A stretch of DNA of 64,000 nt from the NCBI RefSeq assembly GCF_014803405.1, contig NZ_JACYFG010000051.1, forward strand, positions 1-64,000, read 5' to 3'. The notes beneath the pieces were generated by a model that ran no database searches, was not told the DNA's origin, and worked only from the letters and a program-made list of their open reading frames with translations. This document shows, piece after piece, positions 1 through 64,000 of the stretch. The stretch is from Pelagicoccus enzymogenes (GTDB lineage Bacteria; Verrucomicrobiota; Verrucomicrobiia; Opitutales; Opitutaceae). A program made the position numbers and the translations under genes. Positions within the stretch are counted from its first letter, which is position 1; every line of letters starts with the position of its first letter.

Positions 1-435
1 ACCGGCCTGGAGAAGTTCGCCGGCACCGAGACGGTGCAGCGCCCGCTGCTCGACGAGTTCGGCGAGCCGGACATCTCCGGGGCCATGGTCAACGTGAAGG
101 AGAAGGTCTACGGCTTCTCGCACTACCACGGCCTGCCCGAGCCGCTCTACGACAAGTTCGCCGCCGAGCCGCTGATGCCCACCTGGGCGCTGGACCTCTA
201 CTCCGGCGTCCTCGGCTGGATCCTGCTGGCCCTGGGCGTCCTGCTGCTGGCCGGGGCCCTGCCGCGCCTGGCCCTGCTGGCCAGCGGCCTGGTCTACGTC
301 TCCCTTTCCGTCGGCCTGGTGCTGCTGAACGAGAGCGGCGGGGTGGCCTGGCTGGGCACCCACGTCCTGCTGGTGGCCCTGGCCCTGGCTCTCGTGAAGT
401 ACAACCGCTGGGCCGTCGCCGGCGACAAGCTCTAA
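1..435 (+). CDS. DoxX-like membrane protein (5' end outside window)
   Basis: The reading frame is open from base 1, so the gene begins upstream; a GTG at 34 is not a convincing start. The first visible residues, TGLEKF, resemble the G-L-x-K-F motif after the first helix of DoxX-like proteins. About 60 polar residues follow, then three hydrophobic segments rich in Leu, Val and Ala, and the protein ends in a basic tail. The layout matches the complete DoxX-like protein at 5863-6330, which has AGLGKF at the same place. DoxX-family proteins are small inner-membrane proteins of mostly unsettled function. The stop is 22 bases before the Gfo/Idh/MocA gene, so the two are probably co-transcribed. Third codon positions are almost all G or C, unlike genes after 2565. 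The family call rests on layout and one motif. Confidence 0.55.
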   Translation, partial: TGLEKFAGTETVQRPLLDEFGEPDISGAMVNVKEKVYGFSHYHGLPEPLYDKFAAEPLMPTWALDLYSGVLGWILLALGVLLLAGALPRLALLASGLVYVSLSVGLVLLNESGGVAWLGTHVLLVALALALVKYNRWAVAGDKL

Positions 436-457
436 CCCCTTACCGACCCCCGATACC

Positions 458-1801
458 ATGACCCAAGACAGCAAGACCAGCCTTCCCGGCGCCCCGCTCG
501 CCCGCCGCGAGTTCGTCAAGAACAGCCTCGTCGCCGCCGGCGGCGTGATGCTCGCCCCCGCCTTCGCGCGGGCCCAGTCCTCGCCCGCCGGCGAGATCAA
601 CGTGGCCCTGGTGGGCCTGGGCGTGCAAGGCCGCGTGCTGCTCGACGCCATGCTCAACGTGCCCGGCCTGCGCTTCCGCGCCGTGTGCGACATCTGGGAG
701 TACAGCCGCACCTACGGCCAGCGCAAGCTGGCCAAGGAAGGCTTCGAGGTGAACGCCTACCAGGACATCGAGGACATGCTGGAGAAGGAGAAGGACCTCG
801 ACGCGGCCATCGTCGCCACCCCCGACCTCTGGCACGCCCGCCACACCAACCTCTGCCTGAAGGCCGGGCTGCACGTCTACTGCGAGAAGATGATGGCCCG
901 CACGGTGGAGGAGGCCCGCTCCATGGTGCTGACCGCCCGGGAGACCGGCAAGCTGCTGCAGATCGGCCACCAGCGCCGCTCCAACCCCCGCTACCAGCAC
1001 TGCTACAACAACCTGATAAAGAAGGCCAAGATCCCCGGGCGCATCACCAACCTCAACGGGCAGTGGAACCGGGCGGTCACCCCCGACGTGGGCTGGCCCA
1101 AGAAGTACGCCATCGACGAGGCCACGCTCAAGAGGTACGGCTACGCCGACATGCACCAGTTCCGCAACTGGCGCTGGTTCAAGGACCTCTCCGGCGGGCC
1201 CATCTCCGACCTGGGCGCCCACCAGATCGACATCTTCAACTGGTTCCTCGACGCCTATCCGAAGTCCGTCTTCGCCTCCGGCGGGGCCGACTACTACCCC
1301 TCGCGCGAGTGGTACGACAACGTGATGGTGATCTACGAGTACGACACTTCCTACGGCCCGGTGCGCGCCTTCTACCAGACGCTCACCACCACCTCAGCCG
1401 GCGGCGGCTACTGGGAGTACTTCATGGGCGACGAGGGCTCCATCAAGTTCTCGGAGAACCCGAGCCTCTCCAAGATCTACCGCGAGGAGCGGGCCCCCAG
1501 CTGGGACAAGTGGATCGACCTGCACTACCTCACCCAGTCCGAGGCCCCGGCCCCGGCCAAGGACGCCAAGGTGGACGTGCGCGAGACGGCGCCCCTGGCC
1601 CAGTTCGACATCCCGGTGGCCCTGGACAAGCCGCCGCACCAGCCGCACCTGGAGAACTTCTTCTCCGCGATCAAGGGGGAGGCCAAGCTCAACGCCGACG
1701 GGGAGCACTCCTTCAAGAGCGAGGTCGGCATCTTCCGCGTCAACGAGGCGGTGGCGGCGAGGCGCGTGCTCGAGTTCCAGCCCAGCGACTTCGAGGTGTA
1801 G
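458..1801 (+). CDS. Gfo/Idh/MocA family oxidoreductase, Tat-exported
   Basis: This 447-residue protein starts with a twin-arginine signal, RREFVKNSLVAAGGVML, ending near ARAQ, so it is probably exported folded with its cofactor. The Rossmann region follows (VALVGLGVQGR, residues about 49-59), then ATPDLWHARH and the conserved EK of YCEKMMAR (about 142-149), the usual Gfo/Idh/MocA hallmark. GGPISDLGAHQIDIFNW near 246-262 fits the C-terminal domain. The family uses NAD(P) to oxidise or reduce sugars and cyclitols; the substrate cannot be told here. Exported members like this are common in Verrucomicrobiota and Planctomycetota. It lies between a DoxX-like and a discoidin-like gene in the GC-rich block. 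Long ORFs in the other frames here are composition artefacts. Confidence 0.85.
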   Translation: MTQDSKTSLPGAPLARREFVKNSLVAAGGVMLAPAFARAQSSPAGEINVALVGLGVQGRVLLDAMLNVPGLRFRAVCDIWEYSRTYGQRKLAKEGFEVNAYQDIEDMLEKEKDLDAAIVATPDLWHARHTNLCLKAGLHVYCEKMMARTVEEARSMVLTARETGKLLQIGHQRRSNPRYQHCYNNLIKKAKIPGRITNLNGQWNRAVTPDVGWPKKYAIDEATLKRYGYADMHQFRNWRWFKDLSGGPISDLGAHQIDIFNWFLDAYPKSVFASGGADYYPSREWYDNVMVIYEYDTSYGPVRAFYQTLTTTSAGGGYWEYFMGDEGSIKFSENPSLSKIYREERAPSWDKWIDLHYLTQSEAPAPAKDAKVDVRETAPLAQFDIPVALDKPPHQPHLENFFSAIKGEAKLNADGEHSFKSEVGIFRVNEAVAARRVLEFQPSDFEV

Positions 1802-1819
1802 AAACAAGGGTGGGACGTC

Positions 1820-1881
1820 CGCTCCGCGGCCGTCCTGCTGCCCGCGGAGCGGCCAGCCCACCCGTCGCCCGCGGAGCGGCC
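1820..1881. repeat. GC-rich palindrome and duplicated 14-mer
   Basis: CGCTCCGCGG at 1820-1829 pairs perfectly with CCGCGGAGCG at 1842-1851, giving a 10-bp stem with a 12-base loop. The right arm lies within CCCGCGGAGCGGCC (1841-1854), which occurs again at 1868-1881. There is no T-run, so it is not a classical terminator. It may be a REP-like intergenic palindrome or a processing or stability element between the oxidoreductase and discoidin genes. Confidence 0.5.
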
Positions 1882-1917
1882 GACCCACCTGAAACAGATA
1901 ATCCAAATTACCGAATT

Positions 1918-2565
1918 ATGAAAAAGACATTGCTGACCCTGGCCGCCGTATCCGCGGCCTCGATACTGGCCGCGGCCGACAAGGCCCCCATCGAGCTGGA
2001 CTACCCGGCTCCCTTCCTCTCCGGCACTCCGGTGCCCATCGTGCTGCCCAATCTGGAGTCTCCCGACGCCCCCCAGCCCACCGTCCTGGCCCCCGCCGGG
2101 GTCTCCAACATCGCCTTCGGCAAGGAAGTCACCTCCTCGGACGACTTCCCCATCATCGGCGAGCTCGAGCTGGTGACCGACGGGGACAAGGAGTCGGAGG
2201 AAGGCTACTTCGTGGAGCTGGCCCAGGGCCCGCAATGGGTGCAGATCGACCTGGAGAGCACAGCGACGATCTACGGGCTCGGCCTGTGGCACTTCCACAC
2301 CCAGAAGCGCGCCTACGTGGACGTGGTGGTGCAGCTCTCCGACGACGAGTCGTTCGAGAGCGGCGTGACGACGGTCTTCAACAACGACCACGACAACTCG
2401 CTGGGCTTCGGGGCGGGCCGGGACATGGCCTACGTGGAGACCAACAAGGGCAAGCTGATCGGCGCGAAGGAGACGAAGGCCCGCTACGTTCGCCTGTACT
2501 CCGACGGCAACACCAGCAACGAGATGAACCACTACGTCGAGGTGGAAGTCTTTGGAGAGTACTAG
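1918..2565 (+). CDS. Secreted discoidin (F5/8 type C)-like protein
   Basis: A 215-residue protein with a signal peptide (MKKTLLTLAAVSAASILAAA). After a Pro-rich linker the body reads like a discoidin/F5-8 type C beta-sandwich: VTDGDKESEEGYFVEL, then WVQIDLESTATIYGLGLWH, later ARYVRLYSDGN, and a final YVEVEVFGEY. Such domains usually bind glycans or surfaces and are often attached to enzymes; here the domain is alone. The ATG at 1918 follows an AT-rich leader with no clear Shine-Dalgarno site. The last 14 bases overlap the next gene. Codon use is extremely GC-rich, in contrast with the overlapping downstream gene. Confidence 0.7.
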   Translation: MKKTLLTLAAVSAASILAAADKAPIELDYPAPFLSGTPVPIVLPNLESPDAPQPTVLAPAGVSNIAFGKEVTSSDDFPIIGELELVTDGDKESEEGYFVELAQGPQWVQIDLESTATIYGLGLWHFHTQKRAYVDVVVQLSDDESFESGVTTVFNNDHDNSLGFGAGRDMAYVETNKGKLIGAKETKARYVRLYSDGNTSNEMNHYVEVEVFGEY

Positions 2566-4087
2566 CTCCAAGTCGTATCTTTTCTGGGTCCCAGCAATCG
2601 TCTTGCTGGGACTCGCTTTTTGGCTGCGCAGCGAGAGTTCGCAGCTTCGTCTTTTCCATGCCGACGAGGGCGTCCAGTCCTATCAGGCTTGGCGTTTGAT
2701 AGAGACGGGGGAGTATCGCTACGACCCCAGCGAGCACCATGGACCGCTGCTTTACTATTTGGCCAAATGGATGTCTCCGTTTCTCGAGGACGAGGCAGGT
2801 CAATTATCCGATGACGGTATGCGGCGGGTACCGATCCTTTTCAGCCTTGCCACCCTGGTTTTGGGCTTGCTGGCGTTTCGCGGGGAAGGAATGGGCTTGG
2901 CTCTGCTATGGGGATTGCTCTTCGCGGCGGCTCCTTTGAATGTGATCTACGGATCGTACTTCGTCCAGGAGGCCTTGCTGGTCTGTTTCACGGTGGTGTT
3001 TCTGGTTGCGGTCTATCGCTACTGGCAGCGGCCTTGTTGGAAGTGGGCGAGGGTTGTGGGTTTCTCGCTTGGCCTCATGCATGTCACTAAGGAGACTGCC
3101 GTTATCCATGTGATGGCTATCGGCTTGGCTTGCGTATTGGTCGCTTGGATACGAAGGAATAAAATCTCGGTAGGACCGCTTACCTTGCTCAAGCACGCAT
3201 CAGTCGCGATCGCCTTTGCCTTGCTCTTGCATTGCCTTTTCTTCTCCTCGTTTTTTCGCAACCCGCAAGGTATCTGGGATGGTTTTGCCACTTTTTTTCA
3301 CTACGCGGATCGCTCGCAGGGACAGGGACATGAAAAGCCCATGTTTTATTACCTGAGCTTGCTGTTGCCGCAGCGACTGGAAGGGGTTCGCTGGGGCGAG
3401 TTGGCGTTTTTAGTAGCGGTCCTAGTAGGAATTTTTCGCACCTTTTGGCGGGTGAAGGAAAAAGGGTTTTCAGCTTTCGTAGTCTTGAGCGGACTTCTGA
3501 TGTTTTTAGTGTATTCGCTGATTCCTTACAAGAATCCATGGTTGTTGCTGGGGCCATACTGCTTGCTCTGCTTTGCGGCGGCCTTGGGAGTGGTTGACCT
3601 GCTGCGCATGGGAATTACGGAGGCGGAGCCGTTGCGGCGTTGGACGCTGCTCGCGGCCGGAGGTGGGGTATTGTTGCTGGTGGGCGCTGAGTTGCGAGTG
3701 AATGTAGACAAGGCGATTTTTCGATATGCGAGCGCGACACGTAATCCTTATTTGTACATGCACACGACTCCGCGCTACGCAAAGCTGTTGGAACGCTTGG
3801 AGTCGGTGCCAGCGGGAATCGACGTTTCCGTATATAGCTCCGACGCGGCTTGGCCGTTGCCCTGGCATTTGCGCGAGCGAGAACGGATTGGCTATTGGAC
3901 GGATTTGGAAACGTTTGAGCGAGGAGGTATCGATTTGATCGATACGCGATTGCTGGAGGGGCGAGAGGGCCTTCTTGGAGATGGAGGGTTTTGGGAGTTG
4001 CACGGATTGCGTCCTAATACCTTGCTTGCGCTGCGGGCTGACGATGGGATTGCAGCCGAATGGATAAAGGCCAATGCTAAGGATTGA
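2552..4087 (+). CDS. GT39-like membrane glycosyltransferase (Agl23/TIGR03663-like)
   Basis: A 511-residue polytopic membrane protein. The first loop carries FHADEGVQSYQAWRLIETG followed by HHGPLLYYLAKW; acidic residues at this place are the catalytic feature of GT39/PMT-type enzymes that use polyprenyl-phosphate sugars. The overall pattern resembles the family annotated as flippase activity-associated protein Agl23 (TIGR03663). About ten hydrophobic segments precede a soluble C-terminal tail. The start is TTG at 2552, overlapping the discoidin gene by 14 bases; no better in-frame start precedes the first helix. It overlaps the following ApbE gene by 14 bases, and a polyprenyl-phosphate GT2 follows, which could supply its donor. 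Acceptor unknown. Confidence 0.75.
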   Translation: MESTSSKSYLFWVPAIVLLGLAFWLRSESSQLRLFHADEGVQSYQAWRLIETGEYRYDPSEHHGPLLYYLAKWMSPFLEDEAGQLSDDGMRRVPILFSLATLVLGLLAFRGEGMGLALLWGLLFAAAPLNVIYGSYFVQEALLVCFTVVFLVAVYRYWQRPCWKWARVVGFSLGLMHVTKETAVIHVMAIGLACVLVAWIRRNKISVGPLTLLKHASVAIAFALLLHCLFFSSFFRNPQGIWDGFATFFHYADRSQGQGHEKPMFYYLSLLLPQRLEGVRWGELAFLVAVLVGIFRTFWRVKEKGFSAFVVLSGLLMFLVYSLIPYKNPWLLLGPYCLLCFAAALGVVDLLRMGITEAEPLRRWTLLAAGGGVLLLVGAELRVNVDKAIFRYASATRNPYLYMHTTPRYAKLLERLESVPAGIDVSVYSSDAAWPLPWHLRERERIGYWTDLETFERGGIDLIDTRLLEGREGLLGDGGFWELHGLRPNTLLALRADDGIAAEWIKANAKD

Positions 4088-4958
4088 CGATAGAGCCGAG
4101 CTTTTCAGCTTTCGCCACGAGGCGATGGCTACGGACTTGGTTGTGGCCATCGGCGGAGTGGACCAGGAGTACGCGCGACAAACGGCGCAAGCGTTTTTCG
4201 CCCGCGTGGACGAAGTGGAAGGCAAGCTGAGCCTGTATCAGGAAGGTAGCGACGTGACGCGTATCAACCGTATGCAGAAAGGTGCCGAAACGCGAATTTC
4301 CGAAGAGTGCATGGAGTGCTTGGAGCTCGCCATGAGGGCGAGCGCTTTGACGGGGGAACGTTTTCATCCGTTCCTAGGTTTGCAGGCCTTGAAGGTGAAG
4401 GGGAAGGTGCCGGCTTATTTGCAGGAGACGGTTCAGGCTGACTCGTCTGGGGGTCGTAACTCGTCAGTGCAAATCGACCCTTCGAGTCGTTATCTCAAGA
4501 AATTGGATACAGGTTCGATTTTGGATTTTGGAGGGATCGGCAAAGGTTACGCCTTGGATCAAGGCATGCTGGAGATCGAGGATTGGGAAGTTCCCGTGGT
4601 GATGGCCAACTTTGGCGGAAGCACCCTGCTTTTTCGCGCGGAAGAACAAGCGGAACCATGGACAGCAAAGCTCGATGGGATGGAGATTGAACCGTTTCGC
4701 AGAGGAGCGTTTTCCAGCTCGGGAACGGGCTTCCAAGGAGAGCACATCGTGAGTCCGGCGGGCAATCCATTGCTTTGGACCCGCAGCTTCGCTCGGGCCG
4801 AGTCTGCGGCTTTAGCAGATGCCTTGACGACGGGAGCGATGCTGATGGCCGAAGCGGAATTGGAAGCGCTTTGCGCCGTGGAGCCGGGGCTTGTCTTGGC
4901 GGCGACGGGCGAAAGCGGAACCTGGGGCACGCGTCGCTTCTGCGCTTGGAAAGGATAG
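4074..4958 (+). CDS. apbE: FAD:protein FMN transferase (ApbE family)
   Basis: A 294-residue ApbE-family protein. The N-terminal region has FRHEAMATDLVVAIGG and a KLSLYQEGSDVTRINRM segment. The centre carries LDFGGIGKGYALD (about residues 146-158), followed by VVMANFGGSTLLF, FSSSGTG and near the end ALADALTTGAML, where acidic and Thr residues usually bind Mg. ApbE enzymes move FMN from FAD onto a Thr of target proteins, commonly in redox pumps. No signal peptide or lipobox is visible, unlike many exported ApbEs, so it may act in the cytoplasm. The start overlaps the GT39-like gene by 14 bases and the stop is one base before the GT2 gene. No obvious flavinylation target is nearby. Confidence 0.85.
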   Translation: MLRIDDRAELFSFRHEAMATDLVVAIGGVDQEYARQTAQAFFARVDEVEGKLSLYQEGSDVTRINRMQKGAETRISEECMECLELAMRASALTGERFHPFLGLQALKVKGKVPAYLQETVQADSSGGRNSSVQIDPSSRYLKKLDTGSILDFGGIGKGYALDQGMLEIEDWEVPVVMANFGGSTLLFRAEEQAEPWTAKLDGMEIEPFRRGAFSSSGTGFQGEHIVSPAGNPLLWTRSFARAESAALADALTTGAMLMAEAELEALCAVEPGLVLAATGESGTWGTRRFCAWKG

Positions 4959-4959
4959 G

Positions 4960-5679
4960 ATGGACTGCTTCTTGGTTATTCCCTGTTTGAATGAAAGCGA
5001 GCGGGTGCCGGTGTTTCTGCAGTCGCTTTGCCAAGCGATCGAGACCAGCGGATTTTCGGTGGGCGTCCAACTGGTGGACGATGGATCGGGAGCGGAAGAA
5101 GTGGAGCGGCTGCGGAAGGTAGTCGCCAAGTGTAGGGATCGTTTTCGCTTCGTGACGGAAGTCTACGCCATGCAGAAGAACCGTGGCAAGGGAGCGGCGG
5201 TTCGCAGCGGTTGGGCTTTAGCTCCGGATGAAGCAAAGGTATTGGGGTTTGTGGATGCGGACGGATCGGTTTCGGCGAGCGAAACCGTGCGATTGCTCAA
5301 AGAAGCGATGAGTGAAGAGGGAGCGTACTTGCTCATGGCGAGTCGGAGGGCTGCGGGCGCGAAGGCGCATCGCTCGCTTTTGAGGAAGTGGGTAGCGGCC
5401 GGGTTTGCCTATTTGGTGAAGCGTTCCTACGGTATTGGCGTGATGGATACACAGTGTGGTTGCAAGTTTCTGGATGCGGCTTGGTTCCGCAAGCATGACT
5501 GGGAGTTTCGCGAGGAAGGTTTCGGCTTGGACCTGGAATTGATTTTGAAGGCCAAGGCTACGGGGTGCCGTTTGCGGGAAGTGGGGATCGCCTGGCATGA
5601 GGAACCCGGCAGCAAGGTGGGGGTAGCCGACGTTTGGACTTTGGGTAAAGCGGTCCTGCAGCGTCGGATTGGCTCCTGA
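4960..5679 (+). CDS. GT2 glycosyltransferase, polyprenyl-phosphate type (ALG5/DPM1-like)
   Basis: A 239-residue GT-A fold glycosyltransferase starting at ATG 4960, one base after the ApbE stop, with AAGGA at 4951-4955; an upstream in-frame ATG at 4891 would overlap ApbE and adds an unrelated tail. Motifs: FLVIPCLNESERVP at the start, QLVDDGSG near 43-50, KNRGKGAAVRSGW, the nucleotide/metal motif GFVDADGS, and DTQCGCKFLDAAWF near the middle. The last two are typical of dolichyl/polyprenyl-phosphate glucosyl- or mannosyltransferases. It probably makes a polyprenyl-phosphate sugar used by the GT39-like enzyme of the same operon. There are no C-terminal membrane helices. Confidence 0.8.
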   Translation: MDCFLVIPCLNESERVPVFLQSLCQAIETSGFSVGVQLVDDGSGAEEVERLRKVVAKCRDRFRFVTEVYAMQKNRGKGAAVRSGWALAPDEAKVLGFVDADGSVSASETVRLLKEAMSEEGAYLLMASRRAAGAKAHRSLLRKWVAAGFAYLVKRSYGIGVMDTQCGCKFLDAAWFRKHDWEFREEGFGLDLELILKAKATGCRLREVGIAWHEEPGSKVGVADVWTLGKAVLQRRIGS

Positions 5680-5730
5680 GTTATGGGGCTCGGTAGCGCT
5701 CTTCCGTAAAAGGAGTTGCTTCTGCAGCGC

Positions 5731-5750
5731 GGACGGCGTGGAAGCCGTCC
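5731..5750. repeat. Short palindrome, REP-like
   Basis: GGACGGC at 5731-5737 and GCCGTCC at 5744-5750 form a perfect 7-bp stem with a 6-base loop just after the GT2 stop. No T-run follows. It could be a short repeated extragenic palindrome or a weak 3' end structure for the operon. A genome-wide copy count would decide. Confidence 0.4.
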
Positions 5751-5784
5751 CTCCATTGATCTCGTATTGCCTTCGCGGGGTATT

Positions 5785-5820
5785 CAAAAATAAACGTCCT
5801 AGCCTTGCGGCCAGGACGTC
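5785..5820 (-). terminator. Rho-independent terminator of the DoxX-like gene
   Basis: Read on the minus strand, ACGTCCT pairs with AGGACGT (arms at 5813-5819 and 5794-5800), extended by a GGC/GCC pairing around a GCAA loop, and is followed by TTTATTTTT. It lies about 43 bases past the stop of the leftward DoxX-like gene. Confidence 0.75.
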
Positions 5821-5862
5821 CATTTAGGGGTAGGGTGTTTTTTGTATCTAGTTCCCACGCGG

Positions 5863-6330
5863 TTAGCGCAGAGACTCGAATTTGTTGTGCCTCACGAAGT
5901 AGAGGGCGGCTGCGGTGACGAGCAGGTAAATTGATATTTGGCTGACGGCGGTTCCTGATTCTTGGGTTCCGAGCAGCATTTGGCCATAAGCCAAAGATAC
6001 GAGGGTTAGGGCGATCAAGGCGAGCACCCATTTTGTCTTTACGCCTAGAAGCAGCAAAAGTCCGAGCAGGATTTCAAGGTAGCCGATGCTGTAGGCGTAG
6101 AGTGAGACCAGAAACCCGGGAAGGTCGGTTTTCTCGAACGTCGAAACGATCCAGTTTACGACTCCGTTGTAGTAGGCGCTGAAGCTGTAGTCGCCCTCTT
6201 GGTTTTTGAATTTGCCGAGTCCGGCGGTTAGCATGAGCAGGCTGAGGAAGAGTCGAAACGAGATAAAGGCCCAGCTTTCGGCGGACCAGTAGAGAGGAGA
6301 CCCACTTCGTTGGGCATTCTTTCGTGGCAT
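5863..6330 (-). CDS. DoxX family membrane protein
   Basis: A complete 155-residue protein with four hydrophobic segments and the DoxX-like signature RLFLSLLMLTAGLGKF (about residues 25-40). A polar loop with YNGVVNW follows, then YLEILLGLLLLLGV, a third helix and a final ISIYLLVTAAALYF before HNKF. DoxX proteins sit in the inner membrane; some are linked to oxidative stress or thiosulfate oxidation, but no role can be assigned here. It is a divergent relative of the partial protein at 1-435. Transcription is leftward and ends at a good terminator. The gap to the upstream transporter start is about 100 bases, so co-transcription is possible. Confidence 0.7.
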   Translation of the reverse strand: MPRKNAQRSGSPLYWSAESWAFISFRLFLSLLMLTAGLGKFKNQEGDYSFSAYYNGVVNWIVSTFEKTDLPGFLVSLYAYSIGYLEILLGLLLLLGVKTKWVLALIALTLVSLAYGQMLLGTQESGTAVSQISIYLLVTAAALYFVRHNKFESLR

Positions 6331-6432
6331 ATGGGATATTTGGGTATGAGGTTCTGTTGAGGGTCGAATGCTCCGCTTCGTGGGGCGGGAACGCGTTCGA
6401 GTGGGGAATGTGCTTTGTGGAGGTTGCGGGCC

Positions 6433-7362
6433 CTAGGGCTTGAGCCAGCCTTGGGTGAAGAGCTCCGCCTTTACCTCGTCGTTCTCGTCGTGGAACCACT
6501 CCTTGCGGGCGATGCGTCGCATGAAGTAGGTGACCACGGTGGAGGTGTTGACGATGAAGAAAGAGTAGAGCAGGGCGGGCCAGAGGATCGCGGCGGCGAC
6601 GGCGTCGTCCTTGAAGGTGAAGAGAATGATGGCGAAGGCTAGCGGACCGTTCTGGATACCGGTTTCGAGGGAGACCGTGCGGGAGGAACGGCGGTTCATG
6701 CCGAGCGCCCGGCTGACCCAGTAGCCGAAGAGGAAGCCGCCCAGTCCCAGTCCGATGCTGGAGAAGAGGATGGCAACGTCGGCTTTGAGGAGGTTTCCGA
6801 AATTTCGCGGGAGCCAACTTACGATGAGGAAGAGAATCACTATGATTCCGAGCGCGGCGCCGGTCTCTTCCATGTTCTTGGCCCATCGCTCGCTGCGGGA
6901 GCGAAGGTAGACCCCGCCTGCCACGGGCACGAGGCAGGCGATGAGGGATTTGATCACTTCCGCCGTTTCGACCTTGATTTCGTCGGTTTGGAAGGGGCCC
7001 GTGTAGAAGGCCAAGAGGAAGGGCATCGTGATCAGCGCGGTCGCGGTGGTGATGGAGCTGAGCGAAATGGAAAGGGCCAGGTTCCCTTTGGCGAAGTAGT
7101 TGAAGAGGGAGGATGTGGTGCCGGAAGGGCAGCAGGCGACGATGATGATGCCGATCGCGACGAAGGGATCCAACTTGAAGAACACGGCCATGCCGTAGGC
7201 CAAGACCGGCATGATGATGTACTGGGAAAGAAAACCCACCACCACGGGCTTGGGCGTTTTCAGCGACTCCTTGAAGTCCTTACCCGAGAGGGAGCAGCCG
7301 AGGCCGAACATGATGACGAGGATCATCACTGAAAGGAGCGTCTTCTCCAATGGGGTAATCAT
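6433..7362 (-). CDS. Bile acid:sodium symporter family (SBF/BASS) transporter
   Basis: A 309-residue membrane protein with about nine or ten helices. It begins with LEKTLLSVMILVIMFGLGCS, has the family's conserved VACCPSGTTSSLFNYFAKG motif (around residues 76-94) and the second half repeats the fold, with SLETGIQNGPLAFAIILF (about 228-245) as the matching crossover segment. The family couples Na+ to uptake of bile acids, keto acids or related organic anions; in bacteria the substrate is usually unknown. The C-terminal tail is charged. It is transcribed leftward ahead of the DoxX-like gene. Upstream, ATTGTTGGCTA and ATTGTTGGCCA form a short direct repeat at 7361-7386 across the start. Confidence 0.85.
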   Translation of the reverse strand: MITPLEKTLLSVMILVIMFGLGCSLSGKDFKESLKTPKPVVVGFLSQYIIMPVLAYGMAVFFKLDPFVAIGIIIVACCPSGTTSSLFNYFAKGNLALSISLSSITTATALITMPFLLAFYTGPFQTDEIKVETAEVIKSLIACLVPVAGGVYLRSRSERWAKNMEETGAALGIIVILFLIVSWLPRNFGNLLKADVAILFSSIGLGLGGFLFGYWVSRALGMNRRSSRTVSLETGIQNGPLAFAIILFTFKDDAVAAAILWPALLYSFFIVNTSTVVTYFMRRIARKEWFHDENDEVKAELFTQGWLKP

Positions 7363-7509
7363 TGTTGGCTAAGCTATTGTTGGCCACAGGGTTTTCCAGA
7401 AAATAATTTTTTTACGAACGAAGGGCGAGGCCGCCCTGCTCCGTGGGATATTTGGCGGTATCTGAGGCGAATCGCTTAACGTTGGATCGCGGGCGACGAT
7501 AGCCTAGCT

Positions 7510-8004
7510 ATGAAGCGTCTTTTCATAGCAGCGCTCGCTTTGGCGTGCGCGTGCTCGGCCAAAGAGTATGAACCCAACGAGTTGGAGATCGCAGTCCACC
7601 GTCGGGAAGTCTACCAGTTGGCACGGGACTATGTGGTGGATACCTTCAATTTGCAGCTCATCGAAGAAAGCGAGTTCAACCCGGTGCGCTTCAATTCGAA
7701 TGGGGTGTGGGGCGACTTCGAGGCCCGCATCAAGGAGCTCGGAGGGGATCGCTACGAGGTGCAGGGGTGGGTCAACGCGGTCGGGCACGAGAAGGCTCGC
7801 ATTCGCTGGGCGGTGCACATCCGCTACGGAATCGTGGACCCTCAGGCCTGGCGCTACATGAAGATCGACGAAACGATCGAGAACGAGCCGGAGATTCTGG
7901 GATGGAAGTTTGGCGAGTTCCGCAGTCCGCTCTACAAGGCGGACTATGATCCGCTTTTTGTGGCCCGCGTCTTCAAGAAGGACGCGCGAGCGAGAAAGAA
8001 TTGA
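7510..8004 (+). CDS. Exported protein of unknown function
   Basis: A 164-residue protein with a signal sequence (MKRLFIAALALACACSAKEY). The Cys residues near the cleavage point give only a weak lipobox, so a lipoprotein is possible but unproven. The body is a mix of charged and aromatic residues (REVYQLARDYVVDTFNLQLIE, WAVHIRYGIVDPQAWRYMKI) with no domain I recognise and ends in a basic tail. It is convergent with the LysM amidase gene; a 6-bp hairpin GAGGGC-GGA-GCCCTC at 8006-8020 follows the stop without a T-run. Confidence 0.6.
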   Translation: MKRLFIAALALACACSAKEYEPNELEIAVHRREVYQLARDYVVDTFNLQLIEESEFNPVRFNSNGVWGDFEARIKELGGDRYEVQGWVNAVGHEKARIRWAVHIRYGIVDPQAWRYMKIDETIENEPEILGWKFGEFRSPLYKADYDPLFVARVFKKDARARKN

Positions 8005-8107
8005 GGAGGGCGGAGCCCTCGCTGGCTCAGGGCGAATTTCTGGCGTGCCATCGATTCGAGCAGGGCGCTGACGATCCGATCCGCTGCGCTTTTCATGCTG
8101 GCTGCTG

Positions 8108-9184
8108 TCAGTCGAGCTTGGCCTTGAAGCTTTCCGTCGGGAAGTACTTGCCGGGGCACTGGGTGTGCTTGGGATGGATGAGGGTGTGGGTAGTCACGCG
8201 GGAGGCGGACAGCTGGGCCTTGTCCATGAGGTATTCCACGAGGGCTTCCAGCGTTTCCATCTGTTTGGTGGTCGGGCGGGTCTTGGAGAAGTCGCCTACC
8301 AGGCAGATGCCGATGCTGATTTGGTTGAGGGCGTAGCTGGACACGTGCCCTCCATGAATCTGCTTTTTCCATCGGTCGCCGATGTAGAGTTCGCCATCTT
8401 TCATGCCGCGGCCGTTGCCGATGACGAAGTGGTAGGCGAGGCCGTTTTCCATGCGCCGCTCGTTGCGGTGGTAGTTGTCCATGCCTTTGGCGGATCCGAC
8501 TCGCGTGGCGCTGTGGTGGATCACGATGTGTTTCCATTGGTTGGACTTGGCTCGGATGCGGTTCAGGGTTGCGAGGTCGGAGCTATCCAGCTGGGGCCCT
8601 TGGGGGATCACCGTACCGGGCGCGACGGGGATTTTGATGACTTGGCCGATCTTGATGCGATTGGCCCGCCGGATGGAGTTGAGGTTGGTGAGCGTGTTTA
8701 GGCTGACGCCGTACTTGGTGGCGATGTCGGAGAGGCTGTCCCCGGAGCGCACCTTGTACTCGATGTAAGTCTGAGCTGGGGCCGCGGCGGCGCTGCTTGC
8801 GGTGGTTGCCGCGTCGCCTTCCAAGGGAATCTTAATGATTTGTCCGACGCGGATGCGGTTGGCGTTCCCGATGGCGTTGAGGGCAGTGAGGGCTCGCAGG
8901 CTGACTCCGTGTTCCTTGGCGATGTCCGAGAGATTGTCGCCGTTGCGGATCTTGTACTCGGTGTACTGGGGAGCCGCGGCGGGGATGTTGAGCTTCTGGC
9001 CTACGGTGATGGCGTTGGCGTTGCTCAGGTTGTTGGCGTCCTTGATGGCCTGTACGGAAACCTTGTAGGCGAGAGCGATCTCGGTAAGGGTTTCGCCTTT
9101 TCGCACGCTGTGTACCGTCGCGGCCTCGACGCTCGAAACAAAGGTTGCGAGGAGGAGTGCGGCGTATGCGAAAAGTTTATACAT
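8108..9184 (-). CDS. LysM-containing N-acetylmuramoyl-L-alanine amidase (Amidase_2 fold)
   Basis: A 358-residue secreted protein. After the signal peptide (LFAYAALLLATFVSSVEA) there are three LysM repeats, each with the pattern of GETLTEIALAYKVS, GDNLSDIAKEHGVS or GDSLSDIATKYGVS followed by GQ-x-(L/I)-x-IP; LysM binds peptidoglycan. A short Ala/Thr linker lies between the second and third repeats. The C-terminal half is an Amidase_2/PGRP-type domain with HIVIHHSATR, YHFVIGNGRG and HPKHTQCPGKYFP, which hold the expected zinc-binding His and Cys. It should cut the amide between MurNAc and L-Ala. I chose the ATG at 9184, because the longer frame runs antisense into the SET gene. It is the third gene of the leftward DUF167/SET/amidase operon, 11 bases after the SET gene. 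Confidence 0.88.
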   Translation of the reverse strand: MYKLFAYAALLLATFVSSVEAATVHSVRKGETLTEIALAYKVSVQAIKDANNLSNANAITVGQKLNIPAAAPQYTEYKIRNGDNLSDIAKEHGVSLRALTALNAIGNANRIRVGQIIKIPLEGDAATTASSAAAAPAQTYIEYKVRSGDSLSDIATKYGVSLNTLTNLNSIRRANRIKIGQVIKIPVAPGTVIPQGPQLDSSDLATLNRIRAKSNQWKHIVIHHSATRVGSAKGMDNYHRNERRMENGLAYHFVIGNGRGMKDGELYIGDRWKKQIHGGHVSSYALNQISIGICLVGDFSKTRPTTKQMETLEALVEYLMDKAQLSASRVTTHTLIHPKHTQCPGKYFPTESFKAKLD

Positions 9185-9195
9185 TTGGTGGAGGC

Positions 9196-9771
9196 TTAGG
9201 CCCTCTTTTTCTTCTGGCGTTTTTTTAGCTTCTTGAGCTTGTCCCAGTCTTCTTTGCGTACGATGTGGCCGACGCAGTTGTCCGAGCCGCACAGACAAGG
9301 GTGGTCTTTCCAATGTTCCAAGGCGTAGCCGTAGTCGAAGGTGATCTCCTCGCCCTCCTTGATGTCGCGCAGGGCCACGAGCCAGATTTCGCCGTCGACG
9401 TTTTGGGCCTCGCAGTTGGGCGAGCAGGAGTGGTTGGCGAGTCGAGCGATGTTCCACTCGAAGTTCCCGTCGATATCGGTCTTGTCGTCCAGCTCGAAGA
9501 TATAGACGGCTCCGACGTCCTCGACGAGGGAGCGGTCGTGCTGGTCATTCGCTCGGGCAGTGGCGGTCTTTTTCTTGATCAGCTCGCCGAGGTACTGGAT
9601 GACGTACTCTTCCTCGGGAATGTCCTGGGCTGCGAAAAGGCCGTTGTTGTGGATGGCAGAGGTGGAGGTGCGGACGTAGGGGAATTCGGGGGGATTGCCC
9701 TTCTTGTCCAATCCGATGTACTTCGGCGCCTTCTTCTTGGAGGATTTCTTGGATTTGGAATCTTTGCCCAT
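9196..9771 (-). CDS. SET-domain protein (lysine methyltransferase-like) with post-SET cysteines
   Basis: A 191-residue protein with a full SET core: HNNGLFAAQDIPEEEYV (about 41-57), the S-adenosylmethionine/catalytic NHSCSPNC at 113-120, and GEEITFDYGY at 140-149. A post-SET-like CLCGSDNC (Cys159, 161, 166) follows and could bind zinc together with Cys120. Both ends are strongly basic (KSKKSSKKKAPK and KKLKKRQKKKRA), suggesting nucleic acid or histone-like partners. SET proteins are mainly eukaryotic, with scattered bacterial members that methylate lysines. It sits between the DUF167 and amidase genes at 20 and 11 bases, so it is part of a housekeeping-looking operon. The substrate is unknown. 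Confidence 0.85.
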   Translation of the reverse strand: MGKDSKSKKSSKKKAPKYIGLDKKGNPPEFPYVRTSTSAIHNNGLFAAQDIPEEEYVIQYLGELIKKKTATARANDQHDRSLVEDVGAVYIFELDDKTDIDGNFEWNIARLANHSCSPNCEAQNVDGEIWLVALRDIKEGEEITFDYGYALEHWKDHPCLCGSDNCVGHIVRKEDWDKLKKLKKRQKKKRA

Positions 9772-9791
9772 GTGGTCAGGATTTGTGGAAT

Positions 9792-10076
9792 TCAGGGCCG
9801 GGGAAGCTGCTCGAACTGGCTAGAGGAGAGGCGTTCGAAGGCAATCACTTTCTGTCTGCCGGTTTGGCCGCGCAGGATGCTGATCTGGTTTTTGGATACG
9901 CCGACCTGCTTGGCGAGGAAGGCGACGAGGGCCTTGTTAGCCTTGCCGTCCTGGGCAGGCGACTGGATGCGGACTTTGAGGGTGCCGTCCTCGAGCCAGC
10001 CGGCGAATTCGGTTTTGGAGGCGTTGGGGATGACCTTGACGGAGAGGGTATGCTGGTCTGCGGAGGAACTTGGCAT
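9792..10076 (-). CDS. DUF167/YggU family protein
   Basis: A 94-residue protein with the family pattern: LSVKVIPNASKTEFAGW near the start, LKVRIQSPAQDGKANKALV in the middle and the basic GQTGRQKVI near the end. DUF167 proteins are small cytoplasmic proteins of unproven function, widespread in bacteria and eukaryotes. It is the first gene of a leftward operon with the SET and amidase genes. The start codon at 10074-10076 lies about 75 bases from the divergent gene at 10151. Confidence 0.85.
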   Translation of the reverse strand: MPSSSADQHTLSVKVIPNASKTEFAGWLEDGTLKVRIQSPAQDGKANKALVAFLAKQVGVSKNQISILRGQTGRQKVIAFERLSSSQFEQLPRP

Positions 10077-10150
10077 GCGGGAGGCAGTCGTTATTGGGCG
10101 CTTGCGTTTCGGCGGCGAAGCAATTCTTAAGAGCTAGGAGGGATTTGATC

Positions 10151-10645
10151 ATGACGAATCATAACGACAGAGAACCGAATTTTATCGAAAGGCGCCGGGC
10201 GGAGCCGAACTTCATCGAAAAGAAGCGCCAGTGGAAGAGCAAGATGGAGAAACCGCTCTCGCGTCGCACCTTGATGATGGTGTTGCCGACGCTGGTACTG
10301 AGCGTGTTCGTGATGATGTCGGCGCCCTACCTGAAGCTGATTATGGAGCAGTTCATGAAGGACGGGGACGACATGAGCTTCCCTATGGCCCTCAATTTGG
10401 AGGAAGAAAAGAAGGTCGAGAAGGAGGGGCCTCCGCCGGATCCGGAAGCCTTGGAACGCGAGGCATACCGGAAGAAGCTGGAGGCGGAAGGTTTCGATTG
10501 GCGTAAGAAGCCGGAAATCGAGGGGCCGGACTTGAGCTTCGCCAAGGAGCAGGACCTGCAAGTAAAGCCTTTGGACGTGGAGTTGCCAAACACGATGACG
10601 GAGCTCCGAGCGGCTTCGAGACCGTCAGAGACTCCGTCCGACTAG
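10151..10645 (+). CDS. Single-pass membrane protein of unknown function
   Basis: 164 residues from the ATG at 10151, which has AGGAGGG at 10136-10142 at good spacing. The N-terminal tail contains a tandem repeat, EPNFIERRRA then EPNFIEKKRQ. One hydrophobic segment, LMMVLPTLVLSVFVMMSA (about 41-58), follows, then a highly charged tail rich in Glu, Lys and Pro (EEEKKVEKEGPPPDPEALE). The basic N-terminus should stay in the cytoplasm and the acidic tail outside. I recognise no family. After the stop, CTTTCG and CCGGC pair with GCCGG and CGAAAG (10646-10679), a hairpin between two convergent genes that may help end transcription. Confidence 0.6.
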   Translation: MTNHNDREPNFIERRRAEPNFIEKKRQWKSKMEKPLSRRTLMMVLPTLVLSVFVMMSAPYLKLIMEQFMKDGDDMSFPMALNLEEEKKVEKEGPPPDPEALEREAYRKKLEAEGFDWRKKPEIEGPDLSFAKEQDLQVKPLDVELPNTMTELRAASRPSETPSD

Positions 10646-10688
10646 CTTTCGAGAATACCGGCGTATCGGCCGGCGAAAGGGGGAGCTG

Positions 10689-11507
10689 CTAGCAGGCGCT
10701 GTAGTTTCCGGAGAGGAGGGTGTCTGCGAGGTGCAGGCTGTCGCTCACGTCGGTGACGAGGTTCCAGAGGGTCTGCTCGCCTTCGCCTAGGAGGTTGAGG
10801 ACCAGCAGGTCAGGGCCGCTGGCTTGGTCGGGCAGTTCGTCGACCTCGCGCACGACGCCGGTGATCCATTTTGCAAGGTTGAGCAAGCAGGCCATCTTGC
10901 CGGTGGTCTGGCAGTCAAGGGGCGCGTACTGGAAGCGGATTGGGTCGATGAGGGCGCTGGGCAAGCCCCACTCGCTGAGGAGGTTGAAGCAGAGGCTGGA
11001 GTGGTTGAACTTCTTGAGGCGATTGTTGAGGCTTCCGAGCTCGCGGGACTGGGCGCGGGTGGATTCGCTGATCGCCTCGGCGAGCGAGTGGATGAGGCCG
11101 ATGGTGTAGGCGCGTTGCTTGTCCAAGCGATGCTTTTCAGCGAGGGTTTCCATGCAGACCGCGCAGGTGATGGCCCGTTTCCAATGGTCCGATGAGTAGC
11201 TAAGCTCGTCGCTGCTGGGCGGATAAGAGTAGAGGCCAAGCAGGTCGTACATGCGTTGGAAGCCGATAGCCGTGATGGCCTCTTCGATGCTGAGGTAACC
11301 CTCTGGCTTCCTCTCGTGCAGGAGATTCGCTTCGCGGAGAATGCGGGTGGCGAGGAGGGGCTCGAGGCGGATGAGGGGAAGGATTTCGTCCGGGTTGACG
11401 TTTCCTTCGGCTACTAGGCTGCGGAGACTCTTGCCAATGCGGGATGCGGGGGAAAGAAGTTCGAACTGTCGCTGCAGGTCGCTTACTGTAGGATTAACTG
11501 GGTCCAT
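10689..11507 (-). CDS. HDOD-domain protein
   Basis: 272 residues with the layout of an HDOD domain: LLATRILREANLLH (about 50-63) corresponds to the helical S-x-x-(L)-x-x-x-N region, then EEAITAIGFQRMYDLL, and later RAYTIGLIHSLAEAI where HD phosphodiesterases would carry catalytic His-Asp. HDOD proteins lack that catalytic set and act as scaffolds in signalling. There is no attached GGDEF, EAL or receiver domain. It is leftward, 184 bases from the second, larger HDOD gene, with nothing recognisable between them. Confidence 0.75.
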   Translation of the reverse strand: MDPVNPTVSDLQRQFELLSPASRIGKSLRSLVAEGNVNPDEILPLIRLEPLLATRILREANLLHERKPEGYLSIEEAITAIGFQRMYDLLGLYSYPPSSDELSYSSDHWKRAITCAVCMETLAEKHRLDKQRAYTIGLIHSLAEAISESTRAQSRELGSLNNRLKKFNHSSLCFNLLSEWGLPSALIDPIRFQYAPLDCQTTGKMACLLNLAKWITGVVREVDELPDQASGPDLLVLNLLGEGEQTLWNLVTDVSDSLHLADTLLSGNYSAC

Positions 11508-11691
11508 GCCCAGTTTTTCGCCCGCCGCGGTGGCGCGTTTAGTCGGCGGTTCTAGATTTGGTAATCGAGCCTAGCCGTGGACGGATAGCGCTGGAAAACC
11601 CGTTGGGTGGAAATGGTGTCTTCCCTCTACGGTGGGCGGGGGCTGGCGCCTAGTTTGTCGTTGGCCTGTCCAACGGATTGCGCCGCAGGGC

Positions 11692-13302
11692 TTATACTGC
11701 GACCACAGCTTGGGAATCGATCAAGCCGTACAGCAGCGAGATGGAGGCGCGGATAGATCGCAGGTATTTGAGGTCGGTGGGGCTGAGGTCGATTTTCCGT
11801 CCCTCGGACGCGGTGCCGACGATGAGGTAGCGTAGCTGTTGGTCGAAGGTCACGGGCAAGATGATGAAGGAGCTGGTGTCGCCTGCGGAGTGGATCCATT
11901 CGGGCACGACCTTGCTGATTTTGCCGGTTTGGGTGTCTTGGATGAGAATGTCTTCCTTGCGGGTGAGGCAGATGGAGAACACGTCTCGCTTTTCGGGGCT
12001 GACGATGGGGCGGTTCTTGACCTTGGCGAAGAGGGATCCGGAACCGTAGCGGGCGGAGAAGTTTTGCGGACTGTATTCCTCTGGAGCGAATATGAGGCAG
12101 CTGTCCAAGTCGGCGGCGGCCCTGAAAGACCTGCAGACCTCATCGAAGATTGAGGCCAGTCGGACTTTGCTTCCGGGCACGAGCGCGTTCTCGATGCTTG
12201 TGACGGTTCGCTCGAAATTCTGTCTCGAAAAGCTCAGCCGCTCGTCGGCGCTCATTTCGGAAATGGGCTTGCTTGCAAGCTGGGCCTTTATCCTGGCGTG
12301 CTTGGGGGGCGAGGGCAAGTGGACGGAGTTGAGGCGGGCCTGGAGCTTTGCGGAAGCTGGGGAGTGTCTTTCGGCAATTCCCACGGAGCGATTCAGGGCG
12401 CTGATGCTCTCGTCGACGGCCAGGAGGGCTTCGTTGACGGTTTCGATGCTGAGCGGATAGCTGGACGCAAAACGCGCTAGGACTTGGTTGAGGGCGTGGT
12501 TGAAGTCGCTCGGGCCGACATTTTCGTCAAAGACGACATTGCTTAGCGAGACGGCGAGCTCCGAGACCAGAAGTGTCTCGTCTTGTGGCGAGTAGCAGGC
12601 TCGGGAAAGCGTTTCTTGCCTGAGTTTGCGGAGCGAGTGCTGGATGTCGCGCGGCAAGTTGCTTTGTTTGAGAATGGCCTCCCCGAGAGCGAGGGGAGTG
12701 AGGCCGAAGACGAGTTTGAAGGCTTCTTCCTCGGGCATGTCCAAAGCGTGAGAGCGAGCGAGGCGATAGTCCTCGACCTTGAAGGTGGAGAGCAGCAGGT
12801 GTCCGTAGTTTCGCAGAGAGGCGCAGACGAAAAAGAGCTCGGTCTCCTCTTCTCGTCCCGGGCGCTTGGCGAGCTGCTTCGCGAGCATGCCGCTGCAGAC
12901 GCAGAGGGCGGCTGCTTGACGTTGCTCGTAGGAATTGCCTCCGTAGCTGGCGTTTTCGGCGAGCATGAGGGAGATGGCGAGGTTGCGGATCTTTTCGAAG
13001 CCGACGGTATGGATTGCGTCCGATATGGTGCTGACCGGTTGGGCGCTCGGATTGTAGCCGAGGGTATTGGCGGCGCTGATGACTTTGGCGGTCACTGTAG
13101 GGTCGCGGCCGATCAGCTCTGACAATTCTCCGATGGAGATGCTGAAGGCTTTGGAGGCGAGCTGTTGGATGATCTGGATGATTTCGCTGATCGCCGTCGT
13201 CTTGTTGTCAGCCAAAGCCGATTCGATCTCGATGATCGTCTTGCGTGCGAGAGAGGGAGGCATTTGTGGGCGTTGCGTGAGTCGTTGGAGGTCTGGCTGC
13301 AT
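11692..13302 (-). CDS. HDOD-domain protein with C-terminal GAF-like domain
   Basis: 536 residues from the ATG at 13302; an upstream extension in the same frame reads as intergenic DNA, and an ATG at 13263 is an alternative. The N-terminal part is HDOD: IGELSELIGRDPTVTAKVIS followed by AANTLGYN and ISDAIHTVGFEKIRNLAISL. A middle helical region runs to about residue 370. The last ~160 residues resemble a GAF-type sensor (LASIFDEVCRSFRAAADLDS, then ILPVTFDQQLRYLIVGTA). HDOD-GAF proteins are thought to relay a small-ligand or redox signal. It is divergent from RNase Y, with about 210 bases between the starts. The GAF call is by fold pattern only. Confidence 0.7.
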   Translation of the reverse strand: MQPDLQRLTQRPQMPPSLARKTIIEIESALADNKTTAISEIIQIIQQLASKAFSISIGELSELIGRDPTVTAKVISAANTLGYNPSAQPVSTISDAIHTVGFEKIRNLAISLMLAENASYGGNSYEQRQAAALCVCSGMLAKQLAKRPGREEETELFFVCASLRNYGHLLLSTFKVEDYRLARSHALDMPEEEAFKLVFGLTPLALGEAILKQSNLPRDIQHSLRKLRQETLSRACYSPQDETLLVSELAVSLSNVVFDENVGPSDFNHALNQVLARFASSYPLSIETVNEALLAVDESISALNRSVGIAERHSPASAKLQARLNSVHLPSPPKHARIKAQLASKPISEMSADERLSFSRQNFERTVTSIENALVPGSKVRLASIFDEVCRSFRAAADLDSCLIFAPEEYSPQNFSARYGSGSLFAKVKNRPIVSPEKRDVFSICLTRKEDILIQDTQTGKISKVVPEWIHSAGDTSSFIILPVTFDQQLRYLIVGTASEGRKIDLSPTDLKYLRSIRASISLLYGLIDSQAVVAV

Positions 13303-13476
13303 GGAAAAAACAGTCCAGCTCCAATGGAATAGCAACCCGTGTCTGACGGTAGAAGGGGGGGTAAGGGCGCCTTTTACAGCTGATTTGCAAGCGTTTGCCA
13401 GAAATCGCATTGGAGGTGATGGCAGGGAACTTGTTTGTTGCCTTGTGCTTAAAAGTTATTTGGCTTCGGGGATTCA

Positions 13477-13509
13477 AGAGACCCCTGCTTGGGCGTCTCT
13501 CTTTTTTTT
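13477..13509 (+). terminator. Terminator-like hairpin in the rny leader
   Basis: AGAGACCCC (13477-13485) pairs with GGG and GTCTCT (13491-13500, one bulged C) around a TGCTT loop, and after one C there are eight Ts (13502-13509). This is a textbook intrinsic terminator, but it points at the rny gene, whose ATG is at 13516. The gene upstream is on the other strand, so it has no transcript to end other than one heading into rny. It may be an attenuator. Confidence 0.6.
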
Positions 13510-13515
13510 CACGAG

Positions 13516-15051
13516 ATGAGCAGTAGCATTTGGATAGGGTTGGCGGCTCTAGGAGCTGGTTTCGTTGCCGCGTACTTCACCCTTCGTTGGTCAATGCGTC
13601 GTACTCGGCTCCAGGCTCAGGCCGAGGCGGAATCGGTGTTGGATCTCGCCCGCCGCAAGGCCGAAATCGAGACCTTGGAGGCTCGGGCCAAAGTGGAACG
13701 CGAGATCGAGGGGCTACGCAGCGATTTCGAGCGAGCGGAGCAGCGTTCCGAGCTGGAAATCGAAAACAAGCTGAAGGAGATCCGCTCCCACGAAGAGTCC
13801 ATCGGCTTGTTGGACCACCAGCTGGAGCTCAGGCAAAGGCAGATCGAAAAGGAACTCGAGGAGCTGAAGCAAAATCGCGACAGCCTTTCCCAAATGTCGG
13901 CCAACATGCAGCGAACCATGGCCAACCTGGCGTCCATGGACGTATCGGAGATCAAGGAGTCGCTGCGCGAACAGGTGCGCCTCGATTGCCGGGACGAGCT
14001 CAAGAAGCTGCGGAAGGAGGTCCTAGAACGCTCGGAGGCGGAAATCCACCGCGAGGCTCGCCGTACCTTGCTGGCAGCCATGCAGCGCATTGCCAGCAAG
14101 CCGAACAACGACATCACGGCGGCCATCGTGCAGTTGCCGAACGACGAGATGAAGGGGCGGATCATCGGTCGGGAAGGGCGTAACATCAAGTGCTTCGAAA
14201 CGGCGACTGGGACCACCTTGCTTATCGACGAGTCGCCCAGCATGGTGATGGTTTCCTCCTTTGATCCAGTTCGCCGGGAGATCGCCAAGACGGCCTTGGA
14301 GCGTCTCGTGAAGGACGGACGTATCCATCCGGCTACCATCGAGGAGTTCGTGGGCGAAGCCCGCAATGACGTGGACCAGATCGTGGAGAACGCCGGAGAC
14401 GCCGCGGTCGAGCACTTGAAGATCTCTCGCCTGCATCCGGAAATCATCACCTTGCTTGGCAAGCTGAAATTCCGTACCTCCTATTCCCAGAACGTGCTCG
14501 AGCACTCGGTGGAAGTCGGCTTTCTGGCTTCCATCATCGCATCGGAGCTCGGTTTGGATCCGAATATTGCCAAAAGGGCGGCTTTGCTGCACGACATCGG
14601 CAAGGCGATCGACGGCGAATACGAAGGCAGCCACGCGATAGTGGGAGCCGAATTCGTGAAAGCGCGGGGGGAGGACGATATCGTGGTCAACGCGGTGGCT
14701 GCTCACCACGAGGAAGTGCCGCCTGAGTCGCTCTATGCCGCAGTGGTGATCCTAGCGGACACCATTTCAGCGGTTCGCCCAGGGGCTCGAGCGGAGACGC
14801 TGACTTCCTACATCGATCGCTTGCGGGATCTGGAGGACGTCGCCTTGTCCTTCGAGGGAATCCGGAGCGCCTACGCCATCCAGGCTGGACGTGAGGTGCG
14901 AGTGATCGTGGATCCCGAGCGCACTTCCGATGAGCAAGCCCAGACATTGGCTCGCGACATCCGGGACAAGATCGAGCAGACCCTCGAGTTTCCGAGTTCC
15001 ATCCGCGTCACGGTCGTGCGCGAGCAACGCTATATCGAGACGGCCAAGTAG
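13516..15051 (+). CDS. rny: Ribonuclease Y
   Basis: 511 residues from ATG 13516 (a TTG at 13489, inside the hairpin, is the alternative). The protein has the full RNase Y layout: an N-terminal membrane anchor (IWIGLAALGAGFVAAYFTL), a long coiled coil rich in Glu, Arg and Lys to about residue 195, a KH domain with GRIIGREGRNIKCFE, and an HD domain with AALLHDIGKAID and a downstream AAHHEEVPPES. RNase Y is the membrane-bound endonuclease that starts mRNA decay in many bacteria. There is no Shine-Dalgarno site, only a T-run and CACGAG, before the ATG. It is divergent from the HDOD-GAF gene. Confidence 0.95.
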   Translation: MSSSIWIGLAALGAGFVAAYFTLRWSMRRTRLQAQAEAESVLDLARRKAEIETLEARAKVEREIEGLRSDFERAEQRSELEIENKLKEIRSHEESIGLLDHQLELRQRQIEKELEELKQNRDSLSQMSANMQRTMANLASMDVSEIKESLREQVRLDCRDELKKLRKEVLERSEAEIHREARRTLLAAMQRIASKPNNDITAAIVQLPNDEMKGRIIGREGRNIKCFETATGTTLLIDESPSMVMVSSFDPVRREIAKTALERLVKDGRIHPATIEEFVGEARNDVDQIVENAGDAAVEHLKISRLHPEIITLLGKLKFRTSYSQNVLEHSVEVGFLASIIASELGLDPNIAKRAALLHDIGKAIDGEYEGSHAIVGAEFVKARGEDDIVVNAVAAHHEEVPPESLYAAVVILADTISAVRPGARAETLTSYIDRLRDLEDVALSFEGIRSAYAIQAGREVRVIVDPERTSDEQAQTLARDIRDKIEQTLEFPSSIRVTVVREQRYIETAK

Positions 15052-15102
15052 GGACTTCTCTTTGGCCAGCGAAGCGGGAGTCCTTCCGGTTCACGACGCG
15101 CG

Positions 15103-15531
15103 CTAGAGTTCGGTAGTCAATCGGGCGCTGAGGTCAGTGATGGCGGCTCCCAGCTTGACGCCTGCGCCCACGTTTCCGTCGTGGCCGGCGACGTGCAGTT
15201 TCACGGCCAGATCTTTGATGGTAGCGATGGTTTTGAGCGCTTGTTCGTTGCCCGCAGCCTTGATCGCGAGGGCGTCTAGGGTCGGAGTGAGGGCTACTTC
15301 TAGGTGGTGGAACTCCACGTATTCGCCGGCAGATGCCGCTGAGACGGTCTCGCTTGCCAGCATGTTCAGATGGGCGAGCAGTTGGGATTGTTCGTAGCCG
15401 CTCAGGTCGACGTTTTCCCAGGCTTGGGTTTCACGCGGCGCATCGTGCACGTCGTCGTATGGCGAATCGGCGCAGCCTGCCAGAAGCAGGCCAGCGGTCA
15501 GGAAACTAGTGGCAAGAAATTGATGGGTCAT
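15103..15531 (-). CDS. Small lipoprotein of unknown function
   Basis: 142 residues with a clear lipoprotein signal: a hydrophobic stretch FLTAGLLLAGC with Cys at the lipobox, then ADSPYDDVHD. The mature part is predicted mostly helical with several Ala- and Leu-rich heptad-like stretches (LLAHLNMLASETVSAAS, LKTIATIKDLAVKLHVAG). I recognise no domain. It starts 9 bases after the stop of the inositol-monophosphatase family gene, so both are likely one leftward unit. Confidence 0.65.
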   Translation of the reverse strand: MTHQFLATSFLTAGLLLAGCADSPYDDVHDAPRETQAWENVDLSGYEQSQLLAHLNMLASETVSAASAGEYVEFHHLEVALTPTLDALAIKAAGNEQALKTIATIKDLAVKLHVAGHDGNVGAGVKLGAAITDLSARLTTEL

Positions 15532-15540
15532 GGTTCGCTT

Positions 15541-16305
15541 TTATTGGTTGAGTGTCTGCACAACGGTTTCGTGGAGGTCTGAATTGCTGGCGATGCAAGA
15601 TTCTCCTTTGGCGGGATTTCCCCCGAACCAGTCGGTTATGACTGCTCCGGATCCTCTGAGTACCGGTACGAGGGCCATGATGTCCCAGGGATTGAGGATG
15701 GGATCGAGCATGATATCGGCTTTGCCGGTGGCGACGAGGAAGTAGCCGAAGCAGTCTCCCCAGGTGCGGCAGAACTTGGTTTTCCCCAGCAGCTCCTCGA
15801 AGTTAGGACCGTTCTGGTAGTGGGGGATGGATTGCACGTCGGTGGTGAGCACGATGGCTTCGGATAGCGGCACTCCTGTGCGAGCCTTGATGGGCTTGGA
15901 ATTGCAGAAGGCCCGTTGGTTGTCTCCGGAGATGCGCCTGTGGATGACCGGATAGTTGATGGTGCCGAAGATGGGTTCCCCGTCCTTGAGCAGGGCAATC
16001 ATGGTGCCGAAGAGCGGGGTTCCAGCAGTGAAGGTCTTGGTGCCGTCGATCGGATCGACAACCCATTGGTAGTCAGCGGATTCGTTTATGTTTCCGAATT
16101 CCTCTCCCATGATGCCGTGGTCTGGATAGAGGGTTTCGATCGCGTCGCGTATCATCTGCTCGGTCTTGCGGTCGGCCTCGGTTACGGGGGTGTTGTCGCC
16201 CTTGGAAAGGACCTCGAGGTGGGGGGACTCGAAGTACTCGAGGATAATGCGTTCGGTCTCTTTGCAGAGTTTTCCGGTGAAAGCGTCGAATTCTTCGAAT
16301 TGCAT
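15541..16305 (-). CDS. Inositol monophosphatase family phosphatase (HisN-like)
   Basis: 254 residues with all metal-site motifs of the family: IMGEEFG (around residues 65-71), VVDPIDGTKTF (around 82-92) and NPWDIMALVPVL (around 205-216). The DPIDGTKTF and GDNTPVTEADRKTE segments are close to histidinol-phosphate phosphatases (HisN) of the same superfamily, and other members hydrolyse inositol phosphates or PAP. Mg-dependent and cytoplasmic. No histidine-biosynthesis neighbour is present to settle the substrate. It is transcribed leftward ahead of a small lipoprotein gene and divergent from the exonuclease gene. Confidence 0.88.
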   Translation of the reverse strand: MQFEEFDAFTGKLCKETERIILEYFESPHLEVLSKGDNTPVTEADRKTEQMIRDAIETLYPDHGIMGEEFGNINESADYQWVVDPIDGTKTFTAGTPLFGTMIALLKDGEPIFGTINYPVIHRRISGDNQRAFCNSKPIKARTGVPLSEAIVLTTDVQSIPHYQNGPNFEELLGKTKFCRTWGDCFGYFLVATGKADIMLDPILNPWDIMALVPVLRGSGAVITDWFGGNPAKGESCIASNSDLHETVVQTLNQ

Positions 16306-16401
16306 AGGGCAGGCAGATTGCTGGGCTGTGGCCCAGTGTTAAACATAAAAAGTTTCCTAAGGATTCCCGCGTACATCTAGTCCCTTGCAAAGAGCGCCAA
16401 A

Positions 16402-17091
16402 ATGAATTTCCTGCGGGTAATGGATCCTTATTGGGACGACATGCCAATCCACGTCATCGATTTCGAAGGCGGTCCGCACTGCGGTATCGTGGAGTTTGGC
16501 GTTGTCACTTTGAGAGGATCTCGCATCGAGGAAGCCTCCACCCGCCTATGCCAGCCCAAGGCTAAGATCTCGCGCAAGGAGCAGGCGACGCACGGGATCA
16601 GCAACGAGGCGGTAAGCGGCTTGCTTCCCTTTGCCCAGGAATGGGATCGTTTCGCTCATCTGCGAGAAACGGGCCCGCTGGCGGCGCACTTCGCCTCGGC
16701 GGAAAACTCCATGCTCAAGGCCGTCTTTCCCTACGCGCGGCGCAGCGAGAACTGGATGAACCCGGGGACCAAGAGCAACGACTGGGGGCCTTGGATCGAT
16801 ACTGGCTATCTGTATCGGAACTATGGGGACGACGGGTCTACGCTCAAGCTAGAGGATCTCGTCTTACGTTGGGAGCTGCAGAGCGAGCTCGACGAATTGG
16901 CGGCCAAGTACTGTCCAGTGGATCGTCGCCATTACCATTGCGCTCTCTACGATACGCTGGCGAGCGCTCTGCTGCTTTTGCTCTACTGCAGCGAGCTGCG
17001 GGAAGAGAAGGCTACGATCCCTCAGCTTCTGATTGAGAGCCAAGGCAGCGCCGCCCGCAAGCAGGCTGCCGAGCAGCAGCAATTGTTCTAG
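16402..17091 (+). CDS. DEDDh-type 3'-5' exonuclease (DnaQ-like)
   Basis: 229 residues. Exo I is IHVIDFEGG (Asp and Glu near residues 18-20), Exo II lies in LAAHFASAENSML where Glu takes the usual Asp-containing position, and Exo III is HYHCALYDTLASALLLL with the His and Asp of the DEDDh class. THGISNEAV between them is typical of DnaQ/epsilon-type exonucleases. It probably trims 3' ends of DNA or RNA as a stand-alone proofreading or repair nuclease. The start is uncertain: ATGs at 16402, 16420 and 16441 are all in frame and none has a strong ribosome site. There is no fused polymerase or helicase domain. Confidence 0.8.
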   Translation: MNFLRVMDPYWDDMPIHVIDFEGGPHCGIVEFGVVTLRGSRIEEASTRLCQPKAKISRKEQATHGISNEAVSGLLPFAQEWDRFAHLRETGPLAAHFASAENSMLKAVFPYARRSENWMNPGTKSNDWGPWIDTGYLYRNYGDDGSTLKLEDLVLRWELQSELDELAAKYCPVDRRHYHCALYDTLASALLLLLYCSELREEKATIPQLLIESQGSAARKQAAEQQQLF

Positions 17092-17198
17092 GCTTCGCTT
17101 TTACGCGAGTGGCGTTTCGCATTGCCATCGCCTCGATCTCGTAGGGATGAGCGATTATTGCTTGGCCAAGTTTGCCGGGTCTTGGAAGATCGCCAGCC

Positions 17199-18074
17199 AT
17201 GTGTGATTTACAGTGTGTCTACCACGACCGGGCTCAACTAGGTGAAGGCGTATTTTGGAGCCAAAACGAGCAAAAGGTCTTTTGGATCGATATCGAGGGG
17301 CAGCGTGTTTGCCGCTTTGATCCGGAGTCAGGTGAAAACGAATCGGTTTTCGTGGGCCAGCAAGTGGGCACGGTGGTCGAAAATGCGGCTGGCGGACTTG
17401 TGGTGGGATTGAAAGATGGCGTCTATGCTCTCGAGTTCGAAACGGGGGCTCTCCACAAATGGTGCGATCCGATGAACGGATGTCGTGACAATCGTCTCAA
17501 CGACGGAAAGGCAGGTCCTGATGGTCGTTTCTACGTTGGCTCGATGGGGCCGGAAGGTAAGCAGTCGCTCTTCTGTATCGATAATGACACTACTAGCATT
17601 AGGACTCTTGAAGATCAGGTTACTTGCTCCAATGGCTTGGCGTGGAGTCTGGATCAAGGTACCCTCTACTATATCGATAGCCCGCAAAGGTTAGTCTGGG
17701 CCTACGACTTCGACAGGGAAGCAGGAACGATCTCGAATCGTCGCGTGGTCGTGGATGTGAGGGGAGAGGACTGCGTTCCAGATGGGATGACCATCGACTC
17801 TGAGGGAAAGCTTTGGGTTGCCTTCTGGGAAGGTTGGGGGGTGCGTCGTTACGATCCGGATACGGGAACGTTGCTTCAGGAAATCAAGTTGCCGGTCGCT
17901 CGCGTTACAAGCTGCGCCTTTGGTGGTAAAGATTTGGATACGCTCTACATTACAACTGCGAGCATTGGCTTTGAGGATGCGGATTGGAAACGCGAACCCC
18001 AAGCGGGCGGACTTTTCTCCGTGGAGCCGGGAGTGAAGGGAGTGCCAAGTTTCCTGTTCAAAGCCCTAGGGTGA
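17199..18074 (+). CDS. SMP-30/gluconolactonase/LRE family protein
   Basis: 291 residues from ATG 17199 (a TTG at 17172 is less likely). The six-bladed propeller carries the family's metal-site residues: LGEGVFW near residue 14 (Glu), CRDNRLNDGK near 95-104, TCSNGLAWS (Asn) and VPDGMTID (Asp). VWAYDFDREAGTISNRR and LWVAFWEGWGVRRYD are typical blade strands. These calcium- or zinc-dependent enzymes open sugar lactones such as glucono- or xylonolactone in the cytoplasm. No signal peptide is present. No sugar dehydrogenase partner is adjacent, so the true substrate is open. Confidence 0.88.
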   Translation: MCDLQCVYHDRAQLGEGVFWSQNEQKVFWIDIEGQRVCRFDPESGENESVFVGQQVGTVVENAAGGLVVGLKDGVYALEFETGALHKWCDPMNGCRDNRLNDGKAGPDGRFYVGSMGPEGKQSLFCIDNDTTSIRTLEDQVTCSNGLAWSLDQGTLYYIDSPQRLVWAYDFDREAGTISNRRVVVDVRGEDCVPDGMTIDSEGKLWVAFWEGWGVRRYDPDTGTLLQEIKLPVARVTSCAFGGKDLDTLYITTASIGFEDADWKREPQAGGLFSVEPGVKGVPSFLFKALG

Positions 18075-18229
18075 GGGCTAGGGTCTTTTAGCGAACTTCG
18101 TAGGGGCCGCTACGCGCAGGCCAGCGGTCCAGACTCCATTCCGAAAGACTAGATGGCTTTCAGGTAGTCTGAATTGCTATTTTCGCGTAAACTTTGGGGG
18201 TTCCTGACCGAAATCCAAACCAATCCAAC

Positions 18230-18571
18230 ATGTGCCTTCCAGACCCAGAATACCCGCAGAAGATCGCCTCGTCGCCAGCTGGGGATGAGACTGACTTCGA
18301 CGACGAAGAAAGCTTCGTGAAAGCCTTTGTTCCGATGGCTCGCGAAGTGGAGGAAAACGTGGAATTGTACTTCTCGGACCTCGCTTCCGTTTCGGATTCC
18401 ATTTCTGGGGAATGCTTCGACGACGAAACGCATGCGAATTTCTACGTCGCCTCGCGGGAGGTAATTTCCCAAGGGCTGATGAGCCAGTTGGAATTTCTCC
18501 GCGACAACGCACCTCGGGCCTTCGCCCTCTTGCTGCGAAAGGCAGGGTTCGCCTCTCCCTGCGACAAATAG
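18230..18571 (+). CDS. Small acidic protein of unknown function
   Basis: 113 residues from the ATG at 18230; a TTG at 18194 would add 12 residues. It begins MCLPDPEYPQ, and its first half is very acidic (DETDFDDEESF, EVEENVELYFSDL). The second half looks helical (EVISQGLMSQLEFLRDN, FALLLRKAGF) and it ends in a Cys-Asp-Lys tail. I see no membrane segment, signal or known domain. It lies between the SMP-30 gene and the tRNA fragment, at the left flank of the putative island. Coding is plausible from codon pattern but unproven. Confidence 0.45.
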   Translation: MCLPDPEYPQKIASSPAGDETDFDDEESFVKAFVPMAREVEENVELYFSDLASVSDSISGECFDDETHANFYVASREVISQGLMSQLEFLRDNAPRAFALLLRKAGFASPCDK

Positions 18572-18751
18572 GGCTTCGCTTAGACACGGATGGCCTAGCT
18601 CGTTACTCAATCTTCGTCTGTGAGGTAAGGGGCTGCCTCAGTTCGGTCGCGACCGTGGGGAATCGCCTTGTACCTAGAAGGCGCTGCCACTCGTTCGGTC
18701 TTGGCATCAGCTTTTGCTGATCTCGCGCATGCTTGCTCCTACCCAGAAAAA
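18572..18751. other. Intergenic DNA left of the tRNA remnant
   Basis: No convincing gene. The only structure seen is the hairpin ATCAGC-TTTT-GCTGAT at 18706-18721, which lies about 30 bases past the 3' end of the tRNA remnant in the tRNA direction; it could be the old tRNA terminator stem, but there is no T-run after it. Confidence 0.4.
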
Positions 18752-18796
18752 TGGTAGGCCCGCTCGGACTCGAACCGAGGACCAATGGATTATGAG
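18752..18796 (-). other. 3' fragment of tRNA-Ile(CAU), probable att site
   Basis: On the minus strand this reads anticodon loop CTCATAA (CAT at 18792-18794), 3' anticodon strand TCCAT, a T arm with stem CTCGG/CCGAG around loop TTCGAGT, acceptor strand CGGGCCT, discriminator A and encoded CCA (18752-18754). The arrangement matches tRNA-Ile with the CAU (lysidine) anticodon more than elongator Met. The 5' half is missing: the bases before the loop are GCCAA instead of the ATGGA needed to pair with TCCAT, and no D arm follows. It is therefore a truncated tRNA copy next to an integrase gene, as left by site-specific integration into a tRNA 3' end. Confidence 0.8.
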
Positions 18797-18879
18797 TTGG
18801 CCGATTCGTTACAAGTTCCGTCTCTAGGTTTACAAGCCTTTCCAAGTGAAATGACTGTAAATCAAAAACTTAGGAGACG

Positions 18880-20283
18880 ATGGCCGCGAATATCGAAAAA
18901 ATCCAAAACAATCTTATTCAGGTTAATTTCGGAAATTCTAGTACAGAACTAGTACAGAATTTTTCGACGAAAGAGCCGAGAAAATCGGGAAAATCGAAGA
19001 AACCGACCAGATCCGCCACTGCTGAATCCGCCAGGTCCAAGTCGACTTTGGCATACTGGAAGTCCGCTGTTCGGCAGCGAAAGTACCGGCACAAGGGAGA
19101 GCTGCGGAAGTGTGCCGACTACTCGGTCCGGATCGCCCACGACGGAGAGCAGCACGACATTCCCCTGAAGATCTCCGATCGAGACAAGGCCGCTTCCAAG
19201 GCGAAGTCGATTTGGGAGTCGGTGGTCGCTAACGGCTGGGACCGGACGTTGATGGGGCTTGGGGTCAAGTCCAAGGGGGACGCCTTGACCTTCGGAGACT
19301 ATTTGGGCGAGTTTCTGAAGATGCCGGGCGTGGCTTTGATGACGGCGGAAGAGTATAGGAAGAAGGTCATTACTCTTATTGCGGAGGTAGTGGGCATCAA
19401 GCGTTCGCCGTCCGTCAAGGCGCCTCGGAAGGAATTGGAGAAATGGCGGCGGAAAGTGGAGAAGGTTAGGATTTGTTCGCTTTCGGACAGGCAGTTTATG
19501 AAATGGCGGGAATCGTGCCGCATGGCCTTGGAGAGAGGCGAGGTTTGCGGCCAAATCAAGCGCCGTCGATCCGCATCTACGATTAATGGGTTGATCAGAG
19601 CCTACAAGGCTGTGTTCCGAGCGGAGCAGTTGGAGAAGTTCGCTTATCTTGATCTTCCCGAAAAGATCCCCGGTACTACATTAAGGCTGCTTCGCGAGCC
19701 TTCGTACCGATACAAGGGAGGGATCGACGCTCAAGCTCTCTTGGACAAGGCGGACTCCGAGCTTCGGAAAGAAAATGTCGAGGCCTACAAGGTTCTTCTT
19801 CTGACGCTCGTCTGTGGTCTGAGAAGAACGGAGGCCGATTTGCTTCTTTGGAGCTCGGTCGATTTTTATCAAAACTGTATCCATGTTACGGCGACAGAGT
19901 ATTACGAGTTGAAGTCGAAGTCTTCCGAGGGCGTTACCTATTTCTCGGATGATGTATGCCGTTTCCTTCGGTACTGCTACGACAGGAGGACTGGAGAGTT
20001 CGTTTTGGAGTCGAAGCGTCCGCCTCTCAGGCACAAGGTGACCTACCAATATCACCGAGCGGAGAAGACTTACAGGGAGTTGATCGTCTGGCTAAGGTCA
20101 AATGGAGTGAAGTCTCGGAGTCCGATCCACTCGCTTCGCAAGGAGTTTGGTAGTCTGATAAATCAGAGCTACGGTATTCACACTGCTTCATCTGCGTTGA
20201 GGCATAGCACCGTAACCGTTACAGAGAGCCACTACATTTGCACTAAAGTAAAGCCAGTCGCGGGTCTGGAAATCCAAAGGTAA
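18880..20283 (+). CDS. Tyrosine recombinase / phage-type integrase
   Basis: 467 residues starting at ATG 18880 with AGGAG just upstream (TTAGGAGACGATG). The N-terminal ~70 residues are basic and Ser/Lys rich, followed by a core-binding domain and a C-terminal catalytic domain. Catalytic residues are visible: Arg in CGLRRTEAD (315/316), HSLRKEFG (His417, Arg420), LRHSTVTV (His442) and the nucleophile Tyr452 in TESHYIC. It should cut and rejoin DNA at the tRNA-Ile att site whose remnant lies 84 bases upstream. Inside its 5' end, TAGTACAGAAC is followed closely by TAGTACAGAAT (18935-18959), a possible arm-type binding repeat. No excisionase or replication gene is seen nearby. Confidence 0.88.
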   Translation: MAANIEKIQNNLIQVNFGNSSTELVQNFSTKEPRKSGKSKKPTRSATAESARSKSTLAYWKSAVRQRKYRHKGELRKCADYSVRIAHDGEQHDIPLKISDRDKAASKAKSIWESVVANGWDRTLMGLGVKSKGDALTFGDYLGEFLKMPGVALMTAEEYRKKVITLIAEVVGIKRSPSVKAPRKELEKWRRKVEKVRICSLSDRQFMKWRESCRMALERGEVCGQIKRRRSASTINGLIRAYKAVFRAEQLEKFAYLDLPEKIPGTTLRLLREPSYRYKGGIDAQALLDKADSELRKENVEAYKVLLLTLVCGLRRTEADLLLWSSVDFYQNCIHVTATEYYELKSKSSEGVTYFSDDVCRFLRYCYDRRTGEFVLESKRPPLRHKVTYQYHRAEKTYRELIVWLRSNGVKSRSPIHSLRKEFGSLINQSYGIHTASSALRHSTVTVTESHYICTKVKPVAGLEIQR

Positions 20284-20969
20284 TTTCGCTGATCAAGTTT
20301 GAGCGTAAAATTCCTGTCCTTCATTTTCGATGTCCTCAATCTAGTTCGTGGGATCGGGCCAAAGGAAGAAACTTGCTCAGCAAAATGGCAAAGAGTGACT
20401 AATCGTTGGATCCAACAATCGGAGGTACACTTGGCTATTTTGTATCAACCAGTGCGGTCATCTCGTCAAATAACGTCATCGTTGTGGATGAGTCGAGTGA
20501 TCTTCAGAGTCACATTCTACCCATTCTTGCTAGGCTCGAAAACGTATTGGTGGTTCCCGTTCGACCTTTTCGCTGAAGTACAGTCTCCATGAAGTAGGAA
20601 CAACGAAGAGTGAGTTCTGGAGCTGACCGCATGGGGTGAGGGTGGTAGTAGAGTTTTTCGCTCGGCAAGTCGTCCCTGTCTTACGTTTCGTAAGTGGCTC
20701 GCGAACAAGGTTTTGTTTGGCGGAGTGAGGGAGTCAAGGGGGTGTTTGCCAAAGGAAAATGGAGGGGCTTGACAGTCAGTGTGAAGCTGCGGTGACAACG
20801 CCTGGTTGTTTTGGATGCTTGAGCGTCTAGGTTCCGCTCTGGTTTGGCGTTTCTTGTGGCGGGGTTCCCTCGCTTTGGCAAGCGCGGCTCCGATTGAAGG
20901 CCTTATGTATTCACTATTATATTACCAAAGTTCGAAGCTAGAAACATGCGCCGATTACGATTCTTGATG
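20284..20969. other. Long non-coding stretch after the integrase
   Basis: About 730 bases separate the integrase stop from the first sulfatase start. I see no convincing gene. A 57-codon frame at 20406-20576 (TTG start) ends with residues NNVIVVDESSDL and NVLVVPVRP, which look protein-like and could be a remnant, but it has no ribosome site or neighbour support. A perfect TGACAGTCA dyad lies at 20770-20778, and AT-rich DNA at 20900-20935 may hold the sulfatase-operon promoter. Confidence 0.4.
20770..20778 (+). promoter_or_regulatory. TGACWGTCA dyad upstream of sulfatase operon
   Basis: Perfect TGACAGTCA, about 235 bases before the first sulfatase ATG. One of eight such intergenic sites in the island; see findings. 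Confidence 0.4.
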
Positions 20970-21012
20970 AATGATTCGGGGCTTCGTTTCTAGCGACCCT
21001 TTTCCAAAATCC

Positions 21013-22752
21013 ATGAAATATCTTTTGTTAGCGTTTGTTTCGATTGTGGGATGCTCACTCTTTGCCTCTGCTGAGAAGAGGCCTAATGTTGTCCTCATTT
21101 TAGCAGACGACCTCGGCTACACGGACATTGGGGCGTTCGCCGAGCGTGCTACTGGTGTGCCGGTAGCTCAGCAGTTTTTCGAAACGCCGAATCTTGATTC
21201 GCTCGCTCAGAGCGGGGTCTCCTTTTCCCAAGCCTACGCTTGCCCGCTTTGCGCGCCGACGCGTGCAAGTGTCTTAACGGGGAAGTACGCCAGCAAGTTG
21301 GGATTCACCACGGCGACGCCTCCCTCGGTGCGGAGTTGGTACAACTCCGGAAAAGTTCCGCCAAGTGGATACATGGCGCAGGACGCAATCTATTGGGGAG
21401 ATCCGATTAAAGAGGAACAGGCTTTGTGGAATGGAGGTACTTTGCTGGCTTTGCCTTCGGGGCAAGTTACAGATCGCGGACGTGATGAGAAGACCTTGGC
21501 GGAAGTGCTCAACGAGCAGGGGTATCGATCCGCCTTTGTTGGCAAATGGCATCTTGGCGGACATGGGTCGAAGGGCTATGAGCCTCACGATCAAGGTTTC
21601 GAGGAGTTGGCTTATTACGATGCGGGAGGCTCTCCCTACTTTGGTTGGCGGAAGGAGTGGGCTTCGAACAAGCCGCATCATAGCGAAATGCCCCAGGAGC
21701 AACTTTTTGGATCCAAGTTGGGCATCGACACGGGCCAGCGTTACCTTACGGATGAGCTAACCGCGCAAGCTACCTCGTTTATCCGCACTCATGTTGAGTC
21801 GAGGAGAGATGATCCCTTCTTTTTGTACTTTTGCCACTTTTCCCTGCACGCACCGCTTCAGGCGAAGGCGGAGGACGTCGATTACTTCGAAGCGAAGGGG
21901 AACCGTGGGTGGAATGGTCACGACAATGCGACTTATGCCGCTATGGTTCGCAGCCTCGATGAATCGGTAGGAGCACTGTTGGATACGCTCCGCGAGACGA
22001 ATCAATTGGATAACACATTGATTGTTTTTATGAGCGACAATGGCGGCGTTTCTTGGCCGCTCAACCAGTCCACCCGCTCCGACGACACGCGACCGACGAG
22101 CAACGCTCCGCTGAAAGGCGGGAAAGCAATGGTTTACGAAGGAGGCATCCGCGTTCCGCTCTTCTTTTACTGGAAGGGTAAGATCGATCGTTCCGCATGG
22201 ATTGACCGCCCTGTTGATTGTAATGATATTTTCCCTACTGTTTTGGAGATGTCAGGGGTCGATGTTGAACCTCATTATCAAGAGATCGATGGGAGAAGCC
22301 TCGCTGGCGTGATCGAAGGGGGCGTGGCACAGAGCGAGGGGTATGACCGCGAGACGTTTTACTGGCACTACCCGTTCAACGTGATCGTCCACAACCCTGT
22401 GGACGACATGCCCCTCACGCCGCATTCGGCGATTCGAAAGGGAGATTACAAGTTGATCTTCGACTGGTCCGGACGCCTGTGGCTCTACGATATTGAAAGA
22501 GACCTTTCCGAATCGAACAACTTGGTTGACGCCAAGCCTCAGCTCGCCCGCGAGCTGTTTGTGGAGTTGAATGAATGGTTGGCTCAAAACGTGGAAGAAA
22601 AGTATTATCCGACTTTGAACCCGTCCTATGATGCTGACAATGACACCCGCGATTATCCGTTTGTCGATTTGCGGGCGTCGATCTTAGGACGAGATTTCGC
22701 GATCCGCCCTAAGCCCCCTGAAAGCAAGAGCCACTTGGTAAAGGCTGATTGA
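21013..22752 (+). CDS. Sulfatase (S1 family), CAPTR active site
   Basis: 579 residues from ATG 21013 with a signal peptide (YLLLAFVSIVGCSLFASA). The alkaline-phosphatase fold begins with NVVLILADDLGYTDIG (metal Asp pair near 32-33). The formylglycine motif is CAPTR (Cys80), followed by ASVLTGKY, and FVGKWHLGGHG gives the conserved Lys and His. FMSDNGG provides the later metal site, with GGKAMVYEGG and IRVPLF. Such enzymes remove sulfate esters from glycans after the Cys is converted to formylglycine by a maturase, which is not in this window. First gene of a five-gene operon; the next starts 3 bases after its stop. I cannot assign the S1 subfamily or the sulfate position. Confidence 0.92.
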   Translation: MKYLLLAFVSIVGCSLFASAEKRPNVVLILADDLGYTDIGAFAERATGVPVAQQFFETPNLDSLAQSGVSFSQAYACPLCAPTRASVLTGKYASKLGFTTATPPSVRSWYNSGKVPPSGYMAQDAIYWGDPIKEEQALWNGGTLLALPSGQVTDRGRDEKTLAEVLNEQGYRSAFVGKWHLGGHGSKGYEPHDQGFEELAYYDAGGSPYFGWRKEWASNKPHHSEMPQEQLFGSKLGIDTGQRYLTDELTAQATSFIRTHVESRRDDPFFLYFCHFSLHAPLQAKAEDVDYFEAKGNRGWNGHDNATYAAMVRSLDESVGALLDTLRETNQLDNTLIVFMSDNGGVSWPLNQSTRSDDTRPTSNAPLKGGKAMVYEGGIRVPLFFYWKGKIDRSAWIDRPVDCNDIFPTVLEMSGVDVEPHYQEIDGRSLAGVIEGGVAQSEGYDRETFYWHYPFNVIVHNPVDDMPLTPHSAIRKGDYKLIFDWSGRLWLYDIERDLSESNNLVDAKPQLARELFVELNEWLAQNVEEKYYPTLNPSYDADNDTRDYPFVDLRASILGRDFAIRPKPPESKSHLVKAD

Positions 22753-22755
22753 GCT

Positions 22756-24273
22756 ATGTTTCCTCGGCTGATGCGAATCACTGCTTGTTCGAGAATGCTC
22801 GGGATGGGCCATTTAATGCGTTGTTCAATGCGTTCGAAGTCGCTGGCTGTTCTCGTGGCCGGGTGTCTGGCAGCGTCTGCGAGCGGCGATCAGAAGCCGA
22901 ACGTGCTGTTTATTGCTGTCGACGACTTGAACGACTGGGTGGGCACGCTGGGCGGGCATCCTCAAGCGCAGACCCCTCATATCGACCGCTTGGCCAGCAA
23001 GGGAACTTTGTTTGAGAACGCGCACTGCCAGTCCCCGGTTTGCCAATCGTCGCGGTCCAGCCTGATGACCTCCCGGTTCCCTCATCGGACAGGTATCTAC
23101 TTTTTGAATCCGGACATCGACGGTTCTCCTGCATTGGAGGGTGTCGTTACCTTGCCCGAGCGCTTTGCCAGTGAAGGCTACGAGGTCTTGGCTGGGGGAA
23201 AGCTGTTTCACAACCGGGACAATCGTCGAATATTCGAAACGATTGGCACCTATCTCGATGAAAACGGGGGCTTCGGCCCATTTCCGGAGGAAAAGATTAG
23301 CGACCCATTCAGCATGAAGCTATGGGATTGGGGAGCTTTTCCCGCAAATGGGGAGGACATGACCGACGATAGGCTTGCTCGCTGGGCAGTCGACGAATTG
23401 CAGCGCGAGAGGGAGGATCCCTTTTTTCTAGCGGTTGGTTTCTATCGTCCCCACGTGCCGATGTATGCTCCGCAGAAGTGGTTTGACCTGTTCCCAAGCG
23501 AGGAAGTCTTATTGCCGCAGGTTGTGGCCGATGATCGGTCGGACCTTTCTGAATACGCGAAGAACCTGACAACCTTGAAACATATCGCCCCGACGCACCA
23601 ATGGATGGAGGACAATGGCGAATGGCAGCACGCGGTGCAGGCCTATTTGGCATCGATCGCTTACGTGGATGATTGCGTGGGACGGGTCCTAGGCGCCTTG
23701 GAGGCCAGCGAACATTACGAGAACACCATCATCGTGCTCTTTGGAGATCATGGATTTCATCTAGGCGAAAAGGAACGCTGGGCGAAGCGCACTTTATGGG
23801 AGGACGGCCTGCGGGTTCCGTTGATTGTATCGACTCCTCAATCCCGAAAGGCGGCCCGTGCGAATCAACCGGTAGGGCTGATAGATATCTACCCGACGCT
23901 GCTGGACCTATGCGGTTTCGACTCGGACGATTCCCTCGATGGGGATTCGCTGGTTCCGATTCTCGCTGATTCGAGAGCCCTGTGGGACAGGCCTATTTTG
24001 TCCACCTACGGTCCGGGTAATCATAGCGTTCGGTCCGAGAGGTATCGATATATCAGATACAAGGACGGATCTGAAGAGCTCTACGACCACTATGACGATC
24101 CGCACGAGTGGCGAAATCTAGCTGGGAATTCTGCATTTAAGAACACAAAGGAAGACCTCGCTAAGTGGATCCCGCCTGCTTCATCCGAACATGAGATATT
24201 GGGCGAAGGTTCCACCGGGCACGCCGCTTATGAGGCGGCATTAGCAGCCTTGGAGCTGCGGCGAGCGAATTAA
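22756..24273 (+). CDS. Sulfatase (S1, iduronate-2-sulfatase-like), CQSSR active site
   Basis: 505 residues if started at ATG 22756, which has AAAGG upstream; an ATG at 22828 gives a cleaner signal peptide (MRSKSLAVLVAGCLAASAS). The fold is clear from NVLFIAVDDLNDWVG and TPHIDRLASKGTLFENAH. The active-site motif is CQSSR (Cys96-Arg100), with Ser where Pro is usual. GGKLFHN, FFLAVGFYRPHVPMYAP, FGDHGFHLGEKERWAKRT and LWEDGLRVPLIV are typical of the iduronate-2-sulfatase-like branch (often called S1_7). Likely exported, acting on an oligosaccharide sulfate ester. Second gene of the sulfatase operon, 26 bases before the third. Confidence 0.9.
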   Translation: MFPRLMRITACSRMLGMGHLMRCSMRSKSLAVLVAGCLAASASGDQKPNVLFIAVDDLNDWVGTLGGHPQAQTPHIDRLASKGTLFENAHCQSPVCQSSRSSLMTSRFPHRTGIYFLNPDIDGSPALEGVVTLPERFASEGYEVLAGGKLFHNRDNRRIFETIGTYLDENGGFGPFPEEKISDPFSMKLWDWGAFPANGEDMTDDRLARWAVDELQREREDPFFLAVGFYRPHVPMYAPQKWFDLFPSEEVLLPQVVADDRSDLSEYAKNLTTLKHIAPTHQWMEDNGEWQHAVQAYLASIAYVDDCVGRVLGALEASEHYENTIIVLFGDHGFHLGEKERWAKRTLWEDGLRVPLIVSTPQSRKAARANQPVGLIDIYPTLLDLCGFDSDDSLDGDSLVPILADSRALWDRPILSTYGPGNHSVRSERYRYIRYKDGSEELYDHYDDPHEWRNLAGNSAFKNTKEDLAKWIPPASSEHEILGEGSTGHAAYEAALAALELRRAN

Positions 24274-24299
24274 TAGTTACTATCCCATCAAATGTTACT

Positions 24300-25688
24300 A
24301 TGAACATTAGCCTACCATCCCTAGCGAAGCCTTGTCTCGCTCTTGCCATTGGCGTTTCGGCAGCCATATCTGCGTTTGCTGAAAAGCCGAATATCGTAAT
24401 GATTTTGTCAGACGACCAAACGTGGACGGATTACGGATTCATGGGACACGAGCATATTCGTACCCCGAATCTCGACCGGTTAGCCGAGTCGGGGGTTGTA
24501 TACCGGCGAGCTTATGTACCGACCCCATTGTGTCGTCCCTCCCTGATGACTTTGGCGACAGGGCACTACTCCAAAGATCACAAGATAACGGGAAATGACC
24601 CGTCGCCGAAACTGGCGGCGGTGAGGAGTCCGGAGCACATAGAACTAAGCCGCCAGATGCTGGAGAATATCGACAGGTTGGATACGTTGCCGAAAATCCT
24701 GTCGCGAAATGGCTACCTAACGCACCAAAGTGGAAAATGGTGGGAAGGCAGCTACCAGCGAGGCGGCTTCACTCATGGGATGACTGGAGGCGATACAGGA
24801 GGTCTTTTGCGGCACGGGGACAAGGGCCTGGAAATTGGCCGAGAGGGGATGGAGCCGATTTTTGATTTTATCGAACGCGCGGAAAGCGACAATAAGCCAT
24901 TCTATATCTGGTATGCTCCTTTCCTGCCGCATACTCCGCACAACCCGCCAGAGCGGATACTGAAGCGCTACGAGACCCTCGGTCTCGATCCGGCTTTGGC
25001 CAAGTACTATGCCATGTGCGAATGGTTCGACGAGACTTGCGGCGAGCTGATCGATCATTTGGAGGAGAGGGGGCTGCGTGATAACACCCTGATCTATTAT
25101 GTGTGTGACAATGGTTGGATACAGAAGACCGAAGATACGGTTGTCCCTGAAGGTTGGTTTACCCAGTTTGCTCCGAAGTCGAAGCAAAGCGTTTACGACG
25201 GAGGCGCCCGGCAGCCGATTATCCTGTCTTGGCCGAACCAATTGAAGCCTGGCGTTCGCGATGAGCTCGTGAGCAGTATCGATCTTTTCCCTACCGTTTT
25301 GAGTGCTGCGGGCGTGGAAACACCCGATGGGCTTCCTGGCATAGACCTTTTGCCGAATGCTAGGGAAGCGAAGCGAATCGGTCGGGATATCATCTTCGGT
25401 GATTCTTATGCCCATGATATCGTGGATTTGGATAATCCTGAGGCTTCATTGATGTATCTCTGGTGTATCCGCGATCGGTGGAAGCTGATTCTAAGTTACG
25501 ACGGTGAAGTTAACCGCTATGCCGTGGTGCACCCGAGGGATGAGGCGATCCAATTGTTCGATATCCTTGCAGATCCTTTTGAGGAGGAGAATCTGGCGAA
25601 GCGTCATCCAGAGGTCGTTTCCGAGCTGAAGGATGAAATCGAGAACTGGTATCCATTGACGCAGCGAAAGCTCGTTTCTCGCAACTAG
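24300..25688 (+). CDS. Sulfatase (S1 family) with CRPSL in place of CxPxR
   Basis: 462 residues with a signal peptide (ALAIGVSAAISAFA). Metal-site segment NIVMILSDDQTWTDYGFMG, then the active-site motif CRPSL (Cys78-Leu82) followed by MTLATGHY, where the usual Arg is Leu. QSGKWWEGSY and DNTLIYYVCDNGW fit the remaining metal and sulfate-binding motifs. I recall the CRPSL form from other PVC-group sulfatase-like proteins, so it is probably a real subfamily rather than decay, but formylglycine formation may differ. The protein otherwise has no frameshift or truncation. It lies third in the operon, 21 bases before the GH78 gene. Confidence 0.85.
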   Translation: MNISLPSLAKPCLALAIGVSAAISAFAEKPNIVMILSDDQTWTDYGFMGHEHIRTPNLDRLAESGVVYRRAYVPTPLCRPSLMTLATGHYSKDHKITGNDPSPKLAAVRSPEHIELSRQMLENIDRLDTLPKILSRNGYLTHQSGKWWEGSYQRGGFTHGMTGGDTGGLLRHGDKGLEIGREGMEPIFDFIERAESDNKPFYIWYAPFLPHTPHNPPERILKRYETLGLDPALAKYYAMCEWFDETCGELIDHLEERGLRDNTLIYYVCDNGWIQKTEDTVVPEGWFTQFAPKSKQSVYDGGARQPIILSWPNQLKPGVRDELVSSIDLFPTVLSAAGVETPDGLPGIDLLPNAREAKRIGRDIIFGDSYAHDIVDLDNPEASLMYLWCIRDRWKLILSYDGEVNRYAVVHPRDEAIQLFDILADPFEEENLAKRHPEVVSELKDEIENWYPLTQRKLVSRN

Positions 25689-25709
25689 TGTTTCAATCTC
25701 CACGAAATT

Positions 25710-28700
25710 ATGCTCCTGATGCCCCGCTTTAAGAACTTTTCCTGTTTCCTGATAATACTGTCTTTGTTCTGCTGTTCCCTATGGGCGGCGGATAAGGCTC
25801 CTTATGATTTGAGAGTGGGCGACGGTATCGTTGATCCATTGGGATACCACGATACGAGACCGCGCTTTTCGTGGAAGCTGGCAGACGAGCGATTTGGCGC
25901 CGCGCAGCTTGCTTACCAAGTTCGGGTCGTAAGCTCTACTGAAGATGCCACGCTCTGGGATAGCGGCAAGGTAGAGTCGGGGCAGTCGGTTTACGTGCAG
26001 TATGCGGGTGAGCCATTCACCTCGAGGGAGAAGGTGTATTGGAAAGTCAGGTACTGGGATCAGGAAGGCGATGTGTCCCCATGGAGTCAGTGGGCAAAAA
26101 TCGAGTACGGATTGCTTGCCAGCTACGATTGGTCCGCTAAATGGATATACCAGCCAAAGGTGAGGAGCCTGGAAGGGATCGAGATCACTAAACTAACGTA
26201 TGGAAGACATCGATACAGGATCGATGTAACGGATGCGATCCTGAACTCGGTGAAGGATGATCCCGATCGGATCTTTAGCATTCGGGTAGGGGAAGGAGAG
26301 CTCTTCGAGCGAGAGGAGCGTACCGGAAGTCCGATGGCACTGACGATCGATTACCGAGAAAACGGCGAAGACAAGCAGTGTCTCAGGTGGGATGGACAAC
26401 TGATTGAAATTCCACCCCCCGATGCTTGTAACGTGCCCTACTTTCGCAAGGAGTTCGAGCTGGATGAGCTTGAGGGAACGGCTCGACTCTACGTTACGGC
26501 GCGTGGAATTTTCGAGGTCGAAATCAATGGGAAGCGGGTGGGACGAGACGCCTTCGCTCCAGGTTGGACCGACTATTTTCAGCGTATAGAAACGCTCACC
26601 TACGATGTAACCGACTACCTGGTCGAGGGAAGGAACGTGATTGGCGCGCGAGTGGCCAAGGGGTGGTACGCGGGCGAGGAGGGAGAGGGAATCGGCAAGT
26701 TAGGTCCGAGCGATGTGAACCGGGGGCTCGGTGGACAGGTTCAGGAATTTTTGTGTCAGCTTGAGATTGCGGGTGCGGGTGGGAGCGAAGTAGTGGTTGC
26801 GACCGATGACTCTTGGACGTATTTCGATCAGGGGCCGGTCGTGAAATCGGAAATCTACTGGGGCGAGGACTATGATGCCCGGAACGAGATTCCAGGTTGG
26901 AGCTCGGTGGGATACGATGCGGCAGGTTGGAAACGAGTTGAAGCGGCTTCCTTGGATGGGGTTTCTCTCCTGCCGAAGACCTTCCAAACCGTTACTGTAC
27001 GGAAGGTGCTGACGCCTACTGAGATCGTGTCGGCGGGCGAGGGGACTGTCGTTTTCGATATGGGACAAAACATGGTGGGCTGGCCTGCCATCGACTTGCC
27101 TGGGCTCAAAGATAAGAAAATTCGGATACGGGTGGCAGAGATGCTGGAGCAGGACGGTTCGCTCTACATAGAAAACTATCGGAACTCCCGTTCGCAGGCA
27201 ACCTACGTTCCTGCGGAAGACGGAAAAGTTCGGTGGCGACCCACCTTCTCGTTTTTTGGATACAGGTTCGTAGAGGTTTCTGGGTATGATACGAATGAAG
27301 TCCCGAGTCTAGGTTGGGTAGCTGGAGAGGTGTTGCACACCAGCTTTGAACAGACTGGAAGCTTCACTTCGTCGCATGCCAAGCTGAACCAGCTGCAAAG
27401 CAATATTGAGTGGGGACAAAGAGGCAACTTTCTCGATATTCCGACTGATTGCCCGCAGCGCAACGAGCGTCTTGGTTGGGCGGGCGATGCCCAGACTTTT
27501 TCGGCGACATCGCTTTTCAATTTTGATGTGCATGCCTTTTGGAAAAGCTGGCTGAAGACCTTTCGTGAGCACCAGAGCGAGGATGGCCGCTTACCTGTCG
27601 TCGCTCCCAACGTGGGAACGTTTTGGGGAGGGCCTCGACTTTCGCCGGCCTGGGGCGACGCGATCGCCATTGTTCCTTGGGAAGTGTATCTGCAAACTGG
27701 CGACGTTACTGTGTTAGAGGAGAATTACGAGGCGATGAATAAGTACGCGGATCTCTACCGTAGACGCAGCCCGAACCACATAGCTCCGGATACTGGATTC
27801 GGCGATTGGCTGCAGCCGTTGACTGAGAGAGGGGTTATCGACCCTAAGGAGCCTCGTTATGGATCCACTCCTCGTCCACTTATAACGACAGCATTTTTTG
27901 GATACACTACAACTATTTGCGCCAAGGTTTCTGAACTCTTGGGGAAGGAAGAAGAGGCGAAACGTCATTGGAGCGAGTTGGAGAAAATAAGAAGCGCGAT
28001 TCGGCGAGAGTTTCTGGACGCGGACGGTCGCTTGACGACGCCGGTGGAAACGCAGACTGGCTACGCTCTACTGATTGCCTTCGATTTAGTTGAGGAAGAT
28101 TTGAAACCGAAGTTGGGAGAGCATCTCGCAGCATTGGTGAGAGCTGAGAACAATCGATTGAATACAGGTTTTGTCGGTTGTTCCTACTTAACTCGGGTTC
28201 TGGACAGCACTGGAAATATCGACGAAGCGCTTGCGGTACTTTTTACCAGCGAGTACCCGTCATGGTTCTACTCTATCGATCAGGGAGCCACTACGATTTG
28301 GGAGCGGTGGAACAGCTACAACCACGAGACTGGGTTTGGCGACGCGAAAATGAATTCATTTAACCACTACGCCTACGGAGCGATCGGTCGTTGGATGTAC
28401 GAGCGACTGGCTGGCTTGGCTCCGGACGAAAGCAACCCTGGCTACAAGCACTTTATCGTAGCTCCGATTTTCGAGTCGCCGTTGGAGTTCGCGGAAGCCC
28501 GCCTTGAGACTCGCTACGGCGAAGCTCGAACTCGTTGGGAAAAGGTTTCGGGGGGCATCCGCATGCGGGTCATCGTTCCGCCTAACAGTTCTGCGACGAT
28601 CCGCATTCCTGAAAAACTGTCTAAGCAAGTTCGCTGGGCAAATGCCCCACATGGGGCAAAACTCAAATTTACCAAAAATGATGGAATCGCAGTGTCGGAA

Positions 28701-28739
28701 ATCGTGGCTGGAGCCTACGACATACTGCTCCTTCCCTAG
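25710..28739 (+). CDS. Alpha-L-rhamnosidase, GH78
   Basis: 1009 residues with an N-terminal signal (FLIILSLFCCSLWA). It has the GH78 order: beta-sandwich domains (RVGDGIVDPLGYHDTRPRFS, then YWKVRYWDQEGDVSPWS), the sugar-binding domain with YVTARGIFEVEINGKRV, then the (alpha/alpha)6 barrel with DCPQRNERLGWAGD (Asp580, Glu586) and TTIWERWNSY (Glu865). These match the acid and base residues of characterised GH78s. An extra ~85-residue insert at about 150-235, absent from the third GH78 here, separates the first domains. It releases terminal L-rhamnose from oligosaccharides, probably in the periplasm. Fourth gene of the sulfatase operon, 12 bases before the last sulfatase. Confidence 0.92.
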   Translation: MLLMPRFKNFSCFLIILSLFCCSLWAADKAPYDLRVGDGIVDPLGYHDTRPRFSWKLADERFGAAQLAYQVRVVSSTEDATLWDSGKVESGQSVYVQYAGEPFTSREKVYWKVRYWDQEGDVSPWSQWAKIEYGLLASYDWSAKWIYQPKVRSLEGIEITKLTYGRHRYRIDVTDAILNSVKDDPDRIFSIRVGEGELFEREERTGSPMALTIDYRENGEDKQCLRWDGQLIEIPPPDACNVPYFRKEFELDELEGTARLYVTARGIFEVEINGKRVGRDAFAPGWTDYFQRIETLTYDVTDYLVEGRNVIGARVAKGWYAGEEGEGIGKLGPSDVNRGLGGQVQEFLCQLEIAGAGGSEVVVATDDSWTYFDQGPVVKSEIYWGEDYDARNEIPGWSSVGYDAAGWKRVEAASLDGVSLLPKTFQTVTVRKVLTPTEIVSAGEGTVVFDMGQNMVGWPAIDLPGLKDKKIRIRVAEMLEQDGSLYIENYRNSRSQATYVPAEDGKVRWRPTFSFFGYRFVEVSGYDTNEVPSLGWVAGEVLHTSFEQTGSFTSSHAKLNQLQSNIEWGQRGNFLDIPTDCPQRNERLGWAGDAQTFSATSLFNFDVHAFWKSWLKTFREHQSEDGRLPVVAPNVGTFWGGPRLSPAWGDAIAIVPWEVYLQTGDVTVLEENYEAMNKYADLYRRRSPNHIAPDTGFGDWLQPLTERGVIDPKEPRYGSTPRPLITTAFFGYTTTICAKVSELLGKEEEAKRHWSELEKIRSAIRREFLDADGRLTTPVETQTGYALLIAFDLVEEDLKPKLGEHLAALVRAENNRLNTGFVGCSYLTRVLDSTGNIDEALAVLFTSEYPSWFYSIDQGATTIWERWNSYNHETGFGDAKMNSFNHYAYGAIGRWMYERLAGLAPDESNPGYKHFIVAPIFESPLEFAEARLETRYGEARTRWEKVSGGIRMRVIVPPNSSATIRIPEKLSKQVRWANAPHGAKLKFTKNDGIAVSEIVAGAYDILLLP

Positions 28740-28751
28740 AAACAGATTGAA

Positions 28752-30284
28752 ATGAAACTTAGACTTACCCTGATATTCGCGGCGATCTGCTTTTGTAAGT
28801 TCGCTGCTACCGAAGAACGAAAGAACGTCATTTTCATTTTGGCGGACGATCTCGGCTGGGCCGATACAACTCTCTACGGCCATACTGAACTCTTTCAGAC
28901 TCCTAATTTGCAGCGCTTGGCGAGCCGTGGCATGCTTTTTAACCGAGCGTATTCAAACAGCCCGCTCTGTTCACCCACGCGGGCGAGCGCGCTTACAGGG
29001 CAACTGCCGGACCGACACGGCTCGGTGGCGCCCACGCATCACCAGATGCCCGTTCGGCTTGAGTCGATAGCGGATTCCACAGGTAATGCCGCCTTCCAAG
29101 CGGTGCCTATCAAGTCTCTCACTCGGCTTGATACCGCTTGGCCCACGCTGGGCAAGCAGATGCAAGGCGCGGGGTACGCGACGGGCCATTTTGGCAAGTG
29201 GCACCTCGGTCGAGAGCCTTACAGCCCATTGGAGCACGGTTTCGACGTCGACATCCCGCATTGGCCAGGTCCGGGCCCAGGAGGTTGGTTTGTTGCTCCT
29301 TGGAAGTATCCGGAGTTCAAGGAGAACTTGCCCAAGGAGCACATCGAGGACCGCATGGCGGAAGAGGCGATTGCCTGGATGAAGCAGCAGGCGGTGGGCA
29401 AGCCGTTCTACTTGAATTACTGGCAGTTCTCGGTTCATGCTCCTTTCGACGCGAAGCAAGGTCTCGTGGATTGCTATCGTCCTAAGATCGATTTCAATAG
29501 CAAGCAGACCTCTCCCACTTACGCCGCGATGGTCCACTCGCTAGATGATGCCATTGGTACATTGCTCGACTACGTAGATGCGGCTGATATCGCGGATGAT
29601 ACCGTCATCATCTTTGCGTCCGATAACGGAGGGAACGAATACAACGGTATTCCGGAAACAGATATGGAGGGCAAGGAATACGTCAGCGCTCCGACCGATG
29701 GAGGACCGTTGCGGGGAGGTAAGGCCAGTATTTACGAAGGAGGCATCCGCACGCCTTGCATTGTGGTTTGGCCGGGGATGGTAGAACCAGGTTCGGTCAG
29801 CGATGAGCCAATACAAACCTCTGACTTTTATCCGACGCTGCACGCTCAGCTTGGTATCGAGCTGCCGCAGGGACACGTGGTGGACGGGATCGACATAACC
29901 CCAGCATTGAAAGGTGGGGAATTGGAGCGCGAGGCGATCTTTACCTATTTCCCGGTCATGCCAAAGGTGCCTGAGTGGTTGCCTCCCTGCATGTCCGTGC
30001 ACGTGGGGGATTGGAAGCTGATTCGAATCTTTCACGAAGGCAAGAACGGTGGCCATGCCTATCGCTTGTTCAATCTGGCTGAAGACCTAGGCGAGACAAC
30101 AGACCTTTCCGAGAAGCATCCCGAGATTGTTGCGCGTTTGGATAGGCTGATGGAAGATAGGCTCGTGGCGTCTGGCGGTCTGCAGCCCAAGCGAAATGAA
30201 AACTTCGATCCCGCGAAGCACCGTCCGGACCTTTACGGGGTCCAGGTCGGAGGGCTGAAGGTCGCTAAGGGGAGAGACGAGTAG
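28752..30284 (+). CDS. Sulfatase (S1 family), CSPTR active site
   Basis: 510 residues with a short signal sequence (LRLTLIFAAICFCKFAA). NVIFILADDLGWADTTLYG opens the fold, CSPTR (Cys73-Arg77) with ASALTGQ is the canonical formylglycine motif, and FGKWHLGREPYSPLEHGFD, FASDNGG and GGKASIYEGGIRTP give the remaining metal and sulfate contacts. GPGPGGWFVAPWKYPEF in the middle is a distinctive insertion that may set substrate choice. Fifth and last gene of the operon. No clear terminator is seen in the 380 bases before the TonB gene. Confidence 0.92.
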   Translation: MKLRLTLIFAAICFCKFAATEERKNVIFILADDLGWADTTLYGHTELFQTPNLQRLASRGMLFNRAYSNSPLCSPTRASALTGQLPDRHGSVAPTHHQMPVRLESIADSTGNAAFQAVPIKSLTRLDTAWPTLGKQMQGAGYATGHFGKWHLGREPYSPLEHGFDVDIPHWPGPGPGGWFVAPWKYPEFKENLPKEHIEDRMAEEAIAWMKQQAVGKPFYLNYWQFSVHAPFDAKQGLVDCYRPKIDFNSKQTSPTYAAMVHSLDDAIGTLLDYVDAADIADDTVIIFASDNGGNEYNGIPETDMEGKEYVSAPTDGGPLRGGKASIYEGGIRTPCIVVWPGMVEPGSVSDEPIQTSDFYPTLHAQLGIELPQGHVVDGIDITPALKGGELEREAIFTYFPVMPKVPEWLPPCMSVHVGDWKLIRIFHEGKNGGHAYRLFNLAEDLGETTDLSEKHPEIVARLDRLMEDRLVASGGLQPKRNENFDPAKHRPDLYGVQVGGLKVAKGRDE

Positions 30285-30667
30285 CCTTCCGATCTTATCG
30301 TCTGCTCTCAAACCGCGCCCTTGGGAACAGGGCAGCCTCCGTCTTCCGGTTTATATAGAGTGGCGGTCGAGCTCGGGATATCGGGTGTCGTTGATAGGTT
30401 TGACGTTCGCTCGACTGACAGTCCGTAATCACTTCAGCGGACAAAACGGGGAAGATCGGTTTCTTATACTGATTGTTACCTGCCCCCCTATACACTGACG
30501 CTAGTAAACGTAGCGCTAGGAAGCTTGCGTTGAGGTTTGATATTCCTCATCCGTGGGTCCGATTCCGTTATGTGTTCTTTCGTTTGTTGAGAGACGAGGA
30601 TCGGGTAGCAGGCCCTTGTCGGGCACTCAATAACAGTGAAACTACCAAAGCCCCCTGAAAACGAAAA
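30285..30667. promoter_or_regulatory. Leader/promoter region of the first TonB receptor
   Basis: No gene seen in 383 bases. CTGACAGTCC at 30415-30424 is a one-mismatch copy of the recurring TGACWGTCA dyad, about 250 bases before the receptor start. A C-rich patch (CCTGCCCCCC, 30480-30489) lies between them; a similar patch is found before the third receptor at 43229-43240. Confidence 0.4.
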
Positions 30668-33600
30668 ATGTTATCAAGTAAACCATACCTCATGAAAGCC
30701 CTGCGACCGTGTCACGGATCTGCTCTTCTTGCCGTGGCCACTGTGGCTACGTTGTCTTTTGCGGATGATAATGATATCGAAGAAGACACCTTTGAACTTT
30801 CTCCCTTTATTGTCGATGGGAGTTCGGATAGTGGATACCATGCCACTGAAACGCTTGCGGGCTCGAGGTTGAGGACGAATGTCGGTGATATTGGCGGCGC
30901 CATGGACATCTTCACCAAAGATTTCCTCGAAGATATCGGGGCTGACGACTTCTCTTCGGCTCTCGAATTTGCCACCAACACGGGTTCGTGGGATCCTGAC
31001 CTCGTTTCCAACCCTGAGGCGGCGAACGCTCGGGATGATGTAAGTTACACAGTTCGGGGGTTCAAGGTGACCTCCTTGAGTCGAGACTTTTTTAAGTCGC
31101 TCTACGGAGCGGATGGATACAATACGCAACGACTTACCTTTTCCCGGGGGCCGAACTCCATCTTGTATGGAATTGCCCAGCCTGGTGGTATCGCGAATTC
31201 CATGACGATGCGCGCAAATTTTCGGAATACCACTAAGTTCACAGCGAACTACGATACCAATGGCGGCCACCGCGCTACTACCAGTTTTAATCGGGTCCTG
31301 ATCGATGATAAGCTAGCGATCGTAGCGAATACTCTGTACAAGTACAAGAGCAGCTGGATTGATGGTGTGTTTTCCCGAGACAAGCGATTTCATGCGGCCT
31401 TGAAATACAGGCCATTTTCTGGATCTGAGGGAATAATGGAGGACCTCGAGATCAACTTGTCACACGAGAAAGGGCGGTCGAAGTCCCAGATCTTGGGGCG
31501 CAGCGAGCCAATTGGGGATGGTATAAGCGAGTGGATTGCAGCAGGCAAACCTGTTTTCGATAACATAAACACCCCTGAAGACGAAATTCCAGAGGGAGTG
31601 CAGAAGTACACTGACAGTTCCCGCGCTCTGTTCATGATCAAAGGGGTGCCTGGAGGACCGGAAGTTCCGACCTTGGATTGGTCGAATACTTATGTGGGAT
31701 CCTCGCCGAGCGAGACCCGATCCCTGCTGGATACTTCCATAATACCGAAAGACGTTAACTATCTAGGTAGCGCTGCTGTTAAATACGAGGATTTCCAGAC
31801 TACGCAGATCTTCGTGAACAAGAAATTTGGTAAACTGTATTTGGACCTTGCTTACAATTCGCAGGAGCATGGTCGGAATGCTCAGGACGAATTGCGTGGG
31901 TTCAAACTTCAGGCGGATCCGAATATGTATTTGCCAAACAGTACTCCCGATAACCTCATTCCCAATCCGTATGCGGGTAAGTATTTTATTCAGGGAAGCT
32001 GGGTGCGGCACCAACCTATACATGATCGCGATGCGGAGACTGTCCGGTTTTCGGCCTCTTACGATTTAGATTTTCAGGGTCGAGATGATATCCTGCGCCA
32101 TCTAGGGAAATTCCGTTTCGCTGCAATGCAGGAAGAATCGAGAACGGAGAGGTTTCGGCAGTTTTCTCGACTTTATAACCTCACGCCGGACCTGACGAAC
32201 GAGTTGCTGGTGCGGCAACCTGGATCTGGACTGTCTCCGAGCTACACGGGACCGAGACGCGGATTCGTTCCGGACAGAAGCATCAGTCGGGAGATTCGTA
32301 ATACAGGGATTATTTACAATCCGGAAGAGGACTATTACGTTCAAACGAACGTTGTGGGTGGAGGTGGCTATCAGCCGGCTGCAGGGAGAGGGTACATCGT
32401 AGATCCGGAAACGGGTGAGCGACTCAGCTTTCCGATAGCCGGTAATGGAACAAATGCGAAGAACTCCCCTATTTTCAGAAGCTACATTGACCCTGAGAAG
32501 GGACTGTACGCAACGGGTGGAGCTATCCCAACTCTCCCAGGTTACGAGCAGCCCATTTACGGAGATGTGCTGATTGCGGATGGATATACGGTGGAAGGGT
32601 ATCCGAATCTTCGGACTGATGAGAATGGCATAACCCTTGGTCTGGCCCCCGATATTGCTGGCGGAAAGGGATACGAGAAGCGGGTGTCTCAAACGTACAC
32701 CATGCAGCACTACTTGTTTGGAGGACGGATTGTAACGACCTTGGGTTGGCGAAGCGACGACGTAGACAACTGGGGAATCAGCGAGCAGATGAGAGACTAC
32801 CGCTTCGATAACGATTACTATTTCTACGGAGATGCTCGCCAGTTCGATCCACGATCTACTACCGATAATTATGTCTTCAAGGCGGGAGATCCGACTACGA
32901 AAAGTATAGTGGTAAAGCCAAATCAGTTCGTTTCCTTTTTCTATTCGCAGGCTGATAATTTCAACCCGGTCGGGAGTGGAAATAATATCTACGGCGAGGA
33001 GCTGCCGAATCCGTCCGGTCTAGGCGAAGATGCGGGAGTTCGGCTCAATTTTGGGCCAAAGTTCAACCTATCGCTCTCTGCTTTTCGCACCACTTCCAAA
33101 GACGAGCGGCAAGCGAAGATCAGGACTGGAACGCGATTCCCGATTTTCAACCAGGACTTTGTTTCCGAAACGCTGTGGAAAAATGTCAGCCGGCTGCAAA
33201 ACGACGTAGAGGGTTTCGTTACCGACGATACGACTGACTACCTGACTTCTCCTTACCGACATGATAGGGAAATTAACTGGGTGGGCCGCCAGTCCGTTCA
33301 ATCGGAAGGTGTAGAGCTGCGCATGACTGTGAACCCAACCAGACAATTGAGAATGATGTTTAACTTCTCGACCCAAGATAGTCAGATTAACGAGGTTGGG
33401 CCAGATCTTTACACTTACTGGATGGATTTCGTGCCGAGCGTCTTCGCTGAGCATCCGGAGTACTTGGCGGATAACCCAGAAGGCCAAACCTACATGAACC
33501 TAACGGGCGCCAAATTGAAGTTTCTTACCTACCATGGCCGCCGCGACGATAACGGAAAGCTGATTGATCGTGCCCTTACGATTCCTGAGCTGATTCGTGG

Positions 33601-34033
33601 TGCTCAAGATGACGTGCTTCGCTTAAGCGACCTTATCGGCTTTTCGGATTCCAGCCAGCCAAAGTCGTCGGCTAACTTCGTGGGCACCTACACCTTCGGT
33701 AACGACTCTAACTTGAAGGGGTGGGCATTCGGCGTAAACGCTCGTTGGAGGGATGTACGTACCTTGGGTTATCCTGTTAAGCCGGGCCCTGGAGCTCGTC
33801 TTGATGCAGCCAACCCCTATACGGGCGGAGACACGCTTTCGACAGGTGGTTTCATCCGTTTCAAGAAGAAGTTCGGAAACGTGAACTATACGGGGCAGAT
33901 TCAGATCACCAACTTGTTCAGTGATACGGAATTGGTGCCGTTTGGAACGGATAAGGCGGGAACTGGGGAAGTTATTCGATACAAGTACCAGGCTCCTAGG
34001 ACCATAGACTTCCGTAACACCCTATCGTTCTAG
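30668..34033 (+). CDS. TonB-dependent outer-membrane receptor 1
   Basis: 1121 residues (an ATG at 30692 is an alternative start that gives a tidier signal peptide, ending near LSFADD). The mature N-terminus has TFELSPFIVDGSSDSGY, shared by all four receptors here and a candidate TonB-contact segment. The plug domain includes TLAGSRLRTNVGDIGGAMDI, YTVRGFKV and RLTFSRGPNSILYGIAQPGG. The remainder is a large 22-strand barrel ending in aromatic RTIDFRNTLSF. It should import oligosaccharides with energy from TonB-ExbBD, which is not in this window. It lies between the sulfatase operon and the leftward GH78/lyase operon and is not closely related to receptors 2 and 3. No SusD partner is present. 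Confidence 0.92.
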   Translation: MLSSKPYLMKALRPCHGSALLAVATVATLSFADDNDIEEDTFELSPFIVDGSSDSGYHATETLAGSRLRTNVGDIGGAMDIFTKDFLEDIGADDFSSALEFATNTGSWDPDLVSNPEAANARDDVSYTVRGFKVTSLSRDFFKSLYGADGYNTQRLTFSRGPNSILYGIAQPGGIANSMTMRANFRNTTKFTANYDTNGGHRATTSFNRVLIDDKLAIVANTLYKYKSSWIDGVFSRDKRFHAALKYRPFSGSEGIMEDLEINLSHEKGRSKSQILGRSEPIGDGISEWIAAGKPVFDNINTPEDEIPEGVQKYTDSSRALFMIKGVPGGPEVPTLDWSNTYVGSSPSETRSLLDTSIIPKDVNYLGSAAVKYEDFQTTQIFVNKKFGKLYLDLAYNSQEHGRNAQDELRGFKLQADPNMYLPNSTPDNLIPNPYAGKYFIQGSWVRHQPIHDRDAETVRFSASYDLDFQGRDDILRHLGKFRFAAMQEESRTERFRQFSRLYNLTPDLTNELLVRQPGSGLSPSYTGPRRGFVPDRSISREIRNTGIIYNPEEDYYVQTNVVGGGGYQPAAGRGYIVDPETGERLSFPIAGNGTNAKNSPIFRSYIDPEKGLYATGGAIPTLPGYEQPIYGDVLIADGYTVEGYPNLRTDENGITLGLAPDIAGGKGYEKRVSQTYTMQHYLFGGRIVTTLGWRSDDVDNWGISEQMRDYRFDNDYYFYGDARQFDPRSTTDNYVFKAGDPTTKSIVVKPNQFVSFFYSQADNFNPVGSGNNIYGEELPNPSGLGEDAGVRLNFGPKFNLSLSAFRTTSKDERQAKIRTGTRFPIFNQDFVSETLWKNVSRLQNDVEGFVTDDTTDYLTSPYRHDREINWVGRQSVQSEGVELRMTVNPTRQLRMMFNFSTQDSQINEVGPDLYTYWMDFVPSVFAEHPEYLADNPEGQTYMNLTGAKLKFLTYHGRRDDNGKLIDRALTIPELIRGAQDDVLRLSDLIGFSDSSQPKSSANFVGTYTFGNDSNLKGWAFGVNARWRDVRTLGYPVKPGPGARLDAANPYTGGDTLSTGGFIRFKKKFGNVNYTGQIQITNLFSDTELVPFGTDKAGTGEVIRYKYQAPRTIDFRNTLSF

Positions 34034-34054
34034 TTTTTCCGCTTCGCTTTATAC

Positions 34055-34089
34055 TTGGCGATGCCCGATCGGGGCATCGCCAATTTTTT
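34055..34089 (+). terminator. Rho-independent terminator of TonB receptor 1
   Basis: A perfect 12-bp stem, TTGGCGATGCCC (34055-34066) with GGGCATCGCCAA (34072-34083), loop GATCG, followed by six Ts. Confidence 0.92.
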
Positions 34090-34348
34090 GGGTTTGGACT
34101 TTGGGGCGATCGAAAGCTGATCGGGGGATTGTTCAAAACTGTCGTCGTGTCGTGCTGAGCCTTCAACTCGACTGCCTTGTGAAGCGGATCTTGTTTCACT
34201 CAGTCCGGCTAGCTTATTGCGGCGAAAAGCCGCGTACTGGGACTACGCTAGCAGAATTCCCTTCCGGCAGGATCCTCTAGGAAAATGGGGGAAACGTCGA
34301 AAGTCGGGTACGCTAGGCGTTCTCTGGTGTCGTTCCCTTTGGACAGTT
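34090..34348. other. Gap between two convergent transcription units
   Basis: Between the receptor 1 terminator and the end of the leftward GH78 gene I see no gene, repeat or clear second terminator. Confidence 0.5.
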
Positions 34349-37144
34349 TCAAGGAAGCTCGGAGTCGATCGAATAACTGCCTGAATCGAGCGTAAAGGTA
34401 GCGTACCCATCGCAGATTCCTTCGAGTTTAACGTCGGAGCATTCCAACAAGGCGTTACCTCCCATGGTGATGAGATCGGCAGCCTTGCTTGGAATGGAAA
34501 TCCTAGCGGTGGTGTTGGCTGGAATGGATACCTCCCACTGGAATCGTTCGCCATTTTTTGACCACTCGCTTTTGATTGTTCCGTACGGTGAATCGTGGCT
34601 CGTTTTTACCCAATCGAGTTGATCGAAACCGTATGGCTTCAAATGGACCACCTTGAAGCCGGGCGCTCCTGGGCGGATGCCCCCGAGGCTTTCGTGAAAC
34701 CACGCTGCAAAGCCGCTTTGCATAGGGTGATTGAGGGATCGTCCCGAAGTGCTCCGCCCACGTGGAAATTCGTCGAAAATTTCGGGCCAAGTTGTCAGGC
34801 CTTGCGACAGAGCGTAGCTGTAGCTTGGCCAGGTGGGCTTTTTTAGGGCTGCGATGGCGGCATCGCTTGACCCGCTTTCGCTGAGCAGGCTGTAGATGGG
34901 CCGTCCTCCATGGATGCCTACGGCTACGTGACCTAGGTGGTTTGCGGTGACATCGTGTACTAGCGAGTTGGAGACGCGTTCCCGTTGGCGTTCGGGAAAC
35001 AATTCGAACCGCAAGGAAATCGCATTTGCGGTCTGCGATCCGTATCCGCCTATGGATTCGTCGAAATAGGTTTTGTTGAAGGCATCCTTCGTTCTTCGCG
35101 CGAGTTCTTTGAACTGTTCTACGTCATCTTGCTTGCCGAGATATTCCGCAAAACGCTGCATGACGCGTAGCGTGCCGTAATAAAACGCAGTTGAGCTCAG
35201 TTCGACCGGACATTCCATGTGCTTGTTGCCGCCGGGAGGGCACCAATCTCCATAGCCACGGATCACAATGCCATTCTCGGTGAGAGATTCGACATATTGG
35301 ATCCAGCGTTTGAGGTGAGGGTAGTGACGTGTGAACACGTCGGTGTCACCGTAGTAAAGGTATTGATACCAAGGAAGGAGAATGTAGGCGGATCCCCAGT
35401 CAGGGCGAGCTTCCTGGCAGACGCGTCGGCCGGTGGCGACGTTCGTGGGAATGCCAGGGGTTGCCTTTTGGCCCCAGTAGGTGACGCCTCCGCGACCGAG
35501 GTTCGTCTCGATGTCGTCCGCGAATTTTGTCCAGAACTGGGCCATGTCGTAGTTGAAAATGGCCGTTTCTCCGACAGCGTGCGTATCGCCTAGCCAGGCG
35601 CATTTTTCGCGATGCGGACAATCTTCCAGAATGGAGTGGAGGTTGTCTTCGATGGTCCACATTGACGCGTCGTAGATTCTATTCAATACCTCGTCCGAAC
35701 TTAGGAAGTAGCCTCGTCGGGCGACGGCGGTGCGTACGAATACGCCTTGGAGCGTATCGCTGTCAGGGGGTGAACTGAGTCCCTCGATTTCTATGTATCT
35801 GAAACCGTGATACGTAAAACGAGGTTCCCATGTTTCGATTCCGTCACCTTTGCAGATGTAGATGTCCATTTGCTCGAGTCCAGTGGCGTGAACCCCGGTA
35901 GTAATCATGTCGAGCTCTCTTCGATCGTCGGTCAGGATTTCAGAGTAGCGCAGGGTGAGTTGCGTGCCTGCCGGCTCTTGAACCCGGATCTTTGCCCAAC
36001 CAGCTATATTTTGACCGAGGTCAAAGATCCATTTTCCGTCATGTCCTCGGATTATGGATACTGGGGCGAGGGATTTTATCCTCCTGATGGGGTCGATCAT
36101 TTGCGCTTGTAGCTTTGGAGCGAGGGCTTCGCATCGCGTTGCGTGCGACCAGCTTGAGTCGTCGAATCCTGGAAGCTGCCAGCCGTCCATTTCCAGTCGA
36201 GCGTCATAGCTCTCCCCTCCGTAGACGTTGTCGTAGAGTATAGGGCCGCTGGATGCTTTCCATGAAGAGTCTGAATTAATGGTTTGAGTGGAGCCGTCTG
36301 CGTAGTCCACGAGGATTTTGGCGATAAGCCCTGGCCTGCCGTAGTTGAGGCCGGGGGCATTGAAGGCATGGTTCTGACCATAGAAACCACTGCCCAGCTG
36401 CACTGTGGCGACGTTTTCACCGGGGTGGAGAGCGGCGGTGATGTCATGGGTGACGTAAAGAGCTCGTCGATCGTAAGTGACGTTGGCGGGGTCGAGAACG
36501 GCGTCGCTGCAAGGGATCCCGTTGATTTGCATTTCGCTGTATCCGAGACCGCATAGGTAGGCGCGGGCTCGCTTGATTCCGGGGCGGACCGTGAAGGTTT
36601 TCCTGAACAGAGGCGAGGGGTAGGATTGGACTTCCTTGGCCTCGTTAATGAACTTGGTTTTGAGTGACCTTTTGGTAAGGGGAGAGCTTCGGTTGTCGCC
36701 CTCCATTTGTATCCAGTTGGCGCCGTCCCAATCCGACTGCGAAGGAAGTCCGATTTCCCAGCTTCCGATGGTTGACCACTCGCTCTTCCTGTTATTCTGG
36801 TCCCAGAACTGGACGCTCCAGTAGCAAGTCTGGCGCGACGAAAGGGGGAGGCCTGCATAGCGAAGGTGGAGACTTTGATTAGATTCTACTTTTCCGCTGT
36901 CCCAAAGGTCGGCTTGGCGGGACTTGATTCCTTCTGGCGTAGTTGAGACGAGAATGCGGTAGGCGGTTTGCTGGACCGCATGTTCCTGTGACTCGATTTG
37001 CCAGCTCAAACGTGGGCTTGTCTCGTCGATCCCGAGTGGGTCCCTTTTGTATTCGCAGGTCAGGTTGACCACGCTAGCTGCGTAGCTTTGAGCCACAAGG
37101 AGCAGGCTGGCGAGTAGAGAGAGAAGGCGATATTTCGATGGCAT
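34349..37144 (-). CDS. Divergent alpha-L-rhamnosidase, GH78
   Basis: 931 residues, signal peptide LLSLLASLLLVAQSYA. Domain order matches GH78: DPLGIDETSPRLSWQIES, YWSVQFWDQNNRKSEWS, an ARAYLCGLGYSEMQINGI sugar-binding segment, FDLGQNIAGWAKIRV, then the barrel. The catalytic stretch is altered to EDCPHREKCAWLGD (Asp508, Glu513, Asp520), with HREK for the usual QRDER. The base-containing region is also unlike the other two copies: LTTWPEIFDEFPRGRS followed by SLNHPMQSGFAAWF instead of the WERW form. The key acids remain, so it is probably active but may prefer another aglycone. It is second in a leftward operon, 24 bases after the BNR_4-GH105 gene. Confidence 0.88.
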   Translation of the reverse strand: MPSKYRLLSLLASLLLVAQSYAASVVNLTCEYKRDPLGIDETSPRLSWQIESQEHAVQQTAYRILVSTTPEGIKSRQADLWDSGKVESNQSLHLRYAGLPLSSRQTCYWSVQFWDQNNRKSEWSTIGSWEIGLPSQSDWDGANWIQMEGDNRSSPLTKRSLKTKFINEAKEVQSYPSPLFRKTFTVRPGIKRARAYLCGLGYSEMQINGIPCSDAVLDPANVTYDRRALYVTHDITAALHPGENVATVQLGSGFYGQNHAFNAPGLNYGRPGLIAKILVDYADGSTQTINSDSSWKASSGPILYDNVYGGESYDARLEMDGWQLPGFDDSSWSHATRCEALAPKLQAQMIDPIRRIKSLAPVSIIRGHDGKWIFDLGQNIAGWAKIRVQEPAGTQLTLRYSEILTDDRRELDMITTGVHATGLEQMDIYICKGDGIETWEPRFTYHGFRYIEIEGLSSPPDSDTLQGVFVRTAVARRGYFLSSDEVLNRIYDASMWTIEDNLHSILEDCPHREKCAWLGDTHAVGETAIFNYDMAQFWTKFADDIETNLGRGGVTYWGQKATPGIPTNVATGRRVCQEARPDWGSAYILLPWYQYLYYGDTDVFTRHYPHLKRWIQYVESLTENGIVIRGYGDWCPPGGNKHMECPVELSSTAFYYGTLRVMQRFAEYLGKQDDVEQFKELARRTKDAFNKTYFDESIGGYGSQTANAISLRFELFPERQRERVSNSLVHDVTANHLGHVAVGIHGGRPIYSLLSESGSSDAAIAALKKPTWPSYSYALSQGLTTWPEIFDEFPRGRSTSGRSLNHPMQSGFAAWFHESLGGIRPGAPGFKVVHLKPYGFDQLDWVKTSHDSPYGTIKSEWSKNGERFQWEVSIPANTTARISIPSKAADLITMGGNALLECSDVKLEGICDGYATFTLDSGSYSIDSELP

Positions 37145-37168
37145 TGTCTTGGGTGTGGAGGCGAAGGT

Positions 37169-39574
37169 TCAGCGCTCGGGTATCGATTTCAGAAGTCGGG
37201 TGAGTTCGGCTCCAGCTGCGAGGAAGGCACCGGTTCCATAGACTTCAGTGCGGTCGGGCCATGCCGAGCCCGGTTCGGCGCCAATCGGCTGGACGTAGCC
37301 TAGCATTCCCTCGGGGGTGATGGAGCGCGCGAGCGCTCCCCAGGCCTTCAGGACAACCGGTTCGTAGGTATCGCGGTCAAGGATGCCGGCGTTGATGCCC
37401 CAAGCTAGGCCGAAACAGTAGAACCCGGTGCCGCTGGTTTCTGGAGTAGGGTAGGTATCGGCCTCGAGAAGGCTCATGGCCCAATGGCCGTTTGGGGTTT
37501 GCAGGTAGGCAATGCGGCGGGCCATCTTTTTGTAGATATCTACGAAGTACCGGTGCTGTTCGGAGTTTTTAGGCAGTTCGGGGATAAGCTCTGCGAGGCC
37601 GCCGAACACCCAACCGTTGCCGCGAGCCCAAAATATTTTGCTGCCATTGTGTCTTTGTTCGATGAAACGGGTGTCGCGGAAGTAGAGGTCTTCGGTCGGA
37701 TCGAAGAGAAGTTCGGTGATTGCCTTGTATTCGTCGAACATCCAGTCGCGGTACTTTGGATTGCCCGTGACGGAGGAGAGTTTGGCCCAGACGGGTGGGG
37801 CCATGAAGAGCGAATCGCACCAGCTCCAACGATCTTCTCCGATTCGATGGTTCCAGGTGAGGGGAACGGTCGATGGCTTGGCTATGATTTTGTCGAACTG
37901 GTCGACTATATTTTTGTACTTAGATTTGTCTCCAAATTTCTGGTACAAGCTGAGGTATAGCTGCCCGATGCAGTGGTCGTCCGCGTGGTAGAAGCGAGCG
38001 GGTCGGAGTTTCCAATGCATGTTTTCTGAAAGATCTATCAACCATCGGTAGTAGCGGGGGTCCTCTGAGATCTCAGCCCACTTTTCCATCCCGACCATTA
38101 GGGTGGCGGCCGGCCATTCATTGGCGGTGTAGGGGCGTTTGCGGTGCTTGTTGTCGAAGACCTCGCCGAAGTGCTCGATTTGCCAGTCTGCGACGCGGCT
38201 AAGCTCATTGCGTACCGAAGCAAGGGAGGGGCGTTCTTCCGGGGGATCTGAGCGACCGATCCAGTAATCAACTACAGAAACGGTTTTCCCGGTTTGTCCG
38301 ATGACGGAAATCCAGCCATCCGCCCGGCTGCGGTCCACTTGTATTTTGCTGTCCTCAAACAGCGTTGCTGGACCCGAAGCGAGCTTGTCTCGTTTGGCGA
38401 AGCTGTCAGCAGCTGCGCTCTCGATGCCCTCTGGAGTTACGAGATAAACGCGATCGTCATGGGCCGCCAGGCTTCCGAGGGACGGCGAAGATTGGCGACT
38501 CCATTGGCCAGTCGTCGGATTGCGCTGAAAGTAAGCTGGAGAGCCGTCCTCGCCTTTCATCAATACGTGGACGCGACCGCTGGCATCGACCGTCATGGAG
38601 CCCCCGTTTACGAATTTCGTTCCAGATGGGATCGACCAGACTACGGCGCTTTGGGTGTCGGCAGTAATAAAGGCGTTGCCTCTAATACCGATGGTGTTGC
38701 CCTCGTTGTCTTTCCAGGTGTTGCCTTGGTCGTCGCTGTAGGCATAGCAGAGGTCGTGAGTCGTGTCGGCCTTGGGCGAGTCGCGCCAGCACCAGGTCAA
38801 GTGTCGACGGCCGTTGTGGGTTGCCAAGGAGTGAGGGTAGGCGTTCACGGTTTTATTTCCGCGGGACCAACTCTTGTCGATGATCTTTGCCTGTGCGGGA
38901 TCGTTGAGGAACCACTTGCCGTTGCTGTATTCAAAAAGGCAGGAATCGGCGCTGCCCGAGCCGCCGTTGAGGCGTAGGTAGAGAGATAGGTTTTTTCCGT
39001 GGTTGGCGAAGCTTGGGTAGGTGACGCCTTCAATCTTCGGACCGCCTAGATTGTCCTGTACCGGGCCGAAGAGCTTGTCGTTCCATGAGTAGTTTTCTGG
39101 GCTTCGGGCAACGGGGTGTAGACTTTTTCGGTACCGAAGGGTGGAACCATGGTGGTCGAAGCTTAGGTGTAGGTAGCCGTCCGCTGAGATGCCCAGCGCT
39201 ACTTTCTCATGACCGTCGCCAAAACCGCGGGCGATGGGGCCGACTTTTCCTCGGTCGCCGTTTTCGGTTCGTTGGTATCCGGTAAGCGATACCGCGTGCC
39301 AGGAGCCTCCAGGCAGCCTCCGTCTTGCAACGGTAACTTGGCGCTGGTCGTCCCAGAAGGCAGCGTATTGCCAGCCAGCATGGCTTTGTAGGGCTCCGGG
39401 GCCGAAATTCCACTTGGCCGGCCTCTCCACAATATCTTTGGGCATAGCGCGCGTGCTGACAGTCGAGATTCTGTGGAACGAGGTCTCCGCCCGCGTCTGA
39501 GCTGGCGCTAGATAGGCGCCTATAAGACAGGCGAGCGGAGCGAGTAGTTTTTGTAAGGCGTTGTTGCTGAGCAT
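37169..39574 (-). CDS. Two-domain enzyme: BNR_4 propeller (ulvan-lyase-like) fused to GH105/GH88
   Basis: 801 residues from ATG 39574; the frame is open further upstream but reads as promoter DNA. A signal peptide covers residues 1-29. Residues about 45-440 form a BNR_4-type propeller: GDGHEKVALGISADGYLHLS (119-138) with His141-His142 behind it, and an Asp-box SDDQGNTW (280-287). This His-rich pattern is like PL24/PL25 ulvan lyases. Residues about 470-801 are a GH105/GH88 barrel with YHADDHCIGQLYLSLY (529-544), WCDSLFMAPP (585-594, probable catalytic Asp587) and WARGNGW (649-655). GH105 removes the unsaturated uronic acid left by a lyase. One protein could thus do two successive steps on ulvan-like polymers. 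It is first in the leftward operon with a GH78. Confidence 0.82.
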   Translation of the reverse strand: MLSNNALQKLLAPLACLIGAYLAPAQTRAETSFHRISTVSTRAMPKDIVERPAKWNFGPGALQSHAGWQYAAFWDDQRQVTVARRRLPGGSWHAVSLTGYQRTENGDRGKVGPIARGFGDGHEKVALGISADGYLHLSFDHHGSTLRYRKSLHPVARSPENYSWNDKLFGPVQDNLGGPKIEGVTYPSFANHGKNLSLYLRLNGGSGSADSCLFEYSNGKWFLNDPAQAKIIDKSWSRGNKTVNAYPHSLATHNGRRHLTWCWRDSPKADTTHDLCYAYSDDQGNTWKDNEGNTIGIRGNAFITADTQSAVVWSIPSGTKFVNGGSMTVDASGRVHVLMKGEDGSPAYFQRNPTTGQWSRQSSPSLGSLAAHDDRVYLVTPEGIESAAADSFAKRDKLASGPATLFEDSKIQVDRSRADGWISVIGQTGKTVSVVDYWIGRSDPPEERPSLASVRNELSRVADWQIEHFGEVFDNKHRKRPYTANEWPAATLMVGMEKWAEISEDPRYYRWLIDLSENMHWKLRPARFYHADDHCIGQLYLSLYQKFGDKSKYKNIVDQFDKIIAKPSTVPLTWNHRIGEDRWSWCDSLFMAPPVWAKLSSVTGNPKYRDWMFDEYKAITELLFDPTEDLYFRDTRFIEQRHNGSKIFWARGNGWVFGGLAELIPELPKNSEQHRYFVDIYKKMARRIAYLQTPNGHWAMSLLEADTYPTPETSGTGFYCFGLAWGINAGILDRDTYEPVVLKAWGALARSITPEGMLGYVQPIGAEPGSAWPDRTEVYGTGAFLAAGAELTRLLKSIPER

Positions 39575-40050
39575 CCTATTTGAGTTCAGTGAAGCGGAAG
39601 AGGGGAGCGGTTCTTTTTGATCTTTGGCCTTTTCCTGCTCCGAAGGCAGGTTTCCCTGGGGGCGCGGCCAAGGAATTAACCAATGATTGATTTCATCGCG
39701 ATGCAACGGGATCTCGGAGAGGCTTTGCCTGACTGTTAGGTTCTCTTTAGGGAGAGCGAACCTTGCTAGGGATAGGCTTCGGGAGGCCCTTTTCTTAGAG
39801 GAGGAAGACGATCTGTTCGGGCCGCTGCACCGTACAGTCAGGTTGTCCCGCAATTGTCTTTGTTGGGTTAGCGAACTGTATTATTTCCACCTTGGATAGT
39901 CTGCCTGAATCTCGCTCGCTTTAAGTGAGCAGTTGCCGCCCCTTGCCGGTGGGCGAGGTTTTCTCGGCTATTCCTTCCCCTACCTAACCCTTAGGGACCG
40001 GCTCGGTTCCAGTGAAGCTCTCCTCTGTGGAGATATTCAACATACAAACG
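39575..40050. promoter_or_regulatory. Divergent promoter region with two dyad sites
   Basis: 475 bases between the leftward lyase operon and TonB receptor 2. CCTGACTGT (39728-39736) is the exact reverse complement of ACAGTCAGG (39834-39842), so each direction has its own copy facing its gene. The first gives TGACTGTTA (39730-39738), a one-mismatch dyad; the second has two mismatches. No gene is seen. Confidence 0.45.
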
Positions 40051-43014
40051 ATGATGATATACCCCCCACTAAAAGAAATCCCCACGTGGAAACTTATTTA
40101 CGGAGCTCTTGTATTGAGCGCTGCCTATTCTCCCGCCTTAATGGCTCAAGAGGAGGATGTTGATGTGTATGAACTCTCTCCTTTTACGATCGATGCGGGG
40201 TCCGAAGATGGCTATCGCGCGACGCAAACGCTTAGTGGCACTCGCCTCAAAAGTGACCTGAAAGATGTTGGTGCCTCGATGACGATCTTTACGGAAGAGA
40301 TCATGAACGATCTTGCGGCGAATAGTATAGAAGACATTCTGAACTTCGCCCCGAATACAGACGTTTTCGTAAACGATCTTAACGATTCTCAAGGATTTGG
40401 AAACGACTTCATAAACAATGACGTAAAGTATGTTACGCGCGGTGGTTCCACCACGATTGTAGGACAGAATTTCTTCCAGACCGGCATTCCGAACGATCGT
40501 TTCAGCACGGAGCGTCTGACCTTTACGCGCGGGCCGAACGCGGTGCTATTCGGCCTGGGAAACCCCGCTGGAGCTTTCGTCTCGAGTACGAAGCAAGCTC
40601 ACAGCAAGAAGAAGACTTCGATCTCGACTCAAATCGACGATAGAGGGTCCTTCCGTATTAATCTAGACCATAACCAACCGATCGTCGAAGACAAGCTGGC
40701 GGTTCGCTATTCGGGGCTTTACGATGCGAGCAATCACTACCTGCCTGACGCTGAGGGCCTGAGCAAGCGGCACTTCTTCACCGTTCGTTACCAGCCCCTG
40801 AAAGGGACGGTGTTGAGAGCGAACTACGAGCGAGGGACCATAGACAAGCCGGCGGTTCGACCGTGGCCTATCTTCGACGCCTACAGCGCTTGGATGCAGG
40901 AAGGGTCTCCGTTGCGAGCGACTCCCAGTACGCCTCGTGTCGAAGGTATGGAGAACGATGGCGCTCGTGACTTGATCTCTACGGAGTTCAGTCCAGCTGG
41001 TACGCAGATCCCTACTATGACTTTGCGAAACCAAGCTCGAAGCGCCAAGCCTAGCTTCGCTGCGGGATTCGCTCCCTCGGGCAATAAATTGTCTTCTATA
41101 GACGAATCCGTGTTTCCTATCTTTCATACCACGTTCGCGGGATTGGCGGCGCGATTGCACGACTACGAGACCAACAGTTTCTTTTTGGAACAGAAGATCA
41201 CCGACAAGATGTATTTGGAGCTCGCATACAATACTGTTGAAAACGATTACCGTTCTTTCAATGGCATGCGGGGAGGGGACGCGATGTTGCATTTCGACGT
41301 CAACGAGCAGCTTCCTGACGGTAGTCCCAACCCCAATGTAGGCCTGCCGTACGTTCAGGCTAGGCCAACCCTTATCGATGCGGACAGCGAGAGAATTAAC
41401 AAGCGAGCCATGTTGTCCTACGATTTGGACTTTACCGATAGGGACGATTGGGTGAAGCACCTCGGAAGGCACCAAATGGCAGTTTTTTTGGAGGACTCTA
41501 GGGTCGAGTCGTGGGCGAGCAACAATGTACATCGCAATGTAACGCCGCTCTTCACTACTTCACCGCAGACGCGCATAACGCACCCATGGAACCAGCTTTC
41601 GTATCGATTCTATTTCGATCCGGAAAACGGCAAGCTCAGTACTGCCGAGGGCAGGCGGATTCTTGAGGCACCGGTCATTTATTCAGGAGATCCCATTCCG
41701 GAGCCGGGCCCGAATGGGATCACGCCGGCCTTTGTGGCCCAGCAAGGGCCTAACGTACGAGACGTAGACGTCGAGACCGAGGCGCTCGCGATCCAAAGCT
41801 TCTTCTTCAACCGCCGGTTAGTGGTCACGAATGGTTTTCGTGAAGATACGCAAACTTCATTCGCCGGTTTGCCTGCAGACTTCAGGGATTTCCGCGATGA
41901 TGACCTGAACAACGTGAACCCACGCACGTTGAGCCCCCGCGAGCTCTTTGCGGATAGTCCCGAATCTCGGGGCGGTAGCACTAAAAGCCAAGGTGTTGTC
42001 TTTCACGCTACCAAGTTCATGAGCTTGAGCTACAATACGTCGAACAACTTCTCGGTAAACGCGACCACGCGCGACCTGTACGGAAACCTATTGCCGAATC
42101 CGCAGGGCGATGGCGAAGATATTAGCGTGAAATTCGATCTTATGGATCGGAAGATGTTCTTGGACTTTACGTATTATACCAATTCCACGGTTGATAAGCT
42201 TGATGATATAAGAAGAACCCCTGCAGGCGATTTTCTGCAGGTGCGAGACATATGGAATACGATCTATAATGAAACGGGAGATCCGAAGTTTCAATCGCCT
42301 CCGTACGCTACGCTTGGATCGATCTGGAAGGATCGTACGACTACGACCGCAAAGGGATGGGAGTTTTCAATGACGGCTAAACCTGTTAAGGGCTGGAATA
42401 TCCGATTGAACGGCAGCAAGCGCGGCAACAGTACTACCACCGAACGTGGTGTCGTTACCCGCCAGTACATGAACGAGTACCTCCCTATCATCAAAGCCAA
42501 CGAGACTTGGATGGGATATGTTTCCGGCGACGGGGAAGGGCGAGCGGTATCCGAAATCGTAGCAGATCTAGAGGAAACCCTTCGCAACTTCGAGCGCATC
42601 AAGGATCTACCAGCCGATGTGTTCGCCCCGAACTGGACGGCCAACCTAATCACTTCCTATCGATTCGCAGGTGACTCGAGCCTCAAGGGCTTCTCGATCG
42701 GGGGTAGCATGAATATGCGTGGGAAGACTATCAACGGTTTCGGTGTTGACGATTCTGATACGGTATTGCCCGATGTTCCGTTCTACTCGCCAGGATACGA
42801 AATATTTGGGGCGTGGTTTGGATACGACAGAAAAATCTTAAACGATAAAGTAAATTGGAAGTTTCAGGTCAATATTCGCAACGTATTCGACGATTACACG
42901 GTACACCCGCTACGGTCGGTTGACACCAGAGACGGAAACAACACCTCGAGCACTGCTTTGTACATGTTGCGTGAGCCGAGGACCATTCGTATAACAAACA
43001 CGTTTACGTTCTAG
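40051..43014 (+). CDS. TonB-dependent outer-membrane receptor 2
   Basis: 987 residues from ATG 40051 (a GTG at 40012 is in frame but reads as leader). The signal region LIYGALVLSAAYSPALMAQ precedes VYELSPFTIDAGSEDGY, the shared candidate TonB-contact segment. The plug includes TLSGTRLKSDLKDVGASMTI, VKYVTRGG and RLTFTRGPNAVLFGLGNPAG; a 22-strand barrel follows and ends RTIRITNTFTF. It is a close sister of receptor 3, similar along the full length, yet the two genes differ strongly in silent codon positions. It should carry oligosaccharides across the outer membrane. A terminator follows the stop. Confidence 0.92.
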   Translation: MMIYPPLKEIPTWKLIYGALVLSAAYSPALMAQEEDVDVYELSPFTIDAGSEDGYRATQTLSGTRLKSDLKDVGASMTIFTEEIMNDLAANSIEDILNFAPNTDVFVNDLNDSQGFGNDFINNDVKYVTRGGSTTIVGQNFFQTGIPNDRFSTERLTFTRGPNAVLFGLGNPAGAFVSSTKQAHSKKKTSISTQIDDRGSFRINLDHNQPIVEDKLAVRYSGLYDASNHYLPDAEGLSKRHFFTVRYQPLKGTVLRANYERGTIDKPAVRPWPIFDAYSAWMQEGSPLRATPSTPRVEGMENDGARDLISTEFSPAGTQIPTMTLRNQARSAKPSFAAGFAPSGNKLSSIDESVFPIFHTTFAGLAARLHDYETNSFFLEQKITDKMYLELAYNTVENDYRSFNGMRGGDAMLHFDVNEQLPDGSPNPNVGLPYVQARPTLIDADSERINKRAMLSYDLDFTDRDDWVKHLGRHQMAVFLEDSRVESWASNNVHRNVTPLFTTSPQTRITHPWNQLSYRFYFDPENGKLSTAEGRRILEAPVIYSGDPIPEPGPNGITPAFVAQQGPNVRDVDVETEALAIQSFFFNRRLVVTNGFREDTQTSFAGLPADFRDFRDDDLNNVNPRTLSPRELFADSPESRGGSTKSQGVVFHATKFMSLSYNTSNNFSVNATTRDLYGNLLPNPQGDGEDISVKFDLMDRKMFLDFTYYTNSTVDKLDDIRRTPAGDFLQVRDIWNTIYNETGDPKFQSPPYATLGSIWKDRTTTTAKGWEFSMTAKPVKGWNIRLNGSKRGNSTTTERGVVTRQYMNEYLPIIKANETWMGYVSGDGEGRAVSEIVADLEETLRNFERIKDLPADVFAPNWTANLITSYRFAGDSSLKGFSIGGSMNMRGKTINGFGVDDSDTVLPDVPFYSPGYEIFGAWFGYDRKILNDKVNWKFQVNIRNVFDDYTVHPLRSVDTRDGNNTSSTALYMLREPRTIRITNTFTF

Positions 43015-43040
43015 CCTACATAGATTGAGTGAGCTTTTCG

Positions 43041-43074
43041 GAGGCAGCGGCTATTAGCCGTTGCCTCTCTTTTT
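43041..43074 (+). terminator. Rho-independent terminator of TonB receptor 2
   Basis: GAGGCAGCGGCT (43041-43052) pairs with AGCCGTTGCCTC (43056-43067, one G-T pair) around ATT, followed by TCTTTTT. Confidence 0.88.
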
Positions 43075-43373
43075 GTCGATTCGGTTAGTGTTGCCGGAAC
43101 CCTCTTCTAATGAGGGGTAGCCTTAGGTTTTCCTCAGGGGCGTATCGATTTTTCAAGGTATCTGGGGTGGCGGCGGACAGTCAGGTTGCTTGGCCGTTGA
43201 TTGTTCGCTTGTTTGAATCATGTAAAATAGCCTGCCCGCCCCCATCTTCATAAGATAATGAGAGTCTCTCTGTTTTGTGAAGCGTGGGGTGCTCGCTTGT
43301 TTAGGTTATAGTTAAGGGAGCCGTGGCGGCTACCTGTTTTCCCTGTTCATCTAGAATCAATTGATGGCAAATT
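43075..43373. promoter_or_regulatory. Leader/promoter region of TonB receptor 3
   Basis: About 300 bases without a gene. GGACAGTCAGG (43175-43185) holds the same 9-mer ACAGTCAGG as the receptor 2 promoter and is a one-mismatch dyad; both plus-strand copies continue GTTG. A C-rich patch follows at 43229-43240. Confidence 0.42.
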
Positions 43374-46346
43374 ATGAAAAAATACCCCATACATGTCGCG
43401 TTCCCCTTTAGGAACGTTGTTTGCGGAGTTCTTGCAATTGGCGCGATCCAAGCCCCTAGGCTTCTAGCCCAAGGGGAGGAGCCAGAGGTCTTTGAGCTCT
43501 CTCCATTCACTGTCGATGCCGGTTCTGAAGACGGCTATCGAGCCACCCAAACGCTCAGTGGTACACGGCTCAAGAGCGACTTGAAGGATGTCGGATCCTC
43601 TCTGACTATCTTCACCGAAGAGATCATGAACGATCTCGCTGCGAACAGCATCGAGGATTTGCTGAACTATGCTCCGAATACGGACGTATTCGTAAACGAG
43701 CTCACAGACACGCAAGGGTTCGGAAACGACTTTCTCAACCAGGACGTCAAGTACGTAACCCGAGGGGGAGCCACCACTATCGTGGGACAGAACTTCTTCC
43801 AGACGGGTATTCCGAATGACCGTTTCAACACAGAGAGGCTAACGTTTACGCGAGGACCCAACGCCGTGCTCTTCGGTCTGGGCAATCCATCGGGCGCCTT
43901 CGTTTCCAGCACTAAGCAAGCAGGCGACAAGACCACGACCAGCATTGTTACCCAGATCGATGACCGCGGTTCTTTCCGCATCAATTTCGACCACAATCAG
44001 GTCCTGGTAGAGGACCGGCTTGCGATACGTTACTCGGGGCTACACGACGCCAGCAACCATTACCTGCCTGACGCGGAAGGTCTCAGCAAGCGTCATTTCG
44101 TGACCCTACGCTTCAAGCCCTTCGAGAAGACTGTGCTTCGCGCGAACTACGAGCAGGGGACTATCGACAAGCCAGCAGTACGCCCTTGGCCGATCTTCGA
44201 CGGCTACGGTCCATGGATCAAGGAAGGCCGTCCTACTCGCGCCACTCCAACCACCCCGAGGGTTGCTGGAATGGTAAACGATGGAGCTCGCGATATCATC
44301 TCCACGGCTTTCAGTCCTGGCGGAACGCAGATTCCGACTCAGTCACTGCTAAATCAGGCCCGCAGTGAGACCCCGAGCCTAGCGACGGGATTCTTTCCTT
44401 CCGGGAACAAGCTTTCATCTATCGATGAGGACATCTTCCCGATCTTCCATACCACTTTTGCGGGGCTCGCGGCTCGCTTGCATGACTACAATACTAAGTC
44501 GTTTTTCATCGAACAGCAGATCACCGATAGGATGTTCGTCGAGCTCGCTTACAACACTGTCGAGAACGACTACCGCTCCTTCAACGGTATGCGCGGCGGC
44601 GATGCGATGCTCCACTTCGACGTGAACGAGCAATTGCCGGACGGTAGCCCCAACCCGAACGTGGGACTTCCCTATGTGCAAGCTCGTCCGACGCTTATCG
44701 ATGGGGACAACGAGCGAGAAGACATGCGGGCTATGGTCTCCTACGACCTCGACTTCACCCAGCGAGACGGCTGGGCCCAGCATCTGGGCCGTCACCAAAT
44801 GGCAGTCTTCTTTGAGGACGGCAACGAGCAGTCCTGGTCGAGCAACAACGTGCATCGCAATATCACGCCGACCTTTCCAAACGTGCCGCAGAGCCGTATC
44901 ACCCATGGATGGAACCAACTCTCCTACCGTTTCTACTTCGAACCTGAAACGGGTAAGCTCAGCACTGCAGCAGGTCGCCAAATTTTGGAGGCGCCCGTCA
45001 TCTACGCCGGAGATCCGATACCCGAGGCGCATCCCAGCGGCATCACCCCCGGTTTTGTTGCCCAGCAAGGGCCTAGCGTCAGAGATGTAGAAGTGAAAAC
45101 GGAGGCCCTTGCCGTTCAAAGTTTCTTTTTGAATCGACGTCTCGTCGTCACCAACGGCTTCCGCGAAGACACGCAGACCTCTTGGGCTGGTGTGCCAGGA
45201 GATTTTACGGATCTGCGAGATGCGGATTTGAACAACGTCAATCCGAGAACGCTTAATCCACGCGAGCTCTTTGCGGGCGAACCGGACAAGCAGATCAAAC
45301 GCGGCGGCAGTACCGCGAGCCAAGGAGTGGTCTTTCACGCGACTCCGTTCATGAGCTTGAGCTACAATACGTCGAACAACCTGTCGATCACCGCGAACAC
45401 CTACGACCTCTATGGGAACCTCCTTCCCAACACGCAGGGAGATGGAGAGGATTTCAGCGTCAAGTTCGACATTTTAGATAGGAAGATGTATCTGGATTTC
45501 ACCTACTACACGAATTCCACGGTAGACAAGCTCGACGACATTCGTGAAACCCCAGCGGGCAGCTTCCTGCAAGTTCGCGATATTTGGAACACTCTTTTCA
45601 ATGAAACGGGCGACGTTAAGTTCCAATCGCCTCCTTACGCGACCATCGGATCGGTCTGGCGTGACCGCGCGAGCACTACTGCTAAAGGCTGGGAGTTCTC
45701 GATGACGGCGAAGCCGGTCAAAGGCTGGAACGTTCAACTAAACGGCAGTAAACGTGGCAATAGTACCACTACCGAACGTGGCGTGGTAACGCGGCAGTAC
45801 ATGAATGAATATCTGCCGATTATCAAAGCCAACAGTACGTGGATGAATTACGTGTCGGAAGACGGTCAAGGTCGTCTTGTTTCCGAAATCGTTGCTGAGC
45901 TTGAGGAGACGCTGCGAAATTTCGATCGCATCAAGGATCTTCCAGCTGACGTCTTCGCGCCGAACTGGACGGCGAACTTGATCACCTCTTACCGCTTCAA
46001 TAAGGAATCCCGTTTTAAGGGATTTTCCATCGGCGGTAGCATGAACATGCGCGGCAAGACCATCAACGGCTTTGGGGTGGACTCGAACGGAGACGTGTTG
46101 CCCGACAAGCCCTTTTACGCTCCCGGTTACGAGATCTTCGGCACTTGGTTTGGATACGATCGGAAGATCCTCAACGACAAGGTAAAGTGGAAGTTTCAGG
46201 TGAATGTCATTAACCTTTTCGACAACTATACGGTTCACCCGCTTCGTTCCATCGATACGCAAGATGGAAACAACACGCCAAGCGTCGCCTTGTATACCTT
46301 GCGTGAGCCTAGGACGGTTCGGATAACAAACACCTTTTCTTTCTAG
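43374..46346 (+). CDS. TonB-dependent outer-membrane receptor 3
   Basis: 990 residues; signal region FRNVVCGVLAIGAIQAPRLLAQ, then VFELSPFTVDAGSEDGY. The plug is nearly the same as in receptor 2 (TLSGTRLKSDLKDVGSSLTI, VKYVTRGGATTIVGQNFF, RLTFTRGPNAVLFGLGNPSG) and the barrel stays collinear to RTVRITNTFSF. The codons used are richer in C at third positions than in receptor 2, so the pair is not a recent duplicate. Differences cluster in a few barrel loops, for example KEGRPTRATPTTP against QEGSPLRATPSTP and an extra DKQIK before RGGST. The two may take related but different oligosaccharides. Two terminators follow. Confidence 0.92.
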   Translation: MKKYPIHVAFPFRNVVCGVLAIGAIQAPRLLAQGEEPEVFELSPFTVDAGSEDGYRATQTLSGTRLKSDLKDVGSSLTIFTEEIMNDLAANSIEDLLNYAPNTDVFVNELTDTQGFGNDFLNQDVKYVTRGGATTIVGQNFFQTGIPNDRFNTERLTFTRGPNAVLFGLGNPSGAFVSSTKQAGDKTTTSIVTQIDDRGSFRINFDHNQVLVEDRLAIRYSGLHDASNHYLPDAEGLSKRHFVTLRFKPFEKTVLRANYEQGTIDKPAVRPWPIFDGYGPWIKEGRPTRATPTTPRVAGMVNDGARDIISTAFSPGGTQIPTQSLLNQARSETPSLATGFFPSGNKLSSIDEDIFPIFHTTFAGLAARLHDYNTKSFFIEQQITDRMFVELAYNTVENDYRSFNGMRGGDAMLHFDVNEQLPDGSPNPNVGLPYVQARPTLIDGDNEREDMRAMVSYDLDFTQRDGWAQHLGRHQMAVFFEDGNEQSWSSNNVHRNITPTFPNVPQSRITHGWNQLSYRFYFEPETGKLSTAAGRQILEAPVIYAGDPIPEAHPSGITPGFVAQQGPSVRDVEVKTEALAVQSFFLNRRLVVTNGFREDTQTSWAGVPGDFTDLRDADLNNVNPRTLNPRELFAGEPDKQIKRGGSTASQGVVFHATPFMSLSYNTSNNLSITANTYDLYGNLLPNTQGDGEDFSVKFDILDRKMYLDFTYYTNSTVDKLDDIRETPAGSFLQVRDIWNTLFNETGDVKFQSPPYATIGSVWRDRASTTAKGWEFSMTAKPVKGWNVQLNGSKRGNSTTTERGVVTRQYMNEYLPIIKANSTWMNYVSEDGQGRLVSEIVAELEETLRNFDRIKDLPADVFAPNWTANLITSYRFNKESRFKGFSIGGSMNMRGKTINGFGVDSNGDVLPDKPFYAPGYEIFGTWFGYDRKILNDKVKWKFQVNVINLFDNYTVHPLRSIDTQDGNNTPSVALYTLREPRTVRITNTFSF

Positions 46347-46403
46347 CAGAAATCTAGGCTTCTGTTTTTTTGAAGCAGCGGTCCTGGTGGCCGCTGCTTT
46401 TTT
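46345..46403 (+). terminator. Tandem terminators of TonB receptor 3
   Basis: CAGAA-TCTAGGC-TTCTG with a T-run (46347-46371) is followed by a stronger stem, AAGCAGCGG (46373-46381) with CCGCTGCTT (46391-46399) and more Ts. Confidence 0.82.
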
Positions 46404-46435
46404 GTATTCGAAGTACGGTGACGCACTTAAGGAGA

Positions 46436-46505
46436 CTGACTGTCCGCGTTGGGCGGCCTTTCTTTATTGACCCAAGTTTGGGACCTTGTTTTTGCCCCCC
46501 CCCCC
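46436..46505. promoter_or_regulatory. Dyad site and 11-C tract upstream of the helical membrane protein
   Basis: CTGACTGTCC (46436-46445) is a one-mismatch dyad, here with its ACAGTCAG form on the minus strand, opposite to the downstream gene. An uninterrupted run of 11 Cs follows at 46495-46505, about 135 bases before the next start codon. Such runs can change length by slippage. Confidence 0.4.
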
Positions 46506-46637
46506 TCTCTCGGCTGATTCGAGAATTCCGCTGTGCCCAGACCGTTGCGCTCGCTCGAACGTCGATGCGTGAATCTTGGGTTTAGTTCCAACAATATCTT
46601 CAAAGTGCAGCAATTGTCGCCGCTGCGAGTTAATGTT

Positions 46638-47780
46638 ATGACCCTTCTGAAAGAAACAAGAATCATCGTATTATTGCTGGCCGCTGTGGTAGCGTTCACT
46701 GTCGGGTATCAATATCTGGGAAAAAGCGAAGAAAGCCTATTGTCGTACGAAGAGAAGATAAGTGGTGAAGTAAAACCAGGTACCTCCCTCCCTGCTGATA
46801 CTCAGAGGCGCGAATTGGACCCTGCCTTTATTTCGGACCTAGAGGCCGCCTTTGCCGTTTTGATTGATCGTGACGACGAACATAGCGAATACGACTTGCA
46901 TTTATTGATTCAGGAGATGACCCCCTCCGAGTTGGAGGCCTACCTTGAGGCGATCAGGCGGATTAAGGTCGAATCTTATCGAACGAGGGCGGAAATTGCC
47001 TTGCACTACCGTTGGCTTGAGTGGGATCCAGATGAGTCTCTTCAGCACGCGCTAGAAACGTGGGACCATGAAATTGCGGATACGTGGTTCGATGTTCTTG
47101 TGAGGCGCTATGCTGAGCTTTCCCCAAGAGAATCTATTGCTTGGTTGAAGCGGTCCTCCGATCCACTCGTAGTAAGCCGCTTCGCCAAGTACGCCAGCCA
47201 GGCTACGATTGGGATGGCCCCTCATGATCTGTCCTTTGCGACGGAGACACTTTCGCTTATAGAGGACCCGGAACTTCGAAGCAGATCCGTAGCCGCAATC
47301 GCATACAACATGGATCGATCGGAGGCTGAGCGGTGGCGCGGACGGTTGGAGCGGTCAGATGACCGCAACAGTGTCTCGCTGCAGGTTGCTTCGCTGCTGA
47401 TGGAAGAGAGTCCCGTTGAAGCCTTGGACTTATTGCTGGAGCTGGAGCAGACTTCTGACCCCTTGAGGGAGCAATTGGCAGCCGTAGGACTGCAAAAGCT
47501 GATCGAATCGGAACCGGGGCTCATCGAGCACTACTTTTCTAAGTTCAAATTTCCTCCTGCTGAAATCGGAGCCTTCGTCCAGCTGATGTTTCAGCAGATG
47601 TTATCAAATGACGAGTCATCCGCTCTCAGTTGGGCGGAGGAGCTGGAGGCTGATGGTCTGATGGATGACGCGACCCGTTTTGGGATTATGCATCAGCTCA
47701 AGCAGAGACATCCTCAACTTGCTCAGGTTTGGCGGGACCGGATTCAGGACCCCGCAGTACTCGAAGAACCAGATCGCTAA
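46638..47780 (+). CDS. Membrane-anchored helical-repeat protein, unknown function
   Basis: 380 residues from ATG 46638, which directly precedes the hydrophobic anchor IIVLLLAAVVAFTVGYQYL; an upstream GTG extension looks non-coding. The rest is acidic and all-helical, with repeats of about 35 residues (for example TRAEIALHYRWLEWDPDESL, then SPRESIAWLKRSSDPLVVSR and LEQTSDPLREQLAAVGLQKL) like TPR/HEAT-type solenoids. I recognise no named family. It probably faces the periplasm and binds a partner protein. It lies between receptor 3 and an unknown secreted protein, 68 bases before that gene, so a role tied to the polysaccharide locus is likely but unproven. Confidence 0.6.
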   Translation: MTLLKETRIIVLLLAAVVAFTVGYQYLGKSEESLLSYEEKISGEVKPGTSLPADTQRRELDPAFISDLEAAFAVLIDRDDEHSEYDLHLLIQEMTPSELEAYLEAIRRIKVESYRTRAEIALHYRWLEWDPDESLQHALETWDHEIADTWFDVLVRRYAELSPRESIAWLKRSSDPLVVSRFAKYASQATIGMAPHDLSFATETLSLIEDPELRSRSVAAIAYNMDRSEAERWRGRLERSDDRNSVSLQVASLLMEESPVEALDLLLELEQTSDPLREQLAAVGLQKLIESEPGLIEHYFSKFKFPPAEIGAFVQLMFQQMLSNDESSALSWAEELEADGLMDDATRFGIMHQLKQRHPQLAQVWRDRIQDPAVLEEPDR

Positions 47781-47848
47781 GCGTTGTGGAGCCCGCTTTC
47801 GGCTAGGAATGCCTCTTCTGTTAGTAACATACGAAAATACCCAAAACT

Positions 47849-49156
47849 ATGAAAATCATTAGGAATACAGCCTTGCTTGGCTTCACTGCGCTAGCCTTTC
47901 AGCTATCGTACGCCCGTGACGTAATTGCGCCCGCTGACCCATCTATAACAAGTCACACTCTCAGTTATAAAGGTTCAGTACTCGGTATTGCGGAAAACGC
48001 TGGAGGGATGATCAACCGATTTCGTATCGACGGCAGCATCGATCTCATGGGTCCTGAAGTGGATCGTGCGGGTCGCGGTGGTCAGATCGCAACGAGAGAC
48101 AAGCTACACCGGCTTCGCTACAACCCCACGCAAGCTGGATTTCACGAATACCTTGGCACCCCCTCTGACATTACAGTGAGTCAGGGCGGCACGCGACTGA
48201 CCGTAAACGATCGGCCCTGCGCTCTTTGGCATGGCGATGGTCGATTTGACTATATTCGCTGGGAAAATATTGGAGCCGACCCCTATGGAAACGATGGCGG
48301 CGATAGCGACGTCGACGGAATCGACGAGGAGAACCTCGAGGGAAAGCAGAACACTGAAGTCAAAAGCGAATTCAACTTTTGGGCCGAGTATAAGCTAATG
48401 GATACAGAGGATTGGGTCCATGATCTTGCGGTTTTCCGCTGTTCCACGAGATTCAGTTACGTGCGGGATCCTATACATTGCATAAGGCAGTTCAATAAGG
48501 TTTACAGCCCGCACATCGGAAATATCACCGATATGTCGAATCACAAACCAGATGGCGTGCATCCAGATCATCGATACGACCTAGCGAACCAAGTTAGTAT
48601 CTTTGCTATGCGCTTCGACCGTGACCGATCGCCGTTTACCCATACCCGCTGGATCAACGAAAATGGTGACTGGATGGTGAGACATCGTACCGGGGGATTT
48701 GAATGGCGCGTAAATATTGAGAACAACGAAGATGTACGTAGCCGCTCCACAGTGCCTTGGGACGGCGGGGATCGCGATACCTCCAGTCCCCACAACTTTG
48801 ATGGCAAGCGACTTATCGTTTTGGCGCAGAGTGCATTGATCGGTGGGCCTCTGAAAGCTCTTGGAATTTACACTCCTGATTCAGGCAAAAACAAACTCAA
48901 CGTAATCGGCCGGGATCGCGGTACTGGCAAGCTGCTCTACAGGGACCGCCGCGTTTACGGAATGGACCTCGCGGACGAGACGAGAACGGCTAGCCTCGAA
49001 AAGGCGGGCGTGAATATTGCGTCCTTGGGCGTGATGAATCCTGGTCAGCTTATCGCTCTAAACGCTTACGAATCGGTGCGTCACGAGACGTATCTTTTGG
49101 TAGGGAATCCCAAGCAGATTCGAGAAGTTGTAGAGCAGAATCTAGAGGGCCTTTGA
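47849..49156 (+). CDS. Unrecognised secreted protein, candidate carbohydrate-active
   Basis: 435 residues with a signal peptide (NTALLGFTALAFQLSYA). The body is rich in beta-type aromatic and charged segments (WHGDGRFDYIRWENIG, FNFWAEYKLMDTEDWVHDL, THTRWINENGDWMVRH) and has an acidic, possibly calcium-binding stretch, NDGGDSDVDGIDEENLEG (about 150-167). The last 80 residues look helical. I do not recognise a CAZyme or binding family in it. Trp and Asp/His content, export and position between receptors and a sigma/FecR pair suggest a polysaccharide-binding or -cleaving role; that is inference. A terminator follows. Confidence 0.65.
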   Translation: MKIIRNTALLGFTALAFQLSYARDVIAPADPSITSHTLSYKGSVLGIAENAGGMINRFRIDGSIDLMGPEVDRAGRGGQIATRDKLHRLRYNPTQAGFHEYLGTPSDITVSQGGTRLTVNDRPCALWHGDGRFDYIRWENIGADPYGNDGGDSDVDGIDEENLEGKQNTEVKSEFNFWAEYKLMDTEDWVHDLAVFRCSTRFSYVRDPIHCIRQFNKVYSPHIGNITDMSNHKPDGVHPDHRYDLANQVSIFAMRFDRDRSPFTHTRWINENGDWMVRHRTGGFEWRVNIENNEDVRSRSTVPWDGGDRDTSSPHNFDGKRLIVLAQSALIGGPLKALGIYTPDSGKNKLNVIGRDRGTGKLLYRDRRVYGMDLADETRTASLEKAGVNIASLGVMNPGQLIALNAYESVRHETYLLVGNPKQIREVVEQNLEGL

Positions 49157-49211
49157 GCCTTGTATTCCTAGCGGGCCCCATGGGGCTAGTGATCGGATTC
49201 AATTTCGGTTT

Positions 49212-49243
49212 AACGTCGCCTCAGGCAAGAGGCGGCGTTTTTT
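49212..49243 (+). terminator. Rho-independent terminator
   Basis: AACGTCGCCTC (49212-49222) pairs with GAGGCGGCGTT (49229-49239, one T-G pair), followed by Ts. It ends the unit of the unknown secreted protein. Confidence 0.88.
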
Positions 49244-49497
49244 CGTTTTGCCGGTATGCCTCCTCAATCTTTGGGCTGTTTAAGCAAATCGGTGAGGATG
49301 TCGCATTCCGGAAATGCATGTGCATTTGGTGTATGCAGTTCGTGAAGCTTGAAAACTTGTCGGCTAGGATGTGCAGTTCTTTCTCACCCCTACGCCTCAG
49401 TAAGTCCGCTGGTAAGTCCCTTGATGGGCGGCGGAGTTCGTGCGGGCGTATTTTTCAGATTTCCCAGTTTCAACCCCGCTTATCTCATACAATACAC
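49244..49497. other. Leader of the ECF sigma gene
   Basis: The frame of the sigma gene is open back to 49153 but reads as leader and overlaps the terminator. I see no TGACWGTCA site, gene or repeat here. Confidence 0.5.
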
Positions 49498-50037
49498 ATG
49501 ACAGATGACTCTTCGGAGCAGCAACGTTGGTTTAGGGAGCAGCTTGAGCCCCACGAGAGCAAGTTGCGAGCTTGGCTCCGGAGCCGTTTCCCATCCGAGC
49601 TCGACGTGGACGACATTATTCAGGAGTCATATCTAAAGGTGCTGCGGGCGAAGGAGGGAGTCGTTATGGAAAACCCGAAAGCCTTTTGGTTCGCGACTGC
49701 CAGGAACCTGGCCTTGGACCATGTGCGCCATCCGAGGCTTGCGAGGACAGAACACATGGACCGAGAGGAGTATCTGGAATTTGAGGACAATAGCTTGAGC
49801 GTTCCGGAGACAGTGTCGCGCAACCAAGAGCTGGAGATTCTTACTCGGGCGGTGCAATCCTTGCCAAAGCGATGCCGTCAAGTTGTCACTCTGGCTAAGA
49901 TCTATGGATTGTCGCAGAGGGAGGTGGCTCGTAAGCTCGGTATTTCTGAGAACACTGTCTCGAACCAACTGACGATTGGTGTGCGGAAGTGCGTGGACTT
50001 CGCGGTCGTCTACCGCGGAGGGAAAGGTTGTATTTGA
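49498..50037 (+). CDS. ECF-type RNA polymerase sigma factor (FecI-like)
   Basis: 179 residues from ATG 49498. Region 2 holds LRAWLRSRFPSELDVDDIIQ and ESYLKVL, then PKAFWFATARNLALDHVR. Region 4 has the helix-turn-helix LSQREVARKLGISENTVSNQ. Together with the FecR-like anti-sigma, whose ATG overlaps this stop by one base (TGATG at 50035-50039), and the STN-type receptor downstream, it forms a FecI/FecR/FecA-style cell-surface signalling set. It should direct transcription of the receptor and perhaps neighbouring degradation genes when the substrate is present. Confidence 0.9.
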   Translation: MTDDSSEQQRWFREQLEPHESKLRAWLRSRFPSELDVDDIIQESYLKVLRAKEGVVMENPKAFWFATARNLALDHVRHPRLARTEHMDREEYLEFEDNSLSVPETVSRNQELEILTRAVQSLPKRCRQVVTLAKIYGLSQREVARKLGISENTVSNQLTIGVRKCVDFAVVYRGGKGCI

Positions 50038-51134
50038 TGAATGAGAAAGACTCCGACTCAGAGGATTTAGACCGGATATCGGACGTGGCTGCGTCTTGGG
50101 TCGCGAAAGAGCAGAAAGGATTCTCGGCCGAGGAGCAGGATGCGTTTTTCCAGTGGCTGGCGGAGGATCGCAGGCATGGCGAACGCTACGCCCACTACAA
50201 GAAGGGTTGGAAAGCTTTTGATCTATTGTCAGAGTGGCGACCTGAGCACAGCTCGGATCCGAATCCGGATCTTCTCGATTCTGTATCCCCGCGTCGGTGG
50301 TGGATTCCGCTGTCTGCCGGTGCGGTGGCCGTGGCTGCGGCGTTGGCGTTGTTCATCTTGGTTTCCACTTATAACTCGCCTGCTAAGGGGCCTGCGAGGG
50401 GGGTGGAAGAGCTCCACATTGTGGCTCAGGATTACGTTCATCAGGTTTTGAGCGATGGCAGTGAAATTGACATGCGTGAAGGGGCGGCAGTGTCTATCGA
50501 GTTCGGTGACGCTGCCCGTTTTGTGCGATTATTGGAGGGGGAAGTGCATTTCACCGTCTCCAAGGATCCTGACTGGCCTTTTATCGTTGGAGTAGGAGAT
50601 AGGGAGGTGAGGGCAATTGGTACCGCATTCAACTTGAAGATCGATAGCGGGCAACTCGAGGTGCTCGTCACGGAAGGCAAGATTAGCTTGGAGAACGTGG
50701 CGGTGGAACCAGAATCGTTGCCATTCGTATCAGCACCTGAAAAGGGTGTGGTTGAGGATGCTCCGAGAAAAGGGGCGAAAGGCAGTGTGTTGGCCTACAT
50801 GAGCTACGGCCAAAAATCTACCGTATCACTCAAGTCTGACCGCGATGAGAAGCCCATTCTGCAAAACCTCGAAGCAGTCGAGATAGCTTCCATCTTAGAC
50901 TGGAAGCATGAGCTTTGGAAATTCGATGGGGTTCCGCTCGCGGAGATCGTGGCGCGCTTCAACCAGCGCAACGAAACCAAGCTGCATCTGGCGGATGGTT
51001 CGCTTGCGCATTTGCCGATCGTCGCGTCGATCCGCTCCAACGAAGTCGAAAGCCTCGTGCGGTTGCTTGACCTTTCGTTGAACATTGAAGTGGAGCGCAA
51101 AAGTAACGGTTCGATATGGCTACGGGAAAAATGA
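50037..51134 (+). CDS. FecR-family anti-sigma factor
   Basis: 365 residues from ATG 50037, coupled to the sigma gene by a one-base stop/start overlap. The cytoplasmic N-terminal part has the DUF4880-type SAEEQDAFFQWLAEDRRHGE that binds the sigma factor. One membrane helix, PLSAGAVAVAAALALFILVS (about 91-110), follows. The FecR domain in the periplasm includes VRLLEGEVHFTV and VRAIGTAFNLKI. The C-terminal end is an STN-like domain (KFDGVPLAEIVARFNQ, LLDLSLNIEVE) that would meet the receptor's own signalling domain. Likely both sequesters the sigma factor and passes on the signal. Confidence 0.9.
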   Translation: MNEKDSDSEDLDRISDVAASWVAKEQKGFSAEEQDAFFQWLAEDRRHGERYAHYKKGWKAFDLLSEWRPEHSSDPNPDLLDSVSPRRWWIPLSAGAVAVAAALALFILVSTYNSPAKGPARGVEELHIVAQDYVHQVLSDGSEIDMREGAAVSIEFGDAARFVRLLEGEVHFTVSKDPDWPFIVGVGDREVRAIGTAFNLKIDSGQLEVLVTEGKISLENVAVEPESLPFVSAPEKGVVEDAPRKGAKGSVLAYMSYGQKSTVSLKSDRDEKPILQNLEAVEIASILDWKHELWKFDGVPLAEIVARFNQRNETKLHLADGSLAHLPIVASIRSNEVESLVRLLDLSLNIEVERKSNGSIWLREK

Positions 51135-51386
51135 CTACATTTTCTCAAAAGACCAGTCGTTCGAAGAATCTGTGTGCTGTCGTGTTTGTTGAAGTTGTAT
51201 CTAAAAGGTCGATAGCTGAAGGCGCTTCGAAAAACTGAAAAAAGATGGTTCAATTTTTTAGTGATGACCTGTGAGTCAGTGGTTTAGGATCTAATATTAA
51301 AAAGTAGAAAAAATTATTGGTGTAAAGTGCCGCGAGTCCCGTCTTGGAGCGAGACAAGTATGCGCTGATGACCATATCTCGTATTT

Positions 51387-54300
51387 TTGGAAAAGTATTT
51401 CTCACCCCGCTTACCCCGCGTTCTGAAGAGAGTTTTAGGCGGCGCATCGCTTTGGGCGTTGGCGCTATTCCTCGGTATTGCTCCGACTCTAGGGGCGGAA
51501 GATATGAGGTATTTCAATGTGCCTGCGGGGTGGGCGGTCGACACGCTCAAGGAGGTTTCGGAACAGGGGGAGTCTCAGTTTCTGTACATAGAGAGAATGT
51601 TGGAAAGGGTGCGTACCAAGAAGGTGCATGGGCACTATTCACTGCGAGAAGTTCTGGATCGGATGTTGGAGGACACCCAAATAGAGGCCGTCCGGGATAG
51701 TGTAACGGGGGCGTACTACATACGCAAAAGGACAGCGGAGATCTTAGCTAATGAAGGTTCTCCGAAGGGGAGGGAAGGAGGGATGAACACAATACAAACT
51801 AAAGATATGATGACTTTAAAAACCAAACTAAGAAAACTAGGAAAATACATATTACCCCCCTTTGTCGCAGCCTCCTCGTTGGTTGCTCAGGATAATGAAG
51901 ACTCAGATGTATTTGAACTTTCGCCGTTCACCGTGGATGCAGGTGACGAGGCGGGATACCGAGCGACCTCCACCCTTGCTGGTTCTCGCCTGAACATGAG
52001 GTTGAAGGATGTAGGGTCCGCGATCTCGGTCATGACGAAGGAGCTCATGAATGATGTGGGAGCGACGGATGCCGGTACGCTATTATCCTACGGACTGAAC
52101 ACCGAAGTTGCATCGGGAGATCAAGGTAACTTTTCCAATTCCATCAGGTCAAACGGCTCCTACTCCTCCCAGGAGACAAGGCGTAACCCACAGAGCGGTC
52201 AAAGAATTCGAGGATTGGCTGAAGCGACGTTGACCCGCGACTATTTCCTCACGGACATACCATTTGACGGATACAACACGGAATCGGTTACGATAAGCAG
52301 GGGCCCTAATTCCCTGTTGTTCGGGATCGGCAGTCCAGGAGGTGTTATCAACAATGCCATCAAAAGCGCTTCCATCGGAAGCGATTTTGGAGAATTAGGC
52401 ATTCGTTTGGGCGAGCGAGGCAGCTATCGTACCACGATCGACTATAACAAGACTCTGTTGGAGGACCGACTCGCAGTGAGAGTTTCGCTTCTGGAAGGAG
52501 ATACTCAATTCCAGCAAAGACCCGCTTACGAAGAGGTATCTCGCCGATTTGTCGCATTGAATGCGACGCTAGCGAAAAACGAGGGTGTCGCTTGGCTTGG
52601 CGCGATCAACCTCCGTGCCAGCGTGGAAGACGGCCTGATCATGGGAACCCCTCCTGACAACATTCCCATGTTGGATGGTGTCTCAAGTTGGTTCGGGCTT
52701 CCGGATAACTTGGATGACATCTTGGAGATGACAGGGGCTGCTCCTCGACCTTATGTGGCGAATTATCAGCCGAAATGGACGGTGCAGAATCACACGGGCG
52801 CGGTGACGTCCCAACCAGGTCCGAGCACTGGAGGCTTTTGGGAGCAGTATCCAGTTGTCTACAATAGCGTGAATGCGACGGAGCCAGGCGTTGGCTTTCC
52901 CGATGCCCCGGAAGTAGACGGCGTGCTCGCTCGTGTGCAGTGGGGGCTTTCCGATGGCGATCCGGGCTATGGTCGTTCCGACAACTACTACACATGGAGC
53001 TACTATGGTGGCGCTACGACTCCAGGGTTCCAAAGCCCGAATATCATAAATCCCAATATCTACGACAACCGTCGTACGCTCATCGCGGGAAATAGTCAGT
53101 GGGTTAGGCAAGAGTTCGATGTCGTGAACGTCCGCTTGGAGCAGGCTTTTCTCGAAAACAAGGCTGGTATCGAAATTGCCTACAATGCGGAAAACTATTC
53201 GAAGAACGAGCACGTGCCATTCTACAACCGTCCTTTGATCGCGGATGTAATGGAGACTCTCAGCAATGGTAAGCCAAATCCGAACGTCGGCCGCCCACTC
53301 ATCATGGACTTGGGAAGTGATGACCGCAATGTGGATCACACCGCTCGACGGGCCTATCAAGCGACCGCCTTCTATAAGCTCGAACTCGAAGGAGACGGTA
53401 TCAAGCGCTTCCTCGGGAATCATACCTTTACGGGGTTTGTCGGATCGCAGGAGATCGATCTCACCCGCCGCGAATTTCGCAACGTCTTGTTGGACCTGAG
53501 CGACGAAACTAACATCGAGTCGGATCTTAAGGATAAGATTGATAGCTGGCGCCGTAGAAATCCGATTGTGGTATATGTGGGGCCTTCTATGTTGGACCCT
53601 AGTATCCAATCGCTCGACGATGTTAAGCTGGATGGCTACTGGAAGGGAGCAATTCCTGAGCCTGGCGATATTTTGACGCAGCAATACCAAACTTGGGTTC
53701 CGACCTGGAAGGGCGATGAATTCACTGATGACCTCTTTCTGCAAGCGGACTACCGAGTGGGTGAGTTCTTGAGGGAGGGCGCTCGCTCTCGACGCGAAAT
53801 CGACTCCGAAGTCTTCAGCGTGCAAAGTGACTGGCTCGCTGGTCATGTCATTAGCGTTCTGGGCTGGAGAACGGATGAGATGACCGACACAACCCGGGTT
53901 CGCAGGGAGGACTACAACCTGATCAATCCGCAGACGAACAACTATCATTTCCAAGACGGCGTGATGGATGAGGGGTCATTGATCCTCAGTCAGAATCCTG
54001 ACGATATTTCGACGCAATCTGGGGATACCTTCACTGCGAGCATTGTGGCTCACGTTCCTAAAGAGTGGCTCAAGCTACCTTACAGTTCGCAGCTGAGTCT
54101 CCACTACAACGAGTCGGAAAACTTCTCCGCTTCCGGTGTTCGCCGAAACGTTTTAGGGGAAATTATACCATCTCCTACCGGTACGACTGAAGAGTATGGA
54201 TTTTCGGTTAGCGCCTTGGAGGATAGGCTGTCTGTAAAGTTCAACTGGTTCGAGACATCTAACAAGTATTCAGATGGACCGAGTACCGACACCCCCGGTT

Positions 54301-55217
54301 GGATCCAGCATAGTATGGACCGCTGGAGAGATGCTGAAACGCAGGGAATGAGTTTCGCGGATGCGATGGCGATGAATACTCAACTCACGGGAATCGACGT
54401 GAGCGACCAGTTCAGCGGATACCAGGACGTCTACGACGAAGCTCTAAGCATGCTTCCTTTGAAAATAAGAAACCGTTTCCAGGGTTGGAACGAGAATGGA
54501 GCAGGCAAGTATGGCGTTTGGACGCCCAATCCTGGGCAAAGTTCGTCGCAAGACTTCGTGTCGAAGGGCTTCGAGGTCGATGTTGCTGGGCAGCTGACGG
54601 ACAACTGGACAATGGCCTTCAACTTGGCGAAGCAAGAAACGGTGATTTCGAATGTGGCCCCGGTTGGGGCGGCAGCGATCTTGTCGATTGCTGACAACTT
54701 GGCGGCGTCTCCGCTGGGGTCGATGATCGACTCGCCGAATTTGGCGGAAGACATGACTTGGACCGAACGTTGGACCTCCAATCGCGTGAACTCGATTCTC
54801 GCAGCCTTGGCGAGCGAAGGTAAAGTTTCGCCAGAGCAGCGTAAGTGGCGTGCGAACCTTGTGACCAACTACAGCTTCAGCGATGGTTTCCTCAAGGACT
54901 TCCAGGTTGGCGGCGCTCTCAGATGGCAGGACCGCATTGCCACGGGGTACAGGATCGCAGTCGAGGATGGTCGCGTTACGCCACTTCTCGATCAGCCATT
55001 TTACGGGGACGACGAGTTGAATGGCGATGTATGGGTGAAGTATGGCAAGCCAATCTTCAAAGACCGGATTGACTGGCATGTGCAGATTAACGTTCGCAAC
55101 TTCTACAGGAGCAATTCGGACTTCATTCCGATGATCACGAACCCGGATGGGCGTGATGTGGTGTTCCGCAACCCGAACCCAACGGAAATGTTCCTGACGA
55201 ACACCTTTCGCTTTTAG
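51387..55217 (+). CDS. TonB-dependent receptor 4 with N-terminal STN signalling domain
   Basis: 1276 residues from TTG 51387. A first signal peptide (SLWALALFLGIAPTLGA) leads to an STN domain at about 40-115 (NVPAGWAVDTLKEVSEQGES, SLREVLDRMLEDTQIEAV), the part that contacts FecR. A short linker follows, then a purine-rich tract and an internal ATG at 51783 (and 51807) starting a second signal-like stretch, YILPPFVAASSLVAQ, before VFELSPFTVDAGDEAGY. Plug (TLAGSRLNMRLKDVGSAISV, SVTISRGPNSLLFGIGSPGG) and barrel follow to PTEMFLTNTFRF. The internal stretch resembles the natural start of receptor 2, so this seems to be an STN module fused in frame to a complete receptor gene. The second hydrophobic stretch would remain in the full protein. 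Confidence 0.88.
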   Translation: MEKYFSPRLPRVLKRVLGGASLWALALFLGIAPTLGAEDMRYFNVPAGWAVDTLKEVSEQGESQFLYIERMLERVRTKKVHGHYSLREVLDRMLEDTQIEAVRDSVTGAYYIRKRTAEILANEGSPKGREGGMNTIQTKDMMTLKTKLRKLGKYILPPFVAASSLVAQDNEDSDVFELSPFTVDAGDEAGYRATSTLAGSRLNMRLKDVGSAISVMTKELMNDVGATDAGTLLSYGLNTEVASGDQGNFSNSIRSNGSYSSQETRRNPQSGQRIRGLAEATLTRDYFLTDIPFDGYNTESVTISRGPNSLLFGIGSPGGVINNAIKSASIGSDFGELGIRLGERGSYRTTIDYNKTLLEDRLAVRVSLLEGDTQFQQRPAYEEVSRRFVALNATLAKNEGVAWLGAINLRASVEDGLIMGTPPDNIPMLDGVSSWFGLPDNLDDILEMTGAAPRPYVANYQPKWTVQNHTGAVTSQPGPSTGGFWEQYPVVYNSVNATEPGVGFPDAPEVDGVLARVQWGLSDGDPGYGRSDNYYTWSYYGGATTPGFQSPNIINPNIYDNRRTLIAGNSQWVRQEFDVVNVRLEQAFLENKAGIEIAYNAENYSKNEHVPFYNRPLIADVMETLSNGKPNPNVGRPLIMDLGSDDRNVDHTARRAYQATAFYKLELEGDGIKRFLGNHTFTGFVGSQEIDLTRREFRNVLLDLSDETNIESDLKDKIDSWRRRNPIVVYVGPSMLDPSIQSLDDVKLDGYWKGAIPEPGDILTQQYQTWVPTWKGDEFTDDLFLQADYRVGEFLREGARSRREIDSEVFSVQSDWLAGHVISVLGWRTDEMTDTTRVRREDYNLINPQTNNYHFQDGVMDEGSLILSQNPDDISTQSGDTFTASIVAHVPKEWLKLPYSSQLSLHYNESENFSASGVRRNVLGEIIPSPTGTTEEYGFSVSALEDRLSVKFNWFETSNKYSDGPSTDTPGWIQHSMDRWRDAETQGMSFADAMAMNTQLTGIDVSDQFSGYQDVYDEALSMLPLKIRNRFQGWNENGAGKYGVWTPNPGQSSSQDFVSKGFEVDVAGQLTDNWTMAFNLAKQETVISNVAPVGAAAILSIADNLAASPLGSMIDSPNLAEDMTWTERWTSNRVNSILAALASEGKVSPEQRKWRANLVTNYSFSDGFLKDFQVGGALRWQDRIATGYRIAVEDGRVTPLLDQPFYGDDELNGDVWVKYGKPIFKDRIDWHVQINVRNFYRSNSDFIPMITNPDGRDVVFRNPNPTEMFLTNTFRF

Positions 55218-55280
55218 TAGTTGTAAACTGATTACGTCGACAGTGTAGGGCTGCTTCCTTTGCCTGTAAACTGTTTGGGT

Positions 55281-55320
55281 CCCGTCCCTCTCCGTGAGAG
55301 GGATGGGATTATTTTTTTTT
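55281..55320 (+). terminator. Rho-independent terminator of TonB receptor 4
   Basis: CCCGTCCCTCTC (55281-55292) pairs with GAGAGGGATGGG (55296-55307, one T-G pair) around CGT, then ATTATTTTTTTTT. Confidence 0.92.
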
Positions 55321-55603
55321 AGCGGTAATAGCTCGAGGGAGGCTGTTAGTGGAGGAGATTGTTTAAGGGGGACTGTTTCTGTGCTCATGTTCTCATTGGT
55401 TGCGTGGACGGCAGCCAGTCGCGTCAGGCTCGCGAGCGAAGGCTTCCTGACAGTCAACTAGGGGGTCTATCGCTTTCCTGATGGGCGCTCAGTGTACTTT
55501 GCGAACGAATGCCACTGGAGGAGGGCTTTCGTCGATTCAAGATGGAAGACTCCTCGGGAAACCGCTTCGACCAACTGCCCCTTATTCGCCAAATTTAACA
55601 TCC
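55321..55603. promoter_or_regulatory. Leader/promoter region of the third GH78 unit
   Basis: 283 bases without a gene. CCTGACAGTCAA at 55446-55457 holds a perfect TGACAGTCA dyad, about 150 bases before the GH78 start at 55604. The GH78 frame is open upstream to 55481 but reads as leader. Confidence 0.42.
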
Positions 55604-58504
55604 ATGAAAACTCATTTCATCCTACTTTTGATTGGTGCTATTGTAGCCTGCTGCGCTTCCGCCCACGCGGTGCAAGATAACGATTCACTAGATCCTACCG
55701 CCTTGCGCTGCGAGTACCTCGAGGAGCCGGTGGGGGTAGACTCTCGATTGCCGCGATTCTCTTGGAGAGTCGAATCTCACCGTCGCGGAGCGTCTCAGAG
55801 CGCTTGGCAGGTTCGGGTTGCTCGCTCGAGCGAAGCATTGCGTCGCGGAAAGGCTGAGCTTTGGGATAGCGGCCGCACCGCGGGAAACGATACCAACCAA
55901 ATCGAATACCAGGGAATGGCGCTGAAGTCTGGCATGGAGTGTTTTTGGCAGGTTCGGGTTTGGGATGAAAAGGGCAATGTTTCAAAGTGGAGCGAGCCTG
56001 CCCGTTGGGCGATGGGGTTGTTGAACGAACAGGATTGGAAAGCTCAGTGGATTTCCTGCGAAGATGATGCCTCCTATCACAAGGACCGATCGAAACTGCA
56101 CCTGCCAGCTCCCCGCCACTATCGGAAAGACTTTACCACTAAGAGAGAGGTCAAGCGGGCAGTCGTTTATGCTTCGGCTCTTGGTGTATACGATTTGTAT
56201 CTGAATGGCGAACGCGTGGGTGACGCGTATTTGCAGCCGGGCTGGTCGGACTACAAGAAGCGAGCCTACTACCGCACGCACGAGGTGACCGAATGGGTGC
56301 GATCCAAGGGGAAAAATGCCATTGGAGCCGTTGTGGCTGATGGATGGTATTCTGGATACGTGGGCTACGGGCTTCTAGTCGGATACGGTCCCGACAAGGT
56401 GGGGCGCTATTTCTATGGGAAAACTCCAGCGTTTCTAGCGCAATTGGAAATCGAATACACAGATGGTTCGCGAGAGCTCGTCGTGACAGACGAGTCTTGG
56501 CGAGTCACGGATGGGGGGCCGACACGAGAATCGGACATCATTATGGGCGAAGCCTATGATGCGCGCATGGAGTTGGGAGAGTGGGCGTTGCCGGGCTACA
56601 AGGCCAAGGATTGGGAGCGTGCGGTCTTGGCGTCGAGAAATCCGCGCATCGACACGGTGTATACGGATCGAGCAGGACGTAAGCCAGTGAATCTTGGTTT
56701 CGAAAAACCCCCGGTGATGCAGTCTTACATGGCACCGCCAATCGTGGCGACTGAGGAGCTCCCTGCTAGATCCGTTTCCGAGCCGGAGAAGGGCGTTTTT
56801 GTATTCGATCTCGGACAGAACTTTGCGGGAATCGTGCGCCTGAAGGTGAAGGGGGAGCGCGGAACCAGAATCCGTTTGCGCTTCGGCGAAATGCTCAAGG
56901 AGAACGGGATGGTCATGACTGAGAATTTGAGGCGTGCCCGAGTCACGGATTTCTACACGCTAAAGGGAGATCCCGAAGGTGAAGTGTGGTCTCCTCGCTT
57001 CACGTATCACGGATTCCAATACGTTGAGCTCACAGGACTGGACGTCAAACCTGAGCTCGATGCGATCACAGGCATTGTCTTGCACAACGATACTCCATTG
57101 ACCGGCGAATTTGAGTGCAGCGATCCCGTGCTGACCCAGTTCGGGAAAAATGCCCAATGGACCCAGCGGGCTAATTTCTTGGAGGTTCCGACCGATTGTC
57201 CGCAGCGCGACGAGCGGCTGGGCTGGATGGGCGACGCTCAGGCCTATATTCGGACCGCGAGCTACAATGCGGATGTGGCGTCCTTTTTTACCAAATGGAT
57301 CGACGATGTGGAGGAGTCGCAGTTGAGCTTCGGAGCGTATCCAGACTACGCTCCGTACCCGATGGCCCACGGTGGAAGCGGTAAGTCCTTTGGCTCGGGA
57401 TGGACGGACGCGGGGATCATCTGCCCGTGGACGATATGGAAAGTCTATGGCGATACGCGCATGCTGGAGGAACATTGGGACTCCATGACGCGATTCATGG
57501 AGTGGCGCTACGCCTCCACTGCGGTGAACGGTCTCGGAACCAGCCTTGGCAATCCTTGGGGTGATTGGCTCAATGTAGGCGAGAAGACGCCAATCGAGTT
57601 CATCGACACCTGCTACCATGCGATGGTGCTGGATATGATGGAGGAGATGTCGCTGGCCCTTGGTCGCCGTTTGGAGGCCGAGACCTATCGTGAGCGCGGC
57701 GAGAAGGTGGCGAAGGCGTTTGAAGCTGCTTACCTTAACGAGGATGGAACGTTGAAAGTGGATACGCAAACTGCTTACGTGCTGGGCTTGTCGGTAGGCC
57801 TGATTCTGGAGGACCTTCGTTCCGAGGCGGCAATGCACCTTGCGGGGAAAATCGAAAAGAACGGTTTCCGAATGGCGACCGGATTCTTAGGAACCCGCTC
57901 CCTGCTGCCTGCATTGAGCGAGCATGGGCAGCATGAGTTGGCGACTCGTCTCTTTCAAAGCCGGGAGTATCCGAGCTGGGGATACGAGGTGGTAAACGGA
58001 GCTACTTCCGTTTGGGAGCGCTGGGACAGCTACACCAAGGAATTTGGCTTTAACGGAGCCAATGGGAAACAAAACGCCGGGATGAACAGTTTCAGCCACT
58101 ATGCCTTCGGCGCGGTGATGGAATGGGCCTATCGGACGTTGGCGGGCATCGATACCATCGGACCTGGCTACCGTCATGTCTTGATCCATCCCCGTATTCC
58201 CGGCTCGGAGAGCAACCCCGACAACGAGGTTGTCGACTGGGTCAAGGCTCGCTACGATTCGATCAATGGGCCGATTCGAAGCGATTGGAAGGTGGAAGAC
58301 GGCATGCTCAGGATGAACGTAGAAATTCCGGCGAATACGAAAGCCACGATCGTCCTTCCTTCGAAGGACGTGTCCCAAATAAAGGAAGGGGGGGCTCTGG
58401 TTCGCTTAGGTGAGCACTTTCACTCTATCGATTCCGAAGGCGACGTAACGCGCTTGCTCGTGGGAGCCGGAACGTACGTGTTCGAATTGCCTTTTACGCG
58501 CTAG
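55604..58504 (+). CDS. Alpha-L-rhamnosidase, GH78
   Basis: 966 residues from ATG 55604, signal peptide ILLLIGAIVACCASAHA. It has the complete GH78 layout: EEPVGVDSRLPRFSWRVES, FWQVRVWDEKGNVSKWS, a YASALGVYDLYLNGERV carbohydrate-binding segment, FDLGQNFAGIVRLKV, then the barrel with DCPQRDERLGWMGD (Asp531, Glu537) and TSVWERWDSY (Glu805). All catalytic residues are in place and there is no insertion, so it is the most canonical of the three rhamnosidases here. It removes non-reducing L-rhamnose, probably after desulfation. A DUF6797-like cytochrome gene follows after 47 bases and is probably co-transcribed. Confidence 0.93.
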   Translation: MKTHFILLLIGAIVACCASAHAVQDNDSLDPTALRCEYLEEPVGVDSRLPRFSWRVESHRRGASQSAWQVRVARSSEALRRGKAELWDSGRTAGNDTNQIEYQGMALKSGMECFWQVRVWDEKGNVSKWSEPARWAMGLLNEQDWKAQWISCEDDASYHKDRSKLHLPAPRHYRKDFTTKREVKRAVVYASALGVYDLYLNGERVGDAYLQPGWSDYKKRAYYRTHEVTEWVRSKGKNAIGAVVADGWYSGYVGYGLLVGYGPDKVGRYFYGKTPAFLAQLEIEYTDGSRELVVTDESWRVTDGGPTRESDIIMGEAYDARMELGEWALPGYKAKDWERAVLASRNPRIDTVYTDRAGRKPVNLGFEKPPVMQSYMAPPIVATEELPARSVSEPEKGVFVFDLGQNFAGIVRLKVKGERGTRIRLRFGEMLKENGMVMTENLRRARVTDFYTLKGDPEGEVWSPRFTYHGFQYVELTGLDVKPELDAITGIVLHNDTPLTGEFECSDPVLTQFGKNAQWTQRANFLEVPTDCPQRDERLGWMGDAQAYIRTASYNADVASFFTKWIDDVEESQLSFGAYPDYAPYPMAHGGSGKSFGSGWTDAGIICPWTIWKVYGDTRMLEEHWDSMTRFMEWRYASTAVNGLGTSLGNPWGDWLNVGEKTPIEFIDTCYHAMVLDMMEEMSLALGRRLEAETYRERGEKVAKAFEAAYLNEDGTLKVDTQTAYVLGLSVGLILEDLRSEAAMHLAGKIEKNGFRMATGFLGTRSLLPALSEHGQHELATRLFQSREYPSWGYEVVNGATSVWERWDSYTKEFGFNGANGKQNAGMNSFSHYAFGAVMEWAYRTLAGIDTIGPGYRHVLIHPRIPGSESNPDNEVVDWVKARYDSINGPIRSDWKVEDGMLRMNVEIPANTKATIVLPSKDVSQIKEGGALVRLGEHFHSIDSEGDVTRLLVGAGTYVFELPFTR

Positions 58505-58551
58505 TGAAAGTTCGTAACGACAGGGATTTCGGGTTTCTGTGATTCGCATCG

Positions 58552-61110
58552 ATGAAGCTACTTTGTACATACTTGCTGATTTTCAGTGTTTGTTCCGTTG
58601 CCAAGGCGGATGAGGGTCTTGTCTATCCTCTGAAGGGCGGCACGCCGCCTTACACAGAGTTTCTCGACAAGGGATTTCCTTTCAAGGAGCTAACAATCGC
58701 TATTGGGGGACGGGGCGAGCCGGATCGTGAGATAGTGCCGCGGGCCCTTATCGTCCCCTTGGCGGAGGACGTCTACGTCGCTTACGATACGGAACTGATG
58801 CGGGTGGCGGCTATTTGGAAAGGGGCATTCAGCGAGCCTCTTGGCGTGTCCTTCGCTTCTTATGCCCTTCCGCTAAATAAAATAGAGGGAGGCTTCCGCA
58901 GGCTTCCGAGTCCAGCCGGGAAGATTGTCTCTCGCAGCGGAGTTTACCCAGGGTGGCAACGCTCTGGCGATGTCAGGTTGTTCGACTTCAGAGAGGCTTA
59001 CATAGACGAGCGTGAACCTGGCCGGGGGCCGATGGATCCGGAGCTTGCGTCGTGGAAGGGGGTTCGGGTCACGGACGATGGCGCTTTGCTGAGCTACCTT
59101 TTGTTTGGGGCGAACGCGTTTGAGCGTTTTCAGGTCTTGGATTTGGATGGCGATATTGTCGTTGAACGACGGATACGTGTAGAGAATTTGGACTCGAAGG
59201 CGACTTTGCTGCTTCCCGGTCCAGGGGACGATGTCCGAAGTATCGATATCGGCCCAACTTCGGAGACTAGCTGCGAGTGGGTGGTACGTTATTCATTGGA
59301 TGGCGATGTTTCTATTGAGGAGGTGAAAACGGATAAAGGGTTCAGCACCGCTAAGGAGCAGCTTTGGCCGGAGAAGGCTGTGACAAGCTTTTCTTTCGGA
59401 AAGGAAAATCGAGGGTACGTATTCGACCTCTTGGACTTGCCGTATCCGAATCCCTGGAAACGTCGTATTCGCCCGGTGGATATAAAGTTTAGGAAGGATG
59501 GCAGCGCGGTTTTGCTCACTTTTGACGGCGACCTTTATCGACTGACGGGATTTGAATCAGCGGATTCCAGAATCGTATGGCAGAGAATTGGGGCCGGCTT
59601 TAACGAACCTCAGACGCTCGCTCTAAGAGGAGACGATATTTTCGTGTATTCAAGAGGTGGGGTCAGTAGGCTGTGGGACTTGGACGGAGACCATGAGATC
59701 GATCGTTACGAGATGTTCTGCAATCGCTTCGTGCAGAGTCCGGATACGAGAGACTTTCCGAGTAGCATTGTAGCGATGCGGGACGGTTCATTTTTAATTT
59801 CGAAGTGCGGACAGCAAGTTGCGTCAAGAAACCCGCACAGCGGCCGGGTTCTTAAGATCTCAGCGGATGGAGAGAAGGTCTCGGTCTATGCAAGCGGCTT
59901 AAGGAACGCGTTTCTTGCTTACGATCCGTCTCGGGATTTGGTGACGGCCAGCGATCAGCAGGGCGAATGGATTCCCTCTACGCCATTGTTGGAAATCGAG
60001 GAAGGCTTGTTCTACGGGTATGAGAAGTCACCGGCAGCAACGGAGATGCCGGTCTCGCCTCCGTTGCTTTGGTTTCCGCATCGCGTGGCTCCCTCGGGAG
60101 TTGGGCAGGTGCACGGCTTCGACGAACGCTCTATCTCGTTCCGAAATAGTGTCCTGTACCTGGAGTACCATCGGCCGTCGATCCACAGAGTAAGTTTTGC
60201 GGAAGGAAACCTACGTAAAGCAAGCGCCTCGCAGTTGCCTCTGAGTTTAGAGATCCCCTTGCTCAATGGTTCGGTGAACCCGACTGATGGCATGGCATAC
60301 GTGGCAGGTTTCCAGATCTGGGATTCCTCTGCTCCGCGTTTGGAGGGGATTGGCAGGATCCGGGAAGTCGAGGGGGGAATTCGCTCTCTCGAATCGATGG
60401 AGCCGGTAGCGAATGGCGTCGTTCTCAGCTATCGCACCCCGGTGGAACCGAAGGTTGCCTTGGATCCGAATCGCTACCAGGTGAGCGCTTGGGATTACCG
60501 TCGCACGGCCCAGTATGGTTCCGCCCAATACAACCAGAAGGGAGAACCGGGAATCGACAGCTTGTATGTCCATTCCGTGCATTTGTCTCAGGATCGGTGC
60601 CGGGTGTATCTCGCGATTGAGGCGATGCGTCCGGCGATGCAGGTGGAGGTTATGGTCGAATCCGACGGGAAGTGGCTGCCTACCTACTTGACTGTTGATG
60701 GCAGTAACAACACGCCCCTTGAAGCCTTGGGCTTTGGGATGCTCGATCCAGAGCGTTTGTTCAAGCTGGAACCAGCGCCGCGAGCGGAGGCGGGCAAGCG
60801 AGCGGTCGTTTCCGCAGCGCGGGGCCAGGAGATCTATTCGAATTTCGGCTGTATTGGTTGTCACTCCACCGATGGTTCGACGGAAGGACGGAGCGGACCT
60901 AGCTTTTTGGATTTGTACAACAGTCGTCGACATTTGACCGATGGAAGCGTTGTGAAGGCGACAAGATCTTATTTGAAAGAGTCGATTCTTGCGCCCTCCG
61001 AAAAGAAGGCGAAGGGCTACGATGATGGCGATGTCGGCATGCCCTCCTATGCGGGAATACTTAAGGAGGATGAGATCGAATCGATTTTGTTGTTCTTGGA
61101 GTCGCTCTAA
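58552..61110 (+). CDS. DUF6797-like protein with propeller and C-terminal cytochrome c domain
   Basis: 852 residues, signal peptide CTYLLIFSVCSVAKA. The N-terminal ~250 residues (DVYVAYDTELMRVAAIWKGA, FSEPLGVSFAS, GVRVTDDGALLSYLLFG) look like the DUF6797 domain found in large PVC-group proteins. Residues ~290-600 form a sugar-dehydrogenase-like propeller (DIKFRKDGSAVLLTFDGDLY, SGRVLKISADGEKVSVYASG). The C-terminus is a monohaem cytochrome c with CIGCH at 767-771 and a likely axial Met830 in GMPSYAG. It probably passes electrons from a sugar or aldehyde oxidation in the periplasm. Placed just after a GH78, it may oxidise released sugar; this is inference. Confidence 0.8.
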   Translation: MKLLCTYLLIFSVCSVAKADEGLVYPLKGGTPPYTEFLDKGFPFKELTIAIGGRGEPDREIVPRALIVPLAEDVYVAYDTELMRVAAIWKGAFSEPLGVSFASYALPLNKIEGGFRRLPSPAGKIVSRSGVYPGWQRSGDVRLFDFREAYIDEREPGRGPMDPELASWKGVRVTDDGALLSYLLFGANAFERFQVLDLDGDIVVERRIRVENLDSKATLLLPGPGDDVRSIDIGPTSETSCEWVVRYSLDGDVSIEEVKTDKGFSTAKEQLWPEKAVTSFSFGKENRGYVFDLLDLPYPNPWKRRIRPVDIKFRKDGSAVLLTFDGDLYRLTGFESADSRIVWQRIGAGFNEPQTLALRGDDIFVYSRGGVSRLWDLDGDHEIDRYEMFCNRFVQSPDTRDFPSSIVAMRDGSFLISKCGQQVASRNPHSGRVLKISADGEKVSVYASGLRNAFLAYDPSRDLVTASDQQGEWIPSTPLLEIEEGLFYGYEKSPAATEMPVSPPLLWFPHRVAPSGVGQVHGFDERSISFRNSVLYLEYHRPSIHRVSFAEGNLRKASASQLPLSLEIPLLNGSVNPTDGMAYVAGFQIWDSSAPRLEGIGRIREVEGGIRSLESMEPVANGVVLSYRTPVEPKVALDPNRYQVSAWDYRRTAQYGSAQYNQKGEPGIDSLYVHSVHLSQDRCRVYLAIEAMRPAMQVEVMVESDGKWLPTYLTVDGSNNTPLEALGFGMLDPERLFKLEPAPRAEAGKRAVVSAARGQEIYSNFGCIGCHSTDGSTEGRSGPSFLDLYNSRRHLTDGSVVKATRSYLKESILAPSEKKAKGYDDGDVGMPSYAGILKEDEIESILLFLESL

Positions 61111-61128
61111 TAGGTCGAATCGTCGACG

Positions 61129-62223
61129 CTAGGGAGTTACGACGTCCCAGATTTTTTCTAGACTGTCTTCGCCGGCCGGGCCTCGGACGCTTAGGCGCAC
61201 CACCCATTGCCCGGGCCGCGTGTAGTGGTGGATTGGGGACGGCTCGTTGGAGCTGTTCCCATCGCCAAAATCCCAATGCCAGCTCTGGATCTCTCCGTGG
61301 GAGCGATCTTCGAATTTGAAAGATCGGCGGTCCGTACCGATGTTCGTAACGCTCCAATTAGCTTGGATTGCGGGCTGTAGTTCTGGCTCGATTGGCATGA
61401 GCTTGAAAAGGCAGAGGGAGGAAGCATCGCGTACCATCTCCGTGTCATGAGCCAGGTTCATGAACGCTTCGAAGGTGTTGCCTTCGTCGTCGTACTCTAG
61501 AATGCACCAGGAGAGTCCGATCAAGCCGTTCTCTCGAAAATCGGATTCGGTCGAGTAGGCGGGGCCTCGCAGGTCTGCGTGGTCGAAAGCGGTGATGTAA
61601 AATTCAAGCTGATAGCGTCCGCCTTCTCCGTGCTGGAAGGAGTAGGATTGTGCTGCGTTGGCGTGTGGAAAATCCTTAATCCAAGGAGCGTTGCCCCAAA
61701 CCATTGCCCATTCCTTGCGTAAGGAAGGCGTGAATACGTGATAATTTTGAGCGTGCTCTCCATGGCCCATGAAGTGGAGGTCGCTTTTCTTAAAAGCGTC
61801 TTTATGGGGGTGGACAGTGTTGATGAAAGAGCCGCCCGAGAGGTTGCCATCGACGACGACCTCGAAAATGTCGTTTTTCAGGCCTGAGCGGGCGAAGTCC
61901 CAATCGTCGTCGCTTGCGTCATAGTAAAAGTAGAGGCGATTGAGTCCCTCGACCCAAGCGACTTTTACCGATAGGTCGAAATCGGCTGGATCGAGGTCTA
62001 TACCGCGACCGCGTTCCGTATCCATTAGCTGGTCGAGTCCGATCGCGTATCGCTCCGGGACGAGATTCCAGTCTGCGAAGGAACCGTCGATACGTGGGAT
62101 TTGGTCTTTCGGAAACTGGAAGACCTCGAATTGTTGATCCGGGCGGCTGGCGGCCTGAGTCGAGTGAGCGCAGCCGCAGCCTAGCAAAACGGCGAGGGCA
62201 AGGCGGGTGCTCGAGTCGCTCAT
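61129..62223 (-). CDS. Lipoprotein with CBM9-like and PKD domains
   Basis: 364 residues from ATG 62223. The signal ends in LALAVLLGCGC, a good lipobox, so it is likely lipid-anchored. The CBM9-like beta-sandwich starts IPRIDGSFADWNLVPE and includes LNRLYFYYDASDDDWDF and DIFEVVVDGNLSGG. The C-terminal PKD domain has SWHWDFGDGNSSNEPSPIHH and WVVRLSVRGP. CBM9-type modules bind sugar chain ends, and PKD domains serve as spacers. It probably captures glycan at the cell surface. Last gene of the leftward permease operon, 5 bases after the small membrane protein. Confidence 0.8.
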   Translation of the reverse strand: MSDSSTRLALAVLLGCGCAHSTQAASRPDQQFEVFQFPKDQIPRIDGSFADWNLVPERYAIGLDQLMDTERGRGIDLDPADFDLSVKVAWVEGLNRLYFYYDASDDDWDFARSGLKNDIFEVVVDGNLSGGSFINTVHPHKDAFKKSDLHFMGHGEHAQNYHVFTPSLRKEWAMVWGNAPWIKDFPHANAAQSYSFQHGEGGRYQLEFYITAFDHADLRGPAYSTESDFRENGLIGLSWCILEYDDEGNTFEAFMNLAHDTEMVRDASSLCLFKLMPIEPELQPAIQANWSVTNIGTDRRSFKFEDRSHGEIQSWHWDFGDGNSSNEPSPIHHYTRPGQWVVRLSVRGPAGEDSLEKIWDVVTP

Positions 62224-62228
62224 TTGAA

Positions 62229-62420
62229 TCAGTGGCTGGCGTCTGGCAGTTTTTGTTTCAGCCCTTGCACGACCGGAGCGGAGACGAGCCAAAGGAGCAT
62301 TCCGATGGTCATACTGGTCTTCACGTTTTCCAGGGACAAGGAGTCTATGGCGAAAAGGATGGAGGGGATTAGGGTTAGGGCTAGGCCCAGGAGGGATACG
62401 AGTCGAAAGGCAGTGATCAT
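62229..62420 (-). CDS. Small two-helix membrane protein
   Basis: 63 residues with two hydrophobic stretches, FRLVSLLGLALTLIPSILFA and SMTIGMLLWLVSAPVV, and a basic C-terminus (GLKQKLPDASH). The start at 62420 lies 11 bases after the permease stop, and the stop is 5 bases before the CBM9/PKD gene, so the three genes form a tight operon. The same frame extends upstream, antisense-like inside the permease, but that part is not real coding. Small membrane partners like this are known beside permeases; the function is unknown. Confidence 0.6.
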   Translation of the reverse strand: MITAFRLVSLLGLALTLIPSILFAIDSLSLENVKTSMTIGMLLWLVSAPVVQGLKQKLPDASH

Positions 62421-62431
62421 GAGGGCCGAGG

Positions 62432-63829
62432 TTAGGCGGTTTTGGTTTGTTTTGAGAAGGCCAGGTAAAGCAGCCCGGTGATGAGCCAGCAAGGAAGCAC
62501 GAAGTTGACTGCGGTGTAGCCCCGGTAGACGATCAGGTAGAAGGAAGGGGCGACAGGAATGAGCCAGGCGAGCAATACGGCGAGGTTGAACGAGCTTTCG
62601 GGTACCAGTGATTGGAAGGTGGTGGCGTCGCGTTTGCGGAAGTACCAGTCGAATAAGATGACGCCGCCCATGGGGGCTAGGATGGTGCCGTAGAGTCCGA
62701 CAAATCCGAGCAGTTGCCAGGCGAAAGCTGGAAAAGCGCCCGCTGCAGTAGCGATCAAGCCTGCGGCGAAGGTAGTCCAAAATCTGGATACATTAGGAAA
62801 TACGGTTTGGACCATCGCTTGAAAGGCGAGTCCGGCCCGGTAGATGGTTGGATTTGCGGTGGTCCATCCGGCCACGATGACGCAGACGATGCCGGCCAAT
62901 CCGGCTACGTTGCTGGCCATGGGGCCGGGGACAGGGTTTGCGTCCTGGTTGAGTTTTATTTGGGCGGCGAGCATGAAGGCGGCAGCGACCCAAGCCATGT
63001 AGTGGCCGACATACATGCCGGCGGTGGTGGCCCAGCCGGACGATGCCTTTCTCGCGAAACGAAAGACGGAAAGGTCAGCCATGCCGACGTGCATTGCCGC
63101 ATTGCAGAACCAAGCGAAGATGAAAACGCTCCAGAATCCCATGGTAGATTGGTTTTCTCCTTCTTGGGCGAATAGGATCGATTCGCTCCAGATAGAATTG
63201 AGCTCCTCCCAGCTTCCCGCTCCGAGCTGTTTGAAGGCTACGATTCCGCACGCTAGAAATACTAGCACCATCCAAGGGGAGGCAATGTTGGCGAACTTTG
63301 CGACAGTGTCGTATCCAAGCGAGGCGACGAGCGCGATGACGAGACCAACGGCGATGACGATGATGACGAACAAGGCGCTGTTGGGAAAGAGGTCGCTGGT
63401 GGTCGGCATCGGCATGTCGAAGGGAATCCCGACGGCAGTTGCCGACACGGTGATCATGGCCCCGGCGAGGAAGCAAAAGAGGAGTCCGTTCGCCAGGTTG
63501 TAGACGAGCACGAGCCATTTCCCGGCGATTTTCTCGAGGTGCTGGTAAAGGGTGAAGCGGGCTTTAATGGCAATGGGAGCGCAGACGTAGCGCCAGCTCA
63601 GCACAGCCATGAGATTGCCGAAAAGGAGGCCGAAAAAAATGTTCTGTAGCGATACGCCTGCGAGCAGGAAGAGCGGTCCGATCATGAATTCGGTTCCCGC
63701 GGCATGCTCTCCAGCATACATGCCCCAGAACTTGCCGGGGCCTTTAAGCGCGCGTTGGGGGACGGGCTCGCGTTCGTATTCGTCGCTTGCGGGTCTATTT
63801 TTTGGGGGTGCGATGGCGGTTGCTTCCAT
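62432..63829 (-). CDS. NCS1-type (purine/cytosine permease-like) transporter
   Basis: 465 residues with about twelve helices. It starts with a charged tail and then FWGMYAGEHAAGTEFMIGPL; AFAWQLLGFVGLYGTILAPM and GVILFDWYFRK near the C-terminal third are typical of nucleobase:cation-symporter-1 proteins. Known NCS1 members import purines, pyrimidines, hydantoins or thiamine. Relatives in PVC polysaccharide loci lie beside glycan genes and may carry sugars instead; the context here (a CBM9 lipoprotein in the same operon) points to that. A one-mismatch TGACWGTCA site at 63929-63937 lies about 100 bases before the start. Confidence 0.75.
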   Translation of the reverse strand: MEATAIAPPKNRPASDEYEREPVPQRALKGPGKFWGMYAGEHAAGTEFMIGPLFLLAGVSLQNIFFGLLFGNLMAVLSWRYVCAPIAIKARFTLYQHLEKIAGKWLVLVYNLANGLLFCFLAGAMITVSATAVGIPFDMPMPTTSDLFPNSALFVIIVIAVGLVIALVASLGYDTVAKFANIASPWMVLVFLACGIVAFKQLGAGSWEELNSIWSESILFAQEGENQSTMGFWSVFIFAWFCNAAMHVGMADLSVFRFARKASSGWATTAGMYVGHYMAWVAAAFMLAAQIKLNQDANPVPGPMASNVAGLAGIVCVIVAGWTTANPTIYRAGLAFQAMVQTVFPNVSRFWTTFAAGLIATAAGAFPAFAWQLLGFVGLYGTILAPMGGVILFDWYFRKRDATTFQSLVPESSFNLAVLLAWLIPVAPSFYLIVYRGYTAVNFVLPCWLITGLLYLAFSKQTKTA

Positions 63830-63928
63830 GAGGGGCTGGATTGATATTTATTGTGTGGCGGTTCGCAGGAGCGAAGGCGATTGGACTAAAGACCAAGGAA
63901 GGGATCTAACGACAAACTCGCCCTAACG

Positions 63929-63939
63929 AGACTGTCAGG
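63929..63939 (-). promoter_or_regulatory. TGACWGTCA-like site upstream of the permease operon
   Basis: AGACTGTCAGG on the plus strand reads CCTGACAGTCT on the minus strand, one mismatch from the dyad, facing the permease gene. Confidence 0.35.
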
Positions 63940-63959
63940 TAAATCGAGGAAGGGGAGGC

Positions 63960-64000
63960 TTATCCCTTGATGGAGCCTTTGGTAATCCCGTTTACGTAAT
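63960..64000 (-). CDS. C-terminal end of a sugar ABC transporter permease (MalG-like), partial
   Basis: The last 41 bases read leftward as YVNGITKGSIKG and a TAA stop at 63960-63962. This ending is typical of MalG/CUT1-type sugar permeases (pattern F-x-x-G-(L/I/M)-T-x-G-(A/S)-(V/I)-K-G at the extreme C-terminus). Only 12 residues are visible, so this is a suggestion. Confidence 0.5.
   Translation of the reverse strand, partial: YVNGITKGSIKG

Follow-up and report, generated by a model that had tools for sequence, protein, structure and literature searches.

Our results indicate that the window, a stretch of 64,000 bp (C50:1-64000) from a 6.23-Mb draft genome of Pelagicoccus enzymogenes in 60 contigs (G000), carries the left part of a 103.3-kb genomic island that, judging from its sequence, was very probably inserted by a tyrosine recombinase into the one intact tRNA-Ile(CAU) gene that was found, at its anticodon loop. 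The island occupies C50:18752-122137 and measures 103,340 bp counted as a circle, of which the window contains the left 45,249 bp. This agrees with the earlier note on this DNA, which had proposed an element of at least 45 kb running past the right edge. The island is modular, with an exchangeable left sugar module and a right module of defence genes and a second integrase beside the intact tRNA. Gene labels (g1-g119) were assigned by a simple in-house gene caller, and the main features of the window are as follows.

18752-18797, minus strand: attL core, the displaced 3' half of tRNA-Ile(CAU), an exact 46-bp direct repeat of C50:122092-122137.
18880-20283, plus strand: Int1, a tyrosine recombinase (integrase) of 467 aa, Pfam Phage_integrase PF00589, E 7.3e-11.
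18938-18959, plus strand: CTAGTACAGAA x2, a putative arm-type site of the left end that lies within the Int1 frame; an identical right copy stands at C50:122007-122028.
21013-64000, no strand assigned: cargo, the left part of the sugar module (sulfatases, GH78, GH88, TonB plug, ECF sigma/FecR), from Pfam.

The complement of 18752-18797 corresponds to nucleotides 32-77 of a 77-nt tRNA-Ile(CAU), from the border of the anticodon stem and loop to the CCA end, and no 5' half of the tRNA lies beside it. This match bears out the earlier description of a tRNA 3' part, from the anticodon region to CCA, without its 5' half; the segment is 46 bases long, not 45 as had been stated. The complete tRNA-Ile(CAU) with a matching 3' end that had been predicted to the right was found at C50:122092-122168 on the minus strand, 58 kb past the right edge of the window and in the orientation of the core. 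ARAGORN and Rfam (gathering threshold) called nothing at 18752-18797, an expected outcome for half a tRNA. The intact gene was labelled Met(cat) by ARAGORN; CAT anticodons occurred in 3 of the 30 tRNA loci examined (out of 44 matches), with clearly different bodies, and we take this CAU tRNA to be the isoleucine one from features of its body. When a 47-base pattern was searched with up to 3 mismatches, it was found in exactly two places in 6.2 Mb, at the 18752 end and at C50:122092-122138, and a reversed control pattern gave 0 matches in the same genome, which excludes a chance match. The GC content inside the island was 0.54/0.53 against 0.59/0.57 in the flanks, a small difference.

Several further sequences were observed around the right end. 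An exact 23-bp 5' piece of the same tRNA-Ile lies at C50:122288-122310, about 120 bp past the intact gene; the DNA upstream of this piece is a diverged copy (76%) of the DNA upstream of tRNA-Ile, and an apparent decayed counterpart was seen by eye in G006. A palindrome, AAGTCGTTAATGATTAACGACTT, adjoins the tRNA 3' end at C50:122067-122089, just inside the right core; it is nearly kept in G001 and weaker in G006, and may be a terminator or a recombination site.

Int1 begins 82 bp from the tRNA repeat. The catalytically complete integrase described earlier beside the tRNA piece was recovered: in the alignment, it has R, H-x-x-R, (R)H and Y at the conserved positions. A second integrase, Int2, was located at the right end of the island (C50:120357-121679), reading towards the intact tRNA. 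Aligned with Int1 over 321 positions, Int2 shows 34% identity, and the alignment takes in the catalytic boxes; Int2 gave no integrase match in Pfam at E up to 0.01. The first H of its H-x-x-R box is Q in G000 and H in G001 and G006. The reading frames of both integrases are intact, and pairwise dN/dS values were 0.05-0.11 for Int1 and 0.12-0.22 for Int2, with dS above 1.4 in 4 of 6 pairs; for Int1 and its G006 copy dN/dS was 0.05-0.06 at dS above 1.5. No match to Int1 was found in a plasmid collection, and neither Int1 nor Int2 matched solved structures at E up to 0.01 and 0.1. A scan of a genome contig collection with Int1, from which records of its own genome were possibly excluded, returned two loci only, both in Pelagicoccus sp. 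SDUM812005. Another Int1-like gene of G000, at C60:204844-206126, is split into two overlapping frames, and no tRNA was called in the 20 kb examined there.

The 22-bp tandem repeat CTAGTACAGAACTAGTACAGAA was found just twice in the genome when up to 3 mismatches were allowed (18938-18959 and C50:122007-122028), 140 bp inside the left core and 63 bp inside the right core. Among 38 genomes, it was found only in G000, G001 and G006, in two copies each. Of 378 22-mers in the left 400 bp of the island, 12 overlapping ones, located around the repeat, recur in the right 400 bp, and a seed-filtered scan found a common 22-mer at up to 3 mismatches in 0 of 100 random 400-bp pairs. In lambda-type attP sites, the core is flanked on either side by arm sites, short direct repeats spaced by about one turn of the helix, to which the N-terminal domain of the integrase binds. 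The repeats of the island have the same placement, and their left copy differs in lying within the int frame, as it does in G000, G001, G006 and G007. The 22-bp repeats are probably arm sites of the integrase.

Integration would have moved the 3' half of the tRNA gene to the left edge (18752-18797), and the island would have brought an identical 3' half, so that a complete tRNA would be left at the right edge. Int1 is predicted to recombine the 46-bp core in the anticodon loop and, for integration as well as excision, to bind this core together with the paired 11-bp repeats of the two ends. In the excised circle, the order in one direction would be Int2, arm, core, arm and Int1, with attP between Int2 and Int1. 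A MobA/VirD2-like relaxase in the right part (C50:115033-116538), with a modest Pfam match (E 4.3e-7) and no match in NCBIfam, might conceivably allow helper-driven mobilisation. The HerA protein passes the Pfam cut-off for the TrwB coupling-protein domain, although the HerA defence model was far stronger, and no type IV secretion gene was found among the island genes covered by the Pfam scan (51 of 64 called). No relaxase was seen among the 10 right-part proteins of G006 scanned, four of which had no Pfam family.

Islands of the same plan occur in other members of the genus. Int1 relatives were found in 13 of 38 genomes, and among the eight genomes of the genus the tRNA half was present in two copies in G000, G001 and G006 and in one copy in the other five. 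G001 and G006, which are sister species, have the same ends at the same tRNA-Ile as G000. The G006 island spans 149 kb on one contig, with the arm repeats and an intact tRNA; its Int1 is 87% identical to that of G000, and its Int2-type integrase is 68% identical to Int2. In G001 the same two ends are located on two contigs, so their joining is inferred. In a third species, G007, an island of about 125 kb lies at tRNA-Phe(GAA) between 46-bp exact repeats. It carries an Int1-type integrase (46% identical) that groups with Int1 at 98/98 support, a second integrase adjoining the intact tRNA, and an arm repeat of differing sequence at both ends, the two copies being 92% alike over 25 bp. Counting the two-contig ends of G001, each of the four islands that could be mapped in the genus has an integrase at both ends. 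The G007 protein resembling Int2 forms a long branch, neither firmly joined to nor parted from Int2, in a tree that leaves out G022, G021, the third integrase of G012, the broken C60 copy and the G001 remnant. G007 also has a second, decayed tRNA end together with the neighbouring island-end sequence (87.5%) on the outer side of its displaced tRNA-Phe half (C6:2290826-2290873), a sign of an earlier stacked element.

Unoccupied sites were found in relatives, as the earlier note had proposed to check: in three genomes (G002, G003 and G007), the intact tRNA is next to genes of one or both G000 flanks, and no Int1-type integrase is present. In G003 its neighbours are the left-flank genes g12-g21, and in G002 they are the right-flank genes from g87 onward. 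G007 shows both flanks in part, with part of the left-flank gene g21 (75% identical), the tRNA and 104 bp matching the right flank of G000 (80%) within 0.7 kb and no island between them. Also present there, at a distance of about 100 bp from the intact gene, is a 24-bp relic of the 3' end of the tRNA (L102:9903-9926), so this site may once have been occupied. G004 and G005 have a single tRNA copy, and 31 flank and end proteins gave no match in the 20 kb examined. In G004, a 39-bp 5' half of tRNA-Ile was observed 8 kb from the intact gene (L100:17976-18014), and another kind of island may therefore use the same tRNA from its 5' side. Taken together, the locus has an intact tRNA at one end, the displaced 3' fragment in the same orientation at the other, a tyrosine integrase inside (Int1, by Pfam), and unoccupied counterparts in relatives (both flanks in part in G007, the left in G003, the right in G002).

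The cargo of G000 includes eight Pfam-supported sulfatases, four GH78 rhamnosidases, one GH88 enzyme and two DUF5722 proteins, together with an ECF sigma/FecR pair, a TonB plug protein, a LacI regulator and sugar transport proteins, and the sugar module extends to about C50:96300. The sulfated, rhamnose-containing sugars that the module would digest are probably of seaweed origin, and this enzyme set suggests ulvan or another sulfated rhamnan as the target. In the same slot of G006, the 10 proteins scanned included two GH2 enzymes, a sulfatase and proteins that have agarase-CBM and porphyranase domains. The right part of G000 encodes AbiEi/AbiEii, HerA-DUF4297, an SMC-like ATPase with a phosphoesterase, an ion channel and the MobA-like relaxase, and that of G006 encodes a type I restriction system and a zeta-toxin-like protein. 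The right part of G001 resembles that of G006, judged by eye from protein starts and order. In G000, one run (C50:107977-114123) comprises an SMC/Rad50-like ATPase, a phosphoesterase, a 511-aa protein with a weak SAP match only, and an ion channel. PADLOC matches to this run were weak or none, and it may be an undescribed defence system.

The left part of the island is nearly identical in G001. C50:18749-96656 and G001 C96:195747-273661 are 99.66% identical over 77,920 aligned positions, with 188 differences before 96300; the differences are patchy, and a full 2-kb step has between 0 and 41 of them. For two sampled backbone loci (4.2-4.6 kb), the identity of the same two genomes is 80.1% and 82.5%, and the much higher identity of the module argues for its recent transfer. 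The left limit of the identity lies 3-6 bp outside the core, and past this limit the two genomes differ. On the right, it ends in a g61-like stretch that is duplicated in G000; in G001 this stretch runs straight into a deleted second Int1-like gene. The sugar module thus appears to have been shared recently between species, next to a differing right neighbour. Since the stretch in common with G001 does not reach past about 96.3 kb, the full 103 kb was not transferred recently as one unit. With most of the cargo almost letter-for-letter the same in a different species, such gene sets appear to move between these bacteria as modules.

Elements with an integrase of Int1's type were also found in other genera. 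Single-integrase elements at tRNA-Asn measure 7, 15 and 21 kb in G023, G013 and G011, those of G009 and G017 lie on two contigs each, and G012b is an element of about 22 kb at tRNA-Leu. All six have matching arm repeats at both ends, with 0-3 mismatches. Overall, matching arm repeats occurred at both ends of 10 of the 11 elements of Int1's type with both ends mapped or sought; for the outer element of G012 the right end was not found, and only the left arm is known. In nine elements, the distance between an arm and the edge of the longest exact repeat is 130-159 bp at one end and 43-63 bp at the other; this exact repeat is only 34 bp in G009 and 38 bp in G017, where it extends past the tRNA end. 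In G012, 76 kb separate two integrases of Int1's type, and beside each stands a separate 3' half of tRNA-Leu; a third arm repeat was observed beside the intact tRNA-Leu, and the region (C1:1308279-1406000) is probably a tandem array.

The arrangement in G012 bears on an alternative in which the island of G000 is a fused tandem at one tRNA, consisting of a sugar element with Int1 and a defence element with Int2 whose inner junction was lost. The deleted Int1-like gene directly behind the same 78-kb module in G001 and the duplication of the g61-like stretch at the G000 joint are what such a history could leave behind, and G012 provides an example of two same-type integrases at such a spacing. 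However, no third copy of the core was found in C50:1-160000, and the genome contains two arm repeats only. A right-end integrase was found in 0 of 5 single-integrase elements searched (G009, G011, G013, G017 and G023; six right ends are known), and Int2 therefore cannot be read simply as a left-end integrase belonging to another element. The plan with an integrase at both ends is moreover common to all four islands of the genus, one of them at another tRNA. We therefore consider the fused tandem a tenable reading, but a somewhat doubtful one.

It seems unlikely that the island is immobile, with its integrases as relics, and that the module spread by homologous recombination, for example after natural transformation, between conserved Int1 and g61 regions. 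The near-identical stretch does end inside a g61-like copy, and the patchy differences along it would fit such exchange. Against this, Int1 and Int2 have kept intact frames and low dN/dS (dS being above 1.4 in most pairs), and the left identity stops at the att core, outside which the DNA of G000 and G001 differs. That the ends reflect a chance tRNA-like match or an assembly artefact is an idea to which we attach almost no weight: the genome is a draft of 60 contigs, but the same ends at the same tRNA appear in the assemblies of G001 and G006, and the plan is repeated in other genera. Insertion of a single modular island at tRNA-Ile(CAU) by a tyrosine recombinase is thus the reading that we prefer.

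Regularities of the Int1 type were also seen in a broader sample. In the first locus set, a period-11 repeat (at least 8 matches) was present near the integrase start in 13 of 19 loci; the remaining six comprise three Int2 loci with the repeat on the far (tRNA) side, and the G007 Int2, G011b and G022 loci without it. A survey of 150 genomes of the family gave matches in 32. The held-out test made on it used 19 loci new to the analysis, leaving aside at least five matches without a locus (G101:C139, G073:C21, G054:C29, G142 and G146), with a broader tRNA motif than in the first set and a repeat cut-off of at least 9 matches instead of 8. A tRNA 3'-end motif was found upstream, on the strand opposite to the integrase, in 19/19 loci; the controls gave 0/19 for the motif on the same strand and 0/19 in an equal downstream stretch, and no intact tRNA was called in the stretch. 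A period-11 tandem repeat with at least 9 matches was present in 14 of the 19 loci, compared with 0-3 for each of six other periods. The targets, assigned by eye, included CAU-type (Ile/Met), Asn, Phe, Lys-type, Leu and Ser-type tRNAs. We tentatively suggest, as a possibility short of an even chance, that the Int1-type integrase, widespread in the family containing Pelagicoccus, marks a distinct class of tRNA islands, with a tRNA 3' half, an 11-bp tandem arm site at the int start and a matching arm at the far end. In Pelagicoccus, such islands would have gained a second integrase, placing attP between two integrase genes in the circle, and would carry interchangeable algal-polysaccharide modules (of a sulfated-rhamnose or an agar/porphyran type) and defence genes, passed from species to species in modules of tens of kilobases. 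Int2 and Int1 would act jointly, or excision would bring them into one direction of transcription again and so switch Int1 expression.

The island offers a concrete, testable vehicle by which very large polysaccharide gene sets possibly reach new marine Verrucomicrobiota. In a third species (G006) this chassis has agarase/porphyranase cargo, which suggests niche change through the exchange of modules. For draft genomes, the att signature offers a way to locate islands of this sort and measure their length. Because the ends are known to the base, excision, circle formation and transfer are testable by PCR. Beyond the first reading of this DNA, what is new is the presence of a second integrase and of arm repeats, the modular build, and a module shared almost unchanged with another species.

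Integrative elements of Bacteroidota carry polysaccharide utilisation loci. The island described here likewise has mobile polysaccharide genes, and differs in belonging to another phylum and in the lack of type IV secretion genes among the 51 of 64 island genes scanned. No report on integrases of Pelagicoccus genomic islands appeared in the open-licence literature searched, where the one Pelagicoccus integrase paper was unrelated by its listing, and the titles and abstract openings of the open-licence papers listed held no match to the two-integrase layout or to arm sites in an int frame. The Islander database holds 2083 anticodon-centred islands among 3919 (PMC4383910). Its anticodon-loop islands share with ours a displaced 3' tRNA fragment, a regenerated tRNA, an integrase and a crossover in the anticodon loop, so that the layout, taken at sequence level, agrees with the Islander criteria for tRNA islands (PMC4383910); an integrase at each end, 11-bp tandem repeats (one in the int frame) and exchangeable polysaccharide cargo set the present island apart. 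CGI48 of Shewanella, at tRNA-Trp, is reported to be a composite island at a tRNA gene (PMC8978831); in the present case, four islands follow the two-integrase plan, and there is no inner att junction. Vibrio pathogenicity island-1 also has two different DNA-mobility genes and direct-repeat flanks, but uses a tmRNA site, has one mobility gene called a transposase, and carries unrelated cargo (PMC7574455). The island is thus a known kind of element in which the two-integrase layout and the arm repeat within the int frame are unusual.
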